A DNA stretch of 64,000 nt from Bdellovibrio sp. ZAP7 (GTDB taxonomy: Bacteria > Bdellovibrionota > Bdellovibrionia > Bdellovibrionales > Bdellovibrionaceae). The stretch lies in the NCBI RefSeq assembly GCF_006874645.1, contig NZ_CP030082.1, positions 2,232,001-2,296,000 on the forward strand, in the 5' to 3' direction. A program made the position numbers and the translations under genes. How positions within the stretch are numbered: position 1 is the first letter of the stretch; each line of letters starts with the position of its first letter. Shown piece after piece: positions 1-64,000 of the stretch. The notes under the pieces were generated by a model, which ran no database searches, was not told where the DNA came from, and saw only the letters and a program-made list of their open reading frames with translations.

Positions 1-3000
1 TTGATTATCATACAGCCCCCCAGCAAATCCAAATGGAGTAAACCCTGGATTTGTATCCTCGATAACACGACCAAATTCATCATGGTTCATTCGCTGTGTG
101 ATCGTACCATCAGATTGCTTCACCACCAGCCTTGGCGAACCCAATTGATCTGAAATGATTCTGTATTTTACGCCGGATGCGATCATGTAATCTGGAATAT
201 TACCCTTAGAACCATAAACGAATCGTTTCGTAATCGTACCCGCCGAGTTCAACTCTGCCGCAATACGATACTGATCCATGTAGACCCAACGTTTTTGTAG
301 AACGTTATTTACTTTCATTCCTACACGGCGATTCAACCCGTCAATCTCATACGAAATCGTAGTCGCTCCCCCTGGAAGAACTACCTGAGTTAGATTACCA
401 AACACGTCATATGTGTACTGAGTTGTGGTATTCGTAACAGTATTGGTTTTAGTTAATAGGTCACCATTTGCGTTATACGTAAATGTAATTGAATTATAAG
501 CCGTCAATCGGTCTTGATCATCATATGTCGCAGTTGTCGTTTGTGCTCCGACGTTTCCTGAATTTCTATTAGAATTCGAATCGTAACCGTAATTTGCAAC
601 TACCGATGCATTCTTAGTTACCTGCTGCAGCCTTCCGGACAGGTCAAATACGTAAGAATATGCATCAGTGATACTATTCATTGTTTGTGTTTTGGTATCG
701 ATTCTTCCCAAAGCGTCACGAGTAAGATTCATCGTATAGATAGTTGTTGAACCACGCTTTACCGTATAGCCAGTAACTTCTCCAAAAGTATTATATGTGT
801 AGGTGTCTGTGAATCCAGTTGTTGAGCTGGTGCCCATTTTCACAGTCGTAAGCTGACCGTTGGGAGTGTTATAGTTCAAAATCATGTCACCAGCATTAGT
901 GAGATCCTGATCGCTATTAAAGGTATAGGAAATTGAAGACTGAGTCCCGCTAGGGTTTTCTACAACATCATTTAAGAGTACGCCATCGTACTGGTAGTTC
1001 TTGCGGTAGGAATATATCTGCACATCAGATGCATTCCGATACTGATTATATACAATATCTTCGTTAGCCCAATCGAATCGATTTTTAAAGTTGTTAGGGG
1101 TCGTAATTTCCTGAGGTCTTTCAGATTGTGTATTCATCTGAACCAAATATGTGCCTATAGAGGTAACATAGTCTGTTAGCAATCCCGTCGTTGCATCATA
1201 GTTATATGTAATCGATTGACCATTCGGCTTAAGGATTTGCGTCAGCTGCTTATCCAAATTATATGAATAAGAAGTATTAACATTCGGAACACCAGTTAAA
1301 ACAGGCGGCTGATAGCCGGATGGAAGCTCACTTGAATTAGCAGAAAACTGGTGTATCGGTCGACCAAAGGGAGTGACGCCAGTTAAATTGCCATTGGCAT
1401 CGTAATTATACGTAATCAATCTTAAATCAGGCCCAATTTGTCCAATTAATTCACCAGCATTGTTATAACTAAAAAGTGTTGATTGACTTAAAGGATTCGT
1501 GACTGACTCCAAATATCCTGTTGTAGAATTATACCCGAAGGTACTAACTCTGGCACCTTGGGTGACTGATGTTAATTTCTCATTTGTGTACCCATACTGA
1601 ATAGGCGTAAGGTTTCCAGTAGTTTCTGAAACAACCCGTTCATAGCTATCAATAGCCAAAACCGATGTTTTGCCTACTCCTGTTGTCGTAGTAAATGTTT
1701 TCAACGTCGGATTATATTGCTCAGTTGCCGTAAATGAAGGCGCAGCATAGTAATCCAAAGAATAACTTAAGATAGAAAAAGGATCTTGAAGATCTTGAAG
1801 TTGCGCTTGGCGAATGACCCCTGAGACAACGCTAGTCCTTACTTGGTCCCTATAAGTTATACCACTTGTGTAGCGAGAGGTCGGAAATCTTGGATCAGCA
1901 TTCGTCCCCTCGCTCCAAGTAACTTCCAAAGTTTTACGATCAAAATTATTCTGATCTCGCTGATAAGTATTCGTAGCTCCAGAAGGGAGCACCTCGCGAG
2001 ACATCGAACTATTGCCATCATTTGAGCCTATGTAATTTGTGGTTCTCCCCATAGGAGTTTGAAGAACGGAATTAATTCTATCTGGAAGAGTAATATTTTG
2101 AGCCAGAGTCCAAAAATATCCACCTGAATGACTATCGGTCGTAAGGTTGCCCCAAGCATCATAACTAAATGTACTGACTTGACCGCCTGGCTTAGTGAAT
2201 GTCTGCAGCAGCCCTTTTGTACCATAGTAAGTAAATGAATGCGTTTGATTCATCGGATTTGTAATAGACGAAAGATAACCATTTGTATCCGTGCTTACAG
2301 AGGTCACCGTCCCATTAGGAGCTGTTATCGAAATAAAGTTCCCAGCACCATCACGATTGAAGTAGGTAGTTCTTCCAAAAGTTTCCGTAATCGAATTTAA
2401 TCGACCCAAACTGTCGTAGGCAAATGATTGAAGTACAGCACCAAGTAGTCCACTTTTTATTTGGACGATACGCCCAGTAGAATCAAAATAAAGAATTCGA
2501 CTAACGCTATCTATAGGATAGTAGAATCCCCCATTGATCCAAGGATACACAGTTACTTTTTGCTTTTCGCCATCACCAGAATATAAATGCTTACTATTCG
2601 GATCGTAGTAATAGAAATTATCTGGGAGCCAACCTCCCAAGCCCAAATGTATTGCTTTCAGGCTGCCTAGAAACATTTCATTTGTCATTTCGATCGGCCC
2701 AGACAAAGTTTGAGCTGTCACTACCGTCTTGGCCCCCACCGAGCCTAAAATGGGGTTACCATTAGCATCAAGCCCATCCCATGAATACCCGACATCCGGT
2801 GTGGTGATATTTACCGCTGACATAACCGGTGCGGGCCGATCGGCAAGATAAACATTCATGTCATAAGTTATCGGAACCGAATAGGTGTAAGCATTTGTTA
2901 AGGCCAACTCAAACGAGGCTTTCATTCTAGAAGTAGCAGTCCGGCCTTCCACCCACGAAGTGAAGTAGTTCATGGCAAAACTCGCTCCCACAACAGGCAC

Positions 3001-3393
3001 CGATTCACCAAGTATTTGGTTTTCCGCTTTAATGATTGAGCCACATTGGTTGGTACCTTGATAAAGATCTTCGACCAGAGTTTTTGGATCAATTCCAATT
3101 TGCGAAGGACATTTTTGAATATTCTGTTGCGATATGACCTCATGATGATCTCCGCTTCCACACAAGATCCAGTCACATCTCACACTTATAAACATCTCTG
3201 AATTACTAAGAATTGGAATTCCTTGCGCAACATATACACCAGGCTCACAGGTAGAATTCCAGGCAGTACAACCAGTGATTGCCGTATTAAGATCTTCAAC
3301 CAACTGAGCTTCACAAGTCTTCTCCTGAGCGGAAGAACTAATTGAGAAAACCACTGAAAACATAAATAAAGCCATTGCAACCATGGAACTCAT
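1..3393 (-). CDS. YD-repeat / RHS-like secreted protein, C-terminus outside window
   Basis: An open frame of 1131 codons runs from an ATG at 3393 off the left edge without a stop. A strong Shine-Dalgarno (GGAGG) lies 6 bases before the ATG, and the N-terminus reads as a signal peptide ending near SSSA-QE. A Cys-containing N-terminal region follows, then from about residue 300 many YD repeats, visible as Y-D/N-x-x-G-x-L motifs such as FAYDSLGRLNSIT, FSYDAWGNLTT, YGYDSNSNRNS and YTYDVFGNLTQV. The last visible residues, GLYDNQ, match the start of the conserved RHS core end (GLYDxxTGLxR), so the hypervariable tip, often a toxin, should lie just beyond position 1. RHS proteins form hollow shells that encase a cargo or act as large surface proteins. 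Function here is not known; the family call is firm, the toxin role is inference. Confidence 0.9.
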   Translation of the reverse strand, partial: MSSMVAMALFMFSVVFSISSSAQEKTCEAQLVEDLNTAITGCTAWNSTCEPGVYVAQGIPILSNSEMFISVRCDWILCGSGDHHEVISQQNIQKCPSQIGIDPKTLVEDLYQGTNQCGSIIKAENQILGESVPVVGASFAMNYFTSWVEGRTATSRMKASFELALTNAYTYSVPITYDMNVYLADRPAPVMSAVNITTPDVGYSWDGLDANGNPILGSVGAKTVVTAQTLSGPIEMTNEMFLGSLKAIHLGLGGWLPDNFYYYDPNSKHLYSGDGEKQKVTVYPWINGGFYYPIDSVSRILYFDSTGRIVQIKSGLLGAVLQSFAYDSLGRLNSITETFGRTTYFNRDGAGNFISITAPNGTVTSVSTDTNGYLSSITNPMNQTHSFTYYGTKGLLQTFTKPGGQVSTFSYDAWGNLTTDSHSGGYFWTLAQNITLPDRINSVLQTPMGRTTNYIGSNDGNSSMSREVLPSGATNTYQRDQNNFDRKTLEVTWSEGTNADPRFPTSRYTSGITYRDQVRTSVVSGVIRQAQLQDLQDPFSILSYSLDYYAAPSFTATEQYNPTLKTFTTTTGVGKTSVLAIDSYERVVSETTGNLTPIQYGYTNEKLTSVTQGARVSTFGYNSTTGYLESVTNPLSQSTLFSYNNAGELIGQIGPDLRLITYNYDANGNLTGVTPFGRPIHQFSANSSELPSGYQPPVLTGVPNVNTSYSYNLDKQLTQILKPNGQSITYNYDATTGLLTDYVTSIGTYLVQMNTQSERPQEITTPNNFKNRFDWANEDIVYNQYRNASDVQIYSYRKNYQYDGVLLNDVVENPSGTQSSISYTFNSDQDLTNAGDMILNYNTPNGQLTTVKMGTSSTTGFTDTYTYNTFGEVTGYTVKRGSTTIYTMNLTRDALGRIDTKTQTMNSITDAYSYVFDLSGRLQQVTKNASVVANYGYDSNSNRNSGNVGAQTTTATYDDQDRLTAYNSITFTYNANGDLLTKTNTVTNTTTQYTYDVFGNLTQVVLPGGATTISYEIDGLNRRVGMKVNNVLQKRWVYMDQYRIAAELNSAGTITKRFVYGSKGNIPDYMIASGVKYRIISDQLGSPRLVVKQSDGTITQRMNHDEFGRVIEDTNPGFTPFGFAGGLYDNQ

Positions 3394-4136
3394 AAGTCCT
3401 CCGGACCATTAAAAAGAAATGACCCTGACTTCTCGACATGCGCTGATGGCTTCTTAAGCACTAAATAGTCTGGTATTTATATAATTTTGTTTCACAGGCG
3501 GACAAAGAATGGCGAGGAGAAACTTGTAATCAAGAACCCAACAAAATGCCTCAAGCTTTGCGGACAATAGCAAAGGCGAACTGTAATTAGATTCTTTTTT
3601 ATAGTACCACATCCAAAACATAAATGGTTGCGAGACACGGAAACAAAAAAGTGGAAACAATTCTCAAGTTATGAAAAATCAGAGCCCTGTTCGCGAACGC
3701 ATACAAAAGTTACCAAGCGCATACCGCAAATAAGAATCACAAAGAGAAATTTTAAAACTGAATGAAAAGAGAACGTGGCTTCAACCTGTTTCCTTACCTC
3801 GAAACAAACAAATCGAGGTGAATGTTTTAAGATTTCGTAAGATTTTATAAGCTGGTATAAAGAATTATCAAAGCTCGATTGGATCATACAATACAATTGG
3901 ATATTTTAATGACTGCCCTAAACGTCGTGTGCACACTTATATCGCACAACAGGTCAGACAAGATTTTAAAAATCTATGCCAATTTGATAAGCAACGTCAT
4001 ATTTTTTTGATCCATTTTTGAGGCAGTTCCGTTGACATAACTGCAAGGTTATTCAACAACATCCCTACGTACTTGCAATTCAGTACGCTTCAACAAGCAG
4101 GCCTCGGCGAGGTGATCCGGTGGTCAAAGAGGTTCC
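3394..4136. other. 743-base stretch without a convincing gene
   Basis: This A+T-rich gap separates the leftward RHS-like gene from the rightward cassette and should hold divergent promoters for both. Two open frames on the minus strand (3454-3660 and 3669-3896) have no ribosome binding site and unlikely composition, so I do not call them. A TTGACA hexamer at 4032-4037 is the best -35-like match upstream of the cassette, but no good -10 follows at 16-18 bases. Confidence 0.5.
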
Positions 4137-5015
4137 ATGCCAGTAGTTCCAAGGATTAACTACGATACGAAACGACTAGTAGCATTTTTAGATGTCATGG
4201 GCTTCCAAGAGCTACTAAAGGATTCAACTCTAGCAAGTTTGCAAAAATACTACGACATCGCAAATAGTTTTCTTGTCGACAAAACGAATCTCTACAATAG
4301 CGTAGCGGTTGATGACAACTTCCAAAAGATATTTGTTAGTGATTCTATAATAATGACCGTCGATCTTTTGAGTGAAACCGAAGTTGACAACGAACAGGAA
4401 AATTTTGAACGCGTAAGAAGACTGATTAGCGCTGTAGGTTTACTTCAATACCTATTAGCTATTCAGGCCAATATTTGGACTCGCGGAGCCATTTCAATTG
4501 GAGACCTCTTCCTAGAGGAAAACACTCAGACTCTAGTTGGCCCCGCTTTTATTCAAGCATATGAACTAGAAAAGAAGGCTGATTACGCGAGAGTTATTAT
4601 CGATCCGAGAGTTATAGCTGCATTCAATATTAGCTCTATGGAATTCGGTGATCGACTAAACTCAGCAGACACAAACTCATGTCATGTTATCATCCCCGAA
4701 TTCAAACAGCCATTTGGACTTCCACAGATGCAAAATGATGCTGTCATGATTGACTGGTTTAGACAATCTTTTGACAGAACTGAACCAACGGAAAATTTCT
4801 TTCAAGATTTGAAGTCGAGGATGCTAACCAAGCAAGAACTTTTTGAAAAAGGAAATAAGCTAATCAGGTATTTGGTGGAATCCTATATTGTTCGAACAAG
4901 GACCCCGCTCGAAACTAATTCTATTACCAGAGCAGAAGTTATCCAGAAACAAATTAACCAAGCTTCTGGGCTAAATCTTCCACCGATGAAATATAAAGGA
5001 CTCGCGACAAAATGA
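4137..5015 (+). CDS. Nucleotide-cyclase-fold protein, first gene of accessory cassette
   Basis: The 292-residue protein has no signal peptide. Its N-terminus, VAFLDVMGF (Asp19), resembles the first strand of class III adenylate/guanylate cyclases, where this Asp binds metal; FVSDSIIM (Asp69) falls where the second metal Asp is expected. TRGAISIGDLF (about 115-125) and GPAFIQAYELE followed by ARVIIDPRV (about 135-159) are typical of a widespread family of cyclase-fold proteins usually left as hypothetical. Related cyclases make cCMP or cUMP in Pycsar anti-phage defence. Whether this one is active cannot be told from sequence. The ATG is preceded by AGAGG at good spacing. Its last four bases overlap the next gene's ATG, so the two are probably co-translated. 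Base composition is more A+T-rich than the core genes. Fold call is likely; catalytic and defence roles are inference. Confidence 0.75.
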   Translation: MPVVPRINYDTKRLVAFLDVMGFQELLKDSTLASLQKYYDIANSFLVDKTNLYNSVAVDDNFQKIFVSDSIIMTVDLLSETEVDNEQENFERVRRLISAVGLLQYLLAIQANIWTRGAISIGDLFLEENTQTLVGPAFIQAYELEKKADYARVIIDPRVIAAFNISSMEFGDRLNSADTNSCHVIIPEFKQPFGLPQMQNDAVMIDWFRQSFDRTEPTENFFQDLKSRMLTKQELFEKGNKLIRYLVESYIVRTRTPLETNSITRAEVIQKQINQASGLNLPPMKYKGLATK

Positions 5016-5689
5016 GCAAAACCGTATCACACGATTTTTTAGAACGGATTCAAAGAGATCTTACCAGAAATTTTAAAGAGTGCATGGAAAGAAAATCCAT
5101 TGGCTCTGAAGATATAGTTTACTGGTTTGTGAAATTAAGACAGTTTACAGAGTTTCTAGATTTAAATCCAAATCCGTACTCACACGTAAATCTATATGGA
5201 AATTGGATTTTACACACAAAACTTGATAAAGCCAAATCAACTAGTTTGGTTAAATCTTTATCAAAAATCGCAGGTGATTACCTAAGCCAGACAAATAAAA
5301 TAAAGAACCACAGTGATCGAATATCGGAGACTATAAGTATAGCCATACTGAGAAAGGAAATTCTTGACCTGTTGGCAATCTTAAAATGTTCAAAGACTCT
5401 TTTCGATACCGAATTTTTCTGGAATAAGATTGTTAGTACTCTCATGCTAGAGATTGTCAATAAGGACTTTTTAATAGCAGATGATATAGAGATCGAAAAG
5501 CTGTTAGAAAAAACCCCGTTTGCTGCGAAACAATTTCGATTGATGAGCTTCGGTCCAAACACGGACATAAGGTGGCTTCTACTTCCCCATGAGAAAAGTA
5601 AATTTGGAAAGCCGTTAACTGGCAAATTGTATATTACGGAAGGACCTGATTCCTTCGAGGAACGCAGTGATCTTTATGAAGATATTTAA
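5012..5689 (+). CDS. Unknown protein, second gene of accessory cassette
   Basis: This 225-residue protein starts at an ATG overlapping the previous stop (ATGA), which implies translational coupling and a linked role. I do not recognise a family. The sequence has no signal peptide or membrane segment. The first 130 residues look mostly helical and rich in Lys/Glu (for example FLERIQRDLTRNFKECMERK), with hydrophobic leucine stretches around 110-150 (EILDLLAILKCSKTL). The C-terminal third contains RWLLLPHEKSKFGKPLTGKL, which looks like a small mixed alpha/beta region. It could be a partner, regulator or effector for the cyclase-fold protein. The third cassette gene begins 18 bases after the stop. 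The coding call rests on tight packing, length and composition; function is unknown. Confidence 0.75.
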   Translation: MSKTVSHDFLERIQRDLTRNFKECMERKSIGSEDIVYWFVKLRQFTEFLDLNPNPYSHVNLYGNWILHTKLDKAKSTSLVKSLSKIAGDYLSQTNKIKNHSDRISETISIAILRKEILDLLAILKCSKTLFDTEFFWNKIVSTLMLEIVNKDFLIADDIEIEKLLEKTPFAAKQFRLMSFGPNTDIRWLLLPHEKSKFGKPLTGKLYITEGPDSFEERSDLYEDI

Positions 5690-5707
5690 CGAGGGAACTA
5701 AGTCACA

Positions 5708-6580
5708 TTGAACTTTCTAATCGATAATTCTGCTCTCAACGAGATTCTCAAAATCCGACCATTAACGGAGAATGTTACGACCAACATCATCCGTACTGGT
5801 TCACGGTTATTCATTAGTTATGAAGCTTATTTAGAGAATGCATCTGGAACCAAACGTGAAAACGTAAAACTAAGAGCTGGAAACTTACATTGGATGCTAT
5901 CAAACAGCAGACCCAATCAAATAGTTATCACGAAACCTGTTATAAAATGGCTAGAAAAAGAACTAAAGAACAATGGCAGGTTCAACTACCTACCTACACT
6001 CTACACAGAACAAAGATGGCCAAACTTTCTTAAGTTTCTATCTCAAGACGAAAACTTCTCCGATATCTATGACTCATCAGAAGAAGGAAGAGAATGGCTC
6101 AAGCAGTCCAAAGACCATTTTAAGGAGCGGGACAAAGTCTTTAGAGAGGCCGGAAAGGTTCTATCTCAAGATGAACTAAGACAATCGATAGTAAACATCA
6201 ATTTACAGACTCCAGCATATCAACTCACAACGTTTCGACGTATATTTGGAATATCGAACAACCTTATAAAGAACATAATCTTCACACCAAATAGAAAACT
6301 GTATCGAATACATCGAACTTATTTTATGCTTATCTACCTCAGAATGCTTGGTAATGCATATTCGGAATATAAACATCAAGATGAAATAGGTTTTCTACGA
6401 GAAATCATCCGAGGCAATTGGTATGATTTGGCCATCATTGCACAGGCCTCTCAATTCAACTATCTTATCAGCAATGATGCCGACCAAAGAGCGATGACAA
6501 ACTTTCTTTTCGACAAAGGACTCGTTAAGTGCAAAGCAATTTCACTTCAAGAGTTTGTGGAGAAGATATCAAAGATTTGA
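5708..6580 (+). CDS. PIN-like nuclease-fold protein, third gene of accessory cassette
   Basis: The 290-residue frame opens with a TTG; GAGG lies 13 bases upstream, a longish spacing. The N-terminus NFLIDNSALNEIL (Asp6) matches the first strand of PIN domains. FISYEAYLEN (Glu39, Glu43) could supply the second acidic residue. Near the C-terminus, WYDLAIIAQA (Asp240) and YLISNDADQR (Asp257, Asp259), then CKAISLQEFVEKI, match the third acidic helix and last strand of PIN nucleases. Between these halves lies an insertion of roughly 190 residues, so the protein is more than twice a typical 130-residue PIN toxin. PIN domains are metal-dependent RNases. As the third gene of a cassette with a cyclase-fold protein it is a good candidate effector. 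The fold is inferred from motifs; no antitoxin-like gene is obvious. Confidence 0.7.
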   Translation: MNFLIDNSALNEILKIRPLTENVTTNIIRTGSRLFISYEAYLENASGTKRENVKLRAGNLHWMLSNSRPNQIVITKPVIKWLEKELKNNGRFNYLPTLYTEQRWPNFLKFLSQDENFSDIYDSSEEGREWLKQSKDHFKERDKVFREAGKVLSQDELRQSIVNINLQTPAYQLTTFRRIFGISNNLIKNIIFTPNRKLYRIHRTYFMLIYLRMLGNAYSEYKHQDEIGFLREIIRGNWYDLAIIAQASQFNYLISNDADQRAMTNFLFDKGLVKCKAISLQEFVEKISKI

Positions 6581-6864
6581 CCAGATCTTTGTTTCAGACG
6601 CTCCAGGTTCACCTCAACAAGTGGTTTAAGATTAGTATCTTTAAAATCAAACCTGAACGTGACTTTCTTTAAGCGAATATTTTGGTTAGAGTAATATTTG
6701 GAGGCTCTTTCCTTCCAAAGCTTTAAGTTTTCCTCTCCCTTTGGATAACGACTACAAAAGACCGCTTCACTCCTTTGTGCCGATAAGTACCCAATTAAAA
6801 CACTATTCATCGTTACAATTGTACTATGAGCAGCGGGTTGCGCATCAAATCGCAACTCATACAC
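6547..6864 (-). CDS. Possible small protein converging on the PIN-like gene
   Basis: This 105-codon frame reads toward the PIN-like gene and overlaps its last 34 bases. The middle part (EENLKLWKERASKYYSNQ) has plausible protein composition and ends in a helical stretch, LKPLVEVNLERLKQRSGQ. There is no clear ribosome binding site at the ATG, no recognised family and no signal peptide. It may be a real small gene of the accessory region, a remnant, or chance. Confidence is low. Confidence 0.25.
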   Translation of the reverse strand: MYELRFDAQPAAHSTIVTMNSVLIGYLSAQRSEAVFCSRYPKGEENLKLWKERASKYYSNQNIRLKKVTFRFDFKDTNLKPLVEVNLERLKQRSGQIFDIFSTNS

Positions 6865-7280
6865 TTCGGAAACGATGCTTCCCTACGGCAGAACATGCCT
6901 CAAGAGCTCATAAAATAAAAGTCGCGAAAGCAGAGAGAGAGAGAGAGAGAGAGAGAGAAGAAAATGTCGTTGCAGAAAAAGCGGCAAAAAGAGCAAATGA
7001 AGAAAACTTCATGAAGGAAAAGTTTGGGACTGCGCCAATTCAGAGCTCCTAGGATGGATCCTACAGGGTGATAACTCGTTACTTACAAGAAATGGCTAAT
7101 GATTCAGATAGCATCAAATTTAAGACGTACACAATTCCACTTGCAGATAAAAAAAGAGGATGGCCAGTCGGCGGTGACTTTTATGGAAAGAACGCATTTG
7201 GTGGTACGGTTAAAAATTCCAGATGGTTTTTAATCCAACACGACATGGTCGTCAGCTCGTCAGAAACACCGTAATCGCGG
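6581..7280. other. Low-density region with gene fragments next to tRNA-Gly
   Basis: The stretch between the PIN-like gene and the tRNA terminator has no well-supported gene. Two plus-strand frames exist: 6741-7052 (TTG start, passes through the AG microsatellite and so reads as repeating Glu-Arg) and 7068-7274 (GTG start, 68 codons, with GWPVGGDFYGKNAFGGTV). Neither has a good ribosome binding site or a family I know. The simplest reading is decayed accessory DNA at the edge of an island. Confidence 0.4.
6932..6958. repeat. (AG)13 dinucleotide microsatellite
   Basis: Thirteen uninterrupted AG units plus one extra A lie within the weak frame 6741-7052. Dinucleotide tracts of this length are rare in bacterial chromosomes outside phase-variable genes, because they slip during replication. 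A change of one unit would shift any reading frame passing through it. Confidence 0.95.
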
Positions 7281-7316
7281 AAAAAGAAAAACCCCGATAT
7301 TGCTATCGGGGTTTTA
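7281..7316 (-). terminator. Intrinsic terminator of the tRNA-Gly transcript
   Basis: ACCCCGATA (7291-7299) and TATCGGGGT (7304-7312) form a perfect 9-bp stem with a TTGC loop. A-rich sequence on the left gives a U-tract on the minus strand, 20-odd bases after the tRNA 3' end. TTTT follows on the plus strand as well, so it may also stop transcription coming from the accessory region. Confidence 0.85.
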
Positions 7317-7336
7317 AAAATTTATCCAAAAAAAAT

Positions 7337-7412
7337 TGGAGCGGGAGACGGGGCTCAAACCCGCGACCTATGCCTTGGCAAGGCATCGCTCTATCAACTG
7401 AGCTACTCCCGC
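7337..7412 (-). tRNA. tRNA-Gly (anticodon GCC)
   Basis: Read on the minus strand, the 76-base gene folds as a full cloverleaf. The acceptor stem is GCGGGAG/CTCCCGC, the D-stem GCTC/GAGC, and the anticodon stem ATGCC/GGCAT with loop TTGCCAA (anticodon GCC). The T-stem is GCGGG/CCCGT (one G-T pair) with loop TTTGAGC. The discriminator T and an encoded CCA complete the 3' end. The 3' end faces the accessory region 1-7330, the usual orientation for integration at a tRNA. Confidence 0.97.
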
Positions 7413-7474
7413 GCTCAAAGAGAAGCCAAAATTACAGTTGCCACTGTTGGTTGTCAACGGCTAAAACTAAAAAA

Positions 7475-7618
7475 ATGAAAGCAATTTTGATGAGCCGCGC
7501 GAAAAAATGGATGATTTTAGCCCTTATAGGCTGTTCTGCTTATTTTGTGGGCTACATTTGGGGAAAGGGCGTACAAAAGGCCCCCGTCTCCCCGCCAGAA
7601 ATTCGAGAAATTCGCTAA
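7475..7618 (+). CDS. Possible 47-residue single-span membrane protein
   Basis: The frame encodes a basic N-terminus (MKAILMSRAKKW), one hydrophobic span (MILALIGCSAYFVGYIW) and a short soluble tail ending EIREIR. The layout, positives inside and then a single helix, is that of a small inner-membrane protein. The ATG has no clear Shine-Dalgarno, and a second ATG lies at 7490. Its stop overlaps the stop of the convergent gene 7615-7932 by three bases. I do not know the family. It is supported only by composition. Confidence 0.45.
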   Translation: MKAILMSRAKKWMILALIGCSAYFVGYIWGKGVQKAPVSPPEIREIR

Positions 7619-7932
7619 TATCCTTGAGGCTGCTTAGATTCGGCTTTGGTTTTTTGGTCTTCTTTGATCTTTTGATTTACGTCTTCGCGGTTTTCTTTCA
7701 CGCGATTTCTTTGCAACATCGTTTTTTTGCCGTGTATTTCGGCCGTAGGCGCGCCTTCCTTCATCTTGGTGTTCAAGTCGGCCTTATCCTTTTCAACCAT
7801 GTCACGGGCTTCTGTGCGCTCTTTAGATTCATTGGCGCGCGCGGGCGGGGTATCTCTTTGTGAATCGAGTGTTACTTGGGCGAATGCCAGGCCTGAAAAT
7901 AGGCTAAGAGCGATGATGGCGTGATAATTCAT
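7615..7932 (-). CDS. Small exported highly charged protein of unknown function
   Basis: The 105-residue protein has a clear signal peptide (MNYHAIIALSLFSGLAFAQ, cut near AFA-Q). The mature part is very polar, rich in Lys, Glu, Asp, Gln and Arg with almost no hydrophobic residues (for example ESKERTEARDMVEKDKADL), and so is probably an extended helix or disordered periplasmic protein. An AGGAGG-like site precedes the ATG (AGGAGGACTT in minus sense). No family is recognised. It is convergent with the small membrane ORF and is followed upstream by another exported protein gene on the same strand. Confidence 0.8.
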   Translation of the reverse strand: MNYHAIIALSLFSGLAFAQVTLDSQRDTPPARANESKERTEARDMVEKDKADLNTKMKEGAPTAEIHGKKTMLQRNRVKENREDVNQKIKEDQKTKAESKQPQGY

Positions 7933-7993
7933 AAGTCCTCCTGTCGCCAGACTTAAACCAGCATAGCGACAGCGAAGGACTTAGGCAGTTTGT

Positions 7994-8347
7994 TTATTTA
8001 CAAGCGATCTCTTTGCTTTCCAAAGCACCCGAGATGTCGTTAATGCTCACCGTGATTTTGCACGAACGGAACATCTCCACACGGTCAACCACCACTTGGT
8101 ATCTACCAGAAGCATCGCCGTCGTATTTCAAGTGAGAGACATAAGACACATTGTATTTAGGAAGGTAGTTCATGCGAGTGGAAACCTGGATGTCAGCTTC
8201 CGCACCGATCACACGGGCGTGAACGATGGCTACGTTTTTAGCCTGCTCTTTGGACATGGCTTGAGTTTGCGTCAGCATACCGGCTTGGGAAACGGATACT
8301 GTCAAAGAAATTGCCAGCATGCTCAAAGTCGTCATCATTTTTTTCAT
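7994..8347 (-). CDS. Small exported protein of unknown function
   Basis: The 117-residue product begins MKKMMTTLSMLAISLTVSV with cleavage likely after SQA-G. The mature part is about 95 residues with two Cys near the C-terminus (FRSCKIT, EIACK), which may form a periplasmic disulphide. The tail, YQVVVDRVEMFRSCKITVSI, looks like beta strands. GGGAG lies 6 bases before the ATG. No family is recognised. The gene stands alone between two other leftward genes. Confidence 0.85.
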   Translation of the reverse strand: MKKMMTTLSMLAISLTVSVSQAGMLTQTQAMSKEQAKNVAIVHARVIGAEADIQVSTRMNYLPKYNVSYVSHLKYDGDASGRYQVVVDRVEMFRSCKITVSINDISGALESKEIACK

Positions 8348-8439
8348 AGAAACTCCCTTATTCCGATTTAAACATTTGTAAATCTATATAAGGGAGATAT
8401 TGCAATTCGAGTGCTTAGCTTCGGGGCATAATTTGGAAA

Positions 8440-8517
8440 CTAGAGGAACACTAAGATACCAACTCCAAAAACTAAAACGGCCGCGAGGTGGATCCAGATA
8501 TGTTTACTAAAATTCAT
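8440..8517 (-). CDS. Possible 25-residue membrane micropeptide
   Basis: Six bases after the stop of the DUF6279 lipoprotein gene an ATG opens a 25-codon frame, MNFSKHIWIHLAAVLVFGV plus six more hydrophobic residues, ending in TAG. It is one clean transmembrane helix with a basic N-terminus, the usual shape of bacterial membrane micropeptides. No Shine-Dalgarno is visible, but re-initiation after the upstream stop could serve. The evidence is composition and position only. Confidence 0.4.
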   Translation of the reverse strand: MNFSKHIWIHLAAVLVFGVGILVFL

Positions 8518-8523
8518 TCTAAA

Positions 8524-9354
8524 TTATAGCGCGGAAATCGACCGCAGCTGCTCGGCTTTTTCGTTAATATTACTTTTGAAAGCAATCTTCTGCTTATCCG
8601 TCAGATTTGTCATCACCTGAGTGATCAGCTTTTGCAGATTTTCTTGATACGCCTGATTCGCCACCCGAAATTCCGGCATATCAAATTTATCCGCGGCCGT
8701 TGTGTAATCACGAACGAACTTTTTCATCTCCTCCATTGAGTTTTGATGGGTCACGAACTCCGCAAAAATATAAGCTTTGTTTTTAGCTTTAAGTTCTGCC
8801 GGGTATGGAGAAGCCTTAACACTTTCTTCGATCATCTGTTTTTGTTCTTTGGTTAAAGATCCTAAAAACATCTCAAAGATATCTTCGTACTTACTGCAAT
8901 AGTCCTTCTGAAGCTTCGTTACGTTCTGTGCTTTCTCGATATCTTCCTGATTCTTTTTCGCGAAGGATTTTTTGAAATACTCAATCTGTTTCGGCTGAGT
9001 GGTCGCAATGAAATCCACGGCCGTCGTAGCAAAGTGCGCATTGATTTGTTCGATGTCTTTAAAGAAAGAACCGAAATAGCCCGCAACCTTGGCATCATTT
9101 AAAGTGCCTTGATCGATGTCATTTTGAATTTTATCAATGCGTTCCATCCACTGCGGAAGCAGCGTGGTTTTCATCAGCCCCAGATCTTTCTTGATATCTT
9201 TCTTAAGAGCTTTACTTTGCTCAGAGGAGATATCGAAATAGTCATCCACTTTAGAAGCGATATAGGTATCGGCCCAGCGATACGCGATATCCAAACGACT
9301 ACAACCTGATAAAAGCATCATACCGAGCGACAGAAACAGTAATGTATTCTTCAT
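8524..9354 (-). CDS. DUF6279 family lipoprotein
   Basis: I place the start at the ATG at 9354, which has AGAGG five bases upstream and begins a lipoprotein signal peptide (MKNTLLFLSLGMMLLSGCS, lipobox LSGC). A longer frame to 9435 lacks these signs. The 276-residue protein continues RLDIAYRWADTYIASKVDDYFD, the hallmark of the DUF6279 lipoprotein family, and is then helical and charged, with motifs such as LKKDIKKDLG and TKEQKQMIEES. Family members are envelope lipoproteins of unknown function. The absence of Asp after the lipid Cys suggests outer-membrane sorting. Confidence 0.9.
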   Translation of the reverse strand: MKNTLLFLSLGMMLLSGCSRLDIAYRWADTYIASKVDDYFDISSEQSKALKKDIKKDLGLMKTTLLPQWMERIDKIQNDIDQGTLNDAKVAGYFGSFFKDIEQINAHFATTAVDFIATTQPKQIEYFKKSFAKKNQEDIEKAQNVTKLQKDYCSKYEDIFEMFLGSLTKEQKQMIEESVKASPYPAELKAKNKAYIFAEFVTHQNSMEEMKKFVRDYTTAADKFDMPEFRVANQAYQENLQKLITQVMTNLTDKQKIAFKSNINEKAEQLRSISAL

Positions 9355-9466
9355 GCAACCTCTTCCAACAAGGCTATCAAACCCTTGCTGGCAGAGGTTA
9401 ACAGAGTGAAGGCACCCGACTTTCGCTCTATGCAAAGTGTCGGATCTTCATATTTACGGCCCGACT

Positions 9467-9835
9467 TTAGAGATGGCTGCGATAATCGGCGTCAGGTCTT
9501 TGCAGATCTTCTTCCTCTTCTTTTGCAGAGAAGGACCCTGGTAACTTATCCGCCAAAACATCAAAGCGCTCCACAATGGGCGGGCGAGCCAAAAGGTCTG
9601 AGGCACGGGAAATCAAATTTGATGCGACTTTACCTTCCAAGTGCGCACGACGGCCATACTCATCAGGAAAAGCATCAAAGATCGCAAAGGTGGAGGGTCC
9701 CATACGACACGCAAACCACGCTGTGGTATTCACTTCTTCTTTTACCAAAGGAAGGGCGTCCCTTAGAAAGTTTTCAAGTTCAAATTCCCGCCCCGGCTTT
9801 GCTTCTAAATGAATGTACAGACCCAACGTTGTCAT
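9467..9835 (-). CDS. Antibiotic biosynthesis monooxygenase (ABM) domain protein
   Basis: The chosen ATG at 9835 has GGAGG at five-base spacing and starts MTTLGLYIHLEAKPGREFELENFL, a standard ABM-fold opening. A 20-codon extension to 9895 is less likely. The rest (FACRMGPSTFAIFDAFPDEYGRRAHLEG) fits the dimeric ferredoxin-like ABM family. Members range from quinol monooxygenases to haem-degrading and stress enzymes, so the substrate is open. The C-terminal tail is acidic (SAKEEEEDLQ) and beyond the fold. The protein is cytoplasmic, 122 residues, with no operon partner. Confidence 0.85.
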   Translation of the reverse strand: MTTLGLYIHLEAKPGREFELENFLRDALPLVKEEVNTTAWFACRMGPSTFAIFDAFPDEYGRRAHLEGKVASNLISRASDLLARPPIVERFDVLADKLPGSFSAKEEEEDLQRPDADYRSHL

Positions 9836-10008
9836 GGGGACCTCCGATAATTCACGATACTTTTTCTGGGAAGTGTCTCCAACTGAAACGATCATGTTTC
9901 TAATCAGAAAAAAATCGACTTTTTCCGGATTCTCCCTTCTTAAGTCCAGAGAAACTCCGATAGGTACATCATCGTTCCTTTAAAGAGGAACTCACCAAGG
10001 AGTGCAGA

Positions 10009-10197
10009 ATGTTAAAGTTCACAGCAAAGATGACACTAGTAGTAGCAATGTTAGGAATGGGCGCTTGCGCTTACTCTCCTGTAAATGAAGAACCTCGCTC
10101 TCCGTCGAGCTATACTGAAGAAAAAGCAGAGACTCCGCGTCCATGGCATTTTCCTTATATTCAAAAAGGAACTTCCCGCGCCGCTGCTTACTACTAA
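10009..10197 (+). CDS. Small putative lipoprotein
   Basis: AAGGAG stands seven bases before the ATG. The 62-residue protein has a hydrophobic leader with a weak lipobox (MLGMGAC, Cys20), then a short Pro/Glu-rich tail (SPVNEEPRSPSSYTEEKAE) and ends RAAAYY. It looks like a small envelope lipoprotein. No family is recognised. A strong terminator follows, so it is its own transcript. Confidence 0.75.
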   Translation: MLKFTAKMTLVVAMLGMGACAYSPVNEEPRSPSSYTEEKAETPRPWHFPYIQKGTSRAAAYY

Positions 10198-10224
10198 TTT
10201 GAAATTAAAATTAAGTTTGTGCAT

Positions 10225-10260
10225 AGACCGGATGATCGAAAGACTCCGGTCTTTTTATTT
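10225..10260 (+). terminator. Intrinsic terminator after the small lipoprotein gene
   Basis: AGACCGGA (10225-10232) pairs with TCCGGTCT (10245-10252) and is followed directly by TTTTATTT. Confidence 0.9.
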
Positions 10261-10378
10261 ACAGCTATCGACAAAACTCCGCCCTGTCCCAGTTTGAGAC
10301 ATCCCGCCATTCCTCGCCTCCAATTAAATCAGTTTTAAAACGCCGCAAGCTGGTATCAATTTTGAACATAAAGTTTAC

Positions 10379-11401
10379 ATGGGAATTTTGCGTTTATTAT
10401 TTTCAGTAATATTGTGGACTGTTATTCATTCATCTGTCGCCTTAGCTGGCGGAGAAGTCACCCTTTATCAATGGTTGCCGATGGGCCACTTTTCAGCTCC
10501 CTTTATTCTTCCTGTAAAATCCGGCGAAACACCGGAGGCCGCAGCGGAACGCTATCTTTCTAATTTGGAAAAACATCCTGATCTGATGGAACTTTTCCAA
10601 GGCCAGCGCCCGCAAATGTCAGCGCAAAATCTCACTCCTCTGGATGAGGCCCGTGAAAAACGCGCTCTTTTAATTGCGAACTTACCCAAAGACTATGGAA
10701 TGAACTCCCAACGTGTGAACAGCTTTAAGCGCATTTTCAAAGAAGGCGGTCACATCAGCTATTTACTTCCTATCAATGCAAATCTGGGTCTGACAGTTGA
10801 TGAAACTCGCAGTCTATTCACAAAAATTTCTGAAAGCTTTCCGATGATGGTAGCGATGGGTGGAGACGACGTTGACCCAGCTCAATACAAAAAAGATAAC
10901 ATGCATGCCAGAAATACAATCCCCACACGAGATCAATTCGAGGTCTCTCTGATCAAGAATTATGTTGCAAGCGAAAAAGGCTTTTTCTTGGGAGTGTGCC
11001 GCGGTTCGCAGATTGCTTCTGTGGCCTTGGGTTATAAACTTGTGCAAGACGTTCCGGTGCAAGTGGGACCAGAACTTCCCCATGGAAATGATTGGCATGA
11101 GATTGAAGTTAAAAAAACCACAAATGGAATTTTGTCTGCTCTTTTACCAGAAGGTTCGAACAAGTTGACGGTGAATTCCCTGCATCACCAAGCCGTGCAA
11201 TTTAAACCCGGCGGTCCTTTGGAACTCGCAGCCACAGCCGCTGATGGAGTCACTGAGGCGACAGAGTTTAAGAATGGTCGAGGTATTTTACTGCAATTCC
11301 ATCCGGAACTCATGGATAACGAATTAGGCAATAAGATCCTGTGGAAAGTTCTCCAACAAAAGTCGAAAGTCATGCCTGCAAGCTGTTCCAAGGTCTTTTA
11401 G
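10379..11401 (+). CDS. Exported gamma-glutamyl hydrolase-like (peptidase C26) protein
   Basis: The 340-residue protein has a signal peptide (to about residue 23, ALA-GG), which is unusual because most C26 class I amidotransferase-fold enzymes such as PuuD are cytoplasmic. The catalytic pattern is intact: nucleophile elbow GVCRGS with Cys207, and LQFHPEL with His308 and Glu310. SLHHQAV is the PuuD-type substrate-side motif, and MVAMGGDDVDPAQY matches the GG-D-x-P region. It probably hydrolyses a gamma-glutamyl bond in the periplasm, perhaps in peptides or cell-wall fragments; the substrate is unknown. The N-terminal 90 residues are an extra domain. No Shine-Dalgarno is obvious at the ATG. Confidence 0.88.
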   Translation: MGILRLLFSVILWTVIHSSVALAGGEVTLYQWLPMGHFSAPFILPVKSGETPEAAAERYLSNLEKHPDLMELFQGQRPQMSAQNLTPLDEAREKRALLIANLPKDYGMNSQRVNSFKRIFKEGGHISYLLPINANLGLTVDETRSLFTKISESFPMMVAMGGDDVDPAQYKKDNMHARNTIPTRDQFEVSLIKNYVASEKGFFLGVCRGSQIASVALGYKLVQDVPVQVGPELPHGNDWHEIEVKKTTNGILSALLPEGSNKLTVNSLHHQAVQFKPGGPLELAATAADGVTEATEFKNGRGILLQFHPELMDNELGNKILWKVLQQKSKVMPASCSKVF

Positions 11402-11486
11402 CTTAAGGTCCAAATTTCCGCTTAAAATTTGAACAGAACCTCAAATATGCCGATCTCCTACTTACATCTTCAAAAGGTAGGACGTT

Positions 11487-12683
11487 ATGAATATCGGCTT
11501 TTGGATGACAGCGCTTGTACTTTCATCTTCTGTAGCAACCACGGTTGCACATGCACAAACTGTTGAAATCAAATGGGCTGGCAGCGAGCATCTTTCCCTG
11601 GGTGAAAGTGGGGCCTTCGCGGCTTGCCGCCAACTTGGGATCAGTAAAACAGACTGCCCGGTCACAGATCTTCCCCGTGGTGATAAAAAAATCTCTTTCC
11701 GTTATGGCGAAATCTTGATGTCTGCAGACTTTTACAACAGTCCAGACGAATTTTATTCCGACCGTCGTAAAGGCATCAAACACGTGATCAAGTGCACGCA
11801 CGATGAAATTCATGGCGACAAACCAAAAACTTGCAACAACGTCGCAACGTTTTTCTCGATGCCAAAATACCTGGGTGTGGTGACTAAGAACTACAACCAC
11901 TTCGGTTGGTACAACATGAAAGACTATGTGAAGTACCACCAGCAAGCGATTGATAAAGCCCTGAAGTCTTACGCTTTGAAAGATTCCAATCCAGAAAAAA
12001 GCTTGTTGCTGTACCAACAGGCGATGATCGCAAATGCATACGCCGATCACTATTTGACAGACGCCTTCGCTTCTGGCCACGTACGTGTTCCCCGCGTGCA
12101 AGTTGTGGAATGGGCGAAAGCGAACCTTGAAGGATTCCTTAAAAAAAACCGTGGTGACTTAATCACCATGCTTTTGCATGACAACGAGAGCAAAAACCTG
12201 AAAACGGGAGTCGAAGAAGCCTTCCCGGTTTCCAATGCTTACGGTGATGAATGGGAAACTCGTGGTGACGGTCACTTGCAAATTGATGAAAATCCATTGG
12301 ATCCCGTTCGCCTGCATCCAGAACACGCTGTGCGTGAATCTGTGAAAGAAGTTTTGGTGGCAGCTCTTTATGGCGTTGAACCAAAAGGTATTTTCTCCGC
12401 CACCTGGATGGTGCCATTTAGCCAGGACATTCCGTTCCATCAAAAATTTACGGCATCTCATCAGCAAATGACGGAAATGGATTTCGTGAATTCGTTTTTT
12501 AGAAAACAGCCTTTGATTAAAGCCACTCATGTGGCGCGATATGATTTAGGCCGCTGCCTTAAAGCAATGCCTGATATTTTCGCGGAATTCCGCAAAGCTG
12601 TTCGTAAAGACATCCAAACAACTCCAGAGCTTTCTCGACGTTTGCCGGCGCGCTATCTGGAAGCTTTCAGCAACGTCAACTAA
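11487..12683 (+). CDS. Exported zinc phospholipase C / P1 nuclease-like protein
   Basis: The 398-residue product has a signal peptide (cut near AHA-Q). The central section shows the helical zinc-site motifs of the phospholipase C / S1-P1 nuclease superfamily: NHFGWYNMKDY, KYHQQAIDKAL, and ANAYADHYLTDAFASGHVRVPR, where His and Asp residues would bind zinc. Cys residues in the N-terminal part (AACRQLGISKTDC, KCTHDEIH, KTCNN) could form disulphides. Related proteins degrade phospholipids or nucleic acids, which would suit a predator or scavenger; substrate is not decidable here. AGGTAGGA precedes the ATG. The gene seems monocistronic. Confidence 0.8.
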   Translation: MNIGFWMTALVLSSSVATTVAHAQTVEIKWAGSEHLSLGESGAFAACRQLGISKTDCPVTDLPRGDKKISFRYGEILMSADFYNSPDEFYSDRRKGIKHVIKCTHDEIHGDKPKTCNNVATFFSMPKYLGVVTKNYNHFGWYNMKDYVKYHQQAIDKALKSYALKDSNPEKSLLLYQQAMIANAYADHYLTDAFASGHVRVPRVQVVEWAKANLEGFLKKNRGDLITMLLHDNESKNLKTGVEEAFPVSNAYGDEWETRGDGHLQIDENPLDPVRLHPEHAVRESVKEVLVAALYGVEPKGIFSATWMVPFSQDIPFHQKFTASHQQMTEMDFVNSFFRKQPLIKATHVARYDLGRCLKAMPDIFAEFRKAVRKDIQTTPELSRRLPARYLEAFSNVN

Positions 12684-12782
12684 CACCCCAGCAGCACTTT
12701 GTTGCGTTGGCTCGTGACTCCCTGGATGCTATGAGTTAAATCCATAGCATCTTTGTGAGCATCGGCCTTCTGTGGGGGAATT

Positions 12783-13355
12783 ATTAAAAAGCACATCGTT
12801 CTTGCATCTTTGGTGTCGGCAGCCCTGGCTGTTACATTGGTTTTTGCTTTGAAATGGTACCAAAACCGCCAGCCTGAGCTGGGTGGTGACTTCCAAGCAA
12901 ACTACAATGGTTCTTCCTGGAAATTTTCCGACGATCCTAAAAAATTGAACCTTCTGTATTTCGGTTATGCGAAATGCCCTGACGTCTGCCCGATGGCTTT
13001 AACTTATACCAGCCAGGCTTTTCAATCTTTGACGGAAAATCAAAAGAAAAACGTTCGCCTGATTTTCATCAGCGTGGATGTCGAACACGACACACCAGCT
13101 AACGTAGCTGTTTATGCTCAGAACTTTGATCCGAGCTTCATTGGCCTAAGTGGCACAAAGCAAAACATTGATACCGCGGTCAAAACCTTTGCTGCGAGCT
13201 ATATCGAGGAAAAAGACACCAAGTCCTATCTGGGATATTCAATCTCCCACACGGACCGCATTTATTTTCTGAACAAGAATGGTATTGTACTTGATACATT
13301 ACCAAATCCGCGTTCAGCTGATTCTATTGTACAAAAAATTAAGGAGAACCTATGA
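12783..13355 (+). CDS. SCO1/SenC family copper chaperone, apparent ATT start
   Basis: The thioredoxin-like domain carries the copper-binding CPDVC motif in FGYAKCPDVCPMALTYT and the distal His in SHTDRIYF, so it is a SCO protein that delivers copper to the CuA centre of cytochrome c oxidase or reduces its cysteines. It is anchored by an N-terminal helix. The first standard start in frame is a TTG at 12810, which would delete the charged end of the anchor. Reading from an ATT at 12783 gives the normal start I/M-KKHIVLASLVSAALAV, with GGGGG just upstream. I therefore place the start at ATT. The stop overlaps the next gene by four bases (ATGA), making a two-gene copper operon. Confidence 0.85.
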   Translation: MKKHIVLASLVSAALAVTLVFALKWYQNRQPELGGDFQANYNGSSWKFSDDPKKLNLLYFGYAKCPDVCPMALTYTSQAFQSLTENQKKNVRLIFISVDVEHDTPANVAVYAQNFDPSFIGLSGTKQNIDTAVKTFAASYIEEKDTKSYLGYSISHTDRIYFLNKNGIVLDTLPNPRSADSIVQKIKENL

Positions 13356-13819
13356 AGTCTATGATTCTTTCTGCAGTATTGGTCTTGGTTTCTTCTGTCG
13401 CATTGGCAGCAGATATCGAATTTTCTAATCCCCACGTTTTTGTTCCCCTAAAAGGCACAAACACTACAGCGGGTTTTGGAACCATCAAAAACACGACAAA
13501 ATCTGAAGTAACGGTTAAAGTCGTTTCCGCAACTCCATTTAAAGCCGTCGAACTTCATGAGTCTTCTGAAAAGAACGGTCGCATGACGATGTCCAAAATG
13601 GAAACGATCAAAATTGCAGCTGGCCAAACTTTCGAACTAAAACCCGGCGGCAATCACATCATGCTTTTCGATGCGACTAAACCCGTTGAAGAAAAACAAA
13701 CTGTGGCGATCAAATTGCTTGTGAACGACAAAGAGCAAACAGTGAACTTCCCCGTGGTCACTCGCTTGTCTAAAGAAACAAAAACTGAAGACAAAAAAGA
13801 AGAACACCACCATCACTAA
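13352..13819 (+). CDS. Periplasmic copper chaperone PCu(A)C
   Basis: A signal peptide (to ALA-AD) is followed by a PCu(A)C/DUF461 fold. The copper ligands are visible in order: VELHES, RMTMSKM, and KPGGNHIML, matching the family's H-M...H-x-M pattern. It acts with SCO proteins to load copper into cytochrome oxidase, and here it is translationally coupled to a SCO gene. The protein ends KKEEHHHH, a natural four-His tail that could bind extra metal. Length is 155 residues, normal for the family apart from the Lys/Glu/His tail. Confidence 0.93.
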   Translation: MKSMILSAVLVLVSSVALAADIEFSNPHVFVPLKGTNTTAGFGTIKNTTKSEVTVKVVSATPFKAVELHESSEKNGRMTMSKMETIKIAAGQTFELKPGGNHIMLFDATKPVEEKQTVAIKLLVNDKEQTVNFPVVTRLSKETKTEDKKEEHHHH

Positions 13820-13846
13820 GAGTGAGCTCGGTCATCACAAACTAAG

Positions 13847-13877
13847 AAAAGGCAGATCTAAAAAGTCTGCCTTTTTT
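13847..13877 (+). terminator. Intrinsic terminator of the copper operon
   Basis: AAAAGGCAGA (13847-13856) pairs with TCTGCCTTTT (13866-13875), followed by a T-run. Confidence 0.9.
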
Positions 13878-13884
13878 ATTGGAT

Positions 13885-13944
13885 CTAAAAGGTACGGCCT
13901 TACTTTCTTCAGGGTACTGGAGGAAGTAAGGCCGTACCTTTTAG
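13885..13944. repeat. Large perfect inverted repeat (repeat family C) between convergent operons
   Basis: CTAAAAGGTACGGCCTTACT (13885-13904) and its exact reverse complement (13925-13944) form a 20-bp stem, extended by about six further pairs including wobble, with an 8-base loop. The stop codon of the last ABC exporter gene lies inside the right arm. A half-copy with two mismatches over 24 bases is at 41785-41808. Confidence 0.95.
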
Positions 13945-15020
13945 AGGGTGGTTTTAAAGCGTTGCCAGCTAAAACCAATCGCGGCCACGGCCATCGCTGC
14001 TAAAATCGAAACGTCGAATAGAATGAGGTTTGCGTCCCCGCCTTTTAGCATGATGTTTCTTAAAAGATCGATGTAATAGGTGATCGGGTTTACGTAGGAA
14101 AACATGCGCATGGCCCAGGGCATGTTTTCGATGGGGAATGCAAGACCTGACAGAAGCATCGCTGGCAGCAGGAACAGAAATCCCCCCATCATCGACTGCT
14201 GTTGGTTCTTCGCCAAAGTGGAAATCATCAAACCAATTCCCACCGTGCAGCAGATGAACATGAACGAAGCAAACATCAAAACCAGCAAACTTCCCCGCAT
14301 GGGAAGTCCAAAGACAAAAACGGCCACAGCTAAAATCAACGGAATATTACTCATCCCCAAGATCACATAGGGCACTGTCTTACCCATAATGACTTCTTCC
14401 GGTTTTACAGGTGCCGCAATCAGAGTTTCAAAAGTGCCAAGTTCTTTTTCTTTCGTGATCGACATGCTGGTTAAAAGAATGGTGATCAAACACACCAGCA
14501 TACTCATCACACCCGGAACCAGAAATAAAGCCGTCTGCATCGCAGGATTGTAAAGAACCCGAACGTCGAACTCCAATGGATTTTTTAAGCGATCCGTTTG
14601 CTTCATTTGCATAACGGCATTTACGTAGCGCTCGATACTTTGCCCGCGCGTGACGTTGGTCGCGTTGATCAAAAGCTGCACCCTGCCCTCGCCCCGTCCG
14701 AGGCTGCGATCTAATCCTCCTGGCGGTGCCACCAAGACCGCATCCGCCTCGCCCCCTTGTACTTGAGTGTAAGGATCTGACGAGCTTACCTTGGCCGGAA
14801 TAAACCATCCTGATGCCAGACAGTCGCGATACAAGTTCATCAACGAAGAATCCGAGGGAGCCCCGAATACACTAAGTCTTATGTTACGCGCCTCAGTCGA
14901 TAAAGCGGTCGCAAAAATAGTGAGCTGAATACACGGCGCCACGAAAAGTAAAATGCGCATGCGTGGATCGCGCAAAGTCTGCAGCATCTCTTTTTTCATA
15001 AAGCCCAACAGAGTTTTCAT
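13941..15020 (-). CDS. ABC-2 type exporter permease (YbhR-like)
   Basis: The 359-residue protein has one N-terminal transmembrane helix (residues about 20-40), a large periplasmic domain, and five C-terminal helices starting at LVPGVMSMLVCLITILL. The cytoplasmic motif TKEKELGTFETLIAAPVKPEEVIMGK is diagnostic of ABC-2 permeases of the YbhR/YhiI type. It is the last gene of a five-gene operon (membrane fusion protein, two ATPases, two permeases) and overlaps the previous permease by four bases. Its stop falls in the family C repeat. E. coli YbhFSR exports small cations and drugs; the substrate here is unknown. Confidence 0.93.
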   Translation of the reverse strand: MKTLLGFMKKEMLQTLRDPRMRILLFVAPCIQLTIFATALSTEARNIRLSVFGAPSDSSLMNLYRDCLASGWFIPAKVSSSDPYTQVQGGEADAVLVAPPGGLDRSLGRGEGRVQLLINATNVTRGQSIERYVNAVMQMKQTDRLKNPLEFDVRVLYNPAMQTALFLVPGVMSMLVCLITILLTSMSITKEKELGTFETLIAAPVKPEEVIMGKTVPYVILGMSNIPLILAVAVFVFGLPMRGSLLVLMFASFMFICCTVGIGLMISTLAKNQQQSMMGGFLFLLPAMLLSGLAFPIENMPWAMRMFSYVNPITYYIDLLRNIMLKGGDANLILFDVSILAAMAVAAIGFSWQRFKTTL

Positions 15021-16126
15021 GGCTCGACGTCCTTTTTAAATTTTCGCGTCGCAACCATCAGCATCATTAGCAACAACAAGCAGAGCATTGCAAGCGAAGG
15101 AAGAATTTGCATGAATCCCGCACCTTGTAAAAACAGTTCCCGGCTGATTTTAATAAACCACCGCGCCGGCAGGATCATCGTAAAGTAATAAAAAAACGGC
15201 GGCATATGCTCGACCGGAAAAATAAATCCCGATAAAAGCATCGACGGCAAAAGTCCCGAAAGCATCGCAAACTGCATACTGAGCTGCTGACTGCGAGTGA
15301 GCACAGAAATAAGCAGGCCCTGCGCAAGATACGTACAAAGAAAAACCAAAGCCGAAAACATGTACAAAATAAAGCTGCCCCGAAAAGGAACCTGAAAAAT
15401 CAACTTCGACATCATAAAGATGAATAAAACCGAACCCAGGCCCATCACGGCGTAAGGCAGAAGTTTACCAATGATGATTTCTAAGGGGCTGACGGGTGTC
15501 CCCAGTAACAACTCCATCGAACCGTTCTCCCATTCGCGCGCCACCGTCAAGGCTGTCAGCAAAATCGATAAGATCGCGATGATCACTGCCGCAAGCCCCG
15601 GCACCACAAACCACTGACTGTTCAGTTCCGGATTAAATAGGAATCGGGATTGAATTTCTAATTTCTGACGAAGTTCCACACCAGGAAACTCCCGCATAAG
15701 TGCGAGCTGTTGCACTCCTCCTAAATATCCAACCACCGATGCCGCCGAAGAATTATCAGCACCATCAATCAGAATTTGCACGGATGTCTGCCGCGTGGGA
15801 GTGAGATCACGCGCAAATTCCGGTTTAATGATAAGTGCGGTCTTGGCAAGCCCACCATCCAAGGCTTCAATCGCATGCGCCGGACTAAAAACATAACGAG
15901 GAATAAAATATTTGGAGCTGACAAAGGAATCGATCAAAATCCGGGACTCGGCGGTCTTACTGCCATCAAAAATCGCCAAGGGAATTTTATCCATGTTAAA
16001 TTCAATCGCGAAACCAAAAAACAAAACCATCACGATCGGCATAAAGAACGCAACCGCTAGTGTGAAGGGATCACGCACGATGTGAAAAATTTCTTTTCTG
16101 GTGACGGCCCAAATAGATCCTTGCAT
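15017..16126 (-). CDS. ABC-2 type exporter permease (YbhS-like)
   Basis: This 369-residue paralogue of the downstream permease has the same plan: WAVTRKEIFHIVRDPFTLA before the first helix, a periplasmic domain of about 150 residues, then VPGLAAVIIAILSILLTALTV and further helices. The motif AREWENGSMELLLGTPVSPLEIIIGK is the ABC-2 coupling loop. The two permeases presumably form a heterodimer. The start ATG overlaps the stop of the upstream ATPase by one base (TGATG), and the stop overlaps the next permease by four bases. Confidence 0.93.
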   Translation of the reverse strand: MQGSIWAVTRKEIFHIVRDPFTLAVAFFMPIVMVLFFGFAIEFNMDKIPLAIFDGSKTAESRILIDSFVSSKYFIPRYVFSPAHAIEALDGGLAKTALIIKPEFARDLTPTRQTSVQILIDGADNSSAASVVGYLGGVQQLALMREFPGVELRQKLEIQSRFLFNPELNSQWFVVPGLAAVIIAILSILLTALTVAREWENGSMELLLGTPVSPLEIIIGKLLPYAVMGLGSVLFIFMMSKLIFQVPFRGSFILYMFSALVFLCTYLAQGLLISVLTRSQQLSMQFAMLSGLLPSMLLSGFIFPVEHMPPFFYYFTMILPARWFIKISRELFLQGAGFMQILPSLAMLCLLLLMMLMVATRKFKKDVEP

Positions 16127-16869
16127 CAGCTGGTCCCTTCGACCTGGGCAATAAAGACGTCTTCCAAGGTTACATCTTTAGGATTTTTGTGGGGAAAGGA
16201 ATACTGCTTTAAATTCACCGCAGAATCCAGTGCAATCAACTCCCCGTCCTTCATCAAAGCAATTCTTCCGCACTGCTCAGCTTCATCCATATAGTGAGTC
16301 GTCACAAAGACCGTCTTTCCGCTGGCAGAAAGATCCCCGATCAATCCCCAAAAACGCTGACGAAAGGCAGGACTGACTCCAGCTGTGGGCTCATCCAAGA
16401 AAACCACTTGGGGATCATGCAGGACCGAGGCAATAAGACTTACCTGCTGTTTGATCCCGCCGGGTAAATCTCGCACCATGGTTTTTTCACTGCGCTGAAA
16501 TTTAATGAATTCCAAAAGCTTTTGCTTTTGTTCTTTGAATTTCGCCTCATCGATTTTTCTTAAAGCTGCCGTGAATGCCAGATTTTCTGCAACAGTCATA
16601 TCGTCGTACAGAGTGAATTTTTGCGACATATAGCCGACTTGCTTTTTTACAGCGATGGAATCAGTGCGCACATCGATTTCACAGACATGGGCTTCACCCT
16701 CGGACGGAATCAACAAGCCACACAATACGCGGATCGTGGTGGTCTTGCCTGCACCATTGGCGCCTAAGAAACCAAAAATCTCTCCAGCCTCCACGGCAAA
16801 AGAAACATTTTTAACGGCATAGAATTCACCAAACTTGACCGAAAGATTTTTTACTTCCACCGATTTCAT
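16126..16869 (-). CDS. ABC exporter ATPase, second nucleotide-binding subunit
   Basis: The Walker A is GANGAGKTTT, the Walker B VVFLDEPTAG, and the His switch is in VTTHYMDEAEQ. The ABC signature reads LPGGIKQQ rather than LSGGQ, a weaker match that may mark an asymmetric site. The C-terminus VTLEDVFI is typical of DrrA/YbhF-type exporter ATPases. In E. coli YbhF both ATPase halves are fused in one chain; here they are two genes overlapping by four bases. It powers export through the two following permeases. Confidence 0.93.
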   Translation of the reverse strand: MKSVEVKNLSVKFGEFYAVKNVSFAVEAGEIFGFLGANGAGKTTTIRVLCGLLIPSEGEAHVCEIDVRTDSIAVKKQVGYMSQKFTLYDDMTVAENLAFTAALRKIDEAKFKEQKQKLLEFIKFQRSEKTMVRDLPGGIKQQVSLIASVLHDPQVVFLDEPTAGVSPAFRQRFWGLIGDLSASGKTVFVTTHYMDEAEQCGRIALMKDGELIALDSAVNLKQYSFPHKNPKDVTLEDVFIAQVEGTS

Positions 16870-17609
16870 GTTTCCGCACCGAACGCTTCTAACGAGGAAT
16901 CATAGCGCAAAAAAACTTCATCAAAGGTGTCGCAATGTTCTTTTTTTAAAATCGCTTCAGGCTCTCCCTCAAGTAAGGTCTTGCCATCAAATAACAGATG
17001 CACATTTTCGCACTTATAAGCTTCATCCATATAAGACGTTGTCACCAATATCGTGATCTTTTCCTGCTCGCGCAGCTCATACAAGAGTTTCCAGAAATCA
17101 CGGCGACTTAAGGGATCGACACCATTCGTGGGCTCATCTAGGAATAAAACTTTCGGAGAAGCGAGCAAGGCACAGACCAAACCAAGCTTCTTATACATCC
17201 CCCCGGATAATTGGGACGCCAAACGTTCTTGAAAACGATCCAGGCGAGTCATCTCTAAAAGTTTACGACTGCGCTCTTGAAATTCTTCTTCATTTAACCC
17301 ATAAAGAGTTTTAAAAAATTCCAGATGTTCCTGAATACTGAGCTCACCGTACAGGCTTTGGGTTTGCGGCATGTAAGCAAGTTGATGACGTATTTTATCA
17401 AATGAAACGACCTGACCCTGGTGCAGATATTCAATTTGCCCCTGATCCGCTTTTAACAATCCCATCAGGTGACGCATTAAAGTTGTTTTGCCTGCGCCCT
17501 CGGGACCGATAATTCCATGAACCAAGCCATCCTCGAACTCCATATCGAGTCCTTTCAGGGCTTGGACCTTTTTCATTTTCTTATGAAGATCTTGGACTTT
17601 TATTTCCAT
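16866..17609 (-). CDS. ABC exporter ATPase, first nucleotide-binding subunit
   Basis: The 247-residue ATPase has Walker A GPEGAGKTTL, signature LSGGMYKK, Walker B VLFLDEPTNG and a switch region in VTTSYMDEAYK, where Ser replaces the usual switch His. That substitution, together with the altered signature of its partner, fits a pair with one full and one degenerate site. It overlaps the fusion-protein gene by 10 bases and the next ATPase by four. It corresponds to the N-terminal half of YbhF. Confidence 0.92.
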   Translation of the reverse strand: MEIKVQDLHKKMKKVQALKGLDMEFEDGLVHGIIGPEGAGKTTLMRHLMGLLKADQGQIEYLHQGQVVSFDKIRHQLAYMPQTQSLYGELSIQEHLEFFKTLYGLNEEEFQERSRKLLEMTRLDRFQERLASQLSGGMYKKLGLVCALLASPKVLFLDEPTNGVDPLSRRDFWKLLYELREQEKITILVTTSYMDEAYKCENVHLLFDGKTLLEGEPEAILKKEHCDTFDEVFLRYDSSLEAFGAET

Positions 17610-18325
17610 TCCAGAGTCATTCCGGGTTTCAGAATCCCCTCTTTATTGGCAAAGCGGATCTTAACCCCAAATACCAGGCGCGTTCGTTCATCACGGGTTT
17701 GGACATTTTTCGGAGTGAATTCAGCATCAGGATTAATAAACTCAATCACACCGGGAAACTTTTTATCGTCCATCTCAGGAAGAGTCGCTTCGACTTGTTG
17801 ATTGATTTTTAAAGAAGCAATTTCATCATGAGGTAGATAAAAATAAGCATACACCTCTTCCAAATTCCCGATGGTCACAAGCTTAGCGCCCGGATTCACC
17901 ATCTCGCCTTCTTCAAAATATTTAGTCAGAACAGTCCCTTTGAGTGGGGAAACTACCTCACACCAGCCCACACGGGTTTCTAAATCATCTTTTTTACTGC
18001 GAACTTGGTCATAAGATTCCGCCGAAATATTTCCACTCTTATAAAGGCTCGCACTTCGACGATAAGTGGATTTCGCAAGCTCATAGCTGATCTTGATATC
18101 TTCACATGAGAGGGAAACCAGCTTCTGCCCTTTTTCCACGATCATGCCTTCTTTAACGGGCAAGTGGCTGATGACGGCTTGAACTCGCAGAGGCACGTCC
18201 ACTTTGGTGACTTCAATGGTGCCGGCATAGCGGAAGCTTGTACGAAATAAATATTGGCGAACAAGGAAAGCGACCAGAATCAGAACGACGATGATGACGA
18301 CGGGAACGATCTTCTTTTTGCTCAT
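17600..18325 (-). CDS. HlyD-type membrane fusion protein (YbhG-like) of the ABC exporter
   Basis: The 241-residue protein starts with an inner-membrane anchor (KKKIVPVVIIVVLILVAFL), then a lipoyl-like half-motif (VQAVISHLPVKEGMIVEKGQ), a short helical hairpin (LAKSTYRRSASLYKSGNISA) and the second half-motif (VVSPLKGTVLTKYFEEGEMV), followed by a beta-barrel part. It bridges the inner-membrane exporter to an outer-membrane channel; no TolC gene is nearby, so a shared one is probably used. It is first in the operon, so the promoter should lie at about 18326-18370. Confidence 0.92.
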   Translation of the reverse strand: MSKKKIVPVVIIVVLILVAFLVRQYLFRTSFRYAGTIEVTKVDVPLRVQAVISHLPVKEGMIVEKGQKLVSLSCEDIKISYELAKSTYRRSASLYKSGNISAESYDQVRSKKDDLETRVGWCEVVSPLKGTVLTKYFEEGEMVNPGAKLVTIGNLEEVYAYFYLPHDEIASLKINQQVEATLPEMDDKKFPGVIEFINPDAEFTPKNVQTRDERTRLVFGVKIRFANKEGILKPGMTLEWK

Positions 18326-18370
18326 GCTTAAAAGGCTAGCACCAAACTATGCAAACACAATCGTGAAAAT

Positions 18371-18399
18371 AAAAAAAAGCCGATGTTACAAACATCGGC
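18371..18399 (-). terminator. Intrinsic terminator of the metallopeptidase gene
   Basis: GCCGATGTT (18379-18387) and AACATCGGC (18391-18399) form a 9-bp stem with a three-base loop; eight A's to the left give the U-tract on the minus strand. Confidence 0.9.
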
Positions 18400-18429
18400 T
18401 TCTTTATTCTAATTTACTCTAAGAGTTAA

Positions 18430-19323
18430 TTAGTTATTGCCTGGAAAGAACCAGCAAAGAGGTCTTGTACCTACAGCGTCACGAGGAGCGTAGCAAGAGC
18501 CTTGTTTGTAGTCTGTGTCAGACAAACGATCGTTGATCGCAACTGGGCACAAAGCACCTTGGAAATATGTATCCAAGCGGCATTGAGTTTTAGGGTGAGA
18601 GTCGTCAGTACGACGAACAACAGTTTTATCTGGAGTGTCGAACTTAGGAGCTACTTTATCTTTAGAAAGATCCATGAATAGGTTAGCTACTTGCTGACCA
18701 GCTTCAGAGATTCTTTGGCAGATAAGTTGGTCTGCTGTGTTGTGGTATTGAGTTTCGCAAGCTGCTTTAGCAACTGGATCGATAGTCAAACCAGCTACGA
18801 TAGCTGCGTTGTCGTCTTCAGCGAAGAACAAACGAAGACATTTCAAAGATGCGAAATAGTCAGAAGCACCTTCGTTAGATGCCCATGCACCACCGTACCA
18901 AGAATCGATTTTAGGCGCGCCAGCATTGTGGTGACCCATTTCGTGGCAGGCAACCAAAGCCATACCTTCTACACCGATAGTTTTATGACGAGCCAAACCA
19001 CCGTACATATTAAGGATACGAGTGTTGCCTTGGCGTTGAGCTGAAGCATTCACAGTACCATCTGTCCATAGACGGTTGATTTTCAATTTGTCACCAGCAG
19101 CAGTGATTTCTGGTGTATAGATTTTCTCCATACGATCCATAACCATCATGAACTGCTCTTGTGTGATCCCGCCGGTTTGGAACAAACCTACTGGAATATA
19201 CATAGAGTTCTCTGGTACGAACCCGTGGCAACCTTCTTCTGTGCGTTCTGTGTTGAATGTGAAACCTACTGTTGCGATCAATGCAACTACGGCCAATCCA
19301 CGACGTAGCGTTGTATTTGTCAT
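18430..19323 (-). CDS. Exported HExxH metallopeptidase-like protein
   Basis: AGGAGGGG lies eight bases before the ATG. The 297-residue protein begins with an N-terminal hydrophobic segment (about 8-22) that may be a signal or anchor. The zinc motif VACHEMGHH supplies His127, Glu128 and His131; NEGASDYFA follows 20 residues later, with Glu151 the likely third ligand, the gluzincin arrangement. About eight Cys residues in the C-terminal half suggest disulphides, and RDAVGTRPLCWFFPGNN ends the chain. The target is unknown. A secreted protease suits a predatory lifestyle, but that is inference. It is monocistronic with its own terminator. Confidence 0.8.
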   Translation of the reverse strand: MTNTTLRRGLAVVALIATVGFTFNTERTEEGCHGFVPENSMYIPVGLFQTGGITQEQFMMVMDRMEKIYTPEITAAGDKLKINRLWTDGTVNASAQRQGNTRILNMYGGLARHKTIGVEGMALVACHEMGHHNAGAPKIDSWYGGAWASNEGASDYFASLKCLRLFFAEDDNAAIVAGLTIDPVAKAACETQYHNTADQLICQRISEAGQQVANLFMDLSKDKVAPKFDTPDKTVVRRTDDSHPKTQCRLDTYFQGALCPVAINDRLSDTDYKQGSCYAPRDAVGTRPLCWFFPGNN

Positions 19324-19555
19324 GACTACTTCCCCTCCTTGAGTCTAGACGTTGGAAAAATGCTACCCTTAAGTCGCGGACAATTACAAATATAAAACTT
19401 TAGTCCTGTCGCATAGCAATAAAAAAGACACCACCCCCTGCGGAGATCGAGTCCTGTTTTTCGAGGACATTCACGAGAACTTTGACCTCACTAAAATGCG
19501 AGTAAAGAAATTGGTAAAATACTTCGATAAAGAAACCAACAAGGGAGTCTTGTTT

Positions 19556-21220
19556 ATGAACGGTTTGAAATCGTGGTTTCGTGGCATTCGTGGAAAATTA
19601 TTGTTCTCTGCCTGTCTGCCTGTTGTTGCATTCACTATGATGACCTTTGTGGCGTTACGTAGCACCAATAAGCTGGGCGATATGCTTAATACTGCCTATA
19701 CAGATATCGTTCCCAATATGGATGCCTTGGGACAACTTGCGATGCAACGTGCCCGTGTGGGTTACTTCTTTTGGGCTGCGGTAGGTTTGCACGGTGAATC
19801 CCGTACTAAGTTCATCAAAAAGACTGAAGACGCATGGCAAGACTTCAAAGAAGCTCAAGAATACTACGAGAAAACTCCATTTGGTGAAGTTGAAGGCAAA
19901 AACTATCAAATCGTAAAAGACAATAAAGCAACATTTTATAAAGTAACTGAAGCCCTAACGGAAGCCCTTCGTAAAGACACTCCGGAAGTGGACGAAAAAG
20001 TTCGCGCCTCATTAAATGGTGGCGAATGGCACTTATTAGCTCTGCAAGTTCAAAAAATGTCAGAGCAGAACTTTAAATATTACCAAGAGACGGCAACTGA
20101 ACAAAATGCTCAACAAGTAAAAGATCGCAAAGCTCTGACAGAAATGTTGATCTTAATTGCGGCGATGAGTGTCTTTGCTCTTTTCGGTATCTTAATGTGG
20201 ATCGCTTACAAGGTTTCTAACACTGTCAGCAGCATTGCAAATAAACTGACGGATTCTGGAAACCAAGTTTCTTCAGCAATCACTCAGCTTTCTGTGGCGG
20301 GTCAAACTCTTTCCACGGCGTCTACTGAATCTGCAGCGTCTTTGGAAGAGACAGTTGCTTCCCTAGAAGAGATGTCTTCGATGGTTAAAATGAATTCTGA
20401 TAACGCCAAACAAGCGGCGACTTTATCTCAGTCCTCAAAAGATTCTGCAGAGGAAGGTCAACGCGAAATGGCTGCTTTGATTCAATCGATGCAGGGTATT
20501 TCTCAATCTTCCAAGAAAATCGAAGAGATCATCAATGTAATCGACGATATCGCCTTCCAAACGAATCTTTTGGCACTGAATGCAGCGGTTGAAGCGGCTC
20601 GTGCGGGTGAACAGGGTAAAGGGTTCGCCGTGGTTGCTGAAGCCGTGCGCACTTTGGCGCAACGTTCCGCAGTTGCAGCGAAAGACATCTCGACACTTAT
20701 TAAAGACAGCGTTGAGCAAGTTGAAACCGGTGCAAAAGTCGCCGACCGTTCTGCTGAAGTTTTAAACACAATTGTGACTTCCGTTAAAAAGGTTTCAGAC
20801 CTTAACAATGAAATCTCGGCAGCAAGTACCGAGCAAACAACTGGTATCTCTCAGATTTCTCAGGCCATGAATCAATTGGATGCGGGCGTTCAAGGCAATG
20901 CGGCTTCCTCTGAGGAAATCGCTGCATCATCTGAAGAAATCTCGGCTCAAGCCGATCTTATGAGTAAATTGGTTGCTGACTTAAACCTTGTGGTGACTGG
21001 GAACAGTGAAACTCAGGTGGAGCGCTCGGCTGCATCAGCCGCTCCACAAAGAAATGCAAGCGGTGGGAAAGTCGTGCAATTTAAAACAAAGCCGGCACCG
21101 ACCGCTAAAGCAGCAAAGTCCCCTGCCCCTAAAAAAGCACAAGGCGGCGCAGCAGCCGATATGATCCCTTTTGACGATGAAGGTCCACGGGGCAAAGTCG
21201 GCACTACGGACGGCTTTTAA
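19556..21220 (+). CDS. Methyl-accepting chemotaxis protein without a clear HAMP domain
   Basis: I start at the ATG at 19556 (GGGAG upstream), which puts MNGLKSWFRGIRGKLLF before the first transmembrane helix; a 20-codon upstream extension lacks a site. Residues about 40-185 form a four-helix-bundle-like sensor. A second helix (LILIAAMSVFALFGILMWIAY) leads almost directly into the coiled coil with no recognisable HAMP. The signalling tip is intact: AFQTNLLALNAAVEAARAGE, then GKGFAVVAEAVRTLAQRS. A flexible Ala/Lys/Pro tail ends DDEGPRGKVGTTDGF. It signals to CheA/CheW at the inner membrane. The ligand is unknown. Confidence 0.95.
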   Translation: MNGLKSWFRGIRGKLLFSACLPVVAFTMMTFVALRSTNKLGDMLNTAYTDIVPNMDALGQLAMQRARVGYFFWAAVGLHGESRTKFIKKTEDAWQDFKEAQEYYEKTPFGEVEGKNYQIVKDNKATFYKVTEALTEALRKDTPEVDEKVRASLNGGEWHLLALQVQKMSEQNFKYYQETATEQNAQQVKDRKALTEMLILIAAMSVFALFGILMWIAYKVSNTVSSIANKLTDSGNQVSSAITQLSVAGQTLSTASTESAASLEETVASLEEMSSMVKMNSDNAKQAATLSQSSKDSAEEGQREMAALIQSMQGISQSSKKIEEIINVIDDIAFQTNLLALNAAVEAARAGEQGKGFAVVAEAVRTLAQRSAVAAKDISTLIKDSVEQVETGAKVADRSAEVLNTIVTSVKKVSDLNNEISAASTEQTTGISQISQAMNQLDAGVQGNAASSEEIAASSEEISAQADLMSKLVADLNLVVTGNSETQVERSAASAAPQRNASGGKVVQFKTKPAPTAKAAKSPAPKKAQGGAAADMIPFDDEGPRGKVGTTDGF

Positions 21221-21262
21221 TCCGTTGCAGTATTTCTAGATTTCGGGCTATCTTTACGGGGC

Positions 21263-22399
21263 ATGAAAATTCCATTTAACCTGCCCCCGCATAGCCACAA
21301 TGAAGAGAAATATATTTCTCAAGCCATCGCCAATCGTAAATTATCTGGCGAAGGTGTATTTAATAAAAAAGTCGTTGAGTGGTTTAAAAATCATCTAAAA
21401 TGTGAAATGGCCGTCATCACTCCAAGCTGTACTTCTGCTTTGGAAATGGCGATGGTTCTTGCAAACATCGGCCCGGGTGACGAAGTCATCTTGCCTTCTT
21501 ATACATTTACTTCCACAGCTAACGTTATTGCCCTTTATGGTGCTACTCCTGTTTTCGTTGATATTGATCCGAAGACTATGAATATGGATGTGGCGGCTAT
21601 GGAAAAAGCAATCACTCCCAAAACCAAAGCAGTTATGCCCGTTCATTATGCTGGTATTTCCTGCGAAATGGATCGCATTATGGCTTTATCAGAAAAGCAT
21701 GGTTTCATCGTCGTGGCCGATGCCGCTCAAGCGATCTTCTCTAATTATAAGGGAAAACCTACGGGAGCCTGGGGTCACATGGCCGCTTACAGCTTTCACG
21801 AAACGAAAAACATCGTTTGCGGCGAAGGTGGTGCTTTAGTTATTAATGATAAACGTTTCGTTGAGCGCGCTGAAGTCGTGCGCGACAAAGGCACGAATCG
21901 TCAGCAATTCTTAAATGGTCAGGTGGATAAATACACGTGGCAGGATAAGGGTTCTTCGTACCTGCAATCTGAACTGGCCGTCGCTTTCTTATTTGCCCAA
22001 TTGGAAGAGGGTGAAAAAATCACTTCTCACCGCGTGGCGCACTGGAATCAGTATCATCAAGGTTTTGCTGATTTGGAAAAACAAGGGCATTTGGCTCGCA
22101 TGCAAGTTCCCGGCGATTGCCAAACGAATGCGCATATCTACTACTTCTTGTGCAAAAACCCTGAAGAGCGCGCAAAACTTTGGTCTTTCCTTAAAGAAAA
22201 AGATATTCAGTCAACAACTCACTACGTACCACTTCACTCGGCTCCAGCCGGTCTTAAATATGGCCGGGTTGCGGGTTCCATGAAGGTGACGGATGATTTA
22301 GCGAATCGCCTGCTGCGTATGCCGATGTACGAAGATCTTAAAAAAGAAGAAATAGCTTTTGTGATCAATCAAGTTCACGAATTCTATAAAAACCAATAG
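21263..22399 (+). CDS. wecE: dTDP-4-amino-4,6-dideoxygalactose transaminase (WecE/RffA)
   Basis: The 378-residue protein matches the DegT/DnrJ/EryC1/StrS aminotransferases and especially WecE/RffA: PFNLPPHSHNEEKYI, GDEVILPSYTFTSTANV, PVHYAGISCEMD, and SFHETKN, whose Lys carries PLP. RDKGTNRQQFLNGQVDKYTW is nearly diagnostic of RffA. It makes dTDP-Fuc4N from the 4-keto sugar for surface polysaccharide. It follows the chemoreceptor by 42 bases and is followed 12 bases later by a glycosyltransferase, likely its pathway partner. The other dTDP-sugar genes are not in the window. Confidence 0.92.
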   Translation: MKIPFNLPPHSHNEEKYISQAIANRKLSGEGVFNKKVVEWFKNHLKCEMAVITPSCTSALEMAMVLANIGPGDEVILPSYTFTSTANVIALYGATPVFVDIDPKTMNMDVAAMEKAITPKTKAVMPVHYAGISCEMDRIMALSEKHGFIVVADAAQAIFSNYKGKPTGAWGHMAAYSFHETKNIVCGEGGALVINDKRFVERAEVVRDKGTNRQQFLNGQVDKYTWQDKGSSYLQSELAVAFLFAQLEEGEKITSHRVAHWNQYHQGFADLEKQGHLARMQVPGDCQTNAHIYYFLCKNPEERAKLWSFLKEKDIQSTTHYVPLHSAPAGLKYGRVAGSMKVTDDLANRLLRMPMYEDLKKEEIAFVINQVHEFYKNQ

Positions 22400-22411
22400 G
22401 ATCTTTTGACC

Positions 22412-23563
22412 ATGAAACCAGTCCGACTTCTGCATGCAATACATTCTTTTTCATGGGGCGGACTGGAGCTTTACTCGACAGAACTTATTATTAAACTTCA
22501 GGCAACCCATGTTGAACAATGGGTGATGTGCTTTGAAGGATCGCGTATTGCTAAGGAATTAAAATCCGCCGGCGTGCGCACGATTGAAACAACTGGTAAA
22601 AAGATTTCCAAAATAGATGAAGCCGGTCTGATTCGCGGAGCTATTCGCAAACACGATATCACTCACCTGCACTCCCATACTCGAATCGATATGTGGGCCG
22701 CATGTGTGGCTCGCTGGTTTAATAGCGACATCAAACACGTTTACAATCTGTATATGAATGCCATTCCTAAGCGGGATTTCGTGCACAGAGCTTTATTTCG
22801 CCGCGTGGATGCCCTTTGCAGTTCTTCTGAAGACATCTTGAAGGACGTTAAAAAGAACTTTCCGATGGATCCATCAAAGTTAAAACTAGTTCGTTATGGG
22901 CGCGATACGGATAAGTTCGTTCCCTCCCCGGCACTTCGTGAACAAATTCGCGAAAAGTTTGCGGTTCAAAAAGATCAAATGGTGATCGGAACACTTTGCC
23001 GCATCGATGCGGGCAAGGGCGTTCGCGAACTGGTGGAGTCTTTGGATTATCTGCCTGATGAAGATCTTAAAAAGGTACAAATCTGGGTTATTGGAGATCG
23101 CACAGTTTTAGGCCAAAGCGATAAGGGCGAAGTCATTTACGAACCGGATTCTCAGGCTTTATATGATTGGATGCTGGCTCGAGCTGGATCTGAGCGCTTG
23201 AAAAATCACTTGCACCATATTTCTTTTCAGCGCGAGTACATTCCCTATATTGATGCTTTGGATATCTTTGCCCTGGCATCTTATAACGAAACTTATTCTT
23301 TAAGTGTGATTGATGCGATGATGATGGGAAAACCTGTGATCGGCACTAATGCGGGTGGAACTCCTGAACAAGTCGGCGGCAGCGAGCGTGGAGTTTTAGC
23401 AGAACCACGCTCTGGCCAGTCCTTGGCAGACTGTATTCGCTATTACCTTATGCATCCGGATAAAGCGCAAAAACACGGTGAAAAAGGCCGTGACTGGGCT
23501 TTGCACAACCATAACTGGCCGAACACTTTGAAACATTTCACTGAGCTTTATCAGAAGCTTTAG
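22412..23563 (+). CDS. Family 4-type glycosyltransferase
   Basis: I choose the ATG at 22412 rather than the TTG six bases before it, because AGGA is 10 bases upstream and the protein then begins MKPVRLLHAIHSFSWGGLELYS. It has the GT-B fold: an N-terminal half with GGLE near the start, a linker, then GTLCRIDAGKGVRELVES, and the donor-site motif ALASYNETYSLSVIDAMMMGKPVIGTNAGGTPE. It has 383 residues and no membrane segment. With WecE just upstream it probably adds a sugar in O-antigen or other surface glycan synthesis; the donor is unknown. Confidence 0.9.
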   Translation: MKPVRLLHAIHSFSWGGLELYSTELIIKLQATHVEQWVMCFEGSRIAKELKSAGVRTIETTGKKISKIDEAGLIRGAIRKHDITHLHSHTRIDMWAACVARWFNSDIKHVYNLYMNAIPKRDFVHRALFRRVDALCSSSEDILKDVKKNFPMDPSKLKLVRYGRDTDKFVPSPALREQIREKFAVQKDQMVIGTLCRIDAGKGVRELVESLDYLPDEDLKKVQIWVIGDRTVLGQSDKGEVIYEPDSQALYDWMLARAGSERLKNHLHHISFQREYIPYIDALDIFALASYNETYSLSVIDAMMMGKPVIGTNAGGTPEQVGGSERGVLAEPRSGQSLADCIRYYLMHPDKAQKHGEKGRDWALHNHNWPNTLKHFTELYQKL

Positions 23564-23701
23564 TTTCAAATGATTTAGGCTTTAAAAAAGTCCTATCAAG
23601 TATTCTGCATTCAGAACTTCGATTGCGACAGATCATATCGTCACAATCATGGGGCAAAAAAACTGCCCTACAGGTCAACGCCCGCCCGCCCCAAACGCAG
23701 C

Positions 23702-23741
23702 GCGGAACCGCAGCGGAAATGAAAATGACAAGTTTGAACGC
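23702..23741. repeat. Intergenic repeat family B, copy 1
   Basis: The 40-base unit begins GCGGAACCGCAGCGGAAATG and ends AGTTTGAACGC. It matches the copy at 25896-25935 at 39 of 40 positions, and its first 15 bases recur in reverse orientation in family A (31487, 41867). The remaining bases between 23564 and 23806 hold no gene. Confidence 0.95.
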
Positions 23742-23806
23742 AAACAGGAAGTCTAAACATTTTTGAACAGGCTTAGAATTAAAGTAAGGGGTTTATTTCA
23801 ATCGAA

Positions 23807-24142
23807 TTACTTCTTCAAATCAATTCGATCAACATATTTCCAAACAATTTTCTCTCCTGCTTCAGGAATAAGTTTGCTCTCTTCATGATATGCAACCTTC
23901 AAAACCTTCCCTTTGTAGGAGTCTTGATTTTTTGCAAGCTCATTACAATCAATTCCTTTAACTAAGGACTTCGGAAGATCTGAACACACTAGTGAAACCC
24001 TCTCGTCCTTTGGAACTTTTAAAATAAGGTGAATGTAATCACCCGACTCAACCTTCTCAAAGGCACCTTCAACGGTCATCACTTTGGTGTTAGAAGCAAA
24101 AGCAAATGTAGAAATAATCAAGGATGCAATTAGTGTTGTCAT
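23807..24142 (-). CDS. Small exported protein of unknown function
   Basis: The 111-residue protein has a signal peptide (TTLIASLIISTFAFA-SN). The mature part, VMTVEGAFEKVESGDYIHLIL, then VSLVCSDLP and GIDCNELAKN, looks like a small beta-rich domain with one disulphide, somewhat like an OB fold. No family is recognised. It converges on the glycosyltransferase gene across a 240-base gap with repeat B. Confidence 0.75.
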   Translation of the reverse strand: MTTLIASLIISTFAFASNTKVMTVEGAFEKVESGDYIHLILKVPKDERVSLVCSDLPKSLVKGIDCNELAKNQDSYKGKVLKVAYHEESKLIPEAGEKIVWKYVDRIDLKK

Positions 24143-24245
24143 ACCGACAATATGATCAAGTCATTAAGATACAGTCAACAATCTAAAGATTCATGACTAT
24201 TCCGCGTATCGAAGGTGTTTTTGGTGAACACACCAGTCTGGAAAT

Positions 24246-25748
24246 TTAGTTAGGAAAAAAATTACGCATCACCGAGTCGGGAGCCATAACTTTATCGAAA
24301 TATATATAGGAAGATACGGGACTTCCGTGCCAATTAAGACTTGAATCTTTTGTTGCCGGAATTGATGAGTTCAACATATGAATCATGCCTTGATCAACAC
24401 TTGCAACCTCACCTGTCGATCCGTATAATGCCCCAGTCGATCCTAGCACCATATCTAGCCTCATCGAATTTAGTCTTTTATCAAAAGCATCCTTTTCGAA
24501 GATGTCATTCGGGTCACGCGTAGCAGTTACATACAACATTTGATACGCCTTTTCCGCTGTAAATGCAGCGTAGGCAGCGTCTTTACGTGATAGGCCTTCT
24601 TCGTCTGTAAGACGATGAGCGAAGTAGGCCGTTAACCAAAAATGGTAATTCTTTCCGTTATCACAGGAGAACTTCATTCCCTTGGGGTACGAGTATCTAC
24701 CCGTTTCTCCATTTTCAGAAAGCAGGTCTAATACTGGTGTAGCTCGAGAAATTGCAGAAAGCGCGGCGATAGACTTGTCAGAAGTGGTGCGCCCCACTAG
24801 TTGCTGAAGACGGTTGGATAAATTTGGTCCTGCGGTTGCGATGAGTCCGACTGCATCCCAAGCATTCTTTTTAGCTTCAGCATCTGTACAGCCATTTTCT
24901 TTGAACGACTGATAGAGATCATCAAAAAAATGGTTTTCCCCTGTTTTCTTTTGCTCGACCATCGAGATCATTTTTTTTGCAGCGGCGACTATTCCTTTTT
25001 CGAATTTCTTATCTGTCAAAGCCTTCAGCATCACTTCGGGGAGTGAGATATCGTCCGCTTTCATCCAATCAACTACTTTACTAAGTCCTTCACCGCATTT
25101 ACCCGGCAAGCCATTTTTAGCGGCAATGCAAAGTCCGTTCGTCGCCAATGAAGATACCGCCTTGTTTGAAATGAACTGAGTACTACTTTTTTCTTTGTCC
25201 TTTGAGAGCTCACGGAGATATTTAGCGTTATCCATATTATTAACAGGGTTCAAATGTTTTTTTCCATCCAACACATTCTTGATGTCGCTGATATTCAGCT
25301 CATCATCTGCCAAAAAATACCCCTTTTGATAATAGTACATTCTTGTCTCAAGGTTTTTTGGAACTGAATATGCCCAGGCGCTAGTACTTGCCTCTGGTAA
25401 ACCATGCAGCCAGTTTTCATCTTCGAATGGCACTTCAATGCCAGCATCTATTTTCTTTTTAACCCGCAAGGAACGCGGCATTTCGCGAGTTCCCAATTGG
25501 TCGCAAGTTTCCTTGATATTATCTGTCATTAATTTTTTTTGAATATAGAATGCGTCGTCTCTAGTTCTAATGTAAGCATCAGTTTTTTTAAATTCGAGGC
25601 ACGCAGGATAGCTCGGGCCAGTTCGTAAAACACAATCTCCCGATTCGGCATCGTATTTATAATCTGGCCCCATCATTGCGATGCAATTGGGCGGACTTGC
25701 GAATGTAGAAAATGGCGCAAGTAGAAACGTGATGAAAATGAACTTCAT
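24246..25748 (-). CDS. Large exported protein of unknown function
   Basis: The 500-residue product begins MKFIFITFLLAPFSTFASPP, a clear signal peptide. About eight Cys residues follow (NCIAM, GDCVL, PACLEF, ETCDQLG, GLCIAA, GKCGEG, NGCTD, FSCDN), suggesting disulphides in the periplasm or outside. The middle is helical; FWLTAYFAHRLTDEEGLSRKDAAYAAFTAEKAYQM near 370-410 is its most distinctive patch. I see no catalytic motif I know. It is monocistronic. Family and role are unknown. Confidence 0.85.
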   Translation of the reverse strand: MKFIFITFLLAPFSTFASPPNCIAMMGPDYKYDAESGDCVLRTGPSYPACLEFKKTDAYIRTRDDAFYIQKKLMTDNIKETCDQLGTREMPRSLRVKKKIDAGIEVPFEDENWLHGLPEASTSAWAYSVPKNLETRMYYYQKGYFLADDELNISDIKNVLDGKKHLNPVNNMDNAKYLRELSKDKEKSSTQFISNKAVSSLATNGLCIAAKNGLPGKCGEGLSKVVDWMKADDISLPEVMLKALTDKKFEKGIVAAAKKMISMVEQKKTGENHFFDDLYQSFKENGCTDAEAKKNAWDAVGLIATAGPNLSNRLQQLVGRTTSDKSIAALSAISRATPVLDLLSENGETGRYSYPKGMKFSCDNGKNYHFWLTAYFAHRLTDEEGLSRKDAAYAAFTAEKAYQMLYVTATRDPNDIFEKDAFDKRLNSMRLDMVLGSTGALYGSTGEVASVDQGMIHMLNSSIPATKDSSLNWHGSPVSSYIYFDKVMAPDSVMRNFFPN

Positions 25749-25895
25749 TAGTCTATTCTATCCGCGGGGATCAAATATGCTAAATTAAATACCATAACGT
25801 AAGAACGCACGCACCTTTGTCTAGGTCCCTCGCCACATGCTGGCAGTTAGGAAACATTTACGAACCATGACAACCCAAGCAGCTGACAACACGCT

Positions 25896-25935
25896 GCGGA
25901 ATCGCAGCGGAAATGAAAATGACAAGTTTGAACGC
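25896..25935. repeat. Intergenic repeat family B, copy 2
   Basis: This copy differs from 23702-23741 at one base (GCGGAATCGCAGCGG). It lies 19 bases beyond the stop of feoB. The rest of 25749-25953 shows no gene. Confidence 0.95.
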
Positions 25936-25953
25936 GCACTGAAATTACGAAAA

Positions 25954-27888
25954 CTAGGATACGCCTAAAGCTCGAAGTCCTTGGACGACAGTAACGACTA
26001 AGACATAGGCTACGACATTAAAGGCGATCAACTGACCGACTGCCATCTTGATGGAGCCGCTTTCTTTGGCTTGGATCGCAACGGTGGTCATACATTGAAG
26101 CGCGATCATAAAGAATATCATAAGCCCAATCACACTGCTGATCGTAAAGACTTTCTGACCGTCTTTATTGACCGCCTCGCTCATTTGAGTGAGTAAGGAT
26201 TGTTGTTGAGTGTCTTCGTTGTCGTCGGCAACGTTGAACGTTACTGCCAAGGATGAAACAAACACTTCACGTGCTGCAAAGGCCGAAATCAAGCCCACAC
26301 CCACGCGCCAGTCAACTCCCATTGGAGCAACAACAGGTTCGATCACTTTACCCAATTGACCTGCGTAGGATTGCTCAAGCTTGTCATGGGCGTTTTCGTT
26401 ATTGTAGTTCGGGAAGTTTGTTCCGACCCAAATGATCACCGCAAATACGAAAATCATAGGACCCGCGCGTTTCACGTAGTTCATCGTACGAGTCAAAGAC
26501 TGACGAAGAAGAACGCGGAACTTAGGACGGCGGTAAATTGGAAGTTCCATCATAAAGAACGAGTTGTCATTATGCGGAAGGAACTTATTCACAATACCGG
26601 CAGCCAAGCCACCGACGAACAAGGACCCAAGATACAAGGACGCAAATACAATCCCGGCCATCAACGCCGATTCACCGTGGAACAGGAATGCGATCAACAA
26701 AGCATAAACCGGCAAACGAGCCGAACACTGCATAAGTGGAATCACGAAAGACGTGATCCAACGATCGCGAGCTGAAGAGATATTACGAGTCGCAATGATC
26801 GCAGGAACTGCGCAGGCAAAACCAGACAAAATCGGAACGAAAGAGCGACCGCTCATACCCAAGGCCGAGAACGGACGATCGATCAATGTTGCCGCACGCG
26901 CAAGGTAACCAGAACTTTCCAGCAACCCGATACCAAAGAACAAAATGAAAATCTGCGGAACGAATACCAGAACGGCACCGAAACTTGAAACCACGCCGTT
27001 TGCCAGGAAGTCGGCCCACAAGGTGCCCGGTCCTAAATCGTTGACGACTTTGTTTAAGAAGCTAAAACCTTGATCCACATAATCCATGAATGGCGCTGCC
27101 AACCAGAAAATGGAAGAAAACAGCGCACTCATGATGACTAAGAACATGATCAAACCAAATGTTGGGTGCAACAAAAGGCGATCGATCTTTTCCGTTTTCT
27201 CGACAATCTTTTTAAGGCGAACTTCCGGATGATCGGTTTTGTGAGAAAGAGCTTCCTTCGCAATGCGATCACACTCTTTCATTTTCAAATCTAATTCATC
27301 AAAGTCCCACACGCGAGGACGTTTGGGGAATGAATCTAGAGATACATTTTTGGCAGCTTCAACGATTTCAAGCAAGCCACCCGCTAGCAATCCATCAAAT
27401 TGGATCACTGGACATTCAAGCGTTTTACGCAAGTACTCCATATCGATCTCGATACCTTCTTTGCGCAAAAGATCGGCCATCGTGATCACCACGATCATGG
27501 GGAACCCTGTTTCTTTCACTTGCAAAGCTAGTTGCAAGTGACGAGACAACTGCGTGCCATCCAAAACTACCACGATGGCAGTGGCTTCACCGAATTCAGG
27601 ATTTTCATAGATAGATTTGATTGTGACAACTTCGTCAGCACTCTTAGGATGAAGACTGTAAGTCCCCGGCGTATCCATCGCCAAGATACCAGTGCCCAAA
27701 TGTGGAGCTAGTTTTCCAAGAGAATACTCGACCGTCGCACCCGGATAGTTCACGGTTTTAAAACGCGAACCCGTCAGCCAATTATAGAGAGTTGTTTTCC
27801 CAGAGTTCGGCGCACCGACCAGAGCGATTACACGTTCTTCACTGCCTGCAGCAGCAACGTTTACGCTTTCAACGTCACTTGGGCACAT
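25954..27888 (-). CDS. feoB: Ferrous iron transporter FeoB
   Basis: The 644-residue protein has an N-terminal G domain (GAPNSGKTTLYN, then NYPGATVEY and DTPGTYSL) and a membrane domain of two Gate repeats (GLLESSGYLARAA, GFACAVPAI; GVGLISAFAAREVFVSS). It imports Fe2+ across the inner membrane. The usual G4 motif NxxD appears as VITMADLL, with Thr for Asn, which should weaken guanine recognition. At 644 residues it is shorter than E. coli FeoB (773). It overlaps feoA by 28 bases. No convincing Fur site was found upstream of feoA. Confidence 0.95.
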   Translation of the reverse strand: MCPSDVESVNVAAAGSEERVIALVGAPNSGKTTLYNWLTGSRFKTVNYPGATVEYSLGKLAPHLGTGILAMDTPGTYSLHPKSADEVVTIKSIYENPEFGEATAIVVVLDGTQLSRHLQLALQVKETGFPMIVVITMADLLRKEGIEIDMEYLRKTLECPVIQFDGLLAGGLLEIVEAAKNVSLDSFPKRPRVWDFDELDLKMKECDRIAKEALSHKTDHPEVRLKKIVEKTEKIDRLLLHPTFGLIMFLVIMSALFSSIFWLAAPFMDYVDQGFSFLNKVVNDLGPGTLWADFLANGVVSSFGAVLVFVPQIFILFFGIGLLESSGYLARAATLIDRPFSALGMSGRSFVPILSGFACAVPAIIATRNISSARDRWITSFVIPLMQCSARLPVYALLIAFLFHGESALMAGIVFASLYLGSLFVGGLAAGIVNKFLPHNDNSFFMMELPIYRRPKFRVLLRQSLTRTMNYVKRAGPMIFVFAVIIWVGTNFPNYNNENAHDKLEQSYAGQLGKVIEPVVAPMGVDWRVGVGLISAFAAREVFVSSLAVTFNVADDNEDTQQQSLLTQMSEAVNKDGQKVFTISSVIGLMIFFMIALQCMTTVAIQAKESGSIKMAVGQLIAFNVVAYVLVVTVVQGLRALGVS

Positions 27889-28094
27889 GCCGCCTCCTCA
27901 TTACGTAAAGCCAAAAAGCTGGTTTTGAAACGAACAAGCAGCGGACCACCGAAAGGTGCTCTGCCCAGGATCGTTAATTCCATACCAGAACGCAGTCCCA
28001 TTTCATGAAGACGTTCACGCAAGAGATGCTCCCCGTCTATTTTAAGGATTTCAACGGTCTGACCCGGCTTTAATTTGGCGTCTAACAAAGTCAT
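27861..28094 (-). CDS. feoA: FeoA SH3-like iron transport protein
   Basis: The 77-residue protein is a complete FeoA fold: LKPGQTVEILKIDG, LRERLHEMGLRSGMELTIL, then PLLVRFKTSFLALRNEEA. FeoA is a small cytoplasmic partner that supports FeoB. It overlaps feoB by 28 bases, so the two are co-translated. The 214-base region upstream, shared with the divergent gene at 28309, should hold the promoter. Confidence 0.95.
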   Translation of the reverse strand: MTLLDAKLKPGQTVEILKIDGEHLLRERLHEMGLRSGMELTILGRAPFGGPLLVRFKTSFLALRNEEAACAQVTLKA

Positions 28095-28308
28095 TTTTCC
28101 CTCTGAGAATGCGCGAATTACTAGTTAAAGTTATACCCCCGCAAATGGTAGTTCTTTACCCCCAGGTCCAGGCATTGAAAACCAGTTGATAATGGGTTTC
28201 ATTCCAGCCCCCGTGGAGGCTGCTTAAAGTGAGGCCCTATCGAAGACAATGGTCGTGATTTTGAGGCCTTAGATTAAGTTCCCCCCTTTAAACCCGATCT
28301 GAAAATAG

Positions 28309-29358
28309 ATGCTATTTAAAGCCAAAACCACCCTTGTTGCCGGCTTCCTGTTATCTGCTTCTGTTGCACCAGCGGCGGAGCTTTTCTATGCGCCGGGCTT
28401 TTGTGATCCCAAGGCTCTGACTGTTTTCGTTCAAAACAAATCAGCCGAACCTGAAAAATGGTGGACCCAGGTTCATGAAAACGGCGTTGTCAAAGAGGGC
28501 TATCAGGAACTCGATGCGAAATCAGAAATGAAATTAGCGGGAGCAGACTTCCTGCCCGATAAGCGTGGTTTTTCTGTGAAAGCAGCGACAGCGAATGTTT
28601 TACGTTTTACTTTAACTTGTGACTCGCAAAAGGTTTTATTGGGTTCAACGACCTCACCTCAAGTAACACATTACCTTCCTGCGAACACGTCCGTGGTGAA
28701 GCTTTCGTTGTTAAACCTTTACTTGAACTCTAATGATCTGAACTTAAAAGCCTTTGATACCGCGGGTTTGCTGATGGAAGAAAAGTCCGTGCACTTTACA
28801 AAGCATTATGAAACACAAAACTTAAAGTGGAACTTGAGTCGTACAGTATCCAGAGTGGAAATCACGGCTCCGAATCGTTTTCATTCTGAAGTGTTTTATG
28901 GTGACGACGACAAACAAAGTCCTCCCCTGGCTTTGGCGCCAGTTAGATTGCCTGCGGATATTTCTAAAAAGTACTTCCTGATTTCGACCAAGACTCCGAG
29001 CGAGAACGGCTCCTTTGTAATTGGTCTGGATGACGAAGAAACAATCGCGACCGCTCGCGAGCAAATCCGTCGCCCTGAACTTGAAAAGATCATCGTGGCA
29101 CGAATTGCTTTAGGGATTGGTCCAGTTGCGAACCGAAACTTTCAGGCCCGCGATAAAGCTCCCTATTCCTGGAATGTGACTTATGTCGATGCGTTTGGGG
29201 ATTTTGCGCACATTGATTGCGATGGCAACCCTGATCTGGTCGAAGAACGCTTACAACAGCGCTTAAACGAAGGCGGTCGCATTTGTTTCTGGCGCTATCG
29301 TGTGGTGCGTGAGCTGACTCCTTTTGAAGTGAGCTCAGGGATTTTATCTAAGCCTTAG
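28309..29358 (+). CDS. Exported protein with a C-terminal BP74-like domain
   Basis: A signal peptide (cut near APA-AE) precedes 330 mature residues. The first 210 form an unrecognised beta-rich region (QNKSAEPEKWWTQVHENG). From about 225, KYFLISTKTPSENGSFVIGLDDEETIATAREQI through IVARIALGIGPVANRN, YSWNVTYVDAFGDFAHIDCDGNPDLVEERL and ICFWRYRVVREL match the pattern of BP74-type domains, known from the Dictyostelium calmodulin-binding protein BP74 and secreted bacterial proteins. Function is unknown. Its stop directly abuts the stop of the convergent pterin synthase gene. Confidence 0.8.
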   Translation: MLFKAKTTLVAGFLLSASVAPAAELFYAPGFCDPKALTVFVQNKSAEPEKWWTQVHENGVVKEGYQELDAKSEMKLAGADFLPDKRGFSVKAATANVLRFTLTCDSQKVLLGSTTSPQVTHYLPANTSVVKLSLLNLYLNSNDLNLKAFDTAGLLMEEKSVHFTKHYETQNLKWNLSRTVSRVEITAPNRFHSEVFYGDDDKQSPPLALAPVRLPADISKKYFLISTKTPSENGSFVIGLDDEETIATAREQIRRPELEKIIVARIALGIGPVANRNFQARDKAPYSWNVTYVDAFGDFAHIDCDGNPDLVEERLQQRLNEGGRICFWRYRVVRELTPFEVSSGILSKP

Positions 29359-29847
29359 TTATTTTCCGACAGTTGTCGAAGCGCCTTGGCCTTGAGTTTC
29401 CTCAACCGAAACCACGACTTTTTGCACGCCGTATTTTTTGAATTCTGCATAGAACTCTTCCGCTAAAATCTGAGAGAGATTTTCAACACTAGTATTCGTC
29501 ACAGGCAGCAAGATCACTTCGTTTAACGGGAAAACATAAAAACGATCACGGAAAGTCACTTCCAGGGACTTATCCGTTTTTTTGAATTTCATGTCGGGAT
29601 GATTTTGCGGCAACAGAACGATTTCGTCCCACACATCCAAGCGCGCCTTGATGAATTTCTTAAAGACATTGAAATCCATGAAATAACCGTCAGAGTGCTG
29701 AGCTTCGTCGGCTGGGGCATTGATGTCGACTTTGACCTGATAATTGTGGCCATGAAGCTTTTCCGCATGCGTTTCATCAAAAATCAGAAAGTGGGCTGCT
29801 GAAAATTTGAAATTTTGCTTGGCCAAATGCAAGGTGGTCGTAGACAT
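29359..29847 (-). CDS. Pterin synthase homologue, PTPS-III-like (ExxHGH)
   Basis: The 162-residue protein has the 6-pyruvoyl/6-carboxy-tetrahydropterin synthase fold with all three zinc His: FSAAHFL (His19) and HGH (His32, His34). The catalytic Cys of QueD is absent; the motif reads AEKLHGH, with Glu29 in the ExxHGH arrangement. In established PTPS-III enzymes that form replaces dihydroneopterin aldolase (FolB) in folate synthesis. VSVEETQGQGA is the C-terminal substrate Glu motif. A good GGGAG precedes the ATG. The start codons of this gene and the divergent queD-like gene are only 28 bases apart. Role in folate synthesis is inference from the motif. Confidence 0.85.
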   Translation of the reverse strand: MSTTTLHLAKQNFKFSAAHFLIFDETHAEKLHGHNYQVKVDINAPADEAQHSDGYFMDFNVFKKFIKARLDVWDEIVLLPQNHPDMKFKKTDKSLEVTFRDRFYVFPLNEVILLPVTNTSVENLSQILAEEFYAEFKKYGVQKVVVSVEETQGQGASTTVGK

Positions 29848-29875
29848 ATCTCTCCCTAGTGGTTATATCCATAGC

Positions 29876-30235
29876 ATGAAATTCGAACTGAAACAGCATT
29901 TTCAAATTGAATCCGCCCGATTCCTGCCCCATTTGCCAGCCAGTCATCCTTGTTCACGCATGCACGGCCACAGCTTTAAGATTGTGCTGACTCTTGTTGG
30001 ACCCTTGGATGAAAAAATTGGATGGGTCATCGACTATAACGACATTCAAGCGGCGATGAAACCAATTCTGGAACAGATCGATCACCACGTTTTGAATGAA
30101 GTGGCGGGGCTGGAAAATCCCACGTCAGAGCTTCTGGCAAAATGGATCTTTGACCATGCGAAAAAAGTGCTCCCGATTTTGACTCGTGTTTCAGTCGCGG
30201 AAACGCCACTGACCGAATGTGCCTACCCCGCATAA
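29876..30235 (+). CDS. queD: 6-carboxytetrahydropterin synthase-like (QueD family)
   Basis: From the ATG at 29876 the 119-residue product closely follows QueD: FLPHLPASHPCSRMHGHSF, with catalytic Cys26 and zinc His30 and His32, GWVIDYNDIQAAMKP, LDHHVLNEVAGLENPTSE and VSVAETPLTECAY. QueD makes the queuosine/7-deazaguanine precursor. The first zinc His of E. coli QueD (AAHRLP) is Arg15 here (SARFLP), which is odd for a zinc enzyme but may be normal in a subfamily. An upstream TTG extension would overlap the divergent gene and is unlikely. No Shine-Dalgarno is visible. Confidence 0.88.
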   Translation: MKFELKQHFQIESARFLPHLPASHPCSRMHGHSFKIVLTLVGPLDEKIGWVIDYNDIQAAMKPILEQIDHHVLNEVAGLENPTSELLAKWIFDHAKKVLPILTRVSVAETPLTECAYPA

Positions 30236-30325
30236 GGACTGGTCTAGAACCGTCAATTGACAGTTTTTCCCTTTAGAATCGCTCGCTCCACCTTGTAGAA
30301 TAAATTCTGAGATGGAGTGAGCTTT

Positions 30326-31432
30326 TTGTTTTTAAAGGGATCGATTTTATTCAGCCTTTTAGTTTTGAGCTTAGGAGTGTCGGCACAACCGAACACACCG
30401 GCAAAACGTAACAAGAAGACGCCGGTCACGATCACCTCGCAGCCGGTACTCACTCCATCGAAAACTTCTCCTCCGCCAACGCCGCATCCATCGCCGACAC
30501 CCACTGGTGTTTCTGCAGCAGACAGCGCAAGATCCGAAGCAACTAAGAAAGCTATCAAAAGGGATTACGAAAATTCTCTGCAAGTCGGTATGCTTTTAAA
30601 AACTTTGAAAGCGACGACTTCGGGAGCTGGCGACAATCACAACGTGGCACTGGATCCGAACACTCCGCCCGGCTATGCCCTGGGTTATTCCAACCGACCA
30701 CTAGGTATCTCTTTGGAAGCCAACGTGGCTTACGGGGCGGCTCGTGCGGATAAAGTGGCAACTTCAGCTGAAGACTATCAGCTTCGTTATTTCAATGGCC
30801 GCTTAGGGGCTGAGTTTATTTATCAGCGCTATAAAGGATTCAATCAAAGCCCGACCGCTGATGCGAATAATGATGGCTTCATCACGGCTGACGAATATTC
30901 TTTGCCGGATTTAAAAATCTCGATGCTACAATCACAATTTGAGTGGGCTTACTATGGCGTGAGTGCCTTGGAAGCTTTTGGTCCCAGCTGGAAAAAGCCT
31001 TCGGTGGACGGCTTGGCTTTTTATGCATTGATGAGTCTGTCACAAGTTGAAATTGAAAATCCCACTCCGTTCCTGCCACAAAGTGCGCCCGCCGATTACG
31101 GCGAAGATGCTACTTTGGTGAAGGGAAAATATCAGAGTATGGCCGTGGGCCTGGGGTCTTCGTATGTGTGGCAGTGGACCAGATTTTACGTCGCGATTTT
31201 CGGAAGCGCGCAAGCGGGGCCGCAAAAGCAAGTTTACGAAACGACCACCACTCGCTGGGATAATCTAAAATACACGTGGTGGGTTCAAGCCAAGATGGCG
31301 ATCGGTTATGACTGGGGCCCTTGGTACGTCAGCATCATCGGGCACACCCAGCCCGTCAACGTCGACCTGAAAACGATGGATATGTCGTTCTTCTCGCAAG
31401 CCGCCGGGCTGTATGTTGGATCGCGCTTTTAG
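30326..31432 (+). CDS. Putative outer-membrane barrel with a calcium-loop motif
   Basis: I place the start at the TTG at 30326, eight bases after GGAG, giving a signal peptide MFLKGSILFSLLVLSLGVSA-Q; the GTG at 30317 overlaps the ribosome site. A Pro/Thr-rich linker (about 20-60) precedes a region of alternating aromatic strands (LGISLEANVAYGAARAD, YKWQWTRFYVAIFGSA-like segments, WYVSIIGHT) ending GLYVGSRF, with the terminal Phe typical of outer-membrane proteins. An exact EF-hand-type loop, DANNDGFITADE, sits near residue 180. Function is unknown; a barrel is inferred. Confidence 0.7.
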   Translation: MFLKGSILFSLLVLSLGVSAQPNTPAKRNKKTPVTITSQPVLTPSKTSPPPTPHPSPTPTGVSAADSARSEATKKAIKRDYENSLQVGMLLKTLKATTSGAGDNHNVALDPNTPPGYALGYSNRPLGISLEANVAYGAARADKVATSAEDYQLRYFNGRLGAEFIYQRYKGFNQSPTADANNDGFITADEYSLPDLKISMLQSQFEWAYYGVSALEAFGPSWKKPSVDGLAFYALMSLSQVEIENPTPFLPQSAPADYGEDATLVKGKYQSMAVGLGSSYVWQWTRFYVAIFGSAQAGPQKQVYETTTTRWDNLKYTWWVQAKMAIGYDWGPWYVSIIGHTQPVNVDLKTMDMSFFSQAAGLYVGSRF

Positions 31433-31486
31433 CGCGAAACGTAGGCTCCCGCTTTTAAGGTGCCAGGTCCTAGTTACATATGCAGC

Positions 31487-31535
31487 GCAGAACCGCTGCG
31501 GTTCCGCACTGCATTCCGAAAAGGGAACTGTTACC
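31487..31535 (-). repeat. Intergenic repeat family A, copy 1, supplying the psd stop codon
   Basis: This 49-base unit matches 41867-41915 at 47 positions. In minus sense it starts GGTAACAGTTCCC, and the TAA is the psd stop. It contains the perfect hairpin GAACCGC-A-GCGGTTC. Confidence 0.95.
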
Positions 31536-32358
31536 CGATAAGGGACGCGTTTACTTTTACGGAAGGTCCTAGGTTCAATTGGGCTCCGAATTTTTCGCGG
31601 AATGAAGGTGGATAAAGCATCACGATTGTGGAGCCCATTCGGAACATTCCGAGCTCATCGCCACGTTTTACAGTCAATGCCGGAGAGTATTTTTTGTGTT
31701 GGTATTCTGGCTCGCCCGCTTGGTTCCCGCGGATTTTTTCGTCAAAACTTAGAACGATGTGACCTACGTTCGTAGCACCTACGAATACGACTCCCACAGG
31801 GCCCATATCTGTTTGCACTTCCACCAAAACACGCTCGTTGATCGAGAAAAGATCTTTGACGTTCGTAGTGCTCCATTCATTTACGGGCCATAACTCCCCT
31901 GGCATATAACGTACATCACTGATGCCACCATCCACGGGAGAGTGCACACGGTGATAGTCCGTTGGGCAAAGATAGTAAGTCATAAAGAACCCACCATCCC
32001 ATTTTTTATAAGCATCTGGATCCATCGTGAACTCTTTTAGTTCATAAGTGTGACCCTTTGCCTGAATCAGAGTGCCTTTCTCAATTTGTTGAGCTTGCGT
32101 GATCACGCTGTCAGCAGGATGAACAGCCCATGAGTTGCCAACCGGGCGGATACCTGGTTTGAGCTTACGAATGAAGAACTCACCAATGCTTGGGTATTGG
32201 TCATAAGCTTTTTCAGCGTCCTCAAGAGCGATGTTATACCACCAGGCAAAGCCGCGGATAGACAGGTTTGCCCACCATTTAGGCCCTTCAAAGTGCATTA
32301 TTTTTCCAACCAGGCGGCTGAGGCTTCTTTTAGGTAAAATACGAGTGATTGCTGACAT
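31531..32358 (-). CDS. psd: Phosphatidylserine decarboxylase proenzyme
   Basis: The 275-residue protein has the PSD core: YPSIGEFFIRKLKPGIRP, HPADS, YYLCPTDYHRVHSPVDG (catalytic His region), PVNEWS and VGHIVLSFDE. The self-cleavage motif, LGST in most family members, reads MGST here (Gly242-Ser243); cleavage there makes the pyruvoyl cofactor. It converts phosphatidylserine to phosphatidylethanolamine at the inner membrane. No pssA is near. The stop codon lies in a family A repeat. No clear Shine-Dalgarno is visible. Confidence 0.95.
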   Translation of the reverse strand: MSAITRILPKRSLSRLVGKIMHFEGPKWWANLSIRGFAWWYNIALEDAEKAYDQYPSIGEFFIRKLKPGIRPVGNSWAVHPADSVITQAQQIEKGTLIQAKGHTYELKEFTMDPDAYKKWDGGFFMTYYLCPTDYHRVHSPVDGGISDVRYMPGELWPVNEWSTTNVKDLFSINERVLVEVQTDMGPVGVVFVGATNVGHIVLSFDEKIRGNQAGEPEYQHKKYSPALTVKRGDELGMFRMGSTIVMLYPPSFREKFGAQLNLGPSVKVNASLIG

Positions 32359-32473
32359 ATATAAATTATCTAACTGAAGTTACCCCCTTTGTCACGACAC
32401 GAGCTTTCTGATATAAGCTTTGAAAACAAAAAGTTAATCGATTTGGCTTTTAACAGGGGCCCGCGAGGTGGAA

Positions 32474-34018
32474 ATGGCGAAGATATTCAATAATATCGAG
32501 ATTCCTATTGATCAGGATCTTGAAGAGAAACTTCAATGGTTAGTTCCCGAGCATGGGCCCTACCGCATCCTTCGCCAAAGCGTCGACGCCCGTCGCGCTC
32601 ACTCTCCCCACTTCGTTTATTCAATTGAGGTCGCCGAAAAAGGCGAGACCCTTAATATTCCTGAATTCAATTTAGAAAAAATCGCGACTCCTAAAGAGAA
32701 ACCCTTGATTGTGGGCACGGGTCCTGCGGGTCTGTTTGCAGCTTTGCGCTTTGTCGAGCGCGGAGTGCCTTGCGTGCTGTTTGAACGTGGTTCTGATTCA
32801 GGAGCCCGCATGAAGGGCATCAATCAGTACTGGCGTCATGGCAAACTCGACACACGTAACAACGTTTGTTTCGGTGAGGGCGGCGCGGGTCTTTATTCTG
32901 ACGGTAAACTTATCACGCGTATTAAATCTCCGCACATTCCTTATGTGATGAATCGCCTGGTGCAATTTGGTGCGCCAGCGGAAATTCAATGGTTGTCGAA
33001 TCCTCACGTGGGTTCGGATCGTATTCGTCGTGTGATTCCAAAACTTCGTGAATACTTAAAAGCCAATGGTTGCGAAATCCATTTCAACACTCAGGTGACT
33101 GAAGTTTTAATGGAAGGTAAGCAAACTGTCGGCGTTCGCACAGAGCACGGCACTGAGTTTAAGTCTCCGCATGTGATCTTGGCGACGGGTCACTCGGCTG
33201 AAGACATGATCAATCACTTGAACGACATTGGCGTGCACCTGGATGGTAAATCCTTTGCTATGGGTCTGCGTATCGAGCATTCCCAAGCCGAGATCAATAA
33301 AATCCAGTATCGTCAGTTTTCTGAACATCCAAAATTGGGTGCTGCGAACTACAAACTTGCAGACCATGACGATAAAACCGGCATCGGCGTTTACTCTTTC
33401 TGTATGTGCCCAGGTGGTTACGTATTATCTGCGGGAACTGAAGAAGACGGTATCGTGTGTAACGGGATGAGTAACTATAATCGTAACTCCCCGTTTGCGA
33501 ATGCGGCGATCGTGGTTTCTATCGATCACAACAAACTTTTCGGCAATGACGTGTTCGGCGGAATGAAACTGCGCCGTCAGCTGGAAACTCAAGCTTTGAA
33601 ATCAGTGCGCGAAGCTGGCGGAACAAAAGAATTGCCAGCACAAAACCTTTTGGATTTCTTAGGCGGCCCCTCTAAAAAAGGTCCTCGCAATTTGCGTGCG
33701 GGTTCTTCACCTTCGGGCGCGATCAATATCCGCCTGGATGAGATTTTACCGGCACACATGACTAAACGTATTCAAGAAGGCCTTCAGAAATTCAACCGCA
33801 ACATGAAGGGCTTCGTGGTTGAAGACGCGCAATTGTACGGAATTGAATCCCGCACGAGCTGCCCGGTGCGCGTCACGCGAGATAATGAGTCTTTAGAGAG
33901 CATTTCTCATGCGGGATTGTACCCAGCAGGAGAAGGCGCAGGGTACGCAGGCGGAATCACTTCGGCCGCGTGCGATGGCATCAAAATCGCTGAAAAAATC
34001 ATCGAAAAGCTTATGTAA
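32474..34018 (+). CDS. FAD-dependent oxidoreductase of the COG2509 type
   Basis: The ATG at 32474 follows GAGG by five bases, better than the GTG at 32468. The 514-residue protein has an N-terminal domain of about 75 residues, then LIVGTGPAGLFAALRF (FAD-binding GxGxxG from residue 81) and FERGSDSGARMKG. NVCFGEGGAGLYSDGKLITR and the C-terminal GLYPAGEGAGYAGGITSAACDG are signatures of the COG2509 uncharacterised flavoproteins. The enzyme is cytoplasmic. The reaction is unknown; it is sometimes annotated as a dehydrogenase. Confidence 0.9.
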   Translation: MAKIFNNIEIPIDQDLEEKLQWLVPEHGPYRILRQSVDARRAHSPHFVYSIEVAEKGETLNIPEFNLEKIATPKEKPLIVGTGPAGLFAALRFVERGVPCVLFERGSDSGARMKGINQYWRHGKLDTRNNVCFGEGGAGLYSDGKLITRIKSPHIPYVMNRLVQFGAPAEIQWLSNPHVGSDRIRRVIPKLREYLKANGCEIHFNTQVTEVLMEGKQTVGVRTEHGTEFKSPHVILATGHSAEDMINHLNDIGVHLDGKSFAMGLRIEHSQAEINKIQYRQFSEHPKLGAANYKLADHDDKTGIGVYSFCMCPGGYVLSAGTEEDGIVCNGMSNYNRNSPFANAAIVVSIDHNKLFGNDVFGGMKLRRQLETQALKSVREAGGTKELPAQNLLDFLGGPSKKGPRNLRAGSSPSGAINIRLDEILPAHMTKRIQEGLQKFNRNMKGFVVEDAQLYGIESRTSCPVRVTRDNESLESISHAGLYPAGEGAGYAGGITSAACDGIKIAEKIIEKLM

Positions 34019-34071
34019 CGCTAGCTCCCGTTGAAATGTCCATGATAGCCTTTTATTTCTTAGGAGCTGTC

Positions 34072-35433
34072 ATGGACATCAAAAGCCTGCTGAACAATCT
34101 CGATTTAAAATCTATTCCCTGTGAATACTGCGACGTGCGCATTGAAGAAACCTTTCAAAGCTCGATTCGCTTTCAAAACCATGAACTCACAACCAGCCTG
34201 GAAAAAAGCTCTGTCGGCGCTTTCTTGCGCGTTCGTCAACATGGCCAGTGGTATTTTTCCGCCACCACGGAACTGACGACTCTTAAAGAGCAGCTTCTGA
34301 CACTTGCGACCTCTCCAGATATTGGTGGCGGAACGGCTTGGACAAAGCTTCCTGGAAATTATGGTCATTTTGAAAATGTTCAGTCAGCTAAGATCAATCC
34401 TGCTTTGATTTTTTTGAACGAAAAAGTCGAGTTGATTAAAAAGTACGATGAGCTTTCAAAAAATAATCCATTGGTGAAAAGCAGCCGTTCTGTCTATGGC
34501 GACATTTATAAAATGAAATCCTACAAAAATTCTGTGGGAACTTCGTTTCAGTATGACTTCACTCAATGCGGTGCTACCTTTATGTTTGATCTTGCAGAAG
34601 ACGGCAAAATGTTCTCGGACCGCGCCTCGATTTATGGAAACAGTTTTGCCGAAATAAAAAACCAGGAACACGAAATCCTGGGAGTTCTTAATAACTCCCA
34701 TAAATTCCTTCATGCACCTTTGGTGACACCTGGAAAATACAATCTGGTTTTGAACCCAGAGATCACGGGCGTTTTTGTGCATGAGTCTTTTGGTCATATG
34801 TCAGAAGCGGATTCTATGATTGGCGACCCCGTGGCGAAAGAAACCTGGAAGCTGGGGAAAAAGGTTGCAGCGGATTTTATTTCTATCGTTGATTCCGGCT
34901 CTCACGAAGGTGGTTCGGGATATTGTCCGATTGATGATGAAGGCCATAAAGCGACCAAAACCTATTTGGTAAAAAATGGCATACTGTCAGGACGCCTGCA
35001 CTCATTTGATACAGCCTTGGCATTGGACGAACAACCCACAGGAAATGGTCGAGCGATCGGTTTTGAATTTGATCCCATCGTGCGTATGACGTCTACCTAT
35101 ATTGAAAATGGCACAACACCCATCGAGGATCTTTTCAAGATGGCTGGCGACGGTATCTACATTGAAAACTTCGATTACGGCACTGGTGGAGATTTATTTA
35201 CGGTGGCGCCTTCTCGCGCCTACACCATCAAAGACGGAAAGCTCTCGACACCCATTCGCGCGAGTGTGATCAGTGGACAGCTGTTTGAGACTCTGCATAA
35301 CATTCAAGCGATCTCAAACGACTTCAAATTAGAACATTCCGCTTTGGGTGGTTGTGGTAAGGGAGGACAATTCCCACTGCCCGTTTCCGATGGTGGTCCG
35401 ACAATTCTTGTTAAAGACATGCAGGTGAGCTAA
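34072..35433 (+). CDS. tldD: TldD metalloprotease subunit
   Basis: AGGAG lies six bases before the ATG at 34072; the longer frame from 34036 lacks a site. The 453-residue protein has the TldD zinc motif FVHESFGHMSEADSM (HExxxH) and the C-terminal GGCGKGGQFPLPVSDGGP, all typical of TldD. TldD and TldE form a heterodimeric protease that trims peptides such as microcin precursors and CcdA. The TldE gene follows with a one-base overlap (TAATG), so the two subunits are made together. Confidence 0.95.
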   Translation: MDIKSLLNNLDLKSIPCEYCDVRIEETFQSSIRFQNHELTTSLEKSSVGAFLRVRQHGQWYFSATTELTTLKEQLLTLATSPDIGGGTAWTKLPGNYGHFENVQSAKINPALIFLNEKVELIKKYDELSKNNPLVKSSRSVYGDIYKMKSYKNSVGTSFQYDFTQCGATFMFDLAEDGKMFSDRASIYGNSFAEIKNQEHEILGVLNNSHKFLHAPLVTPGKYNLVLNPEITGVFVHESFGHMSEADSMIGDPVAKETWKLGKKVAADFISIVDSGSHEGGSGYCPIDDEGHKATKTYLVKNGILSGRLHSFDTALALDEQPTGNGRAIGFEFDPIVRMTSTYIENGTTPIEDLFKMAGDGIYIENFDYGTGGDLFTVAPSRAYTIKDGKLSTPIRASVISGQLFETLHNIQAISNDFKLEHSALGGCGKGGQFPLPVSDGGPTILVKDMQVS

Positions 35434-36653
35434 TGAAATTTGATACATTAACTTTCACAACCGATATGACAGAGATGAAGGTTCAAGGGAGCCGCATTTC
35501 ATCCATTCAGACTCAGAATATTCAAAAGTCAGCTGCGCGCATTTTTAAAAATGGCGAGATTTTTTCTTCGGCTGTCGTGGGTGCTATCACTCCCGAGCAG
35601 CTATTAGAAAAAGCTGAAAGACCTGGCAATATGGGGCTGAGCTATGACTATGATTTACCCGCTACGGCAGAACTCAAAAGTCAGCACTCGGCTTTAGGTT
35701 CTCGGGATGCGACTTTGACGTCCTTTAAAAACTTTATCGGCGATCTTAAGAAGGACTTTCCGCATTTAAATTTTTCAGGAAGATTTGCAGTTAATAAATC
35801 AGGATCCACATTTAAGAGCAATTACACCGGGACACTCGAAAGCAGCGGCGAAAAGTGCGAAGGTTACCTGTTGTACAAAAGATTTGGAGCGGTGGAATTT
35901 GCGGAAGGCTTTTTCATGCTGGACGGAGCTGCCCCGGATTTTACAGCTATCAGAAAACAATACGAGCCCTTACTTCAAGCTGTAACCCTGACTTCATCCA
36001 TTGAAGCTAAGAAGATGCCGGTTTTGATTTTTGATTATGACGATATTTTGCAAAAAATCACGGATGACATAAAACCCGAAAAACTCCACAGCGGAAGCTC
36101 GTTCCTTTCTGGCAAATTGGGGACTGATATCTTTAACTCCCAAATTACCATCAAAGACATCAGTTACGATCCAAGCCTTGGAGCCTTTAGTCGTTTTGAT
36201 GGCGAAGGTGTGCTTCACCAAAACCCTGTGGTTTTCAAAAATGGTACTTTCTCAAATATTCTTTACGATCTTCGCCAGGCTAAAAAAGCTGGCACGTTAA
36301 GCACGGGGAATGGAATCCGAGCTTTCGACACAGGAGTCAATTGCAGACCTCATGGATTGACGCTTACTCGCGGCAACACAAAGACCTGGGACATGATTAA
36401 AGATCTTCCCGAGTGCCTGGTATTAGTTGCAAGTTACGGCGGCGCGATCACGGATCAATGGGAGTTTTCAAATCCCGTTCAAGTGGGCATGCTCTTCCGT
36501 CATGGCAAAGCTGTAGGACGTATTCCTTCAGTCAGCGTAAAGGGACTTCTGCGCGATATGTTGGGTCAGGATTTAATCGGACTTTCCAGTGATTCGTTCT
36601 CGGGAAATCAATCCCCTGCCATCCTCACCCAAATGGAAGTGATCACGCACTAG
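35433..36653 (+). CDS. tldE: TldE/PmbA, partner subunit of TldD
   Basis: The 406-residue protein shows the TldE/PmbA layout: an N-terminal domain (SRISSIQTQNIQKSAARIF), then LSTGNGIRAFDTGVNCRPHGLTLTRG and VQVGMLFRHGKAVGRIPSVSVKG near the end. It lacks the HExxxH zinc motif, as expected for the non-catalytic partner. It begins at the last base of the tldD stop codon, so the two are translationally coupled. The protein is cytoplasmic. Confidence 0.93.
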   Translation: MKFDTLTFTTDMTEMKVQGSRISSIQTQNIQKSAARIFKNGEIFSSAVVGAITPEQLLEKAERPGNMGLSYDYDLPATAELKSQHSALGSRDATLTSFKNFIGDLKKDFPHLNFSGRFAVNKSGSTFKSNYTGTLESSGEKCEGYLLYKRFGAVEFAEGFFMLDGAAPDFTAIRKQYEPLLQAVTLTSSIEAKKMPVLIFDYDDILQKITDDIKPEKLHSGSSFLSGKLGTDIFNSQITIKDISYDPSLGAFSRFDGEGVLHQNPVVFKNGTFSNILYDLRQAKKAGTLSTGNGIRAFDTGVNCRPHGLTLTRGNTKTWDMIKDLPECLVLVASYGGAITDQWEFSNPVQVGMLFRHGKAVGRIPSVSVKGLLRDMLGQDLIGLSSDSFSGNQSPAILTQMEVITH

Positions 36654-36728
36654 TGAATGCTAAACAACAAACGCACTTGATTATGTTGGCTGAGTCCTCA
36701 ATAATTTTATTTTAGAGGAGACTTGGAA

Positions 36729-36974
36729 ATGCATATTTTAGGGGTTTTGTTGATTGGCTTTCTGGTAGGACTCGTAGCTCGCTTCTTTATGCCGGGCAAA
36801 CAGGGCTTGGGCATTATCATGACAACTATCCTGGGCATCATCGGTGCGGTGGTGGGAACTTATGTCGGGCAACTTTTAGGATGGTATGCAGAGGGAGAAC
36901 CAGCTGGTTTTATCGCTTCTGTTTTCGGTGCTATGGTAGTTTTGTTCGTCGCAAAACTGTTATCAAAAAAATAG
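36729..36974 (+). CDS. GlsB/YeaQ/YmgE family stress-response membrane protein
   Basis: AGAGGAG ends eight bases before the ATG at 36729. The 81-residue protein has three hydrophobic segments (LGVLLIGFLVGLVARFFMPG, IIMTTILGIIGAVVGTYVGQLLG, ASVFGAMVVLFVAKLLS), the standard GlsB/transglycosylase-associated-protein pattern with MPGKQGLG after the first. These small inner-membrane proteins are often stress-induced; molecular role is not known. Confidence 0.93.
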   Translation: MHILGVLLIGFLVGLVARFFMPGKQGLGIIMTTILGIIGAVVGTYVGQLLGWYAEGEPAGFIASVFGAMVVLFVAKLLSKK

Positions 36975-37115
36975 AAATATCGGGTGGAAACGGTTACTTA
37001 AAGAGTTCGTCTCCACCCTCTCTTTGGCGCCCTAATTGGGCACTTCGACAGTCTGTTTTCATTTAGATCACATATATACGTTATAAGTCCATTTTGAGAC
37101 GGTATCGCATTTGCT

Positions 37116-37139
37116 TTAAATCCCCCAAAAGGGATTTAA
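37116..37139 (+). promoter_or_regulatory. Hairpin overlapping the ribosome binding site of the 37142 operon
   Basis: TTAAATCCC (37116-37124) pairs perfectly with GGGATTTAA (37131-37139), with loop CCAAAA. The best Shine-Dalgarno for the ATG at 37142 (AAAAGGGA) is half in the loop and half in the right arm, so the folded RNA would block initiation. It could also be a protein operator. Nothing else stands out in 36975-37115 except two short weak hairpins. Confidence 0.6.
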
Positions 37140-37141
37140 CT

Positions 37142-38038
37142 ATGAAGAAACTGAATTGGGCTTTCTCCATTGCGATAGCTTTGTCTGGCGTCTTGGCGCA
37201 CGCGGAATCTGACCGACCACTGGGCATTCAGGATGACTCCGTTAAATTGGTAGAGTTACCAAATCAACCTTCCCGTTTGGTATTTGGTGACGGCCGTGAA
37301 GCCACGTTGATGGTTTCCAAAGATACTATCGCTCAAGTTAATGTCCCTTTTAAAATTACCGAGAATAATTGCGCACCCTCCGCACGAGCGCCTCGCTGTA
37401 CATATACGATGAATTTGGCTCGTTCGTTCGCAAATTATCTTTGGACGAAAAATCCAGATGCCAGCCGCTTGGGCCAACCTTTAATAGTCAGCTATGGTGG
37501 CGATCAAAATCAGCCTGTAAACCCACAGGATATTATAACTACCAATTATACCAAGTTCGCAAGCCCCAATACTCCGAACAGCCTTACTGCCGACACCATC
37601 ACTTGTGATCAAATGGACTGGTTGCCGCAAGGCCAACAACGCGAACAAAACGTAACGATGAAATTGTGGTCTGGCGAAGTTATGACTGCAAATTCTGAAT
37701 CCGACATGAATGAAAATCAGGCATTTTTCACTTATGGTGATCTTACTTGGCAGCGTCAGGGAAATAAACTGACGCTTAAAAATATCAAACAATTAAATAC
37801 GATCGTTCTGTTTCCAGCTTTGACAGATACATCCATGATCATCATGGATGACAGAGGTCAAGAATGCCAAATCTCTAGCGCGGGTTCACTGAAAGCCTTA
37901 AATGGAGTGGGCTCGTCACCATCGACAGAGCTCGTCGATATCGCACCTCCATCACTAAGAATACGCCAGACTCCAAACTTAAAATTTTCCCTGGATTACC
38001 CGTTGAACCAGGTTAATGGTGGGAAATATATCAAATGA
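37142..38038 (+). CDS. Exported protein, first gene of the cytochrome-DUF1501 operon
   Basis: From the ATG at 37142 the 298-residue protein starts MKKLNWAFSIAIALSGVLA with cleavage near AHA-E. The mature protein has CAPSARAPRCTY (possible disulphide), and then mostly beta-type sequence with few charges (LRFGDGREATLMVSKD-like segments). No family is recognised. Its stop overlaps the next gene by four bases (ATGA), so it belongs functionally with the cytochrome-like protein. It may be a substrate-binding or scaffold partner; role unknown. Confidence 0.82.
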   Translation: MKKLNWAFSIAIALSGVLAHAESDRPLGIQDDSVKLVELPNQPSRLVFGDGREATLMVSKDTIAQVNVPFKITENNCAPSARAPRCTYTMNLARSFANYLWTKNPDASRLGQPLIVSYGGDQNQPVNPQDIITTNYTKFASPNTPNSLTADTITCDQMDWLPQGQQREQNVTMKLWSGEVMTANSESDMNENQAFFTYGDLTWQRQGNKLTLKNIKQLNTIVLFPALTDTSMIIMDDRGQECQISSAGSLKALNGVGSSPSTELVDIAPPSLRIRQTPNLKFSLDYPLNQVNGGKYIK

Positions 38039-39519
38039 AAAATTTTATAACTCTATCATTAGTTTTGCTTCTGTCTGCGGCAGCATCTGCACAAGACAAG
38101 AGTCTTTCTGATTCCTCTTACTTGAATAAATTAAGTATGTCCTTGCGTGGATACGCACCTTCCCTGGAAGAATACGCAAACCTACAGAAGGCGCAGTCTG
38201 AATCCGGTGGCTCTGCCGCGTTCTTGCAAGAGACTATTCGCAATTATATGAAGACTCCGCACTACCGCGAAAGAATGGTCTTGAGAGTTGATGATCTTCT
38301 TTTCTTAAAAGCGTCCGGCGCAAATCTGGCTTTAAATCCCCAATCTCAACAGATGTACGGCGGATTCATGGATTACAAACAGTTTTCCTCAGCTCAAAAT
38401 TTAACTCGCGCGATCACAGCGAATAACCTTTCCTGGGATCAGATTCTGACGGGGAAGGATTATAAAGTGCCATACTTCGAGGGGGAGAACTATAATGAGT
38501 TGGCCTTTTATGATGGCCCTCGCGGAACCAAGCAGGATCTAAGCTATACATTCTTGGATATCAATCCACCGAGCACTCCGCCTAAGTTTCAAGATATTCA
38601 TTTTGCTGAAAACGATCCGCGCATTGCTGGAATCATCACAACTCAACGTTTTTATGCGCGCTATACAACGACGGCTCTAAATAAAAATCGTCGTCGTGCA
38701 GCGGCTGTTTTCAGGATTTTCCTGTGCGATCCTATGGCCGCGGCAATTCCTGAAGTTCATGATACTTCGAAATTAAAAGACCTTATTTTCCCGGCAAATG
38801 GTCAAGTGACCGAAAGCCAAGTGCGTGAAATTTTGGACGACAAGCACGGAACGCAAGAAGACTGTATGAAGTGTCACTATAAATTGGATCCCTTGGGTGC
38901 AACTTTAAGAGCAAGTCCTTTGGTATTGCATGAACGCCCGTCCGCGGGAAGTTTGGTTTATCGTCGCGCGAACGGCGAAATGGTGAACAAGCATGTCGCT
39001 GGCGTTGGTGAACTTGCAAAAGCGATCACTGAGCAGCCGGAATACGCTGCTTGCCAAGTTGGCTATTTCTGGAATTGGTTCATTGGTTCTGACATTCCAA
39101 GAACTGCGGAAATCAATCAGTCATTGATTGAGAAATTCAATCAATTGGGTCGCAAAACGAATGACTTCGTGGCCTACATGGTCAGCCGTCCAGAATTCCG
39201 TCAAAGAAAACTCTCGACTCCACAAGCAGTGATGGCTTCAAATGTTCGTACTTTTTTACAGCGCTGTGATTCTTGCCACATGAGTCAGCAGCCGCATCTG
39301 CCAGCTTTTGCAAAATGGCCCATCGGCGGAGATGCTGGAAGTGCAAAATCATGGCTTCGTCAAATTTCAAAAGAACTGGATCTTGAACACGGCGGAGACA
39401 ACCGCAGTATGCCTCCAGAAGATGGCTTCCGTCCATCCAAGGGTGATCTAAAGCTGATTAAGCAATGGATTGAATTGGGTGCCCCTGATGACCAAGGAAA
39501 AGTGATGGTGACGCCATGA
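38035..39519 (+). CDS. Exported di-haem cytochrome-like protein (DUF1588/DUF1549-like)
   Basis: The 494-residue protein has a signal peptide (SAAASA-QD). Its opening, YLNKLSMSLRGYAPSLEEY, resembles the helical domain of Planctomycete-type cytochrome proteins, with MKTPHYRERMVLRVDDLLF. GTQEDCMKCHYKLDPLGATL carries one CxxCH haem site in the DUF1588-like context, and LQRCDSCHMSQQPHLP a second, with later Met residues as possible axial ligands (RSMPPEDG). KGDLKLIKQWIELGAPD is the typical ending. Such proteins occur beside DUF1501 proteins, as here. Substrate and electron partner are unknown. Confidence 0.85.
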   Translation: MKNFITLSLVLLLSAAASAQDKSLSDSSYLNKLSMSLRGYAPSLEEYANLQKAQSESGGSAAFLQETIRNYMKTPHYRERMVLRVDDLLFLKASGANLALNPQSQQMYGGFMDYKQFSSAQNLTRAITANNLSWDQILTGKDYKVPYFEGENYNELAFYDGPRGTKQDLSYTFLDINPPSTPPKFQDIHFAENDPRIAGIITTQRFYARYTTTALNKNRRRAAAVFRIFLCDPMAAAIPEVHDTSKLKDLIFPANGQVTESQVREILDDKHGTQEDCMKCHYKLDPLGATLRASPLVLHERPSAGSLVYRRANGEMVNKHVAGVGELAKAITEQPEYAACQVGYFWNWFIGSDIPRTAEINQSLIEKFNQLGRKTNDFVAYMVSRPEFRQRKLSTPQAVMASNVRTFLQRCDSCHMSQQPHLPAFAKWPIGGDAGSAKSWLRQISKELDLEHGGDNRSMPPEDGFRPSKGDLKLIKQWIELGAPDDQGKVMVTP

Positions 39520-40115
39520 AAAATATTTTGATTCTTTTATTGCTAATTAGCTCATCAGCACAGGCTGCTTTTGACTTAACTAACACGCGTTACCTCAGCG
39601 GCACTGAAGTTGTGGAACGACTTAACTTACTTTTTCCCCATGCTAAGAAGTATGCGACCGATAATGGCAATTTGCTTTGTTATATCCGCGCAACTGATCA
39701 ATCCGCATCTGGGATAAGCAACCCTGCCACGGGTCGCTCTATTTATCTGGAACCAGGAACCGCATTCTTCACTTGGTATAAAAAATGTGTCGATACATAT
39801 CTCTATTACGAGTTTCAAAAAATTACGCCCGAAGTTTCAAAAAATCAGCTCGGACCGCTTTACAACGCAGCTATTGAACTCGACAACGCACGCGTCACAA
39901 TATTTTCAGATGCCGAATTGATGACTTTGCTAAACTATCAGATGGCCCGCATTTTAGGTCCTGATGAAGTGATTTTAGAGTTTGGGTACATCACTGATCT
40001 TAATCAATTCCGCCAGGAGCTTCTAAAAAAAGCAAAGTCCTACGGAGATTTGAAATACTTTTTGCAAATCATTGAACTTGAGCTCATCAGCCGTGATGAG
40101 TTCCTAAGCTACTAA
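39516..40115 (+). CDS. Exported protein, third gene of the cytochrome-DUF1501 operon
   Basis: The 199-residue product has a signal peptide (LLLLISSSAQA-AF) and overlaps the cytochrome gene by four bases. YLSGTEVVERLNLLFPHAKKY and FFTWYKKCVDTYLYYEFQKI suggest a helical, possibly cytochrome-associated domain with two Cys (LLCYIR, KKCVD), not a haem motif. No family is recognised. Tight packing implies a shared role with its neighbours. Confidence 0.8.
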   Translation: MKNILILLLLISSSAQAAFDLTNTRYLSGTEVVERLNLLFPHAKKYATDNGNLLCYIRATDQSASGISNPATGRSIYLEPGTAFFTWYKKCVDTYLYYEFQKITPEVSKNQLGPLYNAAIELDNARVTIFSDAELMTLLNYQMARILGPDEVILEFGYITDLNQFRQELLKKAKSYGDLKYFLQIIELELISRDEFLSY

Positions 40116-40125
40116 AGAGGAATTT

Positions 40126-41349
40126 ATGAATCGTCGCCATTTTTTAAAAAACAGCGCCAGTCTTTTCGCTCTTAGTGGTCTATCACAATTGATGCCTGCA
40201 ATGAGTTGGGCTTTGCAATCTCAGGATCAATACTTACTAACATTTCACCTCAGCGGTGGCGCTGATGTAAGCCTGGGCCTTGAGCCTTGGACCGCAGAAC
40301 AGCGTCCCTTGGAAACCGACTATTTCATCGAGTACGGTATCAATGATCTGGTGCGTGTGGGGAATGTCATCTATGGTCCTGCGATGGCAAGAATTCAAAA
40401 TGTCCTGAATGACTTTTCTGTGATTCGCGGGGTATTTTTGTCTGAATCTGACAACGGACACCCAGCGGCTGAAGCCATGATGAGAACTGGTAATGGTTCT
40501 AATAAATTTCCGGATTTGGCGATTGAGTTCGCAGCCATGCATGATGAAGATGATAACTTCGGTGTGATCTCGTCCTCTCCCCTGTCCATTGCTGATCGTA
40601 TTGTGAATCAATACAGCATCAGTGACTTGGCATCAATGAGTGGATCAAATGGTTTAAATTCCGGCACGTCCCGAGGTGGAGCTTTAGACCGCGCTCGCGA
40701 AGAGCTGATCAGAAAATCGGGCCAAATTGCCAAGTTTGTGCAGCTTCGTGATAAAATCGTTGCCGATACGAAAGCACCTTCTGATATAGCGGCTATAGCG
40801 GCCTCTTTTGCGACGGGTGTTTCAAGATCTGCTAGCTATAGATCTAATACAGATCTTGATACTCACTCGGAACATGTGAAAAATCACCTCACAAAGCAGG
40901 CCGACCTTTGGGATCAATTTGCAATGATGGTGAAAGTTCTAAAATCCGTGCCCACAGCTGATGGACAAACTTTGTTTGATAAAACGACGATCATTGCCTT
41001 CTCTGAGTTCGCTCGTACGCCAGCATTGAATGAAGCAAAAGGTAAAGACCACAATCCACTGACGAACTCCGTGTTGGTGTCTGGACCTGGCTTTAAAAAG
41101 AACACTGCAATTGGTGGCAGCCGTATTGTGAACCGCCGTGTTTCTGGTTCAGGTATGCCTTACCACGTGGCCGTTCCGGTAGACTTCACTACGGGCCGTG
41201 TGGCGACTCGCAGAGATGAGTTTTCGATGGGCGAGATGATCACGCCAGAAAACGTGATGGCGACCGTGGCGGATAGTTTAGGCTTAAGCCGCGCGATGTT
41301 CGGTTGCGCCCGTCAGAATACGAAATCGATTCGTGGAGTTTTAAAATAG
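40126..41349 (+). CDS. DUF1501 family Tat-exported protein
   Basis: AGAGGAA lies a few bases before the ATG. The N-terminus NRRHFLKNSASLFALSGL is a twin-arginine signal. The 407-residue protein then shows DUF1501 marks: LTFHLSGGADVSLG, SDNGHPAAEAMMRTG, TTIIAFSEFARTP and GKDHNPLTNSVLVSGPG. DUF1501 proteins belong to the alkaline-phosphatase-like superfamily and are commonly paired with DUF1549/DUF1588 cytochromes in Planctomycetes and relatives. Their substrate is unknown. A terminator follows, closing the four-gene operon. Confidence 0.9.
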   Translation: MNRRHFLKNSASLFALSGLSQLMPAMSWALQSQDQYLLTFHLSGGADVSLGLEPWTAEQRPLETDYFIEYGINDLVRVGNVIYGPAMARIQNVLNDFSVIRGVFLSESDNGHPAAEAMMRTGNGSNKFPDLAIEFAAMHDEDDNFGVISSSPLSIADRIVNQYSISDLASMSGSNGLNSGTSRGGALDRAREELIRKSGQIAKFVQLRDKIVADTKAPSDIAAIAASFATGVSRSASYRSNTDLDTHSEHVKNHLTKQADLWDQFAMMVKVLKSVPTADGQTLFDKTTIIAFSEFARTPALNEAKGKDHNPLTNSVLVSGPGFKKNTAIGGSRIVNRRVSGSGMPYHVAVPVDFTTGRVATRRDEFSMGEMITPENVMATVADSLGLSRAMFGCARQNTKSIRGVLK

Positions 41350-41366
41350 TTGTAAGTTAAAAAAGA

Positions 41367-41396
41367 AAACGCCGCGGATGAAGCGGCGTTTTTGTT
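41367..41396 (+). terminator. Intrinsic terminator of the cytochrome-DUF1501 operon
   Basis: AAACGCCGC (41367-41375) pairs with GCGGCGTTT (41383-41391), followed by a T-rich run. Confidence 0.93.
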
Positions 41397-41432
41397 TTAT
41401 AAATTGTTTGTTAGATTCCTCAAAGAAATGAA

Positions 41433-41588
41433 CTAGCGTTTTTCCCAAGCGATATTATGGAACGAATGAGCCTTCGTTTCTTGTTCCCCAGACATCGCAT
41501 GTGCCGCTGTCAGAAGAACATTGACGCCTGCTAAAATGATAGTCACGTAAACCACTGCTTTTTTGAGTTTGGAGATATTGTTTTTCAT
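41433..41588 (-). CDS. Possible 51-residue exported peptide
   Basis: An ATG at 41588 opens MKNNISKLKKAVVYVTIIL, a basic then hydrophobic leader, with a possible cleavage near AHA-M and a short polar tail (SGEQETKAHSFHNIAWEKR). The shape is that of a small exported peptide. No Shine-Dalgarno is visible. A longer frame at 41455-41652 in another phase lacks any such structure. Confidence 0.45.
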   Translation of the reverse strand: MKNNISKLKKAVVYVTIILAGVNVLLTAAHAMSGEQETKAHSFHNIAWEKR

Positions 41589-41784
41589 ACAGGTTTACTA
41601 ATGCAAACCCAGGGCCGTCACTCAAAGTGGAACAATCCTTCTTCAAATCCACCCTGTTCGATCTCGGACTTTATATCTCATCCTGAGACAGATAAGTGTT
41701 CCATTTATTGCGCTGGGCCTGACAAGGATTGCAGGGTGTTTTACCTAATTTACCGAAGATGCTTTTTTAATTTGGATTAGTCTT

Positions 41785-41808
41785 GGAGAAAGTAAGTCCG
41801 TACCTTTT
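41785..41808. repeat. Half copy of repeat family C
   Basis: These 24 bases match the right arm of the 13885-13944 palindrome at 22 positions (GTAAGTCCGTACCTTTT here). No matching left arm is present. Confidence 0.8.
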
Positions 41809-41814
41809 TTCTCA

Positions 41815-41842
41815 ATAAAAAAAGAGAGTCTTGCGACTCCCT
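41815..41842 (-). terminator. Intrinsic terminator of the hbd-crt-icmF operon
   Basis: In minus sense AGGGAGTC-GCAA-GACTCTCT forms an 8-bp stem (one G-T) at 41823-41842, followed by a U-tract from the A-run at 41815-41822. It is about 70 bases past the icmF stop, with a family A repeat between. Confidence 0.85.
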
Positions 41843-41866
41843 TTTTCTTTAATACCTTTACGCCTT

Positions 41867-41915
41867 GCCGAACCGCTGCGGTTCCGCAGTGCATTCCGAA
41901 AAGGGAACTGTTACC
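41867..41915 (-). repeat. Intergenic repeat family A, copy 2, at the icmF stop codon
   Basis: The 49-base unit differs from 31487-31535 at two positions. In minus sense it starts at the last G of the icmF TAG, just as copy 1 starts at the psd stop. Confidence 0.95.
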
Positions 41916-44900
41916 TACAAGTTTCTTCGGTATTGGCCGCCTACTTCGTAGAGCGCTGTCGTCATTTGATAAAGGCTGCAGTATTTTGCGGCGTTCATCA
42001 ATGCGGCGAAGATGTTTCCGCCGTTGAGGACTGTTTCTTTTAGCTTTTTCAATGCCAAGTCACCTTCTGGTTGGTGGCTTTTTTGGTAAGCATGAACATT
42101 GTCGAGCTGTTGGTTTTTCTCTTCGTAGGATGCACGAGCCAATTCAATTTTTGGCGGAACGTAGTCCGCTGCCATTGTTTTGGGATCGATGAATGTGTTT
42201 ACGCCGATGATTGGTAATGTGCCATCATGTTTTAGGCGCTCATAGTACAAAGATTCTTCCTGGATCTTAGAGCGTTGGTATTGAGTTTCCATTGCACCCA
42301 AAACACCACCGCGTTCGTTGATCTTTTTGAACTCGTTAAGGACTGCTTCCTCAACCAGGTCCGTTAACTCGTCCATGAAGTAGGAACCCTGCATAGGGTT
42401 TTCATTCATGGTCATACCGAATTCGCGGTTGATGATCATTTGGATCGCCATCGCACGGCGAACAGATTCCTCTGTCGGCGTTGTGATTGCCTCATCGTAC
42501 GCGTTCGTGTGCAAGCTGTTGCAGTTATCATAGATCGCTAGCAAGGCTTGCAACGTTGTACGGATGTCATTGAAATCGATTTCCTGCGCATGCAAGGAAC
42601 GACCTGAAGTCTGGATATGGTACTTCAATTTTTGCGAACGATCGTTCGCCTTGTAAAGGTCACGCATTGCCACGGCCCAAATACGACGAGCCACGCGGCC
42701 CAAAACTGAATACTCAGGATCTAGGCCATTTGAGAAGAAGAACGACAAGTTTGGAGCAAAGTCGTCGACTTTCAAACCACGGGACAGATAGTACTCAACG
42801 AATGTGAAACCATTTGAAAGTGTAAACGCCAATTGAGAGATCGGATTCGCACCCGCCTCTGCAATGTGGTAGCCCGAAATAGAAACCGAGTAGAAGTTAC
42901 GGATTTTTTGCTTAACAAAGTATTCCGCAATATCGCCCATCATTTTCAATGCGAAGTTGATTGAGAAGATACAAGTGTTTTGACCTTGGTCTTCCTTCAA
43001 GATGTCCGCTTGAACCGTTCCGCGCACCTGTTGCAAAGTCCAGATCGCGATATCGTTGTACTCTTCAGGCGTCACTTTACGACCGAGTTCTTTTTCTTTC
43101 TTTTCAACCTGCTGATCAATCGCTGTGTTGAAATAGAAAGCCAGGATCATTGGTGCAGGACCGTTGATTGTCATGGATACGGAAGTGTTTGGATTGATCA
43201 AATCAAAGCCTGCGAAAAGCTTTTTCATATCATCCAAAGTACAAATGCTGACACCTGACTCCCCGACTTTACCAAAGATATCTGGGCGTTGATCAGGATC
43301 TTGTCCGTACAATGTCACAGAGTCAAAAGCCGTGGACAGACGATGAGCCGTTTCACCTTTAGTCAGGTAATGGAAACGACGATTTGTTCTTTCAGGAGTG
43401 CCTTCCCCCGCAAACATACGCTTAGGGTCTTCATCGGCACGTTTTAAAGGGAATACACCACCTGTGAATGGGAATTCACCCGGAACGTTTTCAAGTTTCA
43501 AGTAACGGAATCTGTCGCCCCAGTCCTTCATTTTAGGAACTACGACTTTACGGATTTTCGTACCGCTTAAAGATTCACGAACCAATTTTTGGCGAATTTC
43601 TTTATCACGAACTTGGAACACCAATTCGTCACCAGAATAACGCTCGACCAATTGATCGAAGTTTTTAAGTGCTTCCAACTCTTCAGCCGTAAAGTCAGCC
43701 TCAAGTTGATTTTGAACTTTTTGAACTGTCTCTGCAGGAGTTCCCAACATTGGAGCAAGCTTTTGTAAGCCGCCAAGTTTCGAAGCGACTTCAGCCAGCT
43801 CCTCAGTACGCTTTTTGTACTTATGAACTGTGCCCACGATCTCAGCCAGATAGTTTTGACGATCTGGCGAAATGATTCCGTGCTCTTCCGCGGAAAGGAT
43901 GTTGTTTTTATAAGCGGCATCCACCACCCAGCGGCCCTTTTGTTTTTCTTCCAAAAGGTCTGCAATCTTAAAGAATAATTTATTAACGCCGCCATCATTG
44001 AACTGAGACGCTTGAGTCAAGAACACAGGAACTTGAACTTTTTCGTCAAAGATCTTGCGCGAGCGTTTGTACTGCTTGGATACGTCACGAAGAGCATCCA
44101 AAGCACCTCTGCGATCGGCTTTATTCACCGCAATCAAATCCGCAAAGTCGATCATGTCGATTTTTTCAAGTTGGGATTGAGCACCGAAATCCGATGTCAT
44201 CACGTACATGGACATATCACTCACTTCAGTGATCGCCATATTGCCCTGACCGATACCTGATGTTTCTGCGATAATGAAATCGAAGTCCAATTGGCGAACG
44301 AATTTCAAAATCTCTGGCAAGCTCGATGCGATCTCACGACCTGATCCACGGGAAGCCACCGAACGCATGAAAACCTTTGTACGAGACAAAGAGTTCATAC
44401 GGATACGGTCACCTAACAAAGAGCCACCGGTTTTACGCTTTGATGGATCCACGCAGACCACTGCGATTTTTTTGTCTGGATAAGCATTCAAATAACGCTG
44501 AACCAACTCATCGATCAATGAAGATTTACCCGCACCACCTGTACCTGTGATACCAAGTACCAATGGTGGTTGTTTGGCTTTGAAATTTTCAAGGCCATAG
44601 GAAGAAAAAGAAACATCTTTGTTACCGTTTTCGATAGCGGTCAAGGCCACACCCAATTCCACTGAAGGAACGGTGTCACCAGGAAAGATGTTTTTCTTAG
44701 TTTTAAATTCTTTTTGTTTTTCCAAAAGATCGAAATCACAACCTTTAACGATCATTTCAATCATGCCTTCTAACCCTAAACGACGACCGTCATCGGGATG
44801 GAAGATTTGCGAGATGCCGTAGGCTTCAAGTTCTTTCTTTTCGTCGTAAACGATAACTCCGCCGCCACCGCCGTAGATTTGTACGTAACCCGCACCCGCT

Positions 44901-45154
44901 TCGTTCAAAAGATCACGCATGTATTTGAAGTATTCCATGTGACCGCCCTGATAAGAGCTGATGCACACGCCTTGCGCGCCTTCTTGCAGAACAGCTTTCA
45001 CCACATCGCTGACTGATCTGTTGTGACCCAAGTGGATCACTTCCGCGCCCATATCTTGTAAAATACGGCGCATGATATTGATGCTGGCGTCGTGACCGTC
45101 GAATAGTGCTGCGGCCGTGACAATTCTAACTGGATGCTTTGGAGTATATGCCAT
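41915..45154 (-). CDS. icmF: Fused isobutyryl-CoA mutase IcmF
   Basis: I start at the ATG at 45154 (AAGG upstream; [20 protein letters not shown]), giving 1079 residues, the IcmF size. The order is a cobalamin-binding domain ([15 protein letters not shown] with the cobalt-ligating His, [10 protein letters not shown]), a MeaI-type G domain ([31 protein letters not shown]) and the mutase barrel ([36 protein letters not shown]). It interconverts isobutyryl-CoA and n-butyryl-CoA, with the G domain as chaperone. It is last in an operon after crotonase and 3-hydroxyacyl-CoA dehydrogenase genes. Its stop abuts repeat A. Confidence 0.96.
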
Positions 45155-45207
45155 AAAAACCTTATGTAACATCAGCAAGTAGTTTCACCTCGCTGACAAT
45201 GTAAACT

Positions 45208-45226
45208 ACTCCGGCAGGGCCGGAGT
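45208..45226. other. Small hairpin between crt and icmF
   Basis: ACTCCGG (45208-45214) pairs with CCGGAGT (45220-45226), loop CAGGG. There is no U-tract, so it is not a terminator. It may protect or pause the operon transcript. Confidence 0.5.
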
Positions 45227-45232
45227 GTAGAA

Positions 45233-46033
45233 CTACTGCCCTTTGAATACTGCTTTACGTTTTTCAATGAAGGCACCGGTGCCTTCTTTAACGTCGTCGG
45301 TGTTGAAAAGTTCAGCGAAGATTCTTGCTTCGTTTTTCTGAGCTTCCTCAACGTCCATATCCCAAGCTTGATTGATCGAACGTTTTGCCATGCCCACTGC
45401 GATAGGAGCTTTTGACAAGATCGCTTCAACAGTTTTCATGACTGTCGCCATCAATTCCGCTTGCGGAACAACTTTGTTTACCAGGCCATAACCCAGAGCT
45501 TCCGCTGCAGTGATCATGTTGCCAGTGTAAGTCAGTTCACGAGCCTTACGTTGACCGATAGCGCGAGCCATACGAACCGTACCGCCAAAGCCCGGGATCA
45601 AACCAAGGCTGACTTCAGGCAAACCGAATTTTGCATTCTCAGCAGCGTAGATAAAATCACAACCCAATGCCAACTCACATCCACCACCCAATGCGAAGCC
45701 ATTCACAGCTGCGATCACCGGAATTTTCAAAAGAGTCAGCTCGTGGAAAATAGACTGACCACGTTGAGCGAAGATCATACCTTTTTCTTCGTCCAGAGCA
45801 TTGATCTCTTTGATATCAGCGCCCGCAACGAAAGCTTTTTCGCCCGAGCCTGTAATGATCAAGGCGCGAGCATCGATATACGGCATTTCGCCGATTTGAC
45901 GAAGGGCATCCGCCATCTCTTCAAGGACTGTTGAATTCAAAGCATTCAAAGCTTCAGGACGATTTACGGTTAGAACCCAAACGCCGTTCGCTTTTTGCTC
46001 AAGAAGAAGTGTTTTATAATTAAAACTTGCCAT
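45233..46033 (-). CDS. crt: Enoyl-CoA hydratase (crotonase)
   Basis: The 266-residue protein has the crotonase fold: VNRPEALNALNSTVLEEM, KAFVAGADIKEI (oxyanion region), NGFALGGGCELALGCDF and PEVSLGLIPGFGGTVRM, which carries the catalytic Glu, and the C-terminal EGTGAFIEKRKAVFKG. It hydrates crotonyl-CoA to 3-hydroxybutyryl-CoA or the reverse. It sits 12 bases after hbd and about 80 before icmF on the same strand, so the three form one butyryl-CoA module. Confidence 0.95.
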   Translation of the reverse strand: MASFNYKTLLLEQKANGVWVLTVNRPEALNALNSTVLEEMADALRQIGEMPYIDARALIITGSGEKAFVAGADIKEINALDEEKGMIFAQRGQSIFHELTLLKIPVIAAVNGFALGGGCELALGCDFIYAAENAKFGLPEVSLGLIPGFGGTVRMARAIGQRKARELTYTGNMITAAEALGYGLVNKVVPQAELMATVMKTVEAILSKAPIAVGMAKRSINQAWDMDVEEAQKNEARIFAELFNTDDVKEGTGAFIEKRKAVFKGQ

Positions 46034-46045
46034 AAATACTTAAAC

Positions 46046-46906
46046 CTATTTCTGAGAGTAGTCGTAGAAACCACGACCTGATTTACGACCCATCCAACCT
46101 GCTTCAACGTACTTCACAAGCAGTGGGCATGGACGGTATTTAGAATCACCTAGACCATCATGAAGCACGTTCATGATAGCAAGACATGTATCCAAACCGA
46201 TGAAGTCTGCCAAAGTCAAAGGACCCATGGGTTGATTTGTTCCCAATTTCATTGCCGAGTCGATGCTTTCCACAGAAGCAATGCCTTCGTGCAAAGTGTA
46301 AACAGCTTCGTTGATCATTGGCATCAAGATGCGGTTTACGATGAAGCCTGGCATGTCTTTCACAGATTCAACGAACACTTTGTCCATTTTCTCTGCCAAA
46401 GCGCGAACTGTTTTGAAAGTCTCGTCAGAAGTTTGCAAACCACGAATACCTTCGACAAGTTTCATCAATGGAACTGGATTCATGAAATGCATACCAGCAA
46501 CTTTGTCTGGACGTTTCGTTACTGCTGCAATTTTAGTGATGGAGATTGAAGACGTGTTAGAAACCAACAAAGCTCCGGGTTTAACAGTCGCGTCCAAGTC
46601 TTTGAAAATTTTAAGCTTAAGATCGATGTTTTCTGTCGCAGCTTCAATCACGATGTCGCTGTCTTTAAGACCTGCTGTTTCTTGGGTTGTTTTAATACGA
46701 CCCAAAAGAGCTGCTTTGTCAGCTTCAGTCATCGTGGCTTTTTTGATCAAGCGATCACAGCTGCCAGAAATTGTTGCCATACCTTTTTCAAGAGAAGCGC
46801 CGCTGACGTCCATCATGACCACATTGAAACCAAAGTTTGCTGCCACTTGAGCAATCCCGTTCCCCATTTGTCCCGCGCCCACAATACCGATCAATTTGAT
46901 ATCCAT
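46046..46906 (-). CDS. hbd: 3-hydroxybutyryl-CoA dehydrogenase
   Basis: The ATG at 46906 has GGAG seven bases upstream; the frame to 46948 would run into the hairpin region. The 286-residue protein starts [20 protein letters not shown] (NAD-binding GxGxxG), then [27 protein letters not shown] (catalytic His in HFMNP) and [18 protein letters not shown]. It oxidises or reduces 3-hydroxyacyl-CoA with NAD. It is first in the hbd-crt-icmF operon. Confidence 0.95.
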
Positions 46907-46937
46907 ATACCACTCCGTGTTATAACTTCGTAAAACA

Positions 46938-47060
46938 GAACTGTTCAAAATGGTCCAACTGCAAGGTGGAGGGACTTTTCCGTAGTGAGGCGTACTTCAC
47001 ATACGCCGCAACGAGGGAAAGGTCCGACAACGATGTCAGTTGGGGTATTTTCAACAGTTC
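46938..47060. repeat. Long nested hairpin element upstream of hbd
   Basis: Outer arms 46938-46961 (GAACTGTTCAAAATGG...) and 47037-47060 (...TATTTTCAACAGTTC) pair with few mismatches. Between them GGACTTTTCCGTAGTGAGGCGTA-like arms (46972-46994 and 47002-47025, ending GGAAAGGTCC) form a second imperfect stem, with loop CTTCACA. It lies between divergent genes, so it is not a shared terminator. It could be a mobile palindromic repeat or a structured RNA. Confidence 0.85.
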
Positions 47061-47146
47061 CGACGTAAATTAGGTACTTTACTTTAGACCTGGGGTCAAA
47101 AGTTCTGGTCTTGAGAGCGGTGGGTCGCGGGCCTCACAATAGACTG

Positions 47147-48514
47147 ATGCACGCTATATTTTCCGCGGTTTTTCCCATTTTGCTCGTTGCTCCCTCTGCT
47201 TATGCGGCTTTAGCCACGGATGCCAGTGCGGCCATCTCATTTTACCGTACAAAAGAAAGCTCTTTCGCCTCTGGCCAGGCGAGTCGAACTATCCTGGAAG
47301 CGAAGCTGATTTCGACGCAGATCGAAAGCACGTACCGTGTACGCTGGGACCGTCGCGAGTACGAACTGGAAGCAAAACAAATCCTGAAAGACATCCAAGT
47401 CGCGCGCTTAGTGGACACCAACTCCGCCTGCCAACTTCAGTCATTAAATCGCAACGATTCTGGCACCATCAAAGTTTTAAGTCCGGGGGCCACGGTTGAG
47501 ATTTTGGAAACGGATGATTATTGGGCCCGCGTAAAAACATATCGCGATCAAGTGATTGGCTGGGTGCCTCTTTCGATGCTTAAAAATCGTCACGACGACA
47601 CCGGTGTTTTCGTGAACATCATGGATACTTATTTGCGTAAAGAGCCAACCAGTCTTTCGGGAGTGATCACCACGGTCCCCCGCCTCAGTCGCGTGCAACC
47701 TGCTGGTTTTGAAAAAGGCTTTATGAAAATCACGTTCAACGGAATGAGCGGATTCGTGGATGTGAATCACTTTGCTTCCCGCGCTGATTTTTCAAACCTG
47801 GCTTTCGTTGATAACAAATGGATTCCGATCACTCACCGAAATGGCGAGTATCTGGTTACCGCTCAACGTGCACAGATTCCTATTCAACGTGCCCTAGGTT
47901 ACATCACAAGTGGTACTCGCGGAGTTGTGACTCGCGCAACACCAGGTGGCCCACAACTGCTTTCTCGAGTGGAAATCACGAAACCTGAAGCCAATGTGTG
48001 GGCGCTAAGCAAAGTCGACGGCCATGGGGAAGTTTGGTGGAAACGAAATTTCGTTCCTCATGAAACGACTCAAGCCGCAGACAAAAACACGATCACAACG
48101 GAACAACTGATGAAGCGCGAAATTTATTCGATTGCTTTTGAAAGCAAGACTTCCGTGCGCGGAATTGTTTCAGCTGAAGGTGTTTACACTACCGAAGATG
48201 GTTTAACGTGGAAGCAGATTCCGCAGTTTGGAAATCAGAACTACCCGGTTTATATTCATCCCAAAGGTCAGTGGTTTGTAGGCTCTTACAAAAGCACCAA
48301 CCAAGGACATAGCTTTGAACCGTTTATTCGTTGGGAAGTCGTGGCCGATGCGATCGAAGCCTCCATTCACAAAAATCCAAAAACACTGCGTTTGACTCAG
48401 ATTGAAGCCGTTTCCAATTCGCAAATCATCATCAATGTCGACACGGGCTCTTCAAAAATAAAATTGGCTGGATCTCTTGCTGACTCGACTCGCTGGTCAG
48501 TGGTTCGTAAATAA
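47147..48514 (+). CDS. Exported SH3-domain protein
   Basis: The ATG at 47147 starts MHAIFSAVFPILLVAPSAYA-A, a signal peptide; upstream TTG/GTG codons in frame add only a basic extension. In the 455-residue protein, GATVEILETDDYWARVKTYRDQVIGWVPLSML (about 115-150) and the following LRKEPTSLSGVITTVPRLSRVQ...GMSGFVDVNHF look like tandem bacterial SH3 units, which often bind cell wall. The C-terminal half (VRGIVSAEGVYTTEDGLTWKQIPQFGNQNY) resembles a beta-propeller or Asp-box-like repeat. Function is unknown. No clear Shine-Dalgarno. Confidence 0.78.
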   Translation: MHAIFSAVFPILLVAPSAYAALATDASAAISFYRTKESSFASGQASRTILEAKLISTQIESTYRVRWDRREYELEAKQILKDIQVARLVDTNSACQLQSLNRNDSGTIKVLSPGATVEILETDDYWARVKTYRDQVIGWVPLSMLKNRHDDTGVFVNIMDTYLRKEPTSLSGVITTVPRLSRVQPAGFEKGFMKITFNGMSGFVDVNHFASRADFSNLAFVDNKWIPITHRNGEYLVTAQRAQIPIQRALGYITSGTRGVVTRATPGGPQLLSRVEITKPEANVWALSKVDGHGEVWWKRNFVPHETTQAADKNTITTEQLMKREIYSIAFESKTSVRGIVSAEGVYTTEDGLTWKQIPQFGNQNYPVYIHPKGQWFVGSYKSTNQGHSFEPFIRWEVVADAIEASIHKNPKTLRLTQIEAVSNSQIIINVDTGSSKIKLAGSLADSTRWSVVRK

Positions 48515-48678
48515 ATTCAAATAATTTGTCACAAGTTCCATTACGTTCATCCCACTTTCTCGTTCACAGAGTGCGATGAACATGCATCCCTACACTGGAC
48601 CCTTATTTTTGTTTTACCCATGTTCTTTCCAATCTTAGCATCAACCTGGTCAGTTGAAACTATGTGGAAAGGATTCGT

Positions 48679-49275
48679 ATGTGCCCTTTAACTTCCTCTG
48701 AACAAGCAAAAAAAATTCAACATAAATCCAAGAGCCAAATTATAGAGACTATGCGTGCTGAGCATGACGAGAAAAAACTTCCCCTCAGTATGACCATTCA
48801 CAAAAAGACTCCGGAAGAAGTCTTCCAATTACTAAAATTACCGGAAAACCTTCCGTATTTTTTTGAAAACTTAAGCAAGACCGAATTCGTTTCAGAAAAC
48901 AAAAACAAATGGTTTTTTGACGCTAACGAAGAATCACCCGAGGCCTTTGATTTCGTCATGCAAAGTGAATTTGACGAGAACAGTCCCGCTCTTCTTTGGC
49001 GCTCTGAAGACGGCGCAGGATTTGATTACTCGGTGGCAATCGAACTTGAAAGAGCTCAGGCAAATCGTGGCACGATCGCGCGAATGACGGTGGTATATGA
49101 CAATAAAGCGGGCAAATTTGCATCCCTCTTTGAAAAATTCATGGGCAAAGATGCAGAGACCGTTTCCAGAAAGATTTTAGGCCGTATCAAAGCTTTCTGC
49201 GAAACAGGCAGTGTTCCAACCACGAAAGGCCAACCCAGCGGTCGTGCCGAAGATCTTCCACAACTTAAACATTAA
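48679..49275 (+). CDS. SRPBCC-family protein
   Basis: AAGGA lies six bases before the ATG at 48679, better than the GTG at 48664. The 198-residue protein has an N-terminal helical stretch, then LSMTIHKKTPEEVFQLLKLPENLPYFFENL and WRSEDGAGFDYSVAIELERA, a START/SRPBCC-type helix-grip domain, with IARMTVVYDNKAGKF...FMGKDAETVSRKILGRIKAFCE closing it. Such proteins bind lipids or small hydrophobic ligands. The next gene, an alcohol dehydrogenase, begins 14 bases later, so they are probably co-transcribed. Confidence 0.82.
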   Translation: MCPLTSSEQAKKIQHKSKSQIIETMRAEHDEKKLPLSMTIHKKTPEEVFQLLKLPENLPYFFENLSKTEFVSENKNKWFFDANEESPEAFDFVMQSEFDENSPALLWRSEDGAGFDYSVAIELERAQANRGTIARMTVVYDNKAGKFASLFEKFMGKDAETVSRKILGRIKAFCETGSVPTTKGQPSGRAEDLPQLKH

Positions 49276-49289
49276 AAAAGGACGAATCA

Positions 49290-50465
49290 ATGAGAGCACT
49301 TACTTGGGAAGGCAAACACGATGTTCAAGTCAAAACCGTCAGAGATCCAAAAATTCTGGCGCCGGATGATGTGATTATCAAAATCACCACAGCCGCCATT
49401 TGTGGATCGGATCTTCATTTATATAATGGTGTCATGCCCACTATGAAAAAAGGCGATATTTTAGGACACGAAAATATGGGCGAGATCGTTGAAGTCGGAC
49501 CCAATGTCAAAAAATTAAAAGTCGGAGACAAAATTGTCGTCGCTTTTGATATGGGTTGTGGCAAATGTTATCACTGTGAACGGGAAGAGTTTTCCGCGTG
49601 TGACAATTCAAATCCCAACGCACATATGGCGGAAGCTCTTTATGGAGCTAGTGGCGCAGGGCTTTACGGCTATTCTCACATGTATGGTGGATTTGCGGGA
49701 GGCCAAGCTGAATATCTGCGCGTGACTTACGCTGAAACAAATTCAATTGTCGTTCCCAACGGCATTCCCGATGAAAAGGTTTTGTTCTTAAGCGACATCT
49801 TTCCCACCGGCTACATGGCGGCGGAAAACGCGAACATTAAACGTGGAGACACCGTTTGTGTTTGGGGCGCAGGCCCGGTCGGACAACTTGCGATCCGCAG
49901 CGCATTTTTGCTGGGCGCCGAACGAGTGATCAGCATTGACCACTATGCAAGTCGCTTGGCACTCGCCAGAAAAGCCGGAGCCGAAACAATTAACTTCGAT
50001 GAAGATGAAAACGGCGTGCTTGATGAAATCAAGTATCTGACTGGTGGAGTCGGTCCCGATTCCTGTATCGATGCTGTGGGGCTAGAAGCTCACGGTCACA
50101 CCGCTATGGAAATTTTAGACTACGCAAAAATGTCTGTGATGCTGGCAACCGATCGCCCGAACGTTCTTCGTCAAGCGATCCAGGCCTGCCGTAAGGCCGG
50201 GACGGTTTCGATTCCTGGGGTTTACGGTGGGTTCCTAGATAAAATTCCTTTTGGAGCGGCCTTTGGAAAAGGTTTGAAATTTGCGATGGGTCAGACTCAT
50301 ACGCAAAAATACATGAAGCCGCTATTAGATATGATTTTGCAGGATAAAATTGATCCGTCAGAAATTATCAGTCATCGTATTGATATCAGCCAAGGACCGG
50401 ACGCCTACAAAAACTTCAATGATAAAAAAGAAGAGTACCGCAAAGTCGTGATCAAAATGCATTAG
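49290..50465 (+). CDS. Zinc-dependent alcohol dehydrogenase
   Basis: The 391-residue protein has AAICGSDLHLYNG (catalytic zinc Cys), GDILGHENMGEIVEVG (catalytic His-Glu) and the structural zinc cluster CGKCYHCEREEFSAC. GAGPVGQLAIRSAFLLGAERVI is the NAD(P)-binding Rossmann motif. The extra length over a standard 350 residues matches glutathione-independent formaldehyde dehydrogenase-like or threonine-dehydrogenase-like members. The substrate is not decidable. It is in an operon with the SRPBCC gene. AAGGAC precedes the ATG. Confidence 0.92.
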   Translation: MRALTWEGKHDVQVKTVRDPKILAPDDVIIKITTAAICGSDLHLYNGVMPTMKKGDILGHENMGEIVEVGPNVKKLKVGDKIVVAFDMGCGKCYHCEREEFSACDNSNPNAHMAEALYGASGAGLYGYSHMYGGFAGGQAEYLRVTYAETNSIVVPNGIPDEKVLFLSDIFPTGYMAAENANIKRGDTVCVWGAGPVGQLAIRSAFLLGAERVISIDHYASRLALARKAGAETINFDEDENGVLDEIKYLTGGVGPDSCIDAVGLEAHGHTAMEILDYAKMSVMLATDRPNVLRQAIQACRKAGTVSIPGVYGGFLDKIPFGAAFGKGLKFAMGQTHTQKYMKPLLDMILQDKIDPSEIISHRIDISQGPDAYKNFNDKKEEYRKVVIKMH

Positions 50466-50478
50466 TGATTACAGCAGC

Positions 50479-50952
50479 CTACTTTGCCGTGGGCTGCTTT
50501 ACGACCGTGATCCTACCATTGGTTTCCAACATGGCTAAATCCACCTTCCTAATGTCTTTGATACCGTGCTCACGAAGCGCTGAAGCGATTTCATCAAGCG
50601 TGATATATTCCTCTTTACAGAGCTCCAAATTTATCACTCCATTTTCAATGATCTTTTGCGCTTCACCTTCCAGCAGCCGCTCCACTTTTTTTGATTTGAA
50701 TCCCAGTATATCCAAGCAGTAGTTGCCGATAACAAACGTACTCACGCAAATAATTCCTGCGGTCAGCGAGTTATCTCCCCCCGTGATGGCGGCACTGACA
50801 GATTCACTGATAATTAAAAGTAAGACCAGATCAAAGGGACTTAGTTCACCAATCTGCTTTTTCCCCATGAATCGCAAAAGAACAAAGACCGCTGCATAAA
50901 CTAAAATCGCTCGGACAACGTATTCCCACCACGGATTTTGCAGTGCCCACAC
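50479..50952 (-). CDS. DUF421 family membrane protein
   Basis: The GTG at 50952 is preceded by an in-frame stop, fixing the start. The 157-residue protein has three hydrophobic segments (YVVRAILVYAAVFVLLRF, FDLVLLLIISESVSAAI, LTAGIICVSTFVIGNYCLDIL) and then a soluble DUF421 domain: KKVERLLEGEAQKIIENGVINLE, ITLDEIASALREHGIKDIRKVDLAMLETNGRITVV. The motif GKKQIGELSPFDLV is diagnostic. DUF421/YetF proteins sit in the inner membrane; their role is not well known. It converges on the alcohol dehydrogenase gene. Confidence 0.92.
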   Translation of the reverse strand: MWALQNPWWEYVVRAILVYAAVFVLLRFMGKKQIGELSPFDLVLLLIISESVSAAITGGDNSLTAGIICVSTFVIGNYCLDILGFKSKKVERLLEGEAQKIIENGVINLELCKEEYITLDEIASALREHGIKDIRKVDLAMLETNGRITVVKQPTAK

Positions 50953-51071
50953 CCGTCACCCCCGTCCATTCATCAAAATTAAAGCACGGTCTTATTTTGT
51001 CGAGGGCGAACTCGCCAGAGCTGTTATTACACATACAGAATTTCCCTCTTAATTAACGTATATTGACTGAC

Positions 51072-52079
51072 ATGAAGTCGAAGTCCACCGAGCTCGTCAG
51101 GGCCACCAATGAAGGTTTATATTGCGAACAAGGCGACTTTTATATCGACCCTTGGCGCCCCGTAAGCCGAGCTTTAATCACACATGCCCATTCCGATCAT
51201 GCACGCTGGGGCTCAGGAGAGTACCATGCAAATGTCAAGTGTGCGCCCCTTTTAAATCTACGTTTGGGTGCCGATCTTCCTCTTAAAACTTACAAAGCTG
51301 GTGAAAAATTTAAGATGGGTGACACTTGGGTAAGCTTTCATCCCGCGGGTCATATTCTGGGTTCTTCACAAGTAAGGATCGAGTATCAAAACAAAGTCTG
51401 GGTGGCCTCGGGGGATTATAAAAGAACGCCCGATCCTTCCTGTGATCCCTTCGAAGTGGTTCCTTGTGACACCTTCATCTCGGAAGCCACTTTTGCTTTG
51501 CCCGTATATAAATGGGATCCCGGCGAAGTAACCGCTGCGAAAATATTTGAATGGTGGCAATCAGATCAGGATCGTCCCAGCCTGCTTTTTTGTTACGCAT
51601 TAGGAAAAGCGCAACGGATCCTGGCTGAACTGAGCCGTTTAACGGATCGAACGATTTACATTCATGGAGCCGTGGAAACGCTGACGCAAATTTATCGAGA
51701 TGCGGGAATCAAAATGCTTCCCACATCTTTAGTCCAAAACCATGAAAAAGGATATGGTTTTAAAGGCGATCTGATCTTAGCACCACCGTCTGCGCATCGC
51801 TCGCCGTGGATGAAGCGGTTTAAAGACCCACAAACGGCATTTGCATCGGGCTGGATGCTGGTACGAGGGACTCGCCGTCGCAAAGGCTACGAGAGAGGTT
51901 TTGCACTATCCGATCATGCCGATTGGAATGAGCTAAATCAAACCATCACCGAGACCGATGCCTCAACAATTTATCTCACACACGGAAGAACCGACGTTCT
52001 ACAAAAGTATCTTCAAGAACAAGGTAAAGAAGTTAAACTTTTCCACACTGAATACGAAGCCGAAGAGGAGGCGTCGTGA
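51072..52079 (+). CDS. Ligase-associated DNA exonuclease (metallo-beta-lactamase fold)
   Basis: The 335-residue protein has the MBL motif THAHSDHARWG (metal His/Asp), PAGHILGSSQVRIE, and SGDYKRTPDPSCDPFE, with the beta-CASP-like C-terminal SDHADWNELNQTI and YLTHGR. This is the Artemis/SNM1-like exonuclease always found beside an ATP-dependent ligase and a DEXH helicase in bacterial repair clusters. Its stop overlaps the ligase GTG start (GTGA). I choose the ATG at 51072; the TTG at 51063 is possible. No good Shine-Dalgarno is visible. Confidence 0.92.
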   Translation: MKSKSTELVRATNEGLYCEQGDFYIDPWRPVSRALITHAHSDHARWGSGEYHANVKCAPLLNLRLGADLPLKTYKAGEKFKMGDTWVSFHPAGHILGSSQVRIEYQNKVWVASGDYKRTPDPSCDPFEVVPCDTFISEATFALPVYKWDPGEVTAAKIFEWWQSDQDRPSLLFCYALGKAQRILAELSRLTDRTIYIHGAVETLTQIYRDAGIKMLPTSLVQNHEKGYGFKGDLILAPPSAHRSPWMKRFKDPQTAFASGWMLVRGTRRRKGYERGFALSDHADWNELNQTITETDASTIYLTHGRTDVLQKYLQEQGKEVKLFHTEYEAEEEAS

Positions 52080-53701
52080 AGGAGTTTGTGAAACTTTATG
52101 AGGAACTGGATTCAACAACCTCGACCAACGAAAAAATCGGGGCTCTGAAAAAGTACTTCGAAAAAACGATTCCGGAAGATTCGATGTGGACGTTAATTTT
52201 ATTGACGGGAAAATTATCACGCAGAACTATTACCTCCAGGACTTTAAGCAGTCTGTTTTTGGCCAGTACACACTATCCGGCGTGGCTTTATGATGAAAGC
52301 CGCGATCACGTGGGTGACACGGCAGAAACTTTAAGCCTGCTAGCGCATTCACTGAATTTATGCCGCGAAACTTCGGGCAAGGAAAATAAAAGCCTCACGG
52401 AGTGGATGGAAATAGAAATCCCAAAGCTTGCTGCGATTAAAGACGAAGTTCAGCAGGCAGATCAGCTCTTAAAACTGTGGAGCAAGCTTACCACCCAGGA
52501 AGTTTATATCTTGAATAAACTTATCACCGGAGCCTTTCGTGTTGGCGTGAGTGATAAACTGGTTATTCGAGCCCTGTCTGAAGTTTATGGTGTCCCCACA
52601 GATCAAATAGCCCACCGCTTGACCGGAACCTTGGAAACCGGCGAAGAGGCTTTTGAAAAAATCGTTACCCAAGAAGCAACGGCGGCGTCATTCAGTCAGC
52701 CCTATCCCTTTTGCCTTGCTCACTCTTGGAGTGAGCGCAGCGAGCAAAGTTTTAATCCAGAAGAATGGTGTCTAGAATGGAAATACGATGGCATTCGCGC
52801 CCAAGTCATACGCCGCGAAAGTCAAACCTGGATCTGGTCCCGAGGAGAAGAAGACATCACAGAAACTTTTCCGGAACTTGCGGAAATCTTCAGCGATCTG
52901 CCTGAGGGCTCGGTCATTGATGGAGAAATTCTGGTTTTTAAAGACCAAAAGATCTCTTCGTTTCAAGCGTTGCAAAGACGTTTGGGAAGAAAAAAGGTTT
53001 CAGCGCAAATGCTAAAGGAATTTCCCGCAGGGTTTATGGCCTATGATTGCCTGGAAAATAAGGGCCGTGATATACGGCAGGAAACTCTGCGAGAAAGAAA
53101 AAAGCATCTCGCCCAGGTATTAGGAAAGATCAAAAGCCCGCAAGTGCGAATGTCTCCAGTCGTGGAAGCTGAATCATCGAAAGAACTGAATGATCTGCGC
53201 CTGCAGGCCCGCGAGAAAGATGCCGAAGGCTTGATGATAAAATGGTGGGCGGGAATTTATTCCGTGGGCAGAAAAACCGGGAACTGGTGGAAATTCAAAG
53301 TCGATCCATTAACTTTAGATGCGGTCCTGTTGTATGCCCAATCGGGAACAGGCCGTCGTTCGAATCTGTACACCGATTATACTTTCGCTCTTTGGAATGA
53401 AAATCATGAGTTGATTCCCTTTGCCAAGGCCTATTCCGGACTTACCCAACAAGAGATCGACGAACTGGATGCGTGGATACGCCGCCATACCAAAGAAAAG
53501 TTTGGACCTGTTCGTTCAGTCCAGCCAGAACATGTTTTTGAAATTGGCTTTGAAGGAATTGGTGCCTCCACTCGTCACAAATCTGGGATTGCGGTGCGCT
53601 TTCCCCGGATCTTACGCTGGCGGAAAGACAAAAAAGTCGACGATGCTGATACCCTAAACTCCGCCCAAGAATTATTAAAGGCCGTCAATGGCGAAGGATG
53701 A
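52076..53701 (+). CDS. ATP-dependent DNA ligase
   Basis: GAGGAGG sits six bases before the GTG start. The 541-residue protein has an N-terminal DNA-binding domain (LWSKLTTQEVYILNKLITGAFRVGVSDK), the adenylation Lys in LEWKYDGIRAQV (Lys236), GSVIDGEILVF, GLMIKWW and KTGNWWKFKVD, then an OB-fold (VFEIGFEGIGASTRHKSGIAVRFPRI). It seals nicks using ATP. It is the second gene of the four-gene repair operon and overlaps the helicase gene by 14 bases. Confidence 0.95.
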   Translation: MKEFVKLYEELDSTTSTNEKIGALKKYFEKTIPEDSMWTLILLTGKLSRRTITSRTLSSLFLASTHYPAWLYDESRDHVGDTAETLSLLAHSLNLCRETSGKENKSLTEWMEIEIPKLAAIKDEVQQADQLLKLWSKLTTQEVYILNKLITGAFRVGVSDKLVIRALSEVYGVPTDQIAHRLTGTLETGEEAFEKIVTQEATAASFSQPYPFCLAHSWSERSEQSFNPEEWCLEWKYDGIRAQVIRRESQTWIWSRGEEDITETFPELAEIFSDLPEGSVIDGEILVFKDQKISSFQALQRRLGRKKVSAQMLKEFPAGFMAYDCLENKGRDIRQETLRERKKHLAQVLGKIKSPQVRMSPVVEAESSKELNDLRLQAREKDAEGLMIKWWAGIYSVGRKTGNWWKFKVDPLTLDAVLLYAQSGTGRRSNLYTDYTFALWNENHELIPFAKAYSGLTQQEIDELDAWIRRHTKEKFGPVRSVQPEHVFEIGFEGIGASTRHKSGIAVRFPRILRWRKDKKVDDADTLNSAQELLKAVNGEG

Positions 53702-56135
53702 ACTAAAGCCCATTCATGATTTTTTCACGAGTAAGAAATGGAAACCCTTTCCATTTCAGGAGCAAAGCTGGAAAGCCTATTTGAAGGGCGAATCCGGGCT
53801 TTTGCATATCCCCACGGGATCGGGAAAAACCTATGCCGCGGTTATGGGACCGTTGGCAAAAATGATTGCAGAACCCCGTCCCGGTTTGAAAGCTCTTTAT
53901 CTGACTCCCCTGCGTGCCTTAACTCGTGATATTGAAGCGGCCATTCTAGAACCCATCCAAGCCATGAAGTGGCCCATCAAAGTCGTCTCGCGCACCGGTG
54001 ACACGGGATATGCGCAAAAGAAAAAACAATTAACCAATCCACCCGATCTGATGTTGACCACACCAGAATCCTTGGCCGTGATGATCTCGCAACCTGAGGC
54101 AGAAGATTTCTTTAAGAATCTTCAAGTCGTCATCCTGGACGAGTGGCATGAATTGATGGCGAGCAAACGTGGAAGCCTTTGTGAATTGTCTTTATCTTAC
54201 CTGCGCTCGATTAATCCAGAACTGCAGACCTGGGCACTTTCGGCCTCCATTGGAAATTTGGATGAGGCTGCTAAGGTGGCTGTGGGCCGCGCTGTCGAAC
54301 CGACCATTATTTCGGGAAGCTCGGATCGCAAGCTTGATCTGGACTGTCTGCTGCCGGAGAAGATAGATCGCTTTCCTTGGGCAGGGCATCTGGGTTTTGC
54401 CCTGAAAGATTCACTACTTGAACTTTTAGATCCTGAAGTCTCAACTTTGATATTTACGAACACTCGGTCCCAAGCGGAGAGATGGTTTGAGGCCTTGCTT
54501 GCCGCCAAACCTGACATGGAACCCTTCATGGCACTTCACCATAGCTCTTTAGAAAGAGAAGAGCGGGAATTAGTCGAAGAGGGCGTTAAAAATGGTGATC
54601 TTAAGTGGGTGGTTTGCACTTCTTCGCTGGATTTAGGTGTCGACTTTCAACCCGTTGAACGGGTTGTACAAATTGGCTCTCCGAAAATGGTCGCTCGCAT
54701 GATTCAACGAGCAGGACGATCTGCCCACCGACCGGGTGGGAAAAGTCGTCTGCTATTTGTTCCCACAAATTCTTGGGAGATATTAGAGCTTGAGGCGGTG
54801 AAGAAAGCTTTGAGCGAAAAACATATCGAAGCCCGCAGACCCTTAAAAAAACCCATCGATGTCTTACTGCAACATATGATGACACTTGCTTGCGGGCCCG
54901 GCCTTAGAATGGATGAGTTGTGGCTTTCTTTGAAAGAAACGTTTTCATTTTCAGAAATCACACAAGAAGAACTTAACTGGTGTCGCCGCTTTCTGACTCA
55001 AGGGGGGGAAACTCTGCAATCATATCCCCAGTTTCATAAATTGGTGATGGACGATGAAACAGGAAAATATCGCCCTGCGGATCCGCGTATCGAAAAACTT
55101 CATCGCATGAGTATCGGCACCATCGTTTCCAGACAATCCGTTCAAGTTTCTTACACCAACAGATCCCGCATTGGTTCGGTTGAAGAAAACTTTATCTCCA
55201 AACTTAAAAAAGGAGACGTGTTTCAATTTGCTGGCAAGAAACTGGAATTTGTCCTGTTGAAAGATATGACGGCCTATGTGAAGGCCAGCAAAGCTCCCAC
55301 GAACAATGTGCCTTCCTGGTATGGTGGCCGCTTTCCCATTTCCGAAACACTGGGTAACGCCTTTCGTGAGGTTCTGACCGAAAAGCATCCTGGTCTGGAC
55401 AGATTTTTAAAACCTCTTTTGGGAACACAAAGTGAAATGTCGATTTTGCCTTCACCGGATACTTTGCTGATTGAAAAATGGACTTCCAAACAAGGCACGC
55501 ATATTTTCGTTTATCCTTTTGAAGGTCGTTCGGTTCATGAGGGTATGGCACAGTTGTGGGGCTATCGTTTTGCACAACGCGCGCCCACGACATTTTCTTT
55601 TGCCTTGAATGACTATGGTTTTGAGATCATGGGTCCTGTTGAATATGACTTTGAAGGTCTGTTTGATGATGACTTTTTTTCTGACCACGGCTTGGTGGAA
55701 GAGATTGGTCAGTCTTTGCAAATTGGACAATTAAGCCAACGCCAGTTTAAAGAAATTGCGCAGATCGCGGGTTTGGTATTTGTGGGTTATCCTGGCTCCC
55801 CTAAAACCGGCCGTCAGATGCAGGTCAGCGCTTCGTTACTTTACGATGTTTTTAAAAAACATGAACCAGGAAATCTGCTCATTCGTCAAAGCTTTGATGA
55901 AGTCTTGGCGAACTCTTTGGAAAGTGGGCGCATTCGTCGCACCTTACAACGGATGAGTAAAATGAAAGCCGTATGGGTGGAGCTTGATTCTCCCTCCCCG
56001 CTATCTTTTCCGCTGGTGGTGGAAAACATAGCGATCGGAAATCTTTCAAACGAAAGCCTGGAAATGAAAATCGCACGGCTTAAAAAAAGTTGGGAAAAGA
56101 AGAATGATCATTCAAGCAGCCCAACAAAACATTGA
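53688..56135 (+). CDS. Ligase-associated DEXH-box helicase (Lhr core type)
   Basis: AAGG precedes the ATG. The 815-residue protein has helicase motifs in order: Walker A IPTGSGKTYAA (from residue 41), TPLRALTRDIEA, TTPESLAVM, DEWHEL (a DEWH form of motif II), LSASIGNL (motif III), IFTNTRSQAERW and QRAGRSAHRPGG (motif VI). The C-terminal half is the Lhr-core winged-helix and beta region. It is an SF2 helicase thought to unwind DNA or RNA-DNA during repair. It overlaps both neighbours (14 and 32 bases). Confidence 0.95.
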   Translation: MAKDELKPIHDFFTSKKWKPFPFQEQSWKAYLKGESGLLHIPTGSGKTYAAVMGPLAKMIAEPRPGLKALYLTPLRALTRDIEAAILEPIQAMKWPIKVVSRTGDTGYAQKKKQLTNPPDLMLTTPESLAVMISQPEAEDFFKNLQVVILDEWHELMASKRGSLCELSLSYLRSINPELQTWALSASIGNLDEAAKVAVGRAVEPTIISGSSDRKLDLDCLLPEKIDRFPWAGHLGFALKDSLLELLDPEVSTLIFTNTRSQAERWFEALLAAKPDMEPFMALHHSSLEREERELVEEGVKNGDLKWVVCTSSLDLGVDFQPVERVVQIGSPKMVARMIQRAGRSAHRPGGKSRLLFVPTNSWEILELEAVKKALSEKHIEARRPLKKPIDVLLQHMMTLACGPGLRMDELWLSLKETFSFSEITQEELNWCRRFLTQGGETLQSYPQFHKLVMDDETGKYRPADPRIEKLHRMSIGTIVSRQSVQVSYTNRSRIGSVEENFISKLKKGDVFQFAGKKLEFVLLKDMTAYVKASKAPTNNVPSWYGGRFPISETLGNAFREVLTEKHPGLDRFLKPLLGTQSEMSILPSPDTLLIEKWTSKQGTHIFVYPFEGRSVHEGMAQLWGYRFAQRAPTTFSFALNDYGFEIMGPVEYDFEGLFDDDFFSDHGLVEEIGQSLQIGQLSQRQFKEIAQIAGLVFVGYPGSPKTGRQMQVSASLLYDVFKKHEPGNLLIRQSFDEVLANSLESGRIRRTLQRMSKMKAVWVELDSPSPLSFPLVVENIAIGNLSNESLEMKIARLKKSWEKKNDHSSSPTKH

Positions 56136-56748
56136 ACTTTTACCCGAAAAGGCATTCCTCTGGCGCTCCGAAAATCTGTTGGGTTTATCGGACCTGCATT
56201 TAGGAAAAGCAGAAAGCTATCAATTTGCCGGAGTGCCTATGCCATCAGGTGGACATCTGGCTGATCTGGACACATTAAATCAGCTGATCCACTATTATGC
56301 CGTTCATCGCGTGGTAATTTTAGGTGACTGGATTCATAATAAATATTCTTTGAGCGAGATTGTGGTCAGAGATCTTAACAGCTTTTTTGCGGCTCATCGG
56401 AATATCGAATGGACTCTGCTTTTGGGAAATCACGAAACGGGGTCCCACGACATTCTTCGGAATATGCCGTTTCACTTTGTGGAAGAGGAACTGCAGATGG
56501 GCCCCTTTTTGATGACCCATGGGCATAAGAACCCAGACACCGATCTTTTCCAGATCCAAGGCCACACCCATCCACTCGTGAACATAAACCAAGGAGCTCT
56601 GCGTCTGAAACTCCCATGCTTTGTTTTAGAGAAAAAAGCCCTCACCATCCCCGCTTTTGGTAGCATGACGGGTGGCTACGCCGTCAAGCCAGGACCAAAT
56701 AAAAGAATTTTCGCGATAGGAAACAGAGAAATCTTTGAAGTTGAATAG
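56104..56748 (+). CDS. pdeM: Ligase-associated DNA damage response endonuclease PdeM
   Basis: The 214-residue calcineurin-like phosphoesterase has metal motifs GLSDLHLGKAESY, ILGDWIHNKYS, LLGNHETGS, MTHGHKN and IQGHTHPLV. It starts within the helicase gene (32-base overlap), fixing it to this repair operon, and corresponds to PdeM of the ligase-helicase-exonuclease cluster. Substrate ends are presumed to be damaged DNA termini. No terminator is visible after it. Confidence 0.93.
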   Translation: MIIQAAQQNIELLPEKAFLWRSENLLGLSDLHLGKAESYQFAGVPMPSGGHLADLDTLNQLIHYYAVHRVVILGDWIHNKYSLSEIVVRDLNSFFAAHRNIEWTLLLGNHETGSHDILRNMPFHFVEEELQMGPFLMTHGHKNPDTDLFQIQGHTHPLVNINQGALRLKLPCFVLEKKALTIPAFGSMTGGYAVKPGPNKRIFAIGNREIFEVE

Positions 56749-56816
56749 ATTCACAAAATTTAAGCTTTTGCTGGAAAACTATATGACATACAGCTGCCAT
56801 TGGATATGCTGTGGTA

Positions 56817-57572
56817 ATGAAACAATTGTTTGTCCTCATACTTTCTGCTCTCCTCGCGAGTTCTGCCTTCGCCAAAGGTAAGAGCCAGATCGTATTTGGC
56901 GTCAACATGGATTATGCGATGCCGCTGGTGAAGTTGAAAGATGACAATGGAAGTTCCCTACTCATTGGCGGAATTCTGAAAGACCTAGGCGAAGCCCTGG
57001 CTAAAGAAATGGACCTGGATCTGAAGTGGTATCTGGTTCCAAAAAGAAGAGTGGCCCCAAGCCTGTCCTCAGGAAAAATCGATATCCTGTGCCACCTTTC
57101 CGAAGTTTGGCAGCCCGCTATAAAAAACGATGTTTGGTGGTCGAACAAACTTTACCGCAGTTCGAATGTGCTGGTTTATTTAAGAGAACAACCGGTCACC
57201 TCCCTCAAAGAAATCTATGGCGAACATGTCGGCGTCGTATTGAACTTTATCTACACCAGCCTGGAAGATTCTTTCGAATCCGGCGCCCTAAAACGCGAAG
57301 ATGGCCCCAACAACATCTCCAACATTAAAAAGCTCCTTAAAGGCCGCATCAACTATATCGTGATGTCGAACTTGGAGTATGCCTATTACAACAATCTCTA
57401 TCCTCCGCTGCGCTCTGTAGACCTGACACTGGACGAAGTGATCACCAAATGTGCTGTATCTAAAAAATCAAAAATTAAAATCGAAGACGTAAACAAAGCC
57501 ATCGCAAAAATCACCCGCAACGGCACTTTGAGCAAGATCCTAAGCTCCTACTATTTCAAGAACCTTGAGTAG
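56817..57572 (+). CDS. Exported solute-binding-protein-like protein
   Basis: From the ATG at 56817 the 251-residue protein has a signal peptide (LILSALLASSAFA-KG). IVFGVNMDYAMPLVKLKDDNG, LLIGGILKDLGEALAKEMDLDLKWYLVPKRRVAPSLSSGKIDIL is the start of a family 3 (SBP_bac_3) amino-acid-binding fold, and VNKAIAKITRNGTLSKILSSYY its end. No permease genes are near, so it may be a stand-alone receptor or a transporter component. No clear Shine-Dalgarno. Confidence 0.85.
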   Translation: MKQLFVLILSALLASSAFAKGKSQIVFGVNMDYAMPLVKLKDDNGSSLLIGGILKDLGEALAKEMDLDLKWYLVPKRRVAPSLSSGKIDILCHLSEVWQPAIKNDVWWSNKLYRSSNVLVYLREQPVTSLKEIYGEHVGVVLNFIYTSLEDSFESGALKREDGPNNISNIKKLLKGRINYIVMSNLEYAYYNNLYPPLRSVDLTLDEVITKCAVSKKSKIKIEDVNKAIAKITRNGTLSKILSSYYFKNLE

Positions 57573-57678
57573 GACCCGTTCCATATATATGCTTAAAATG
57601 CATATTAACTTCTAGTTAATTCACTACTCTGTGAGCATTCTTCAGGATAATTCCTTAGGCATAAAAAAAGGAATAACC

Positions 57679-58152
57679 ATGAAAACAATGATCCTCTCAC
57701 TAGCATTGCTTATTTCAACAAACGCGTTCGCCGCTGCAGACTTTTCAAAAAAGTTAGAACTATGCGCCCTACAAACTTCTGACGACCCAGAGGCTTATGA
57801 AAAAGCCTTCTCTGAAACTTTCATCTACGTAAACAAAGCCACAAGCCTGACAGATGAACAAGTAAGAATGATCAACGCCCACCTGATTCAAGTTGAATAC
57901 ACAACAGAACCATTAACATTCGCCGAAATTAAGGCCCTGTTCACAACCGGCGAACAACAATACAACGACCTTTATTTCGTAACAATGAAATCAAAAACCA
58001 CTGGCGCCATCTTCTTCGAAGCCAAATCCTACCCAGGTGACAACCCCTACGGCGTAGTATTCACAGCAACCGGCGACCTAGCAGCCTACAACCAAGACGA
58101 CAACATCACATTGGTAGAAGGCCAAGCAACATACGCCTGCCCTTGGAAATAA
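57679..58152 (+). CDS. Small exported protein of unknown function
   Basis: AAGGA is six bases before the ATG at 57679. The 157-residue protein has a signal peptide (MILSLALLISTNAFA-AA) and two Cys (LELCALQ, TYACPWK) likely joined in a disulphide. The middle (FFEAKSYPGDNPYGVVFTATGD) is beta-like. Codon use in this gene is noticeably less varied, with many -c/-a third bases. No family is recognised. A strong terminator follows. Confidence 0.82.
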   Translation: MKTMILSLALLISTNAFAAADFSKKLELCALQTSDDPEAYEKAFSETFIYVNKATSLTDEQVRMINAHLIQVEYTTEPLTFAEIKALFTTGEQQYNDLYFVTMKSKTTGAIFFEAKSYPGDNPYGVVFTATGDLAAYNQDDNITLVEGQATYACPWK

Positions 58153-58214
58153 ACAAAAAAGAAAATCAAAAAAAGGGGATCACAACCCCCACTTCTAAAA
58201 AAACCAAATCAAAT

Positions 58215-58242
58215 AAAAAGCCCCGGCACCCCGGGGCTTTTT
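58215..58242 (+). terminator. Intrinsic terminator after the 57679 gene
   Basis: AAAAAGCCCCGG, loop CACC, CCGGGGCTTTTT: a strong 12-bp stem with T-run; symmetrical, so it may work both ways. Confidence 0.95.
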
Positions 58243-58365
58243 ATTTTTGATCTCCACCACCCCATCAACTCCAATTAAAAAACTAACTTCCGCACAAACA
58301 ATACCCGACACCAGAAATAATCCACGAGGAATAGGATCCAACATTGCCCCATCGATCGAAGAAGA

Positions 58366-58549
58366 TTTGAACCCGCCACCCGCAGCTGACCTGGGCACAG
58401 CGGGCCGTGCCTGCCACGAAGCGACCTCCGTGGGCGCCACGATGGCGCGCACCCGCCAAAGGCGGGCCACGGCCGAGCCCGGATGGCGTGTCGCGAAGAG
58501 GCAGGCACGGAACGATGGGACCAGGGCAGATGCGGGTGGCGGGTTCAAA
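58366..58549. repeat. 184-base G+C-rich long palindrome
   Basis: The ends are perfect 19-bp inverted repeats (TTTGAACCCGCCACCCGCA at 58366-58384 and its complement at 58531-58549). Inside, CTGACCTGG/CCAGGGCAG, CCGTGCCTGCC/GGCAGGCACGG and finally CCCGCC-AAA-GGCGGG continue the pairing to the centre. It is far richer in G+C than its surroundings. Open frames across it on both strands are a by-product of its composition. The flanks (58243-58365, 58550-58687) hold no gene. Confidence 0.93.
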
Positions 58550-58687
58550 CCCTCTTAGCATTCCGAACTAGAGCCAAAAAGGAAGCAATTCCCCGGCACG
58601 ATTATTGGATTACCCCAGAACGGAAATACTATTTCTTGGGATAACGGTGTCTTTATGGCACTTGAACGTTTGTTGGGAGAATTGAAG

Positions 58688-61600
58688 ATGATTAACTTAA
58701 AGACAGAGCAGAAATATTTTTCAACTCTCCTTATTTCACTTCTGGTTTTAGGGGGTTGCGGCCCCACTCAACCAGATGCCCCGATCTTTAAATCCGCTCT
58801 TTTAGACGGTCTTTACAGCACCCGTCCTTCAGTTGAAGAACCCGAAATCTTCATCATTAAACTTTCCACGCCAGCTCTTTTGGAAACGGCGAAAATGAAG
58901 AACGGTAAACCGCAAATCAACGCGCAACAGGTTGAAGCTATCGCAGCTGAACAAGAACAAACGATCGCGGATCTAGCTAAAATCTCTAAAGACATTCGTG
59001 TTTTGATTCGCTACCGCCTGGTTTTAAATGGCTTGGTCGTTTGGGCACCCGCTGACGCTATCAAAAGCATCAAAAATATTCCGAATGTGACTTTGTCTGA
59101 AAAACCCGGCCAGTTTGCTCGTTTGAATGACGAGGAAGACGAATTCAATAAAACTGGCATGGTAGGCGATAAAACTTCTGTGAAATTCATCGGTGCCGAA
59201 GCCGCCTATGCGCAAAATATCCGTGGCCAAGGTATGCGCATTGGTGTGATCGATACAGGTATCGACTACACTCATAAGATGTTAGGTGGTATCGGCTCCC
59301 CTGACGCTTACAAAGCAATCAACCCTTCCTCAACAACGTCTGCCTTCCCGAATAACAAAGTTGTGGGTGGTATTGACCTGGTTGGTACTGAATATTCTCC
59401 GAGCTCTCCAAACCTAAAAGCACGTATTCCCGTTCCGGATCCAAATCCGTTGGATGAGGCCACTCACGGTACTCACGTAGCGGGTACAGTTGCGGGTCTT
59501 GGCGACGGCGTGAACACTTATGACGGTGTGGCTCCTGATGCTGATCTATACGCGATCAAAGTATTTGGTGCTAAAGGCGGAACAAGCGACGAAGTGGTTA
59601 TCGCGGCGTTGGAATATGCTGCCGACCCAACGGGTGATCTAAGCTTTGAAAAACAATTGGATGTCGTGAATCTTTCTTTGGGTTCTAACTATGGTAACCC
59701 GCATATCATGTACAACCATGCGATCAAGAATCTGGTTCGCGGTGGTACGGTGGTTGTGGCATCCGGTGGTAACTCTGGTGATGCGGCCTTTATCGTGGGC
59801 GCTCCTGGTATCTCCGATGATGCGATCTCGGTTGCATCCAGCATTGATAACATGACTCACAATGTGTCTGCTCCGGGTGCAGAATTCGCTTTAGGCGAGC
59901 AAAAGGTTTTGGCAGAGTTCACAGAAGCCCAATCTTCAAAACGTCTGGAAGAGATTTCAGAAGCAAAAGCTGATCTTATCTTTGTGGGCCTTGCTGACAA
60001 AGACTTCGATGCAGAACAAGCCGCACACATCAAAGGTAAAATCGCTTTGATCGATCGTGGCGTGGTTTCTTTCTCGGATAAAATCAAACGCGCCCAAGAT
60101 GCGGGTGCGATCGGTGTCGTGGTTGCGAACAACGCTCCTGGTGACACGAACGTAATGGCTGGCGATATAAAATTTGAAATTCCCGCGATTATGATCAAAC
60201 AAGATGCTGGTCAAAAGATTAAAGCTTTGTTGTCGCAAGGTGTGGTCACTGCGAATTTAAAGTCTCCAGCTAAAATTGAAAAACCTTGGATGGCAGATAC
60301 TATTTCTCCGTTCTCGTCTCGTGGTCCCCGTTCTGAAGACGGCATGATTAAGCCCGAGATCGCGGCTCCAGGTACAAATATTATTTCTGCTGCTCGTGGA
60401 ACTGGCGATAAAGGTGCCAGCATGTCTGGTACTTCCATGGCAGGCCCTCATATCGCGGGCGTGATGGGACTTTTGAAACAAAAATTCCCAACTCTTTCTG
60501 TTCCGGAATTAAAATCGGTGCTTTTAGCTCATGGTAAGGTGATTTCCGACAAGGATCAAAAAACTTATCCCGTCAGCCGTCAAGGTGCGGGCCGCGTGCA
60601 AATAGCTGAAAGCTTGAAAGCGCAAGTCACAAGCGAACCTGCGACTTTGTCTTTTGGTTTGACGGATATTGAAAACTCAAAAACGTTGTCGTTGAATGTG
60701 ACTCTGAAAAACATCTCTTCTGATACAGTCACATTGACTCCGAAATGGAGAGGCTCTGAGGCGCTTCAAGTTTCCGTACCGACTGTGACTCTGGAACCAG
60801 GTCAGACTAAAACAATTACGGTAACTGCCAAAGTGGTGGGCCCCTTGATGAAATCTGCTAACGACGAGTTGGATGGTTTCTTGGATCTTACTCAAGGTGA
60901 TAAATCTGTATTGCAGCTGCCTGCCTTGGTGGTGGCACGTCAAATTTCAAGAATTGAAGCGACCTCTCTGACAGTGCTTTCTTCATCTAAAGAAGATGCC
61001 GCGGGTAGTGCGGCGGATTTGAAACTAGTGAATAAGAGCGCCAACAAAGGCAATGCCTATGTCTTTACGTTACTTGGTAAGGACGGCCGTAAATTAGATA
61101 CGAAACCAGATCTTACGCACAACAAAAACTGTGACCTGCAATCTGCGGGATACCGTGTGGTTTCCGCGGAAGGCAAACGATACCTGCAAGTCGCTTTGAA
61201 ACTGTACGAGGGCATGACGACATGGCACCGCTGTGAAGTGAATGTGCAAATCGATTCCAATGGTGATGGTATCGCCGACCAGGAATTGTCTGGCGTGGTG
61301 GGCTCTGACTTGCCCGGCTATCCAGTTGAGAAATTCGTCAGCATGTTGCTGGATGCAAACCAAGCTCGTGCAATTCGTAAAACCTATGAAGACTCCATTG
61401 CTTCCGGAAAACCAGTTGCGGAAAACTATGGTCCGGCCCTGATTGATGCTTTGCCCATGGATACTTTCGACAACTCTACTTTGGCAATTATCACTGCGGA
61501 TGCATCACTGCTGGCAGTCGCTCCGACGGGTGAATTGAACATCAAGGTTTCCACTTCTCATAACGACTATAGCTCTGTCGAATACGACGACTATCTGGGT

Positions 61601-61828
61601 AATGAAAAGACTTGGTCTAAAATCTCATTAGGCGAGCTAGGACAAGCAGTAACAGAGATGCCTGAGTCCATCGAGCTGGCCGGCCATTCTGAAACGACAG
61701 TGCGTCTTAAAAAGGGTTACAGCACTTCAGATGTGGTGATCTATACTCCGCAAAACAAATCCGTGCGTGATGCGCTGATTGAAGATGCGCAGTCACAGAC
61801 GATCAAACCGAAATACGACGGTAAATAA
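58688..61828 (+). CDS. Large subtilisin-like (S8) serine protease lipoprotein
   Basis: From the ATG at 58688 (GGGAG upstream) the 1046-residue protein has a lipoprotein signal (LLISLLVLGGC). An inhibitor I9-like prodomain (ILIRYRLVLNGLVVWAP) is followed by the catalytic triad: Asp in IGVIDTGIDYTH (about 188), His in THGTHVAGTVAG (about 260) and Ser in GTSMAGPHIAG (about 583). A PA-domain insertion (GKIALIDRGVVSFSDKIKRAQDAGAIGVVVANN) lies between His and Ser. Fn3-like and other beta domains fill the C-terminal 430 residues. It is an envelope-anchored protease; the substrate is unknown. Confidence 0.95.
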   Translation: MINLKTEQKYFSTLLISLLVLGGCGPTQPDAPIFKSALLDGLYSTRPSVEEPEIFIIKLSTPALLETAKMKNGKPQINAQQVEAIAAEQEQTIADLAKISKDIRVLIRYRLVLNGLVVWAPADAIKSIKNIPNVTLSEKPGQFARLNDEEDEFNKTGMVGDKTSVKFIGAEAAYAQNIRGQGMRIGVIDTGIDYTHKMLGGIGSPDAYKAINPSSTTSAFPNNKVVGGIDLVGTEYSPSSPNLKARIPVPDPNPLDEATHGTHVAGTVAGLGDGVNTYDGVAPDADLYAIKVFGAKGGTSDEVVIAALEYAADPTGDLSFEKQLDVVNLSLGSNYGNPHIMYNHAIKNLVRGGTVVVASGGNSGDAAFIVGAPGISDDAISVASSIDNMTHNVSAPGAEFALGEQKVLAEFTEAQSSKRLEEISEAKADLIFVGLADKDFDAEQAAHIKGKIALIDRGVVSFSDKIKRAQDAGAIGVVVANNAPGDTNVMAGDIKFEIPAIMIKQDAGQKIKALLSQGVVTANLKSPAKIEKPWMADTISPFSSRGPRSEDGMIKPEIAAPGTNIISAARGTGDKGASMSGTSMAGPHIAGVMGLLKQKFPTLSVPELKSVLLAHGKVISDKDQKTYPVSRQGAGRVQIAESLKAQVTSEPATLSFGLTDIENSKTLSLNVTLKNISSDTVTLTPKWRGSEALQVSVPTVTLEPGQTKTITVTAKVVGPLMKSANDELDGFLDLTQGDKSVLQLPALVVARQISRIEATSLTVLSSSKEDAAGSAADLKLVNKSANKGNAYVFTLLGKDGRKLDTKPDLTHNKNCDLQSAGYRVVSAEGKRYLQVALKLYEGMTTWHRCEVNVQIDSNGDGIADQELSGVVGSDLPGYPVEKFVSMLLDANQARAIRKTYEDSIASGKPVAENYGPALIDALPMDTFDNSTLAIITADASLLAVAPTGELNIKVSTSHNDYSSVEYDDYLGNEKTWSKISLGELGQAVTEMPESIELAGHSETTVRLKKGYSTSDVVIYTPQNKSVRDALIEDAQSQTIKPKYDGK

Positions 61829-61834
61829 AAATAA

Positions 61835-61868
61835 AAAAGCGGGTCTTAGAACCCGCTTTTTTTTCGCC
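61835..61868 (+). terminator. Intrinsic terminator of the subtilase gene
   Basis: AAAAGCGGGT (61835-61844) and ACCCGCTTTT (61851-61860) followed by more T. Confidence 0.93.
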
Positions 61869-61891
61869 TGAATTGAAATAGAATTCAGGCG
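61865..61891. other. Second hairpin just after the subtilase terminator
   Basis: CGCCTGAATT (61865-61874) pairs perfectly with AATTCAGGCG (61882-61891), loop GAAATAG. The T-run lies on the wrong side for the minus gene, so its role is unclear; it may stabilise the 3' end of the small lipoprotein transcript. Confidence 0.6.
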
Positions 61892-61910
61892 TCTTAAATT
61901 GAGACAAGGA

Positions 61911-62132
61911 CTAACGAGTCTTTGTCTCTTTGTTTTTTACTGGTGATTGCGATGTCACGTCTTGAGCTTTTTCGCCGCTCATGTTCTTTTTCACCGCGCG
62001 CAAAAATGGTGTCTCAGTTACTTCCCAAACCACAGCCGTATCTTGAGCTGCGTGGTTTTCAGAAGATGTTGCACACGCTGCTAGGAAGTTCATCGCGATC
62101 AATGTTGTGAGGATTTTAAGTGTGTTTTTCAT
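61911..62132 (-). CDS. Small lipoprotein of unknown function
   Basis: AGGAG is seven bases before the ATG at 62132; a longer frame to 62195 lacks a site. The 73-residue protein has a lipobox (MNFLAACATSSEN, LAAC) and a short polar mature part. No family is recognised. 62133-62327 holds no gene. Confidence 0.8.
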   Translation of the reverse strand: MKNTLKILTTLIAMNFLAACATSSENHAAQDTAVVWEVTETPFLRAVKKNMSGEKAQDVTSQSPVKNKETKTR

Positions 62133-62327
62133 CTTTGTACTCCTAACGATCTGAAATAATGATACCACCTTATCGGAATGCAAAGAACCGACCATAAGGA
62201 GCCGGTGTTAAATTGGACCCAAAGGTGATGAAATGTTGAATTGGGGCACAACTGAACAATAAATGTCAGACACTGGAGCAGAAATACTAGTGTATTTATT
62301 GATTACTTATCGGCTAATTAGGGGGCT

Positions 62328-64000
62328 TTATTTTCTTCTCACCGAAGAGTTTCTGTCACCCTTGCGAGTCAGCTCCAAAAGCGTCGCATACAATTGTTCA
62401 GAGACAATGGGCTTCGTCAGATAGTCATTGCAGCCCACCCCCAGACAGCGTTCCCGATCTTCCTTCATCGCGTGCGCAGTGAGTGCCACAATCGGCCGCT
62501 CATAACCGCGCTCGCGCAGCTTACGTGTTGCTGTATAGCCATCCATGCGGGGCATTTGCATATCCATCAATATCACATCATAAAGAGTATTTTCGGCAAG
62601 CTCACAAGCTTCCACACCGTCCATCGCGGCTTCACAAAGAACGTGATATTTTTTAAGGTAATGCTGAATCAATGCCTGATTATCTTCGGAGTCGTCGACG
62701 ATCAAAACTTTTGAGCCTTTCAGTTCCGCTTTGGCTTCTTCTGAAACTTTGACCGGCTCGGAAATAGTCCCGCGACTGATTTCATGCTGAGGGATGGTAA
62801 GTCTAAATACAGAACCCTGCCCTAAAGCACTTCTCTTAAGGACAACATCCCCACCTAAGGAGCGAGCAAGTTTACGAGAGAGCACCAGCCCGAGCCCCGT
62901 GCCTTCGTACTTGCGGGTGCTCGAAGTATCCACTTGAAAGAAATTTTGAAACAGACTGCTTTGCATCGCCTCCGGAATTCCAATTCCGGAATCAGCGACT
63001 TCAAAATAAATATCGCCGCCACTGCGTTCTAAATCGACACGCACTTCGCCGTCATTGGTAAATTTCAAAGCATTATTAATCAGATTCACCAGGATCTGCT
63101 TTAGGCGGTTGCGATCGGTGGCAATTTCCATTCCCCGCAGTGCTGAATCCATATGAAAGGATAAAGTAAGCCCCGACTTGGAGGCCTTCAGATGCATCAT
63201 GCTTTCGATCTCTTCCATCAGGGAATCCAGCTTCACACCTTCAAATTCCACTTCGATGTGACCCGATTCCACTTTGGTGATATCCAAAATATCATTGATC
63301 AAACGCGCAAGATTTTGCCCCGTACTTTCGATCACGTCGAGGTACTTGCGCTTTTGCCCTTCGCTGACCTGCGGATCTTTAAGAATTTCAGTCATGCCAA
63401 GGATAACTCCCAAAGGCGTGCGTATTTCGTGACTCATATTCGCCAGGAACAGCGTTTTGACCTGATTCGCATTTTCCGCTAGTAAGCGCTGGGAGATGTT
63501 CACATCCAGATCGTGACTCATTTTATTAATCGAACGTGCAAGTTCCCCTAACTCATCAGCGGAGTGCACGGGGACTGTGATTCCCAGATTCCCCTGCCCG
63601 ATCTCACGGGTCGCTGCATTCAACTCCAGCAAACTGCGATTCAGATTCTTGGCAAAAGAGAATGTTAAGAATAGTCCGGTTCCTTCGATTGTAACCACCG
63701 CGAAGACCAGGAGCATCATCAAAAGATGTTCCAGCCAACGCGAGCCTTCCCCAAGAACATTTGAGAATTGTGTTTCTAAGACAGTGAGCTTGCTGTTGAT
63801 GACATTAATCTCGGCCAGAATGCGTTTCACCTCATTGGAGTCCGCGTTGGGTCGAGCAAAGAGTTCGCGCAGTTCTTCAGATTTTTCAATTAAAACGTTT
63901 AACAATCCATCAGCTTCCGTCCAAGCCGCGACGGCGCGTTTGATGTAGGAAACTTCACCGAAGCGACTAAGCATGACAATCACACCGGGAATATCGTCAG
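62328..64000 (-). CDS. Hybrid sensor histidine kinase, N-terminus outside window
   Basis: The frame is open to the right edge, so the start and first membrane helix lie outside. Visible parts in order: sensor end, a transmembrane helix (LLMMLLVFAVVTIEGTGLFLTF), HAMP (SFAKNLNRSLLELNAATREIGQGNL), HisKA (LANMSHEIRTPLGVILGMTEIL, phospho-His), HATPase (NLINNALKFTN, DSGIGI, EGTGLGLVLSRKLA) and a receiver (DVILMDMQMPRMDGYTA, phospho-Asp; LTAHAM; DYLTKP). It is a membrane hybrid kinase that would pass phosphate to its own receiver and perhaps a separate Hpt protein. Ligand unknown. Confidence 0.93.
   Translation of the reverse strand, partial: DDIPGVIVMLSRFGEVSYIKRAVAAWTEADGLLNVLIEKSEELRELFARPNADSNEVKRILAEINVINSKLTVLETQFSNVLGEGSRWLEHLLMMLLVFAVVTIEGTGLFLTFSFAKNLNRSLLELNAATREIGQGNLGITVPVHSADELGELARSINKMSHDLDVNISQRLLAENANQVKTLFLANMSHEIRTPLGVILGMTEILKDPQVSEGQKRKYLDVIESTGQNLARLINDILDITKVESGHIEVEFEGVKLDSLMEEIESMMHLKASKSGLTLSFHMDSALRGMEIATDRNRLKQILVNLINNALKFTNDGEVRVDLERSGGDIYFEVADSGIGIPEAMQSSLFQNFFQVDTSSTRKYEGTGLGLVLSRKLARSLGGDVVLKRSALGQGSVFRLTIPQHEISRGTISEPVKVSEEAKAELKGSKVLIVDDSEDNQALIQHYLKKYHVLCEAAMDGVEACELAENTLYDVILMDMQMPRMDGYTATRKLRERGYERPIVALTAHAMKEDRERCLGVGCNDYLTKPIVSEQLYATLLELTRKGDRNSSVRRK

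What the first reader, a model, noticed from the sequence alone, without database searches (positions are those of the whole stretch)
58366..58549. 184-base G+C-rich palindrome with perfect 19-bp ends
The whole element pairs with itself to a three-base loop, with strong stems at the ends, middle and centre, and its G+C differs sharply from the host. This looks like a non-autonomous mobile element or a very stable structured RNA. No target duplication is visible.
Basis: seen in the sequence. Interest (0 to 1): 0.65.

Follow-up and report, generated by a model that had tools for sequence, protein, structure and literature searches.

The report
Shape-conserved hairpin repeat in Bdellovibrio
The palindrome is one of about 30 scattered copies of an undescribed DNA element in the predatory bacterium Bdellovibrio; each copy keeps the same folded tip but has its own stem sequence, the two sides of the stem change together so that the fold is kept, and only one of the two DNA strands shows the signs of being the one that folds.

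Summary
The palindrome is real: 184 bp, 71% G+C against 49% locally, perfect 19-bp ends, fold z-score -7.6. It belongs to an undescribed dispersed family: 32 copies in this Bdellovibrio genome, present in 22 of 24 genomes of the genus, nearly absent elsewhere. Rfam, phage and plasmid collections gave no match.

Anatomy: a conserved ~75-nt cap (three short hairpins), then two arms of ~26-45 nt whose sequence differs from copy to copy yet pairs within each copy. Some lineages also have a conserved base (GCAAAATTT...AAATCCCCGC). About 183 bp recurs at unrelated sites, so it has moved as a unit. 26 of 32 copies sit at the same loci in a sister species; there, 71 of 123 changed arm pairs changed on both sides and stayed paired.

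Arm mismatches are strand-asymmetric: G.A 39 against C.T 0 and G.U 23 against A.C 7 in independent arms. One specific strand folds; a symmetric cruciform is excluded.

Best reading: a non-autonomous hairpin element once mobilised as folded single-stranded DNA, working like REP or IS200/IS605 ends. Membership fails: no GTAG tag, far longer, no link to Y1 transposases. The main rival is a structured RNA with GGA loops (CsrA-like). Why inherited copies keep pairing is unexplained.

The parts
58366..58420 (+). 5' arm of the hairpin (copy-specific sequence; includes the perfect 19-bp end 58366-58384)
   Evidence: pairs with 58495-58549; orthologous copy in G022 (L147) keeps it
58421..58494 (+). conserved cap (core) shared by all copies: helix P1 58421-58425/58490-58494 closing a branched structure
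   Evidence: covariance model hit 58416-58499, 87.9 bits; alignment A2
58428..58472 (+). P2 helix (CCGTGG 58428-58433 / CCACGG 58467-58472), G-C to C-G swaps between copies, enclosing P3 and P4
58434..58448 (+). P3 hairpin GCGCC-ACGAT-GGCGC (loop with CGA in this copy, GGA in others)
58452..58466 (+). P4 hairpin CCCGCC-AAA-GGCGGG (tri-loop AAA/GAA/GCA in most copies)
58477..58487 (+). P5 hairpin GCC-CGGAT-GGC (GGA loop)
58495..58549 (+). 3' arm (copy-specific; includes the perfect 19-bp end 58531-58549)
58359..58556 (+). likely full extent including weaker base pairing AAGA(AGA)/(CCC)TCTT
   Evidence: arm extension (L043: 57 + 57 nt)
58211..58246 (.). separate intrinsic-terminator hairpin beside the upstream gene, not part of the element
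   Evidence: similar hairpin in G022 and G021

Best explanation
It is one copy of a genus-wide family of non-autonomous hairpin elements. Shown: one strand (the window + strand here) folds into a long stem with a conserved three-hairpin cap; the arms are free to change sequence but not to stop pairing; a unit of about 183 bp has been copied to many intergenic sites, mostly near gene 3' ends, and is then inherited at those sites. Inferred: the folded single-stranded DNA form is what a hairpin-recognising (HUH/Y1-type or similar) transposase or nuclease reads, by its cap and base, as with REP sequences and IS200/IS605 ends; the arms only have to hold cap and base together. Also inferred: most copies are now old, and the fold is kept by continuing selection on the folded strand.
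For: Dispersal: 32 copies in the genome, 22 of 24 genus genomes. Discrete unit: 183-bp match, arms included, between G023 copies at 2.76 and 2.31 Mb with unrelated flanks. Gain or loss: G021 lacks the element at the window locus. Conserved base, TCnAGCAAAATTT...AAATCCCCGCTnGAA, seen in roughly 15-20 copies, mostly in other species. Arms: 84% Watson-Crick within a copy against 27% when swapped between copies. Compensation in own-G022 orthologs: of 656 WC arm pairs, 533 unchanged, 71 changed on both sides and still WC, 44 changed on one side (11 of them to G.U). Cap: 8 of 24 pairs with double changes, 34 such cells against 9.7 in shuffles. One strand: in 33 copies with independent arms G.A 39 v C.T 0, G.U 23 v A.C 7, A.A 7 v T.T 1, G.G 4 v C.C 0. 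DNA-like details: G.A mismatches outnumber G.U; P4 tri-loops C-AAA-G, C-GAA-G, C-GCA-G; 128 of 142 caps fold into three hairpins with DNA parameters, 107 with RNA parameters. Orientation to genes is indifferent, (+,+) 40 v (-,-) 36, as expected if read-through transcription is not what matters.
Against: No transposase is linked: Y1 genes lie more than 10 kb from elements except one case in G005 with unrelated genes between, and G012 has 15 copies with no Y1 gene. No target duplication or perfectly clean empty site was found; three 'cap-less' alleles look like deletions of the hairpin tip. Selection for transposition cannot act on a fixed old copy, so locus-by-locus compensation is not explained by mobility alone. 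The DNA-like details are suggestive only; tri-loops and G.A pairs also occur in RNA. Orientation to replication showed no clear bias (positions).
Confidence: 0.45

Rival explanations
1. A multicopy structured RNA: the element strand is transcribed, and the cap presents GGA hairpin loops to an RNA-binding protein such as CsrA, in the manner of CsrB/RsmZ sponges or of a 3'-UTR element; the arms are a spacer helix whose sequence is free.
For: Strand-asymmetric mismatches with G.U above A.C. At least one of the two cap loops P3/P5 is GGA in 139 of 142 copies; both CGA in only 2. Best sub-threshold Rfam resemblance of the element is PrrB_RsmZ, 21.7 bits against a cut-off of 44. A csrA gene is present. 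Orthologous copies keep the fold at their loci.
Against: No Rfam match at gathering score in five loci. Elements face genes in either direction equally; no promoter-like site near the window copy. About 65 of 142 copies have CGA instead of GGA in P3. G.A exceeds G.U in the arms, unlike ordinary RNA helices (general knowledge). In HD100 only one of eight attack-phase sRNAs (APsRNA6, PMC3627812) overlaps an element, in antisense.
Confidence: 0.27
2. Self-templated mutation: the hairpin forms during replication and one arm is used as template to correct the other, so the arms stay complementary without any function.
For: Double changes exceed single ones in arms that diverge at least as fast as flanks: arms 0.83, flanks 0.88, cap 0.94 identity. 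Cap-less alleles fit slippage at short direct repeats.
Against: G.A mismatches are kept (57 unchanged, 13 turned to WC, 15 new) and are tied to the element's own strand whatever its orientation in the chromosome, which a replication process would not give. Double changes cluster only weakly (15 adjacent against 10.0 expected). Cap and base are conserved in sequence.
Confidence: 0.15
3. A bidirectional transcription terminator or mRNA 3'-end stabiliser kept for its hairpin.
For: Enriched between convergent genes (52 of 139) and rare between divergent ones (11); right ends often abut a stop codon.
Against: No T-tract follows the hairpin in the window and a separate terminator lies upstream; a plain terminator does not need a conserved branched cap; the strand asymmetry is independent of gene direction.
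Confidence: 0.08
4. An ordinary REP/BIME family with a cognate RAYT.
For: Intergenic, palindromic, inverted pairs occur; Y1_Tnp genes in 21 of 24 genus genomes.
Against: No GTAG/CGTC tag, about 183 bp instead of 20-50, no linkage, no correlation of copy number with Y1 genes.
Confidence: 0.05

Closest known systems
REP / REPIN / BIME repeats with TnpA-REP (RAYT) (PMC8266576, PMC3733652, PMC3116915)
   Same: Dispersed intergenic palindromes, inverted pairs, strand-specific ssDNA hairpin recognition with conserved mismatches, preference for gene 3' ends.
   Different: REPs are 20-50 nt with a GTAG tag and conserved stem; here about 183 nt, branched cap, sequence-free arms, no tag, no linked transposase.
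IS200/IS605-type subterminal hairpins and their derivatives
   Same: Strand-specific imperfect hairpin; no target duplication seen.
   Different: A single long hairpin is the whole element; no left/right end pair with guide sequences identified; no autonomous partner found.
Integron attC sites
   Same: Single-strand folded, one strand used, sequence-variable stem between conserved parts (from general knowledge of attC).
   Different: Conserved part is at the tip as well as the base; dispersed, not in cassette arrays; no R-box core noticed.
CsrB/RsmZ (PrrB) sponge RNAs
   Same: GGA in hairpin loops.
   Different: Not a match at Rfam threshold; multicopy, dispersed, GGA replaced by CGA in many loops.
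ERIC/RU and other bacterial MITEs (PMC2759123)
   Same: 100-200 bp imperfect palindromes in intergenic regions.
   Different: Those keep their stem sequence between copies; here the arms do not.

Membership tests
REP/RAYT (REPtron) | GTAG or CGTC tetranucleotide beside the palindrome | tested here: not met
   Ends are TCnAGCAAAATTT / AAATCCCCGC or copy-specific
REP/RAYT (REPtron) | 20-50 nt palindrome | tested here: not met
   About 183 nt
REP/RAYT (REPtron) | Cognate Y1 (RAYT) gene flanked by the repeat | tested here: not met
   No cap within the fetched surroundings of the Y1 genes examined; one G005 case about 1.6 kb away with unrelated genes between
REP/RAYT (REPtron) | Strand-specific cleavage of the ssDNA hairpin | not testable with these tools
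   Biochemistry needed; the mismatch asymmetry is compatible
MITE (non-autonomous transposon) | Discrete unit at many unrelated sites | tested here: met
   183-bp unit with unrelated flanks; 32 copies
MITE (non-autonomous transposon) | Terminal inverted repeats matching an autonomous element | tested here: inconclusive
   Inverted ends present, but no autonomous element found among Y1 candidates; other transposase families not searched
MITE (non-autonomous transposon) | Target-site duplication | tested here: inconclusive
   No clean empty site
CsrB/RsmZ sponge RNA | Rfam match at gathering score | tested here: not met
   21.7 bits v 44; none at gathering in five loci
CsrB/RsmZ sponge RNA | GGA in hairpin loops | tested here: met
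   At least one GGA loop in 139 of 142 caps
CsrB/RsmZ sponge RNA | Expressed RNA that binds CsrA | not testable with these tools
   Only APsRNA6 overlaps an element, in antisense
IS200/IS605-derived element | Y1 transposase partner flanked by the hairpin ends | tested here: not met
   No linkage

The most novel reading that the evidence does not exclude
A genus-wide class of genetic element whose identity lies in a folded single strand rather than in sequence: conserved cap and base joined by arms that evolve freely by paired changes and are maintained copy by copy, read by an unknown Bdellovibrio protein as single-stranded DNA (or RNA).
Probability: 0.3. Interest if true: 0.85.

Novelty: new variant of a known kind. 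Interest (0 to 1): 0.62.

Why it matters
Bacterial palindromic repeats are normally recognised by a conserved stem. Here the stem sequence is free and only its pairing is kept, with an asymmetry that names the strand that folds. The copies spread over 22 genomes, including (judged by its length) the model strain HD100, allow a direct test of whether a folded single strand is kept for mobility, for a host function, or by templated mutation. None of the papers found in the searches describes it.

Tried and rejected
Symmetric cruciform: rejected by the G.A v C.T and G.U v A.C asymmetry. Known RNA: no Rfam family at threshold for the element; the rimP hit at 58168-58273 lies on the neighbouring terminator. 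Phage or plasmid origin: no match; the one viral-contig pattern hit (L287) does not score with the cap model. RAYT partner: not linked and not correlated. The first ortholog search, in Bdellovibrio sp. BIN15 (L094), failed because synteny ends upstream of the element. Orientation against replication, assuming the origin at position 1: own genome 12 with and 20 against the fork, G022 11 and 19, G021 9 and 8; not convincing, counted by hand. Clean empty sites: the candidates were tip deletions or rearranged regions. Literature: five searches gave no description of such a family; only open-access papers were searchable.

Full report
Observation. It lies between two genes on the same strand: an unnamed protein ending at 58152 (no Pfam match) followed by a terminator hairpin at 58211-58246, and an S8 subtilase starting near 58655.

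A family. A nucleotide search of the window's own genome gave 28 matches, most of them confined to the central ~80 bases. Read out in full, each copy has the same central cap but mostly its own outer sequence, and in each the two sides pair. A covariance model of the cap (21 copies) finds 32 copies in the genome, copies in 22 of 24 genomes of the genus (2 to 31 or so each), and only weak or few matches in other genera of the class. The genus is Bdellovibrio: the nearest named record to a window protein is Bdellovibrio sp. BIN15. Genome G006 has 3,782,950 bases, which to my knowledge is the length of B. bacteriovorus HD100; it has ten or eleven copies.

Anatomy. Cap: P1 GCGAC/GTCGC, P2 CCGTSG/CSACGG enclosing P3 and P4, then P5. 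Eight of 24 cap pairs show changes on both sides with pairing kept; 34 double-change cells against 9.7 in shuffles, and slid versions give 0 to 2. Next to the cap is an internal loop of G.A type (GCA/GGA). Arms: about 26-45 nt, with sequence unrelated between most copies. In 33 copies chosen so that no two left arms share a 7-mer, arms are 84% Watson-Crick with their own partner and 27% with another copy's partner. Base: in other Bdellovibrio species and a few copies here, TCnAGC-AAA(A)-ATTT on the left faces AAAT-CCCC-GCTnGA on the right. In G002, G006 and G023, copies at unrelated loci match over the whole 183 bp, arms included, at about 85%. The arms therefore travel with the unit and diverge later.

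How the arms change. 26 of the 32 copies sit at orthologous places in G022, whose flanks are about 88-90% identical. There the arms are 83% identical, the cap 94% and the flanks 88%. Of 656 arm pairs that are Watson-Crick here, 533 are unchanged, 71 changed on both sides to another Watson-Crick pair, 11 became G.U, 12 G.A and 21 another mismatch by a change on one side, and 8 changed on both sides to a non-WC combination. Double changes are only weakly clustered. The cap subtype (GTGG/CCAC or GTCG/CGAC) differs between several orthologs, which looks like exchange between copies (inference). In three cases one species keeps the foot of the hairpin but lacks the tip, consistent with deletion between short repeats. 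In G021 the window locus has no element.

One strand folds. Mismatches in the arms, counted on the cap-sense strand, are G.A or A.G 270 against C.T or T.C 10, G.U 104 against A.C 27, A.A 25 against T.T 6 and G.G 16 against C.C 2 over 142 copies. Related copies are counted more than once there; in the 33 independent-arm copies the figures are 39/0, 23/7, 7/1 and 4/0. A cruciform or any strand-symmetric process would give equal numbers. So one defined strand is the functional or selected form, as RNA or as single-stranded DNA. Leaning to DNA: G.A exceeds G.U; P4 loops are C-AAA-G, C-GAA-G or C-GCA-G in most copies; and more caps fold into three hairpins with DNA than with RNA parameters. None of these is decisive. 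Leaning to RNA: at least one of the two other cap loops carries GGA in 139 of 142 copies, as in CsrA-binding RNAs, and csrA is present.

Setting. Relative to the element strand, flanking genes are convergent 52, same-sense tandem 40, opposite-sense tandem 36, divergent 11 (simple ORF calling, orthologs counted separately). Promoter regions are avoided, gene 3' ends preferred, and direction is indifferent to the genes. Sense read-through from an upstream gene is thus not available to about a third of the copies. In HD100, one of eight attack-phase sRNAs, APsRNA6 at 1,338,787-1,339,441 + (PMC3627812), runs through a copy at 1,339,154-1,339,241 in antisense and ends in a partial second copy. This match of coordinates assumes that G006 is that reference sequence.

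Mobility partner. The genome has ten Y1_Tnp genes and the genus many more, but no cap lies by the ones examined except one in G005 with unrelated genes between. G012 and G016 carry copies without any detected Y1 gene, and copy number does not follow Y1 number. The element may be an old resident whose driver is lost, or the driver is of another family.

Mechanism. Most likely, with about 45% confidence: a non-autonomous hairpin element that was mobilised as a folded single strand by a hairpin-reading enzyme, the cap and base being the recognition parts and the arms a sequence-free spacer helix. Dispersal as a unit, strand-specific fold and pairing constraint are shown; the enzyme, the ssDNA nature and the reason for continued constraint on old copies are inferred. 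The weakest point is the last: selection for transposition does not act on fixed copies, so either each copy has a host function, or exchange between copies is continuous, or RNA function is the answer.

Novelty. It works like REP or IS200/IS605 hairpins; it is not a member of either by tag, size and linkage. No description was found in five literature searches of open-access papers or in Rfam 15. I rate it a new variant of a known kind (structured palindromic repeat), with a real chance that it is a kind of its own.

Noticed in passing
L055/L024, L057/L022, L027 (G000 1637077, 2392108, 3624204): A 64-66 bp two-hairpin module (CAAAAATAGCAGGATGCTATTTTTG...AGGGCAGGAGCCCT, GGA loops) sits inside a P3 or P5 loop of the element. 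All three full copies in the genome are in such loops, and the orthologs in G022 lack it.
   Followed up: partly
L285 about 1300-1760 (G000 3122252): An intergenic locus rich in GGA-loop hairpins, with a diverged copy of the same module but no cap; could be a CsrB/RsmZ-like sRNA of Bdellovibrio.
   Followed up: no
L164 7049-7451, L149 6757-7287, L079 15-308, L061 1224-1582, L227 1094-1471: Elements often occur as inverted pairs about 150-400 bp apart with different arms, BIME-like.
   Followed up: partly
G006 1338787-1339473 (L274, L280): Attack-phase sRNA APsRNA6 of HD100 (PMC3627812) spans an antisense copy and ends at a second one.
   Followed up: partly
The window's genome and G022 carry 10 and 12 divergent Y1_Tnp (RAYT-like) genes, most genus members 0-6; hardly any simple inverted repeats flank the ones checked.
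   Followed up: partly
window 58168-58273: The terminator region on the reverse strand crosses the Rfam rimP leader cut-off by 0.9 bit, most likely a false positive from a strong terminator hairpin.
   Followed up: no
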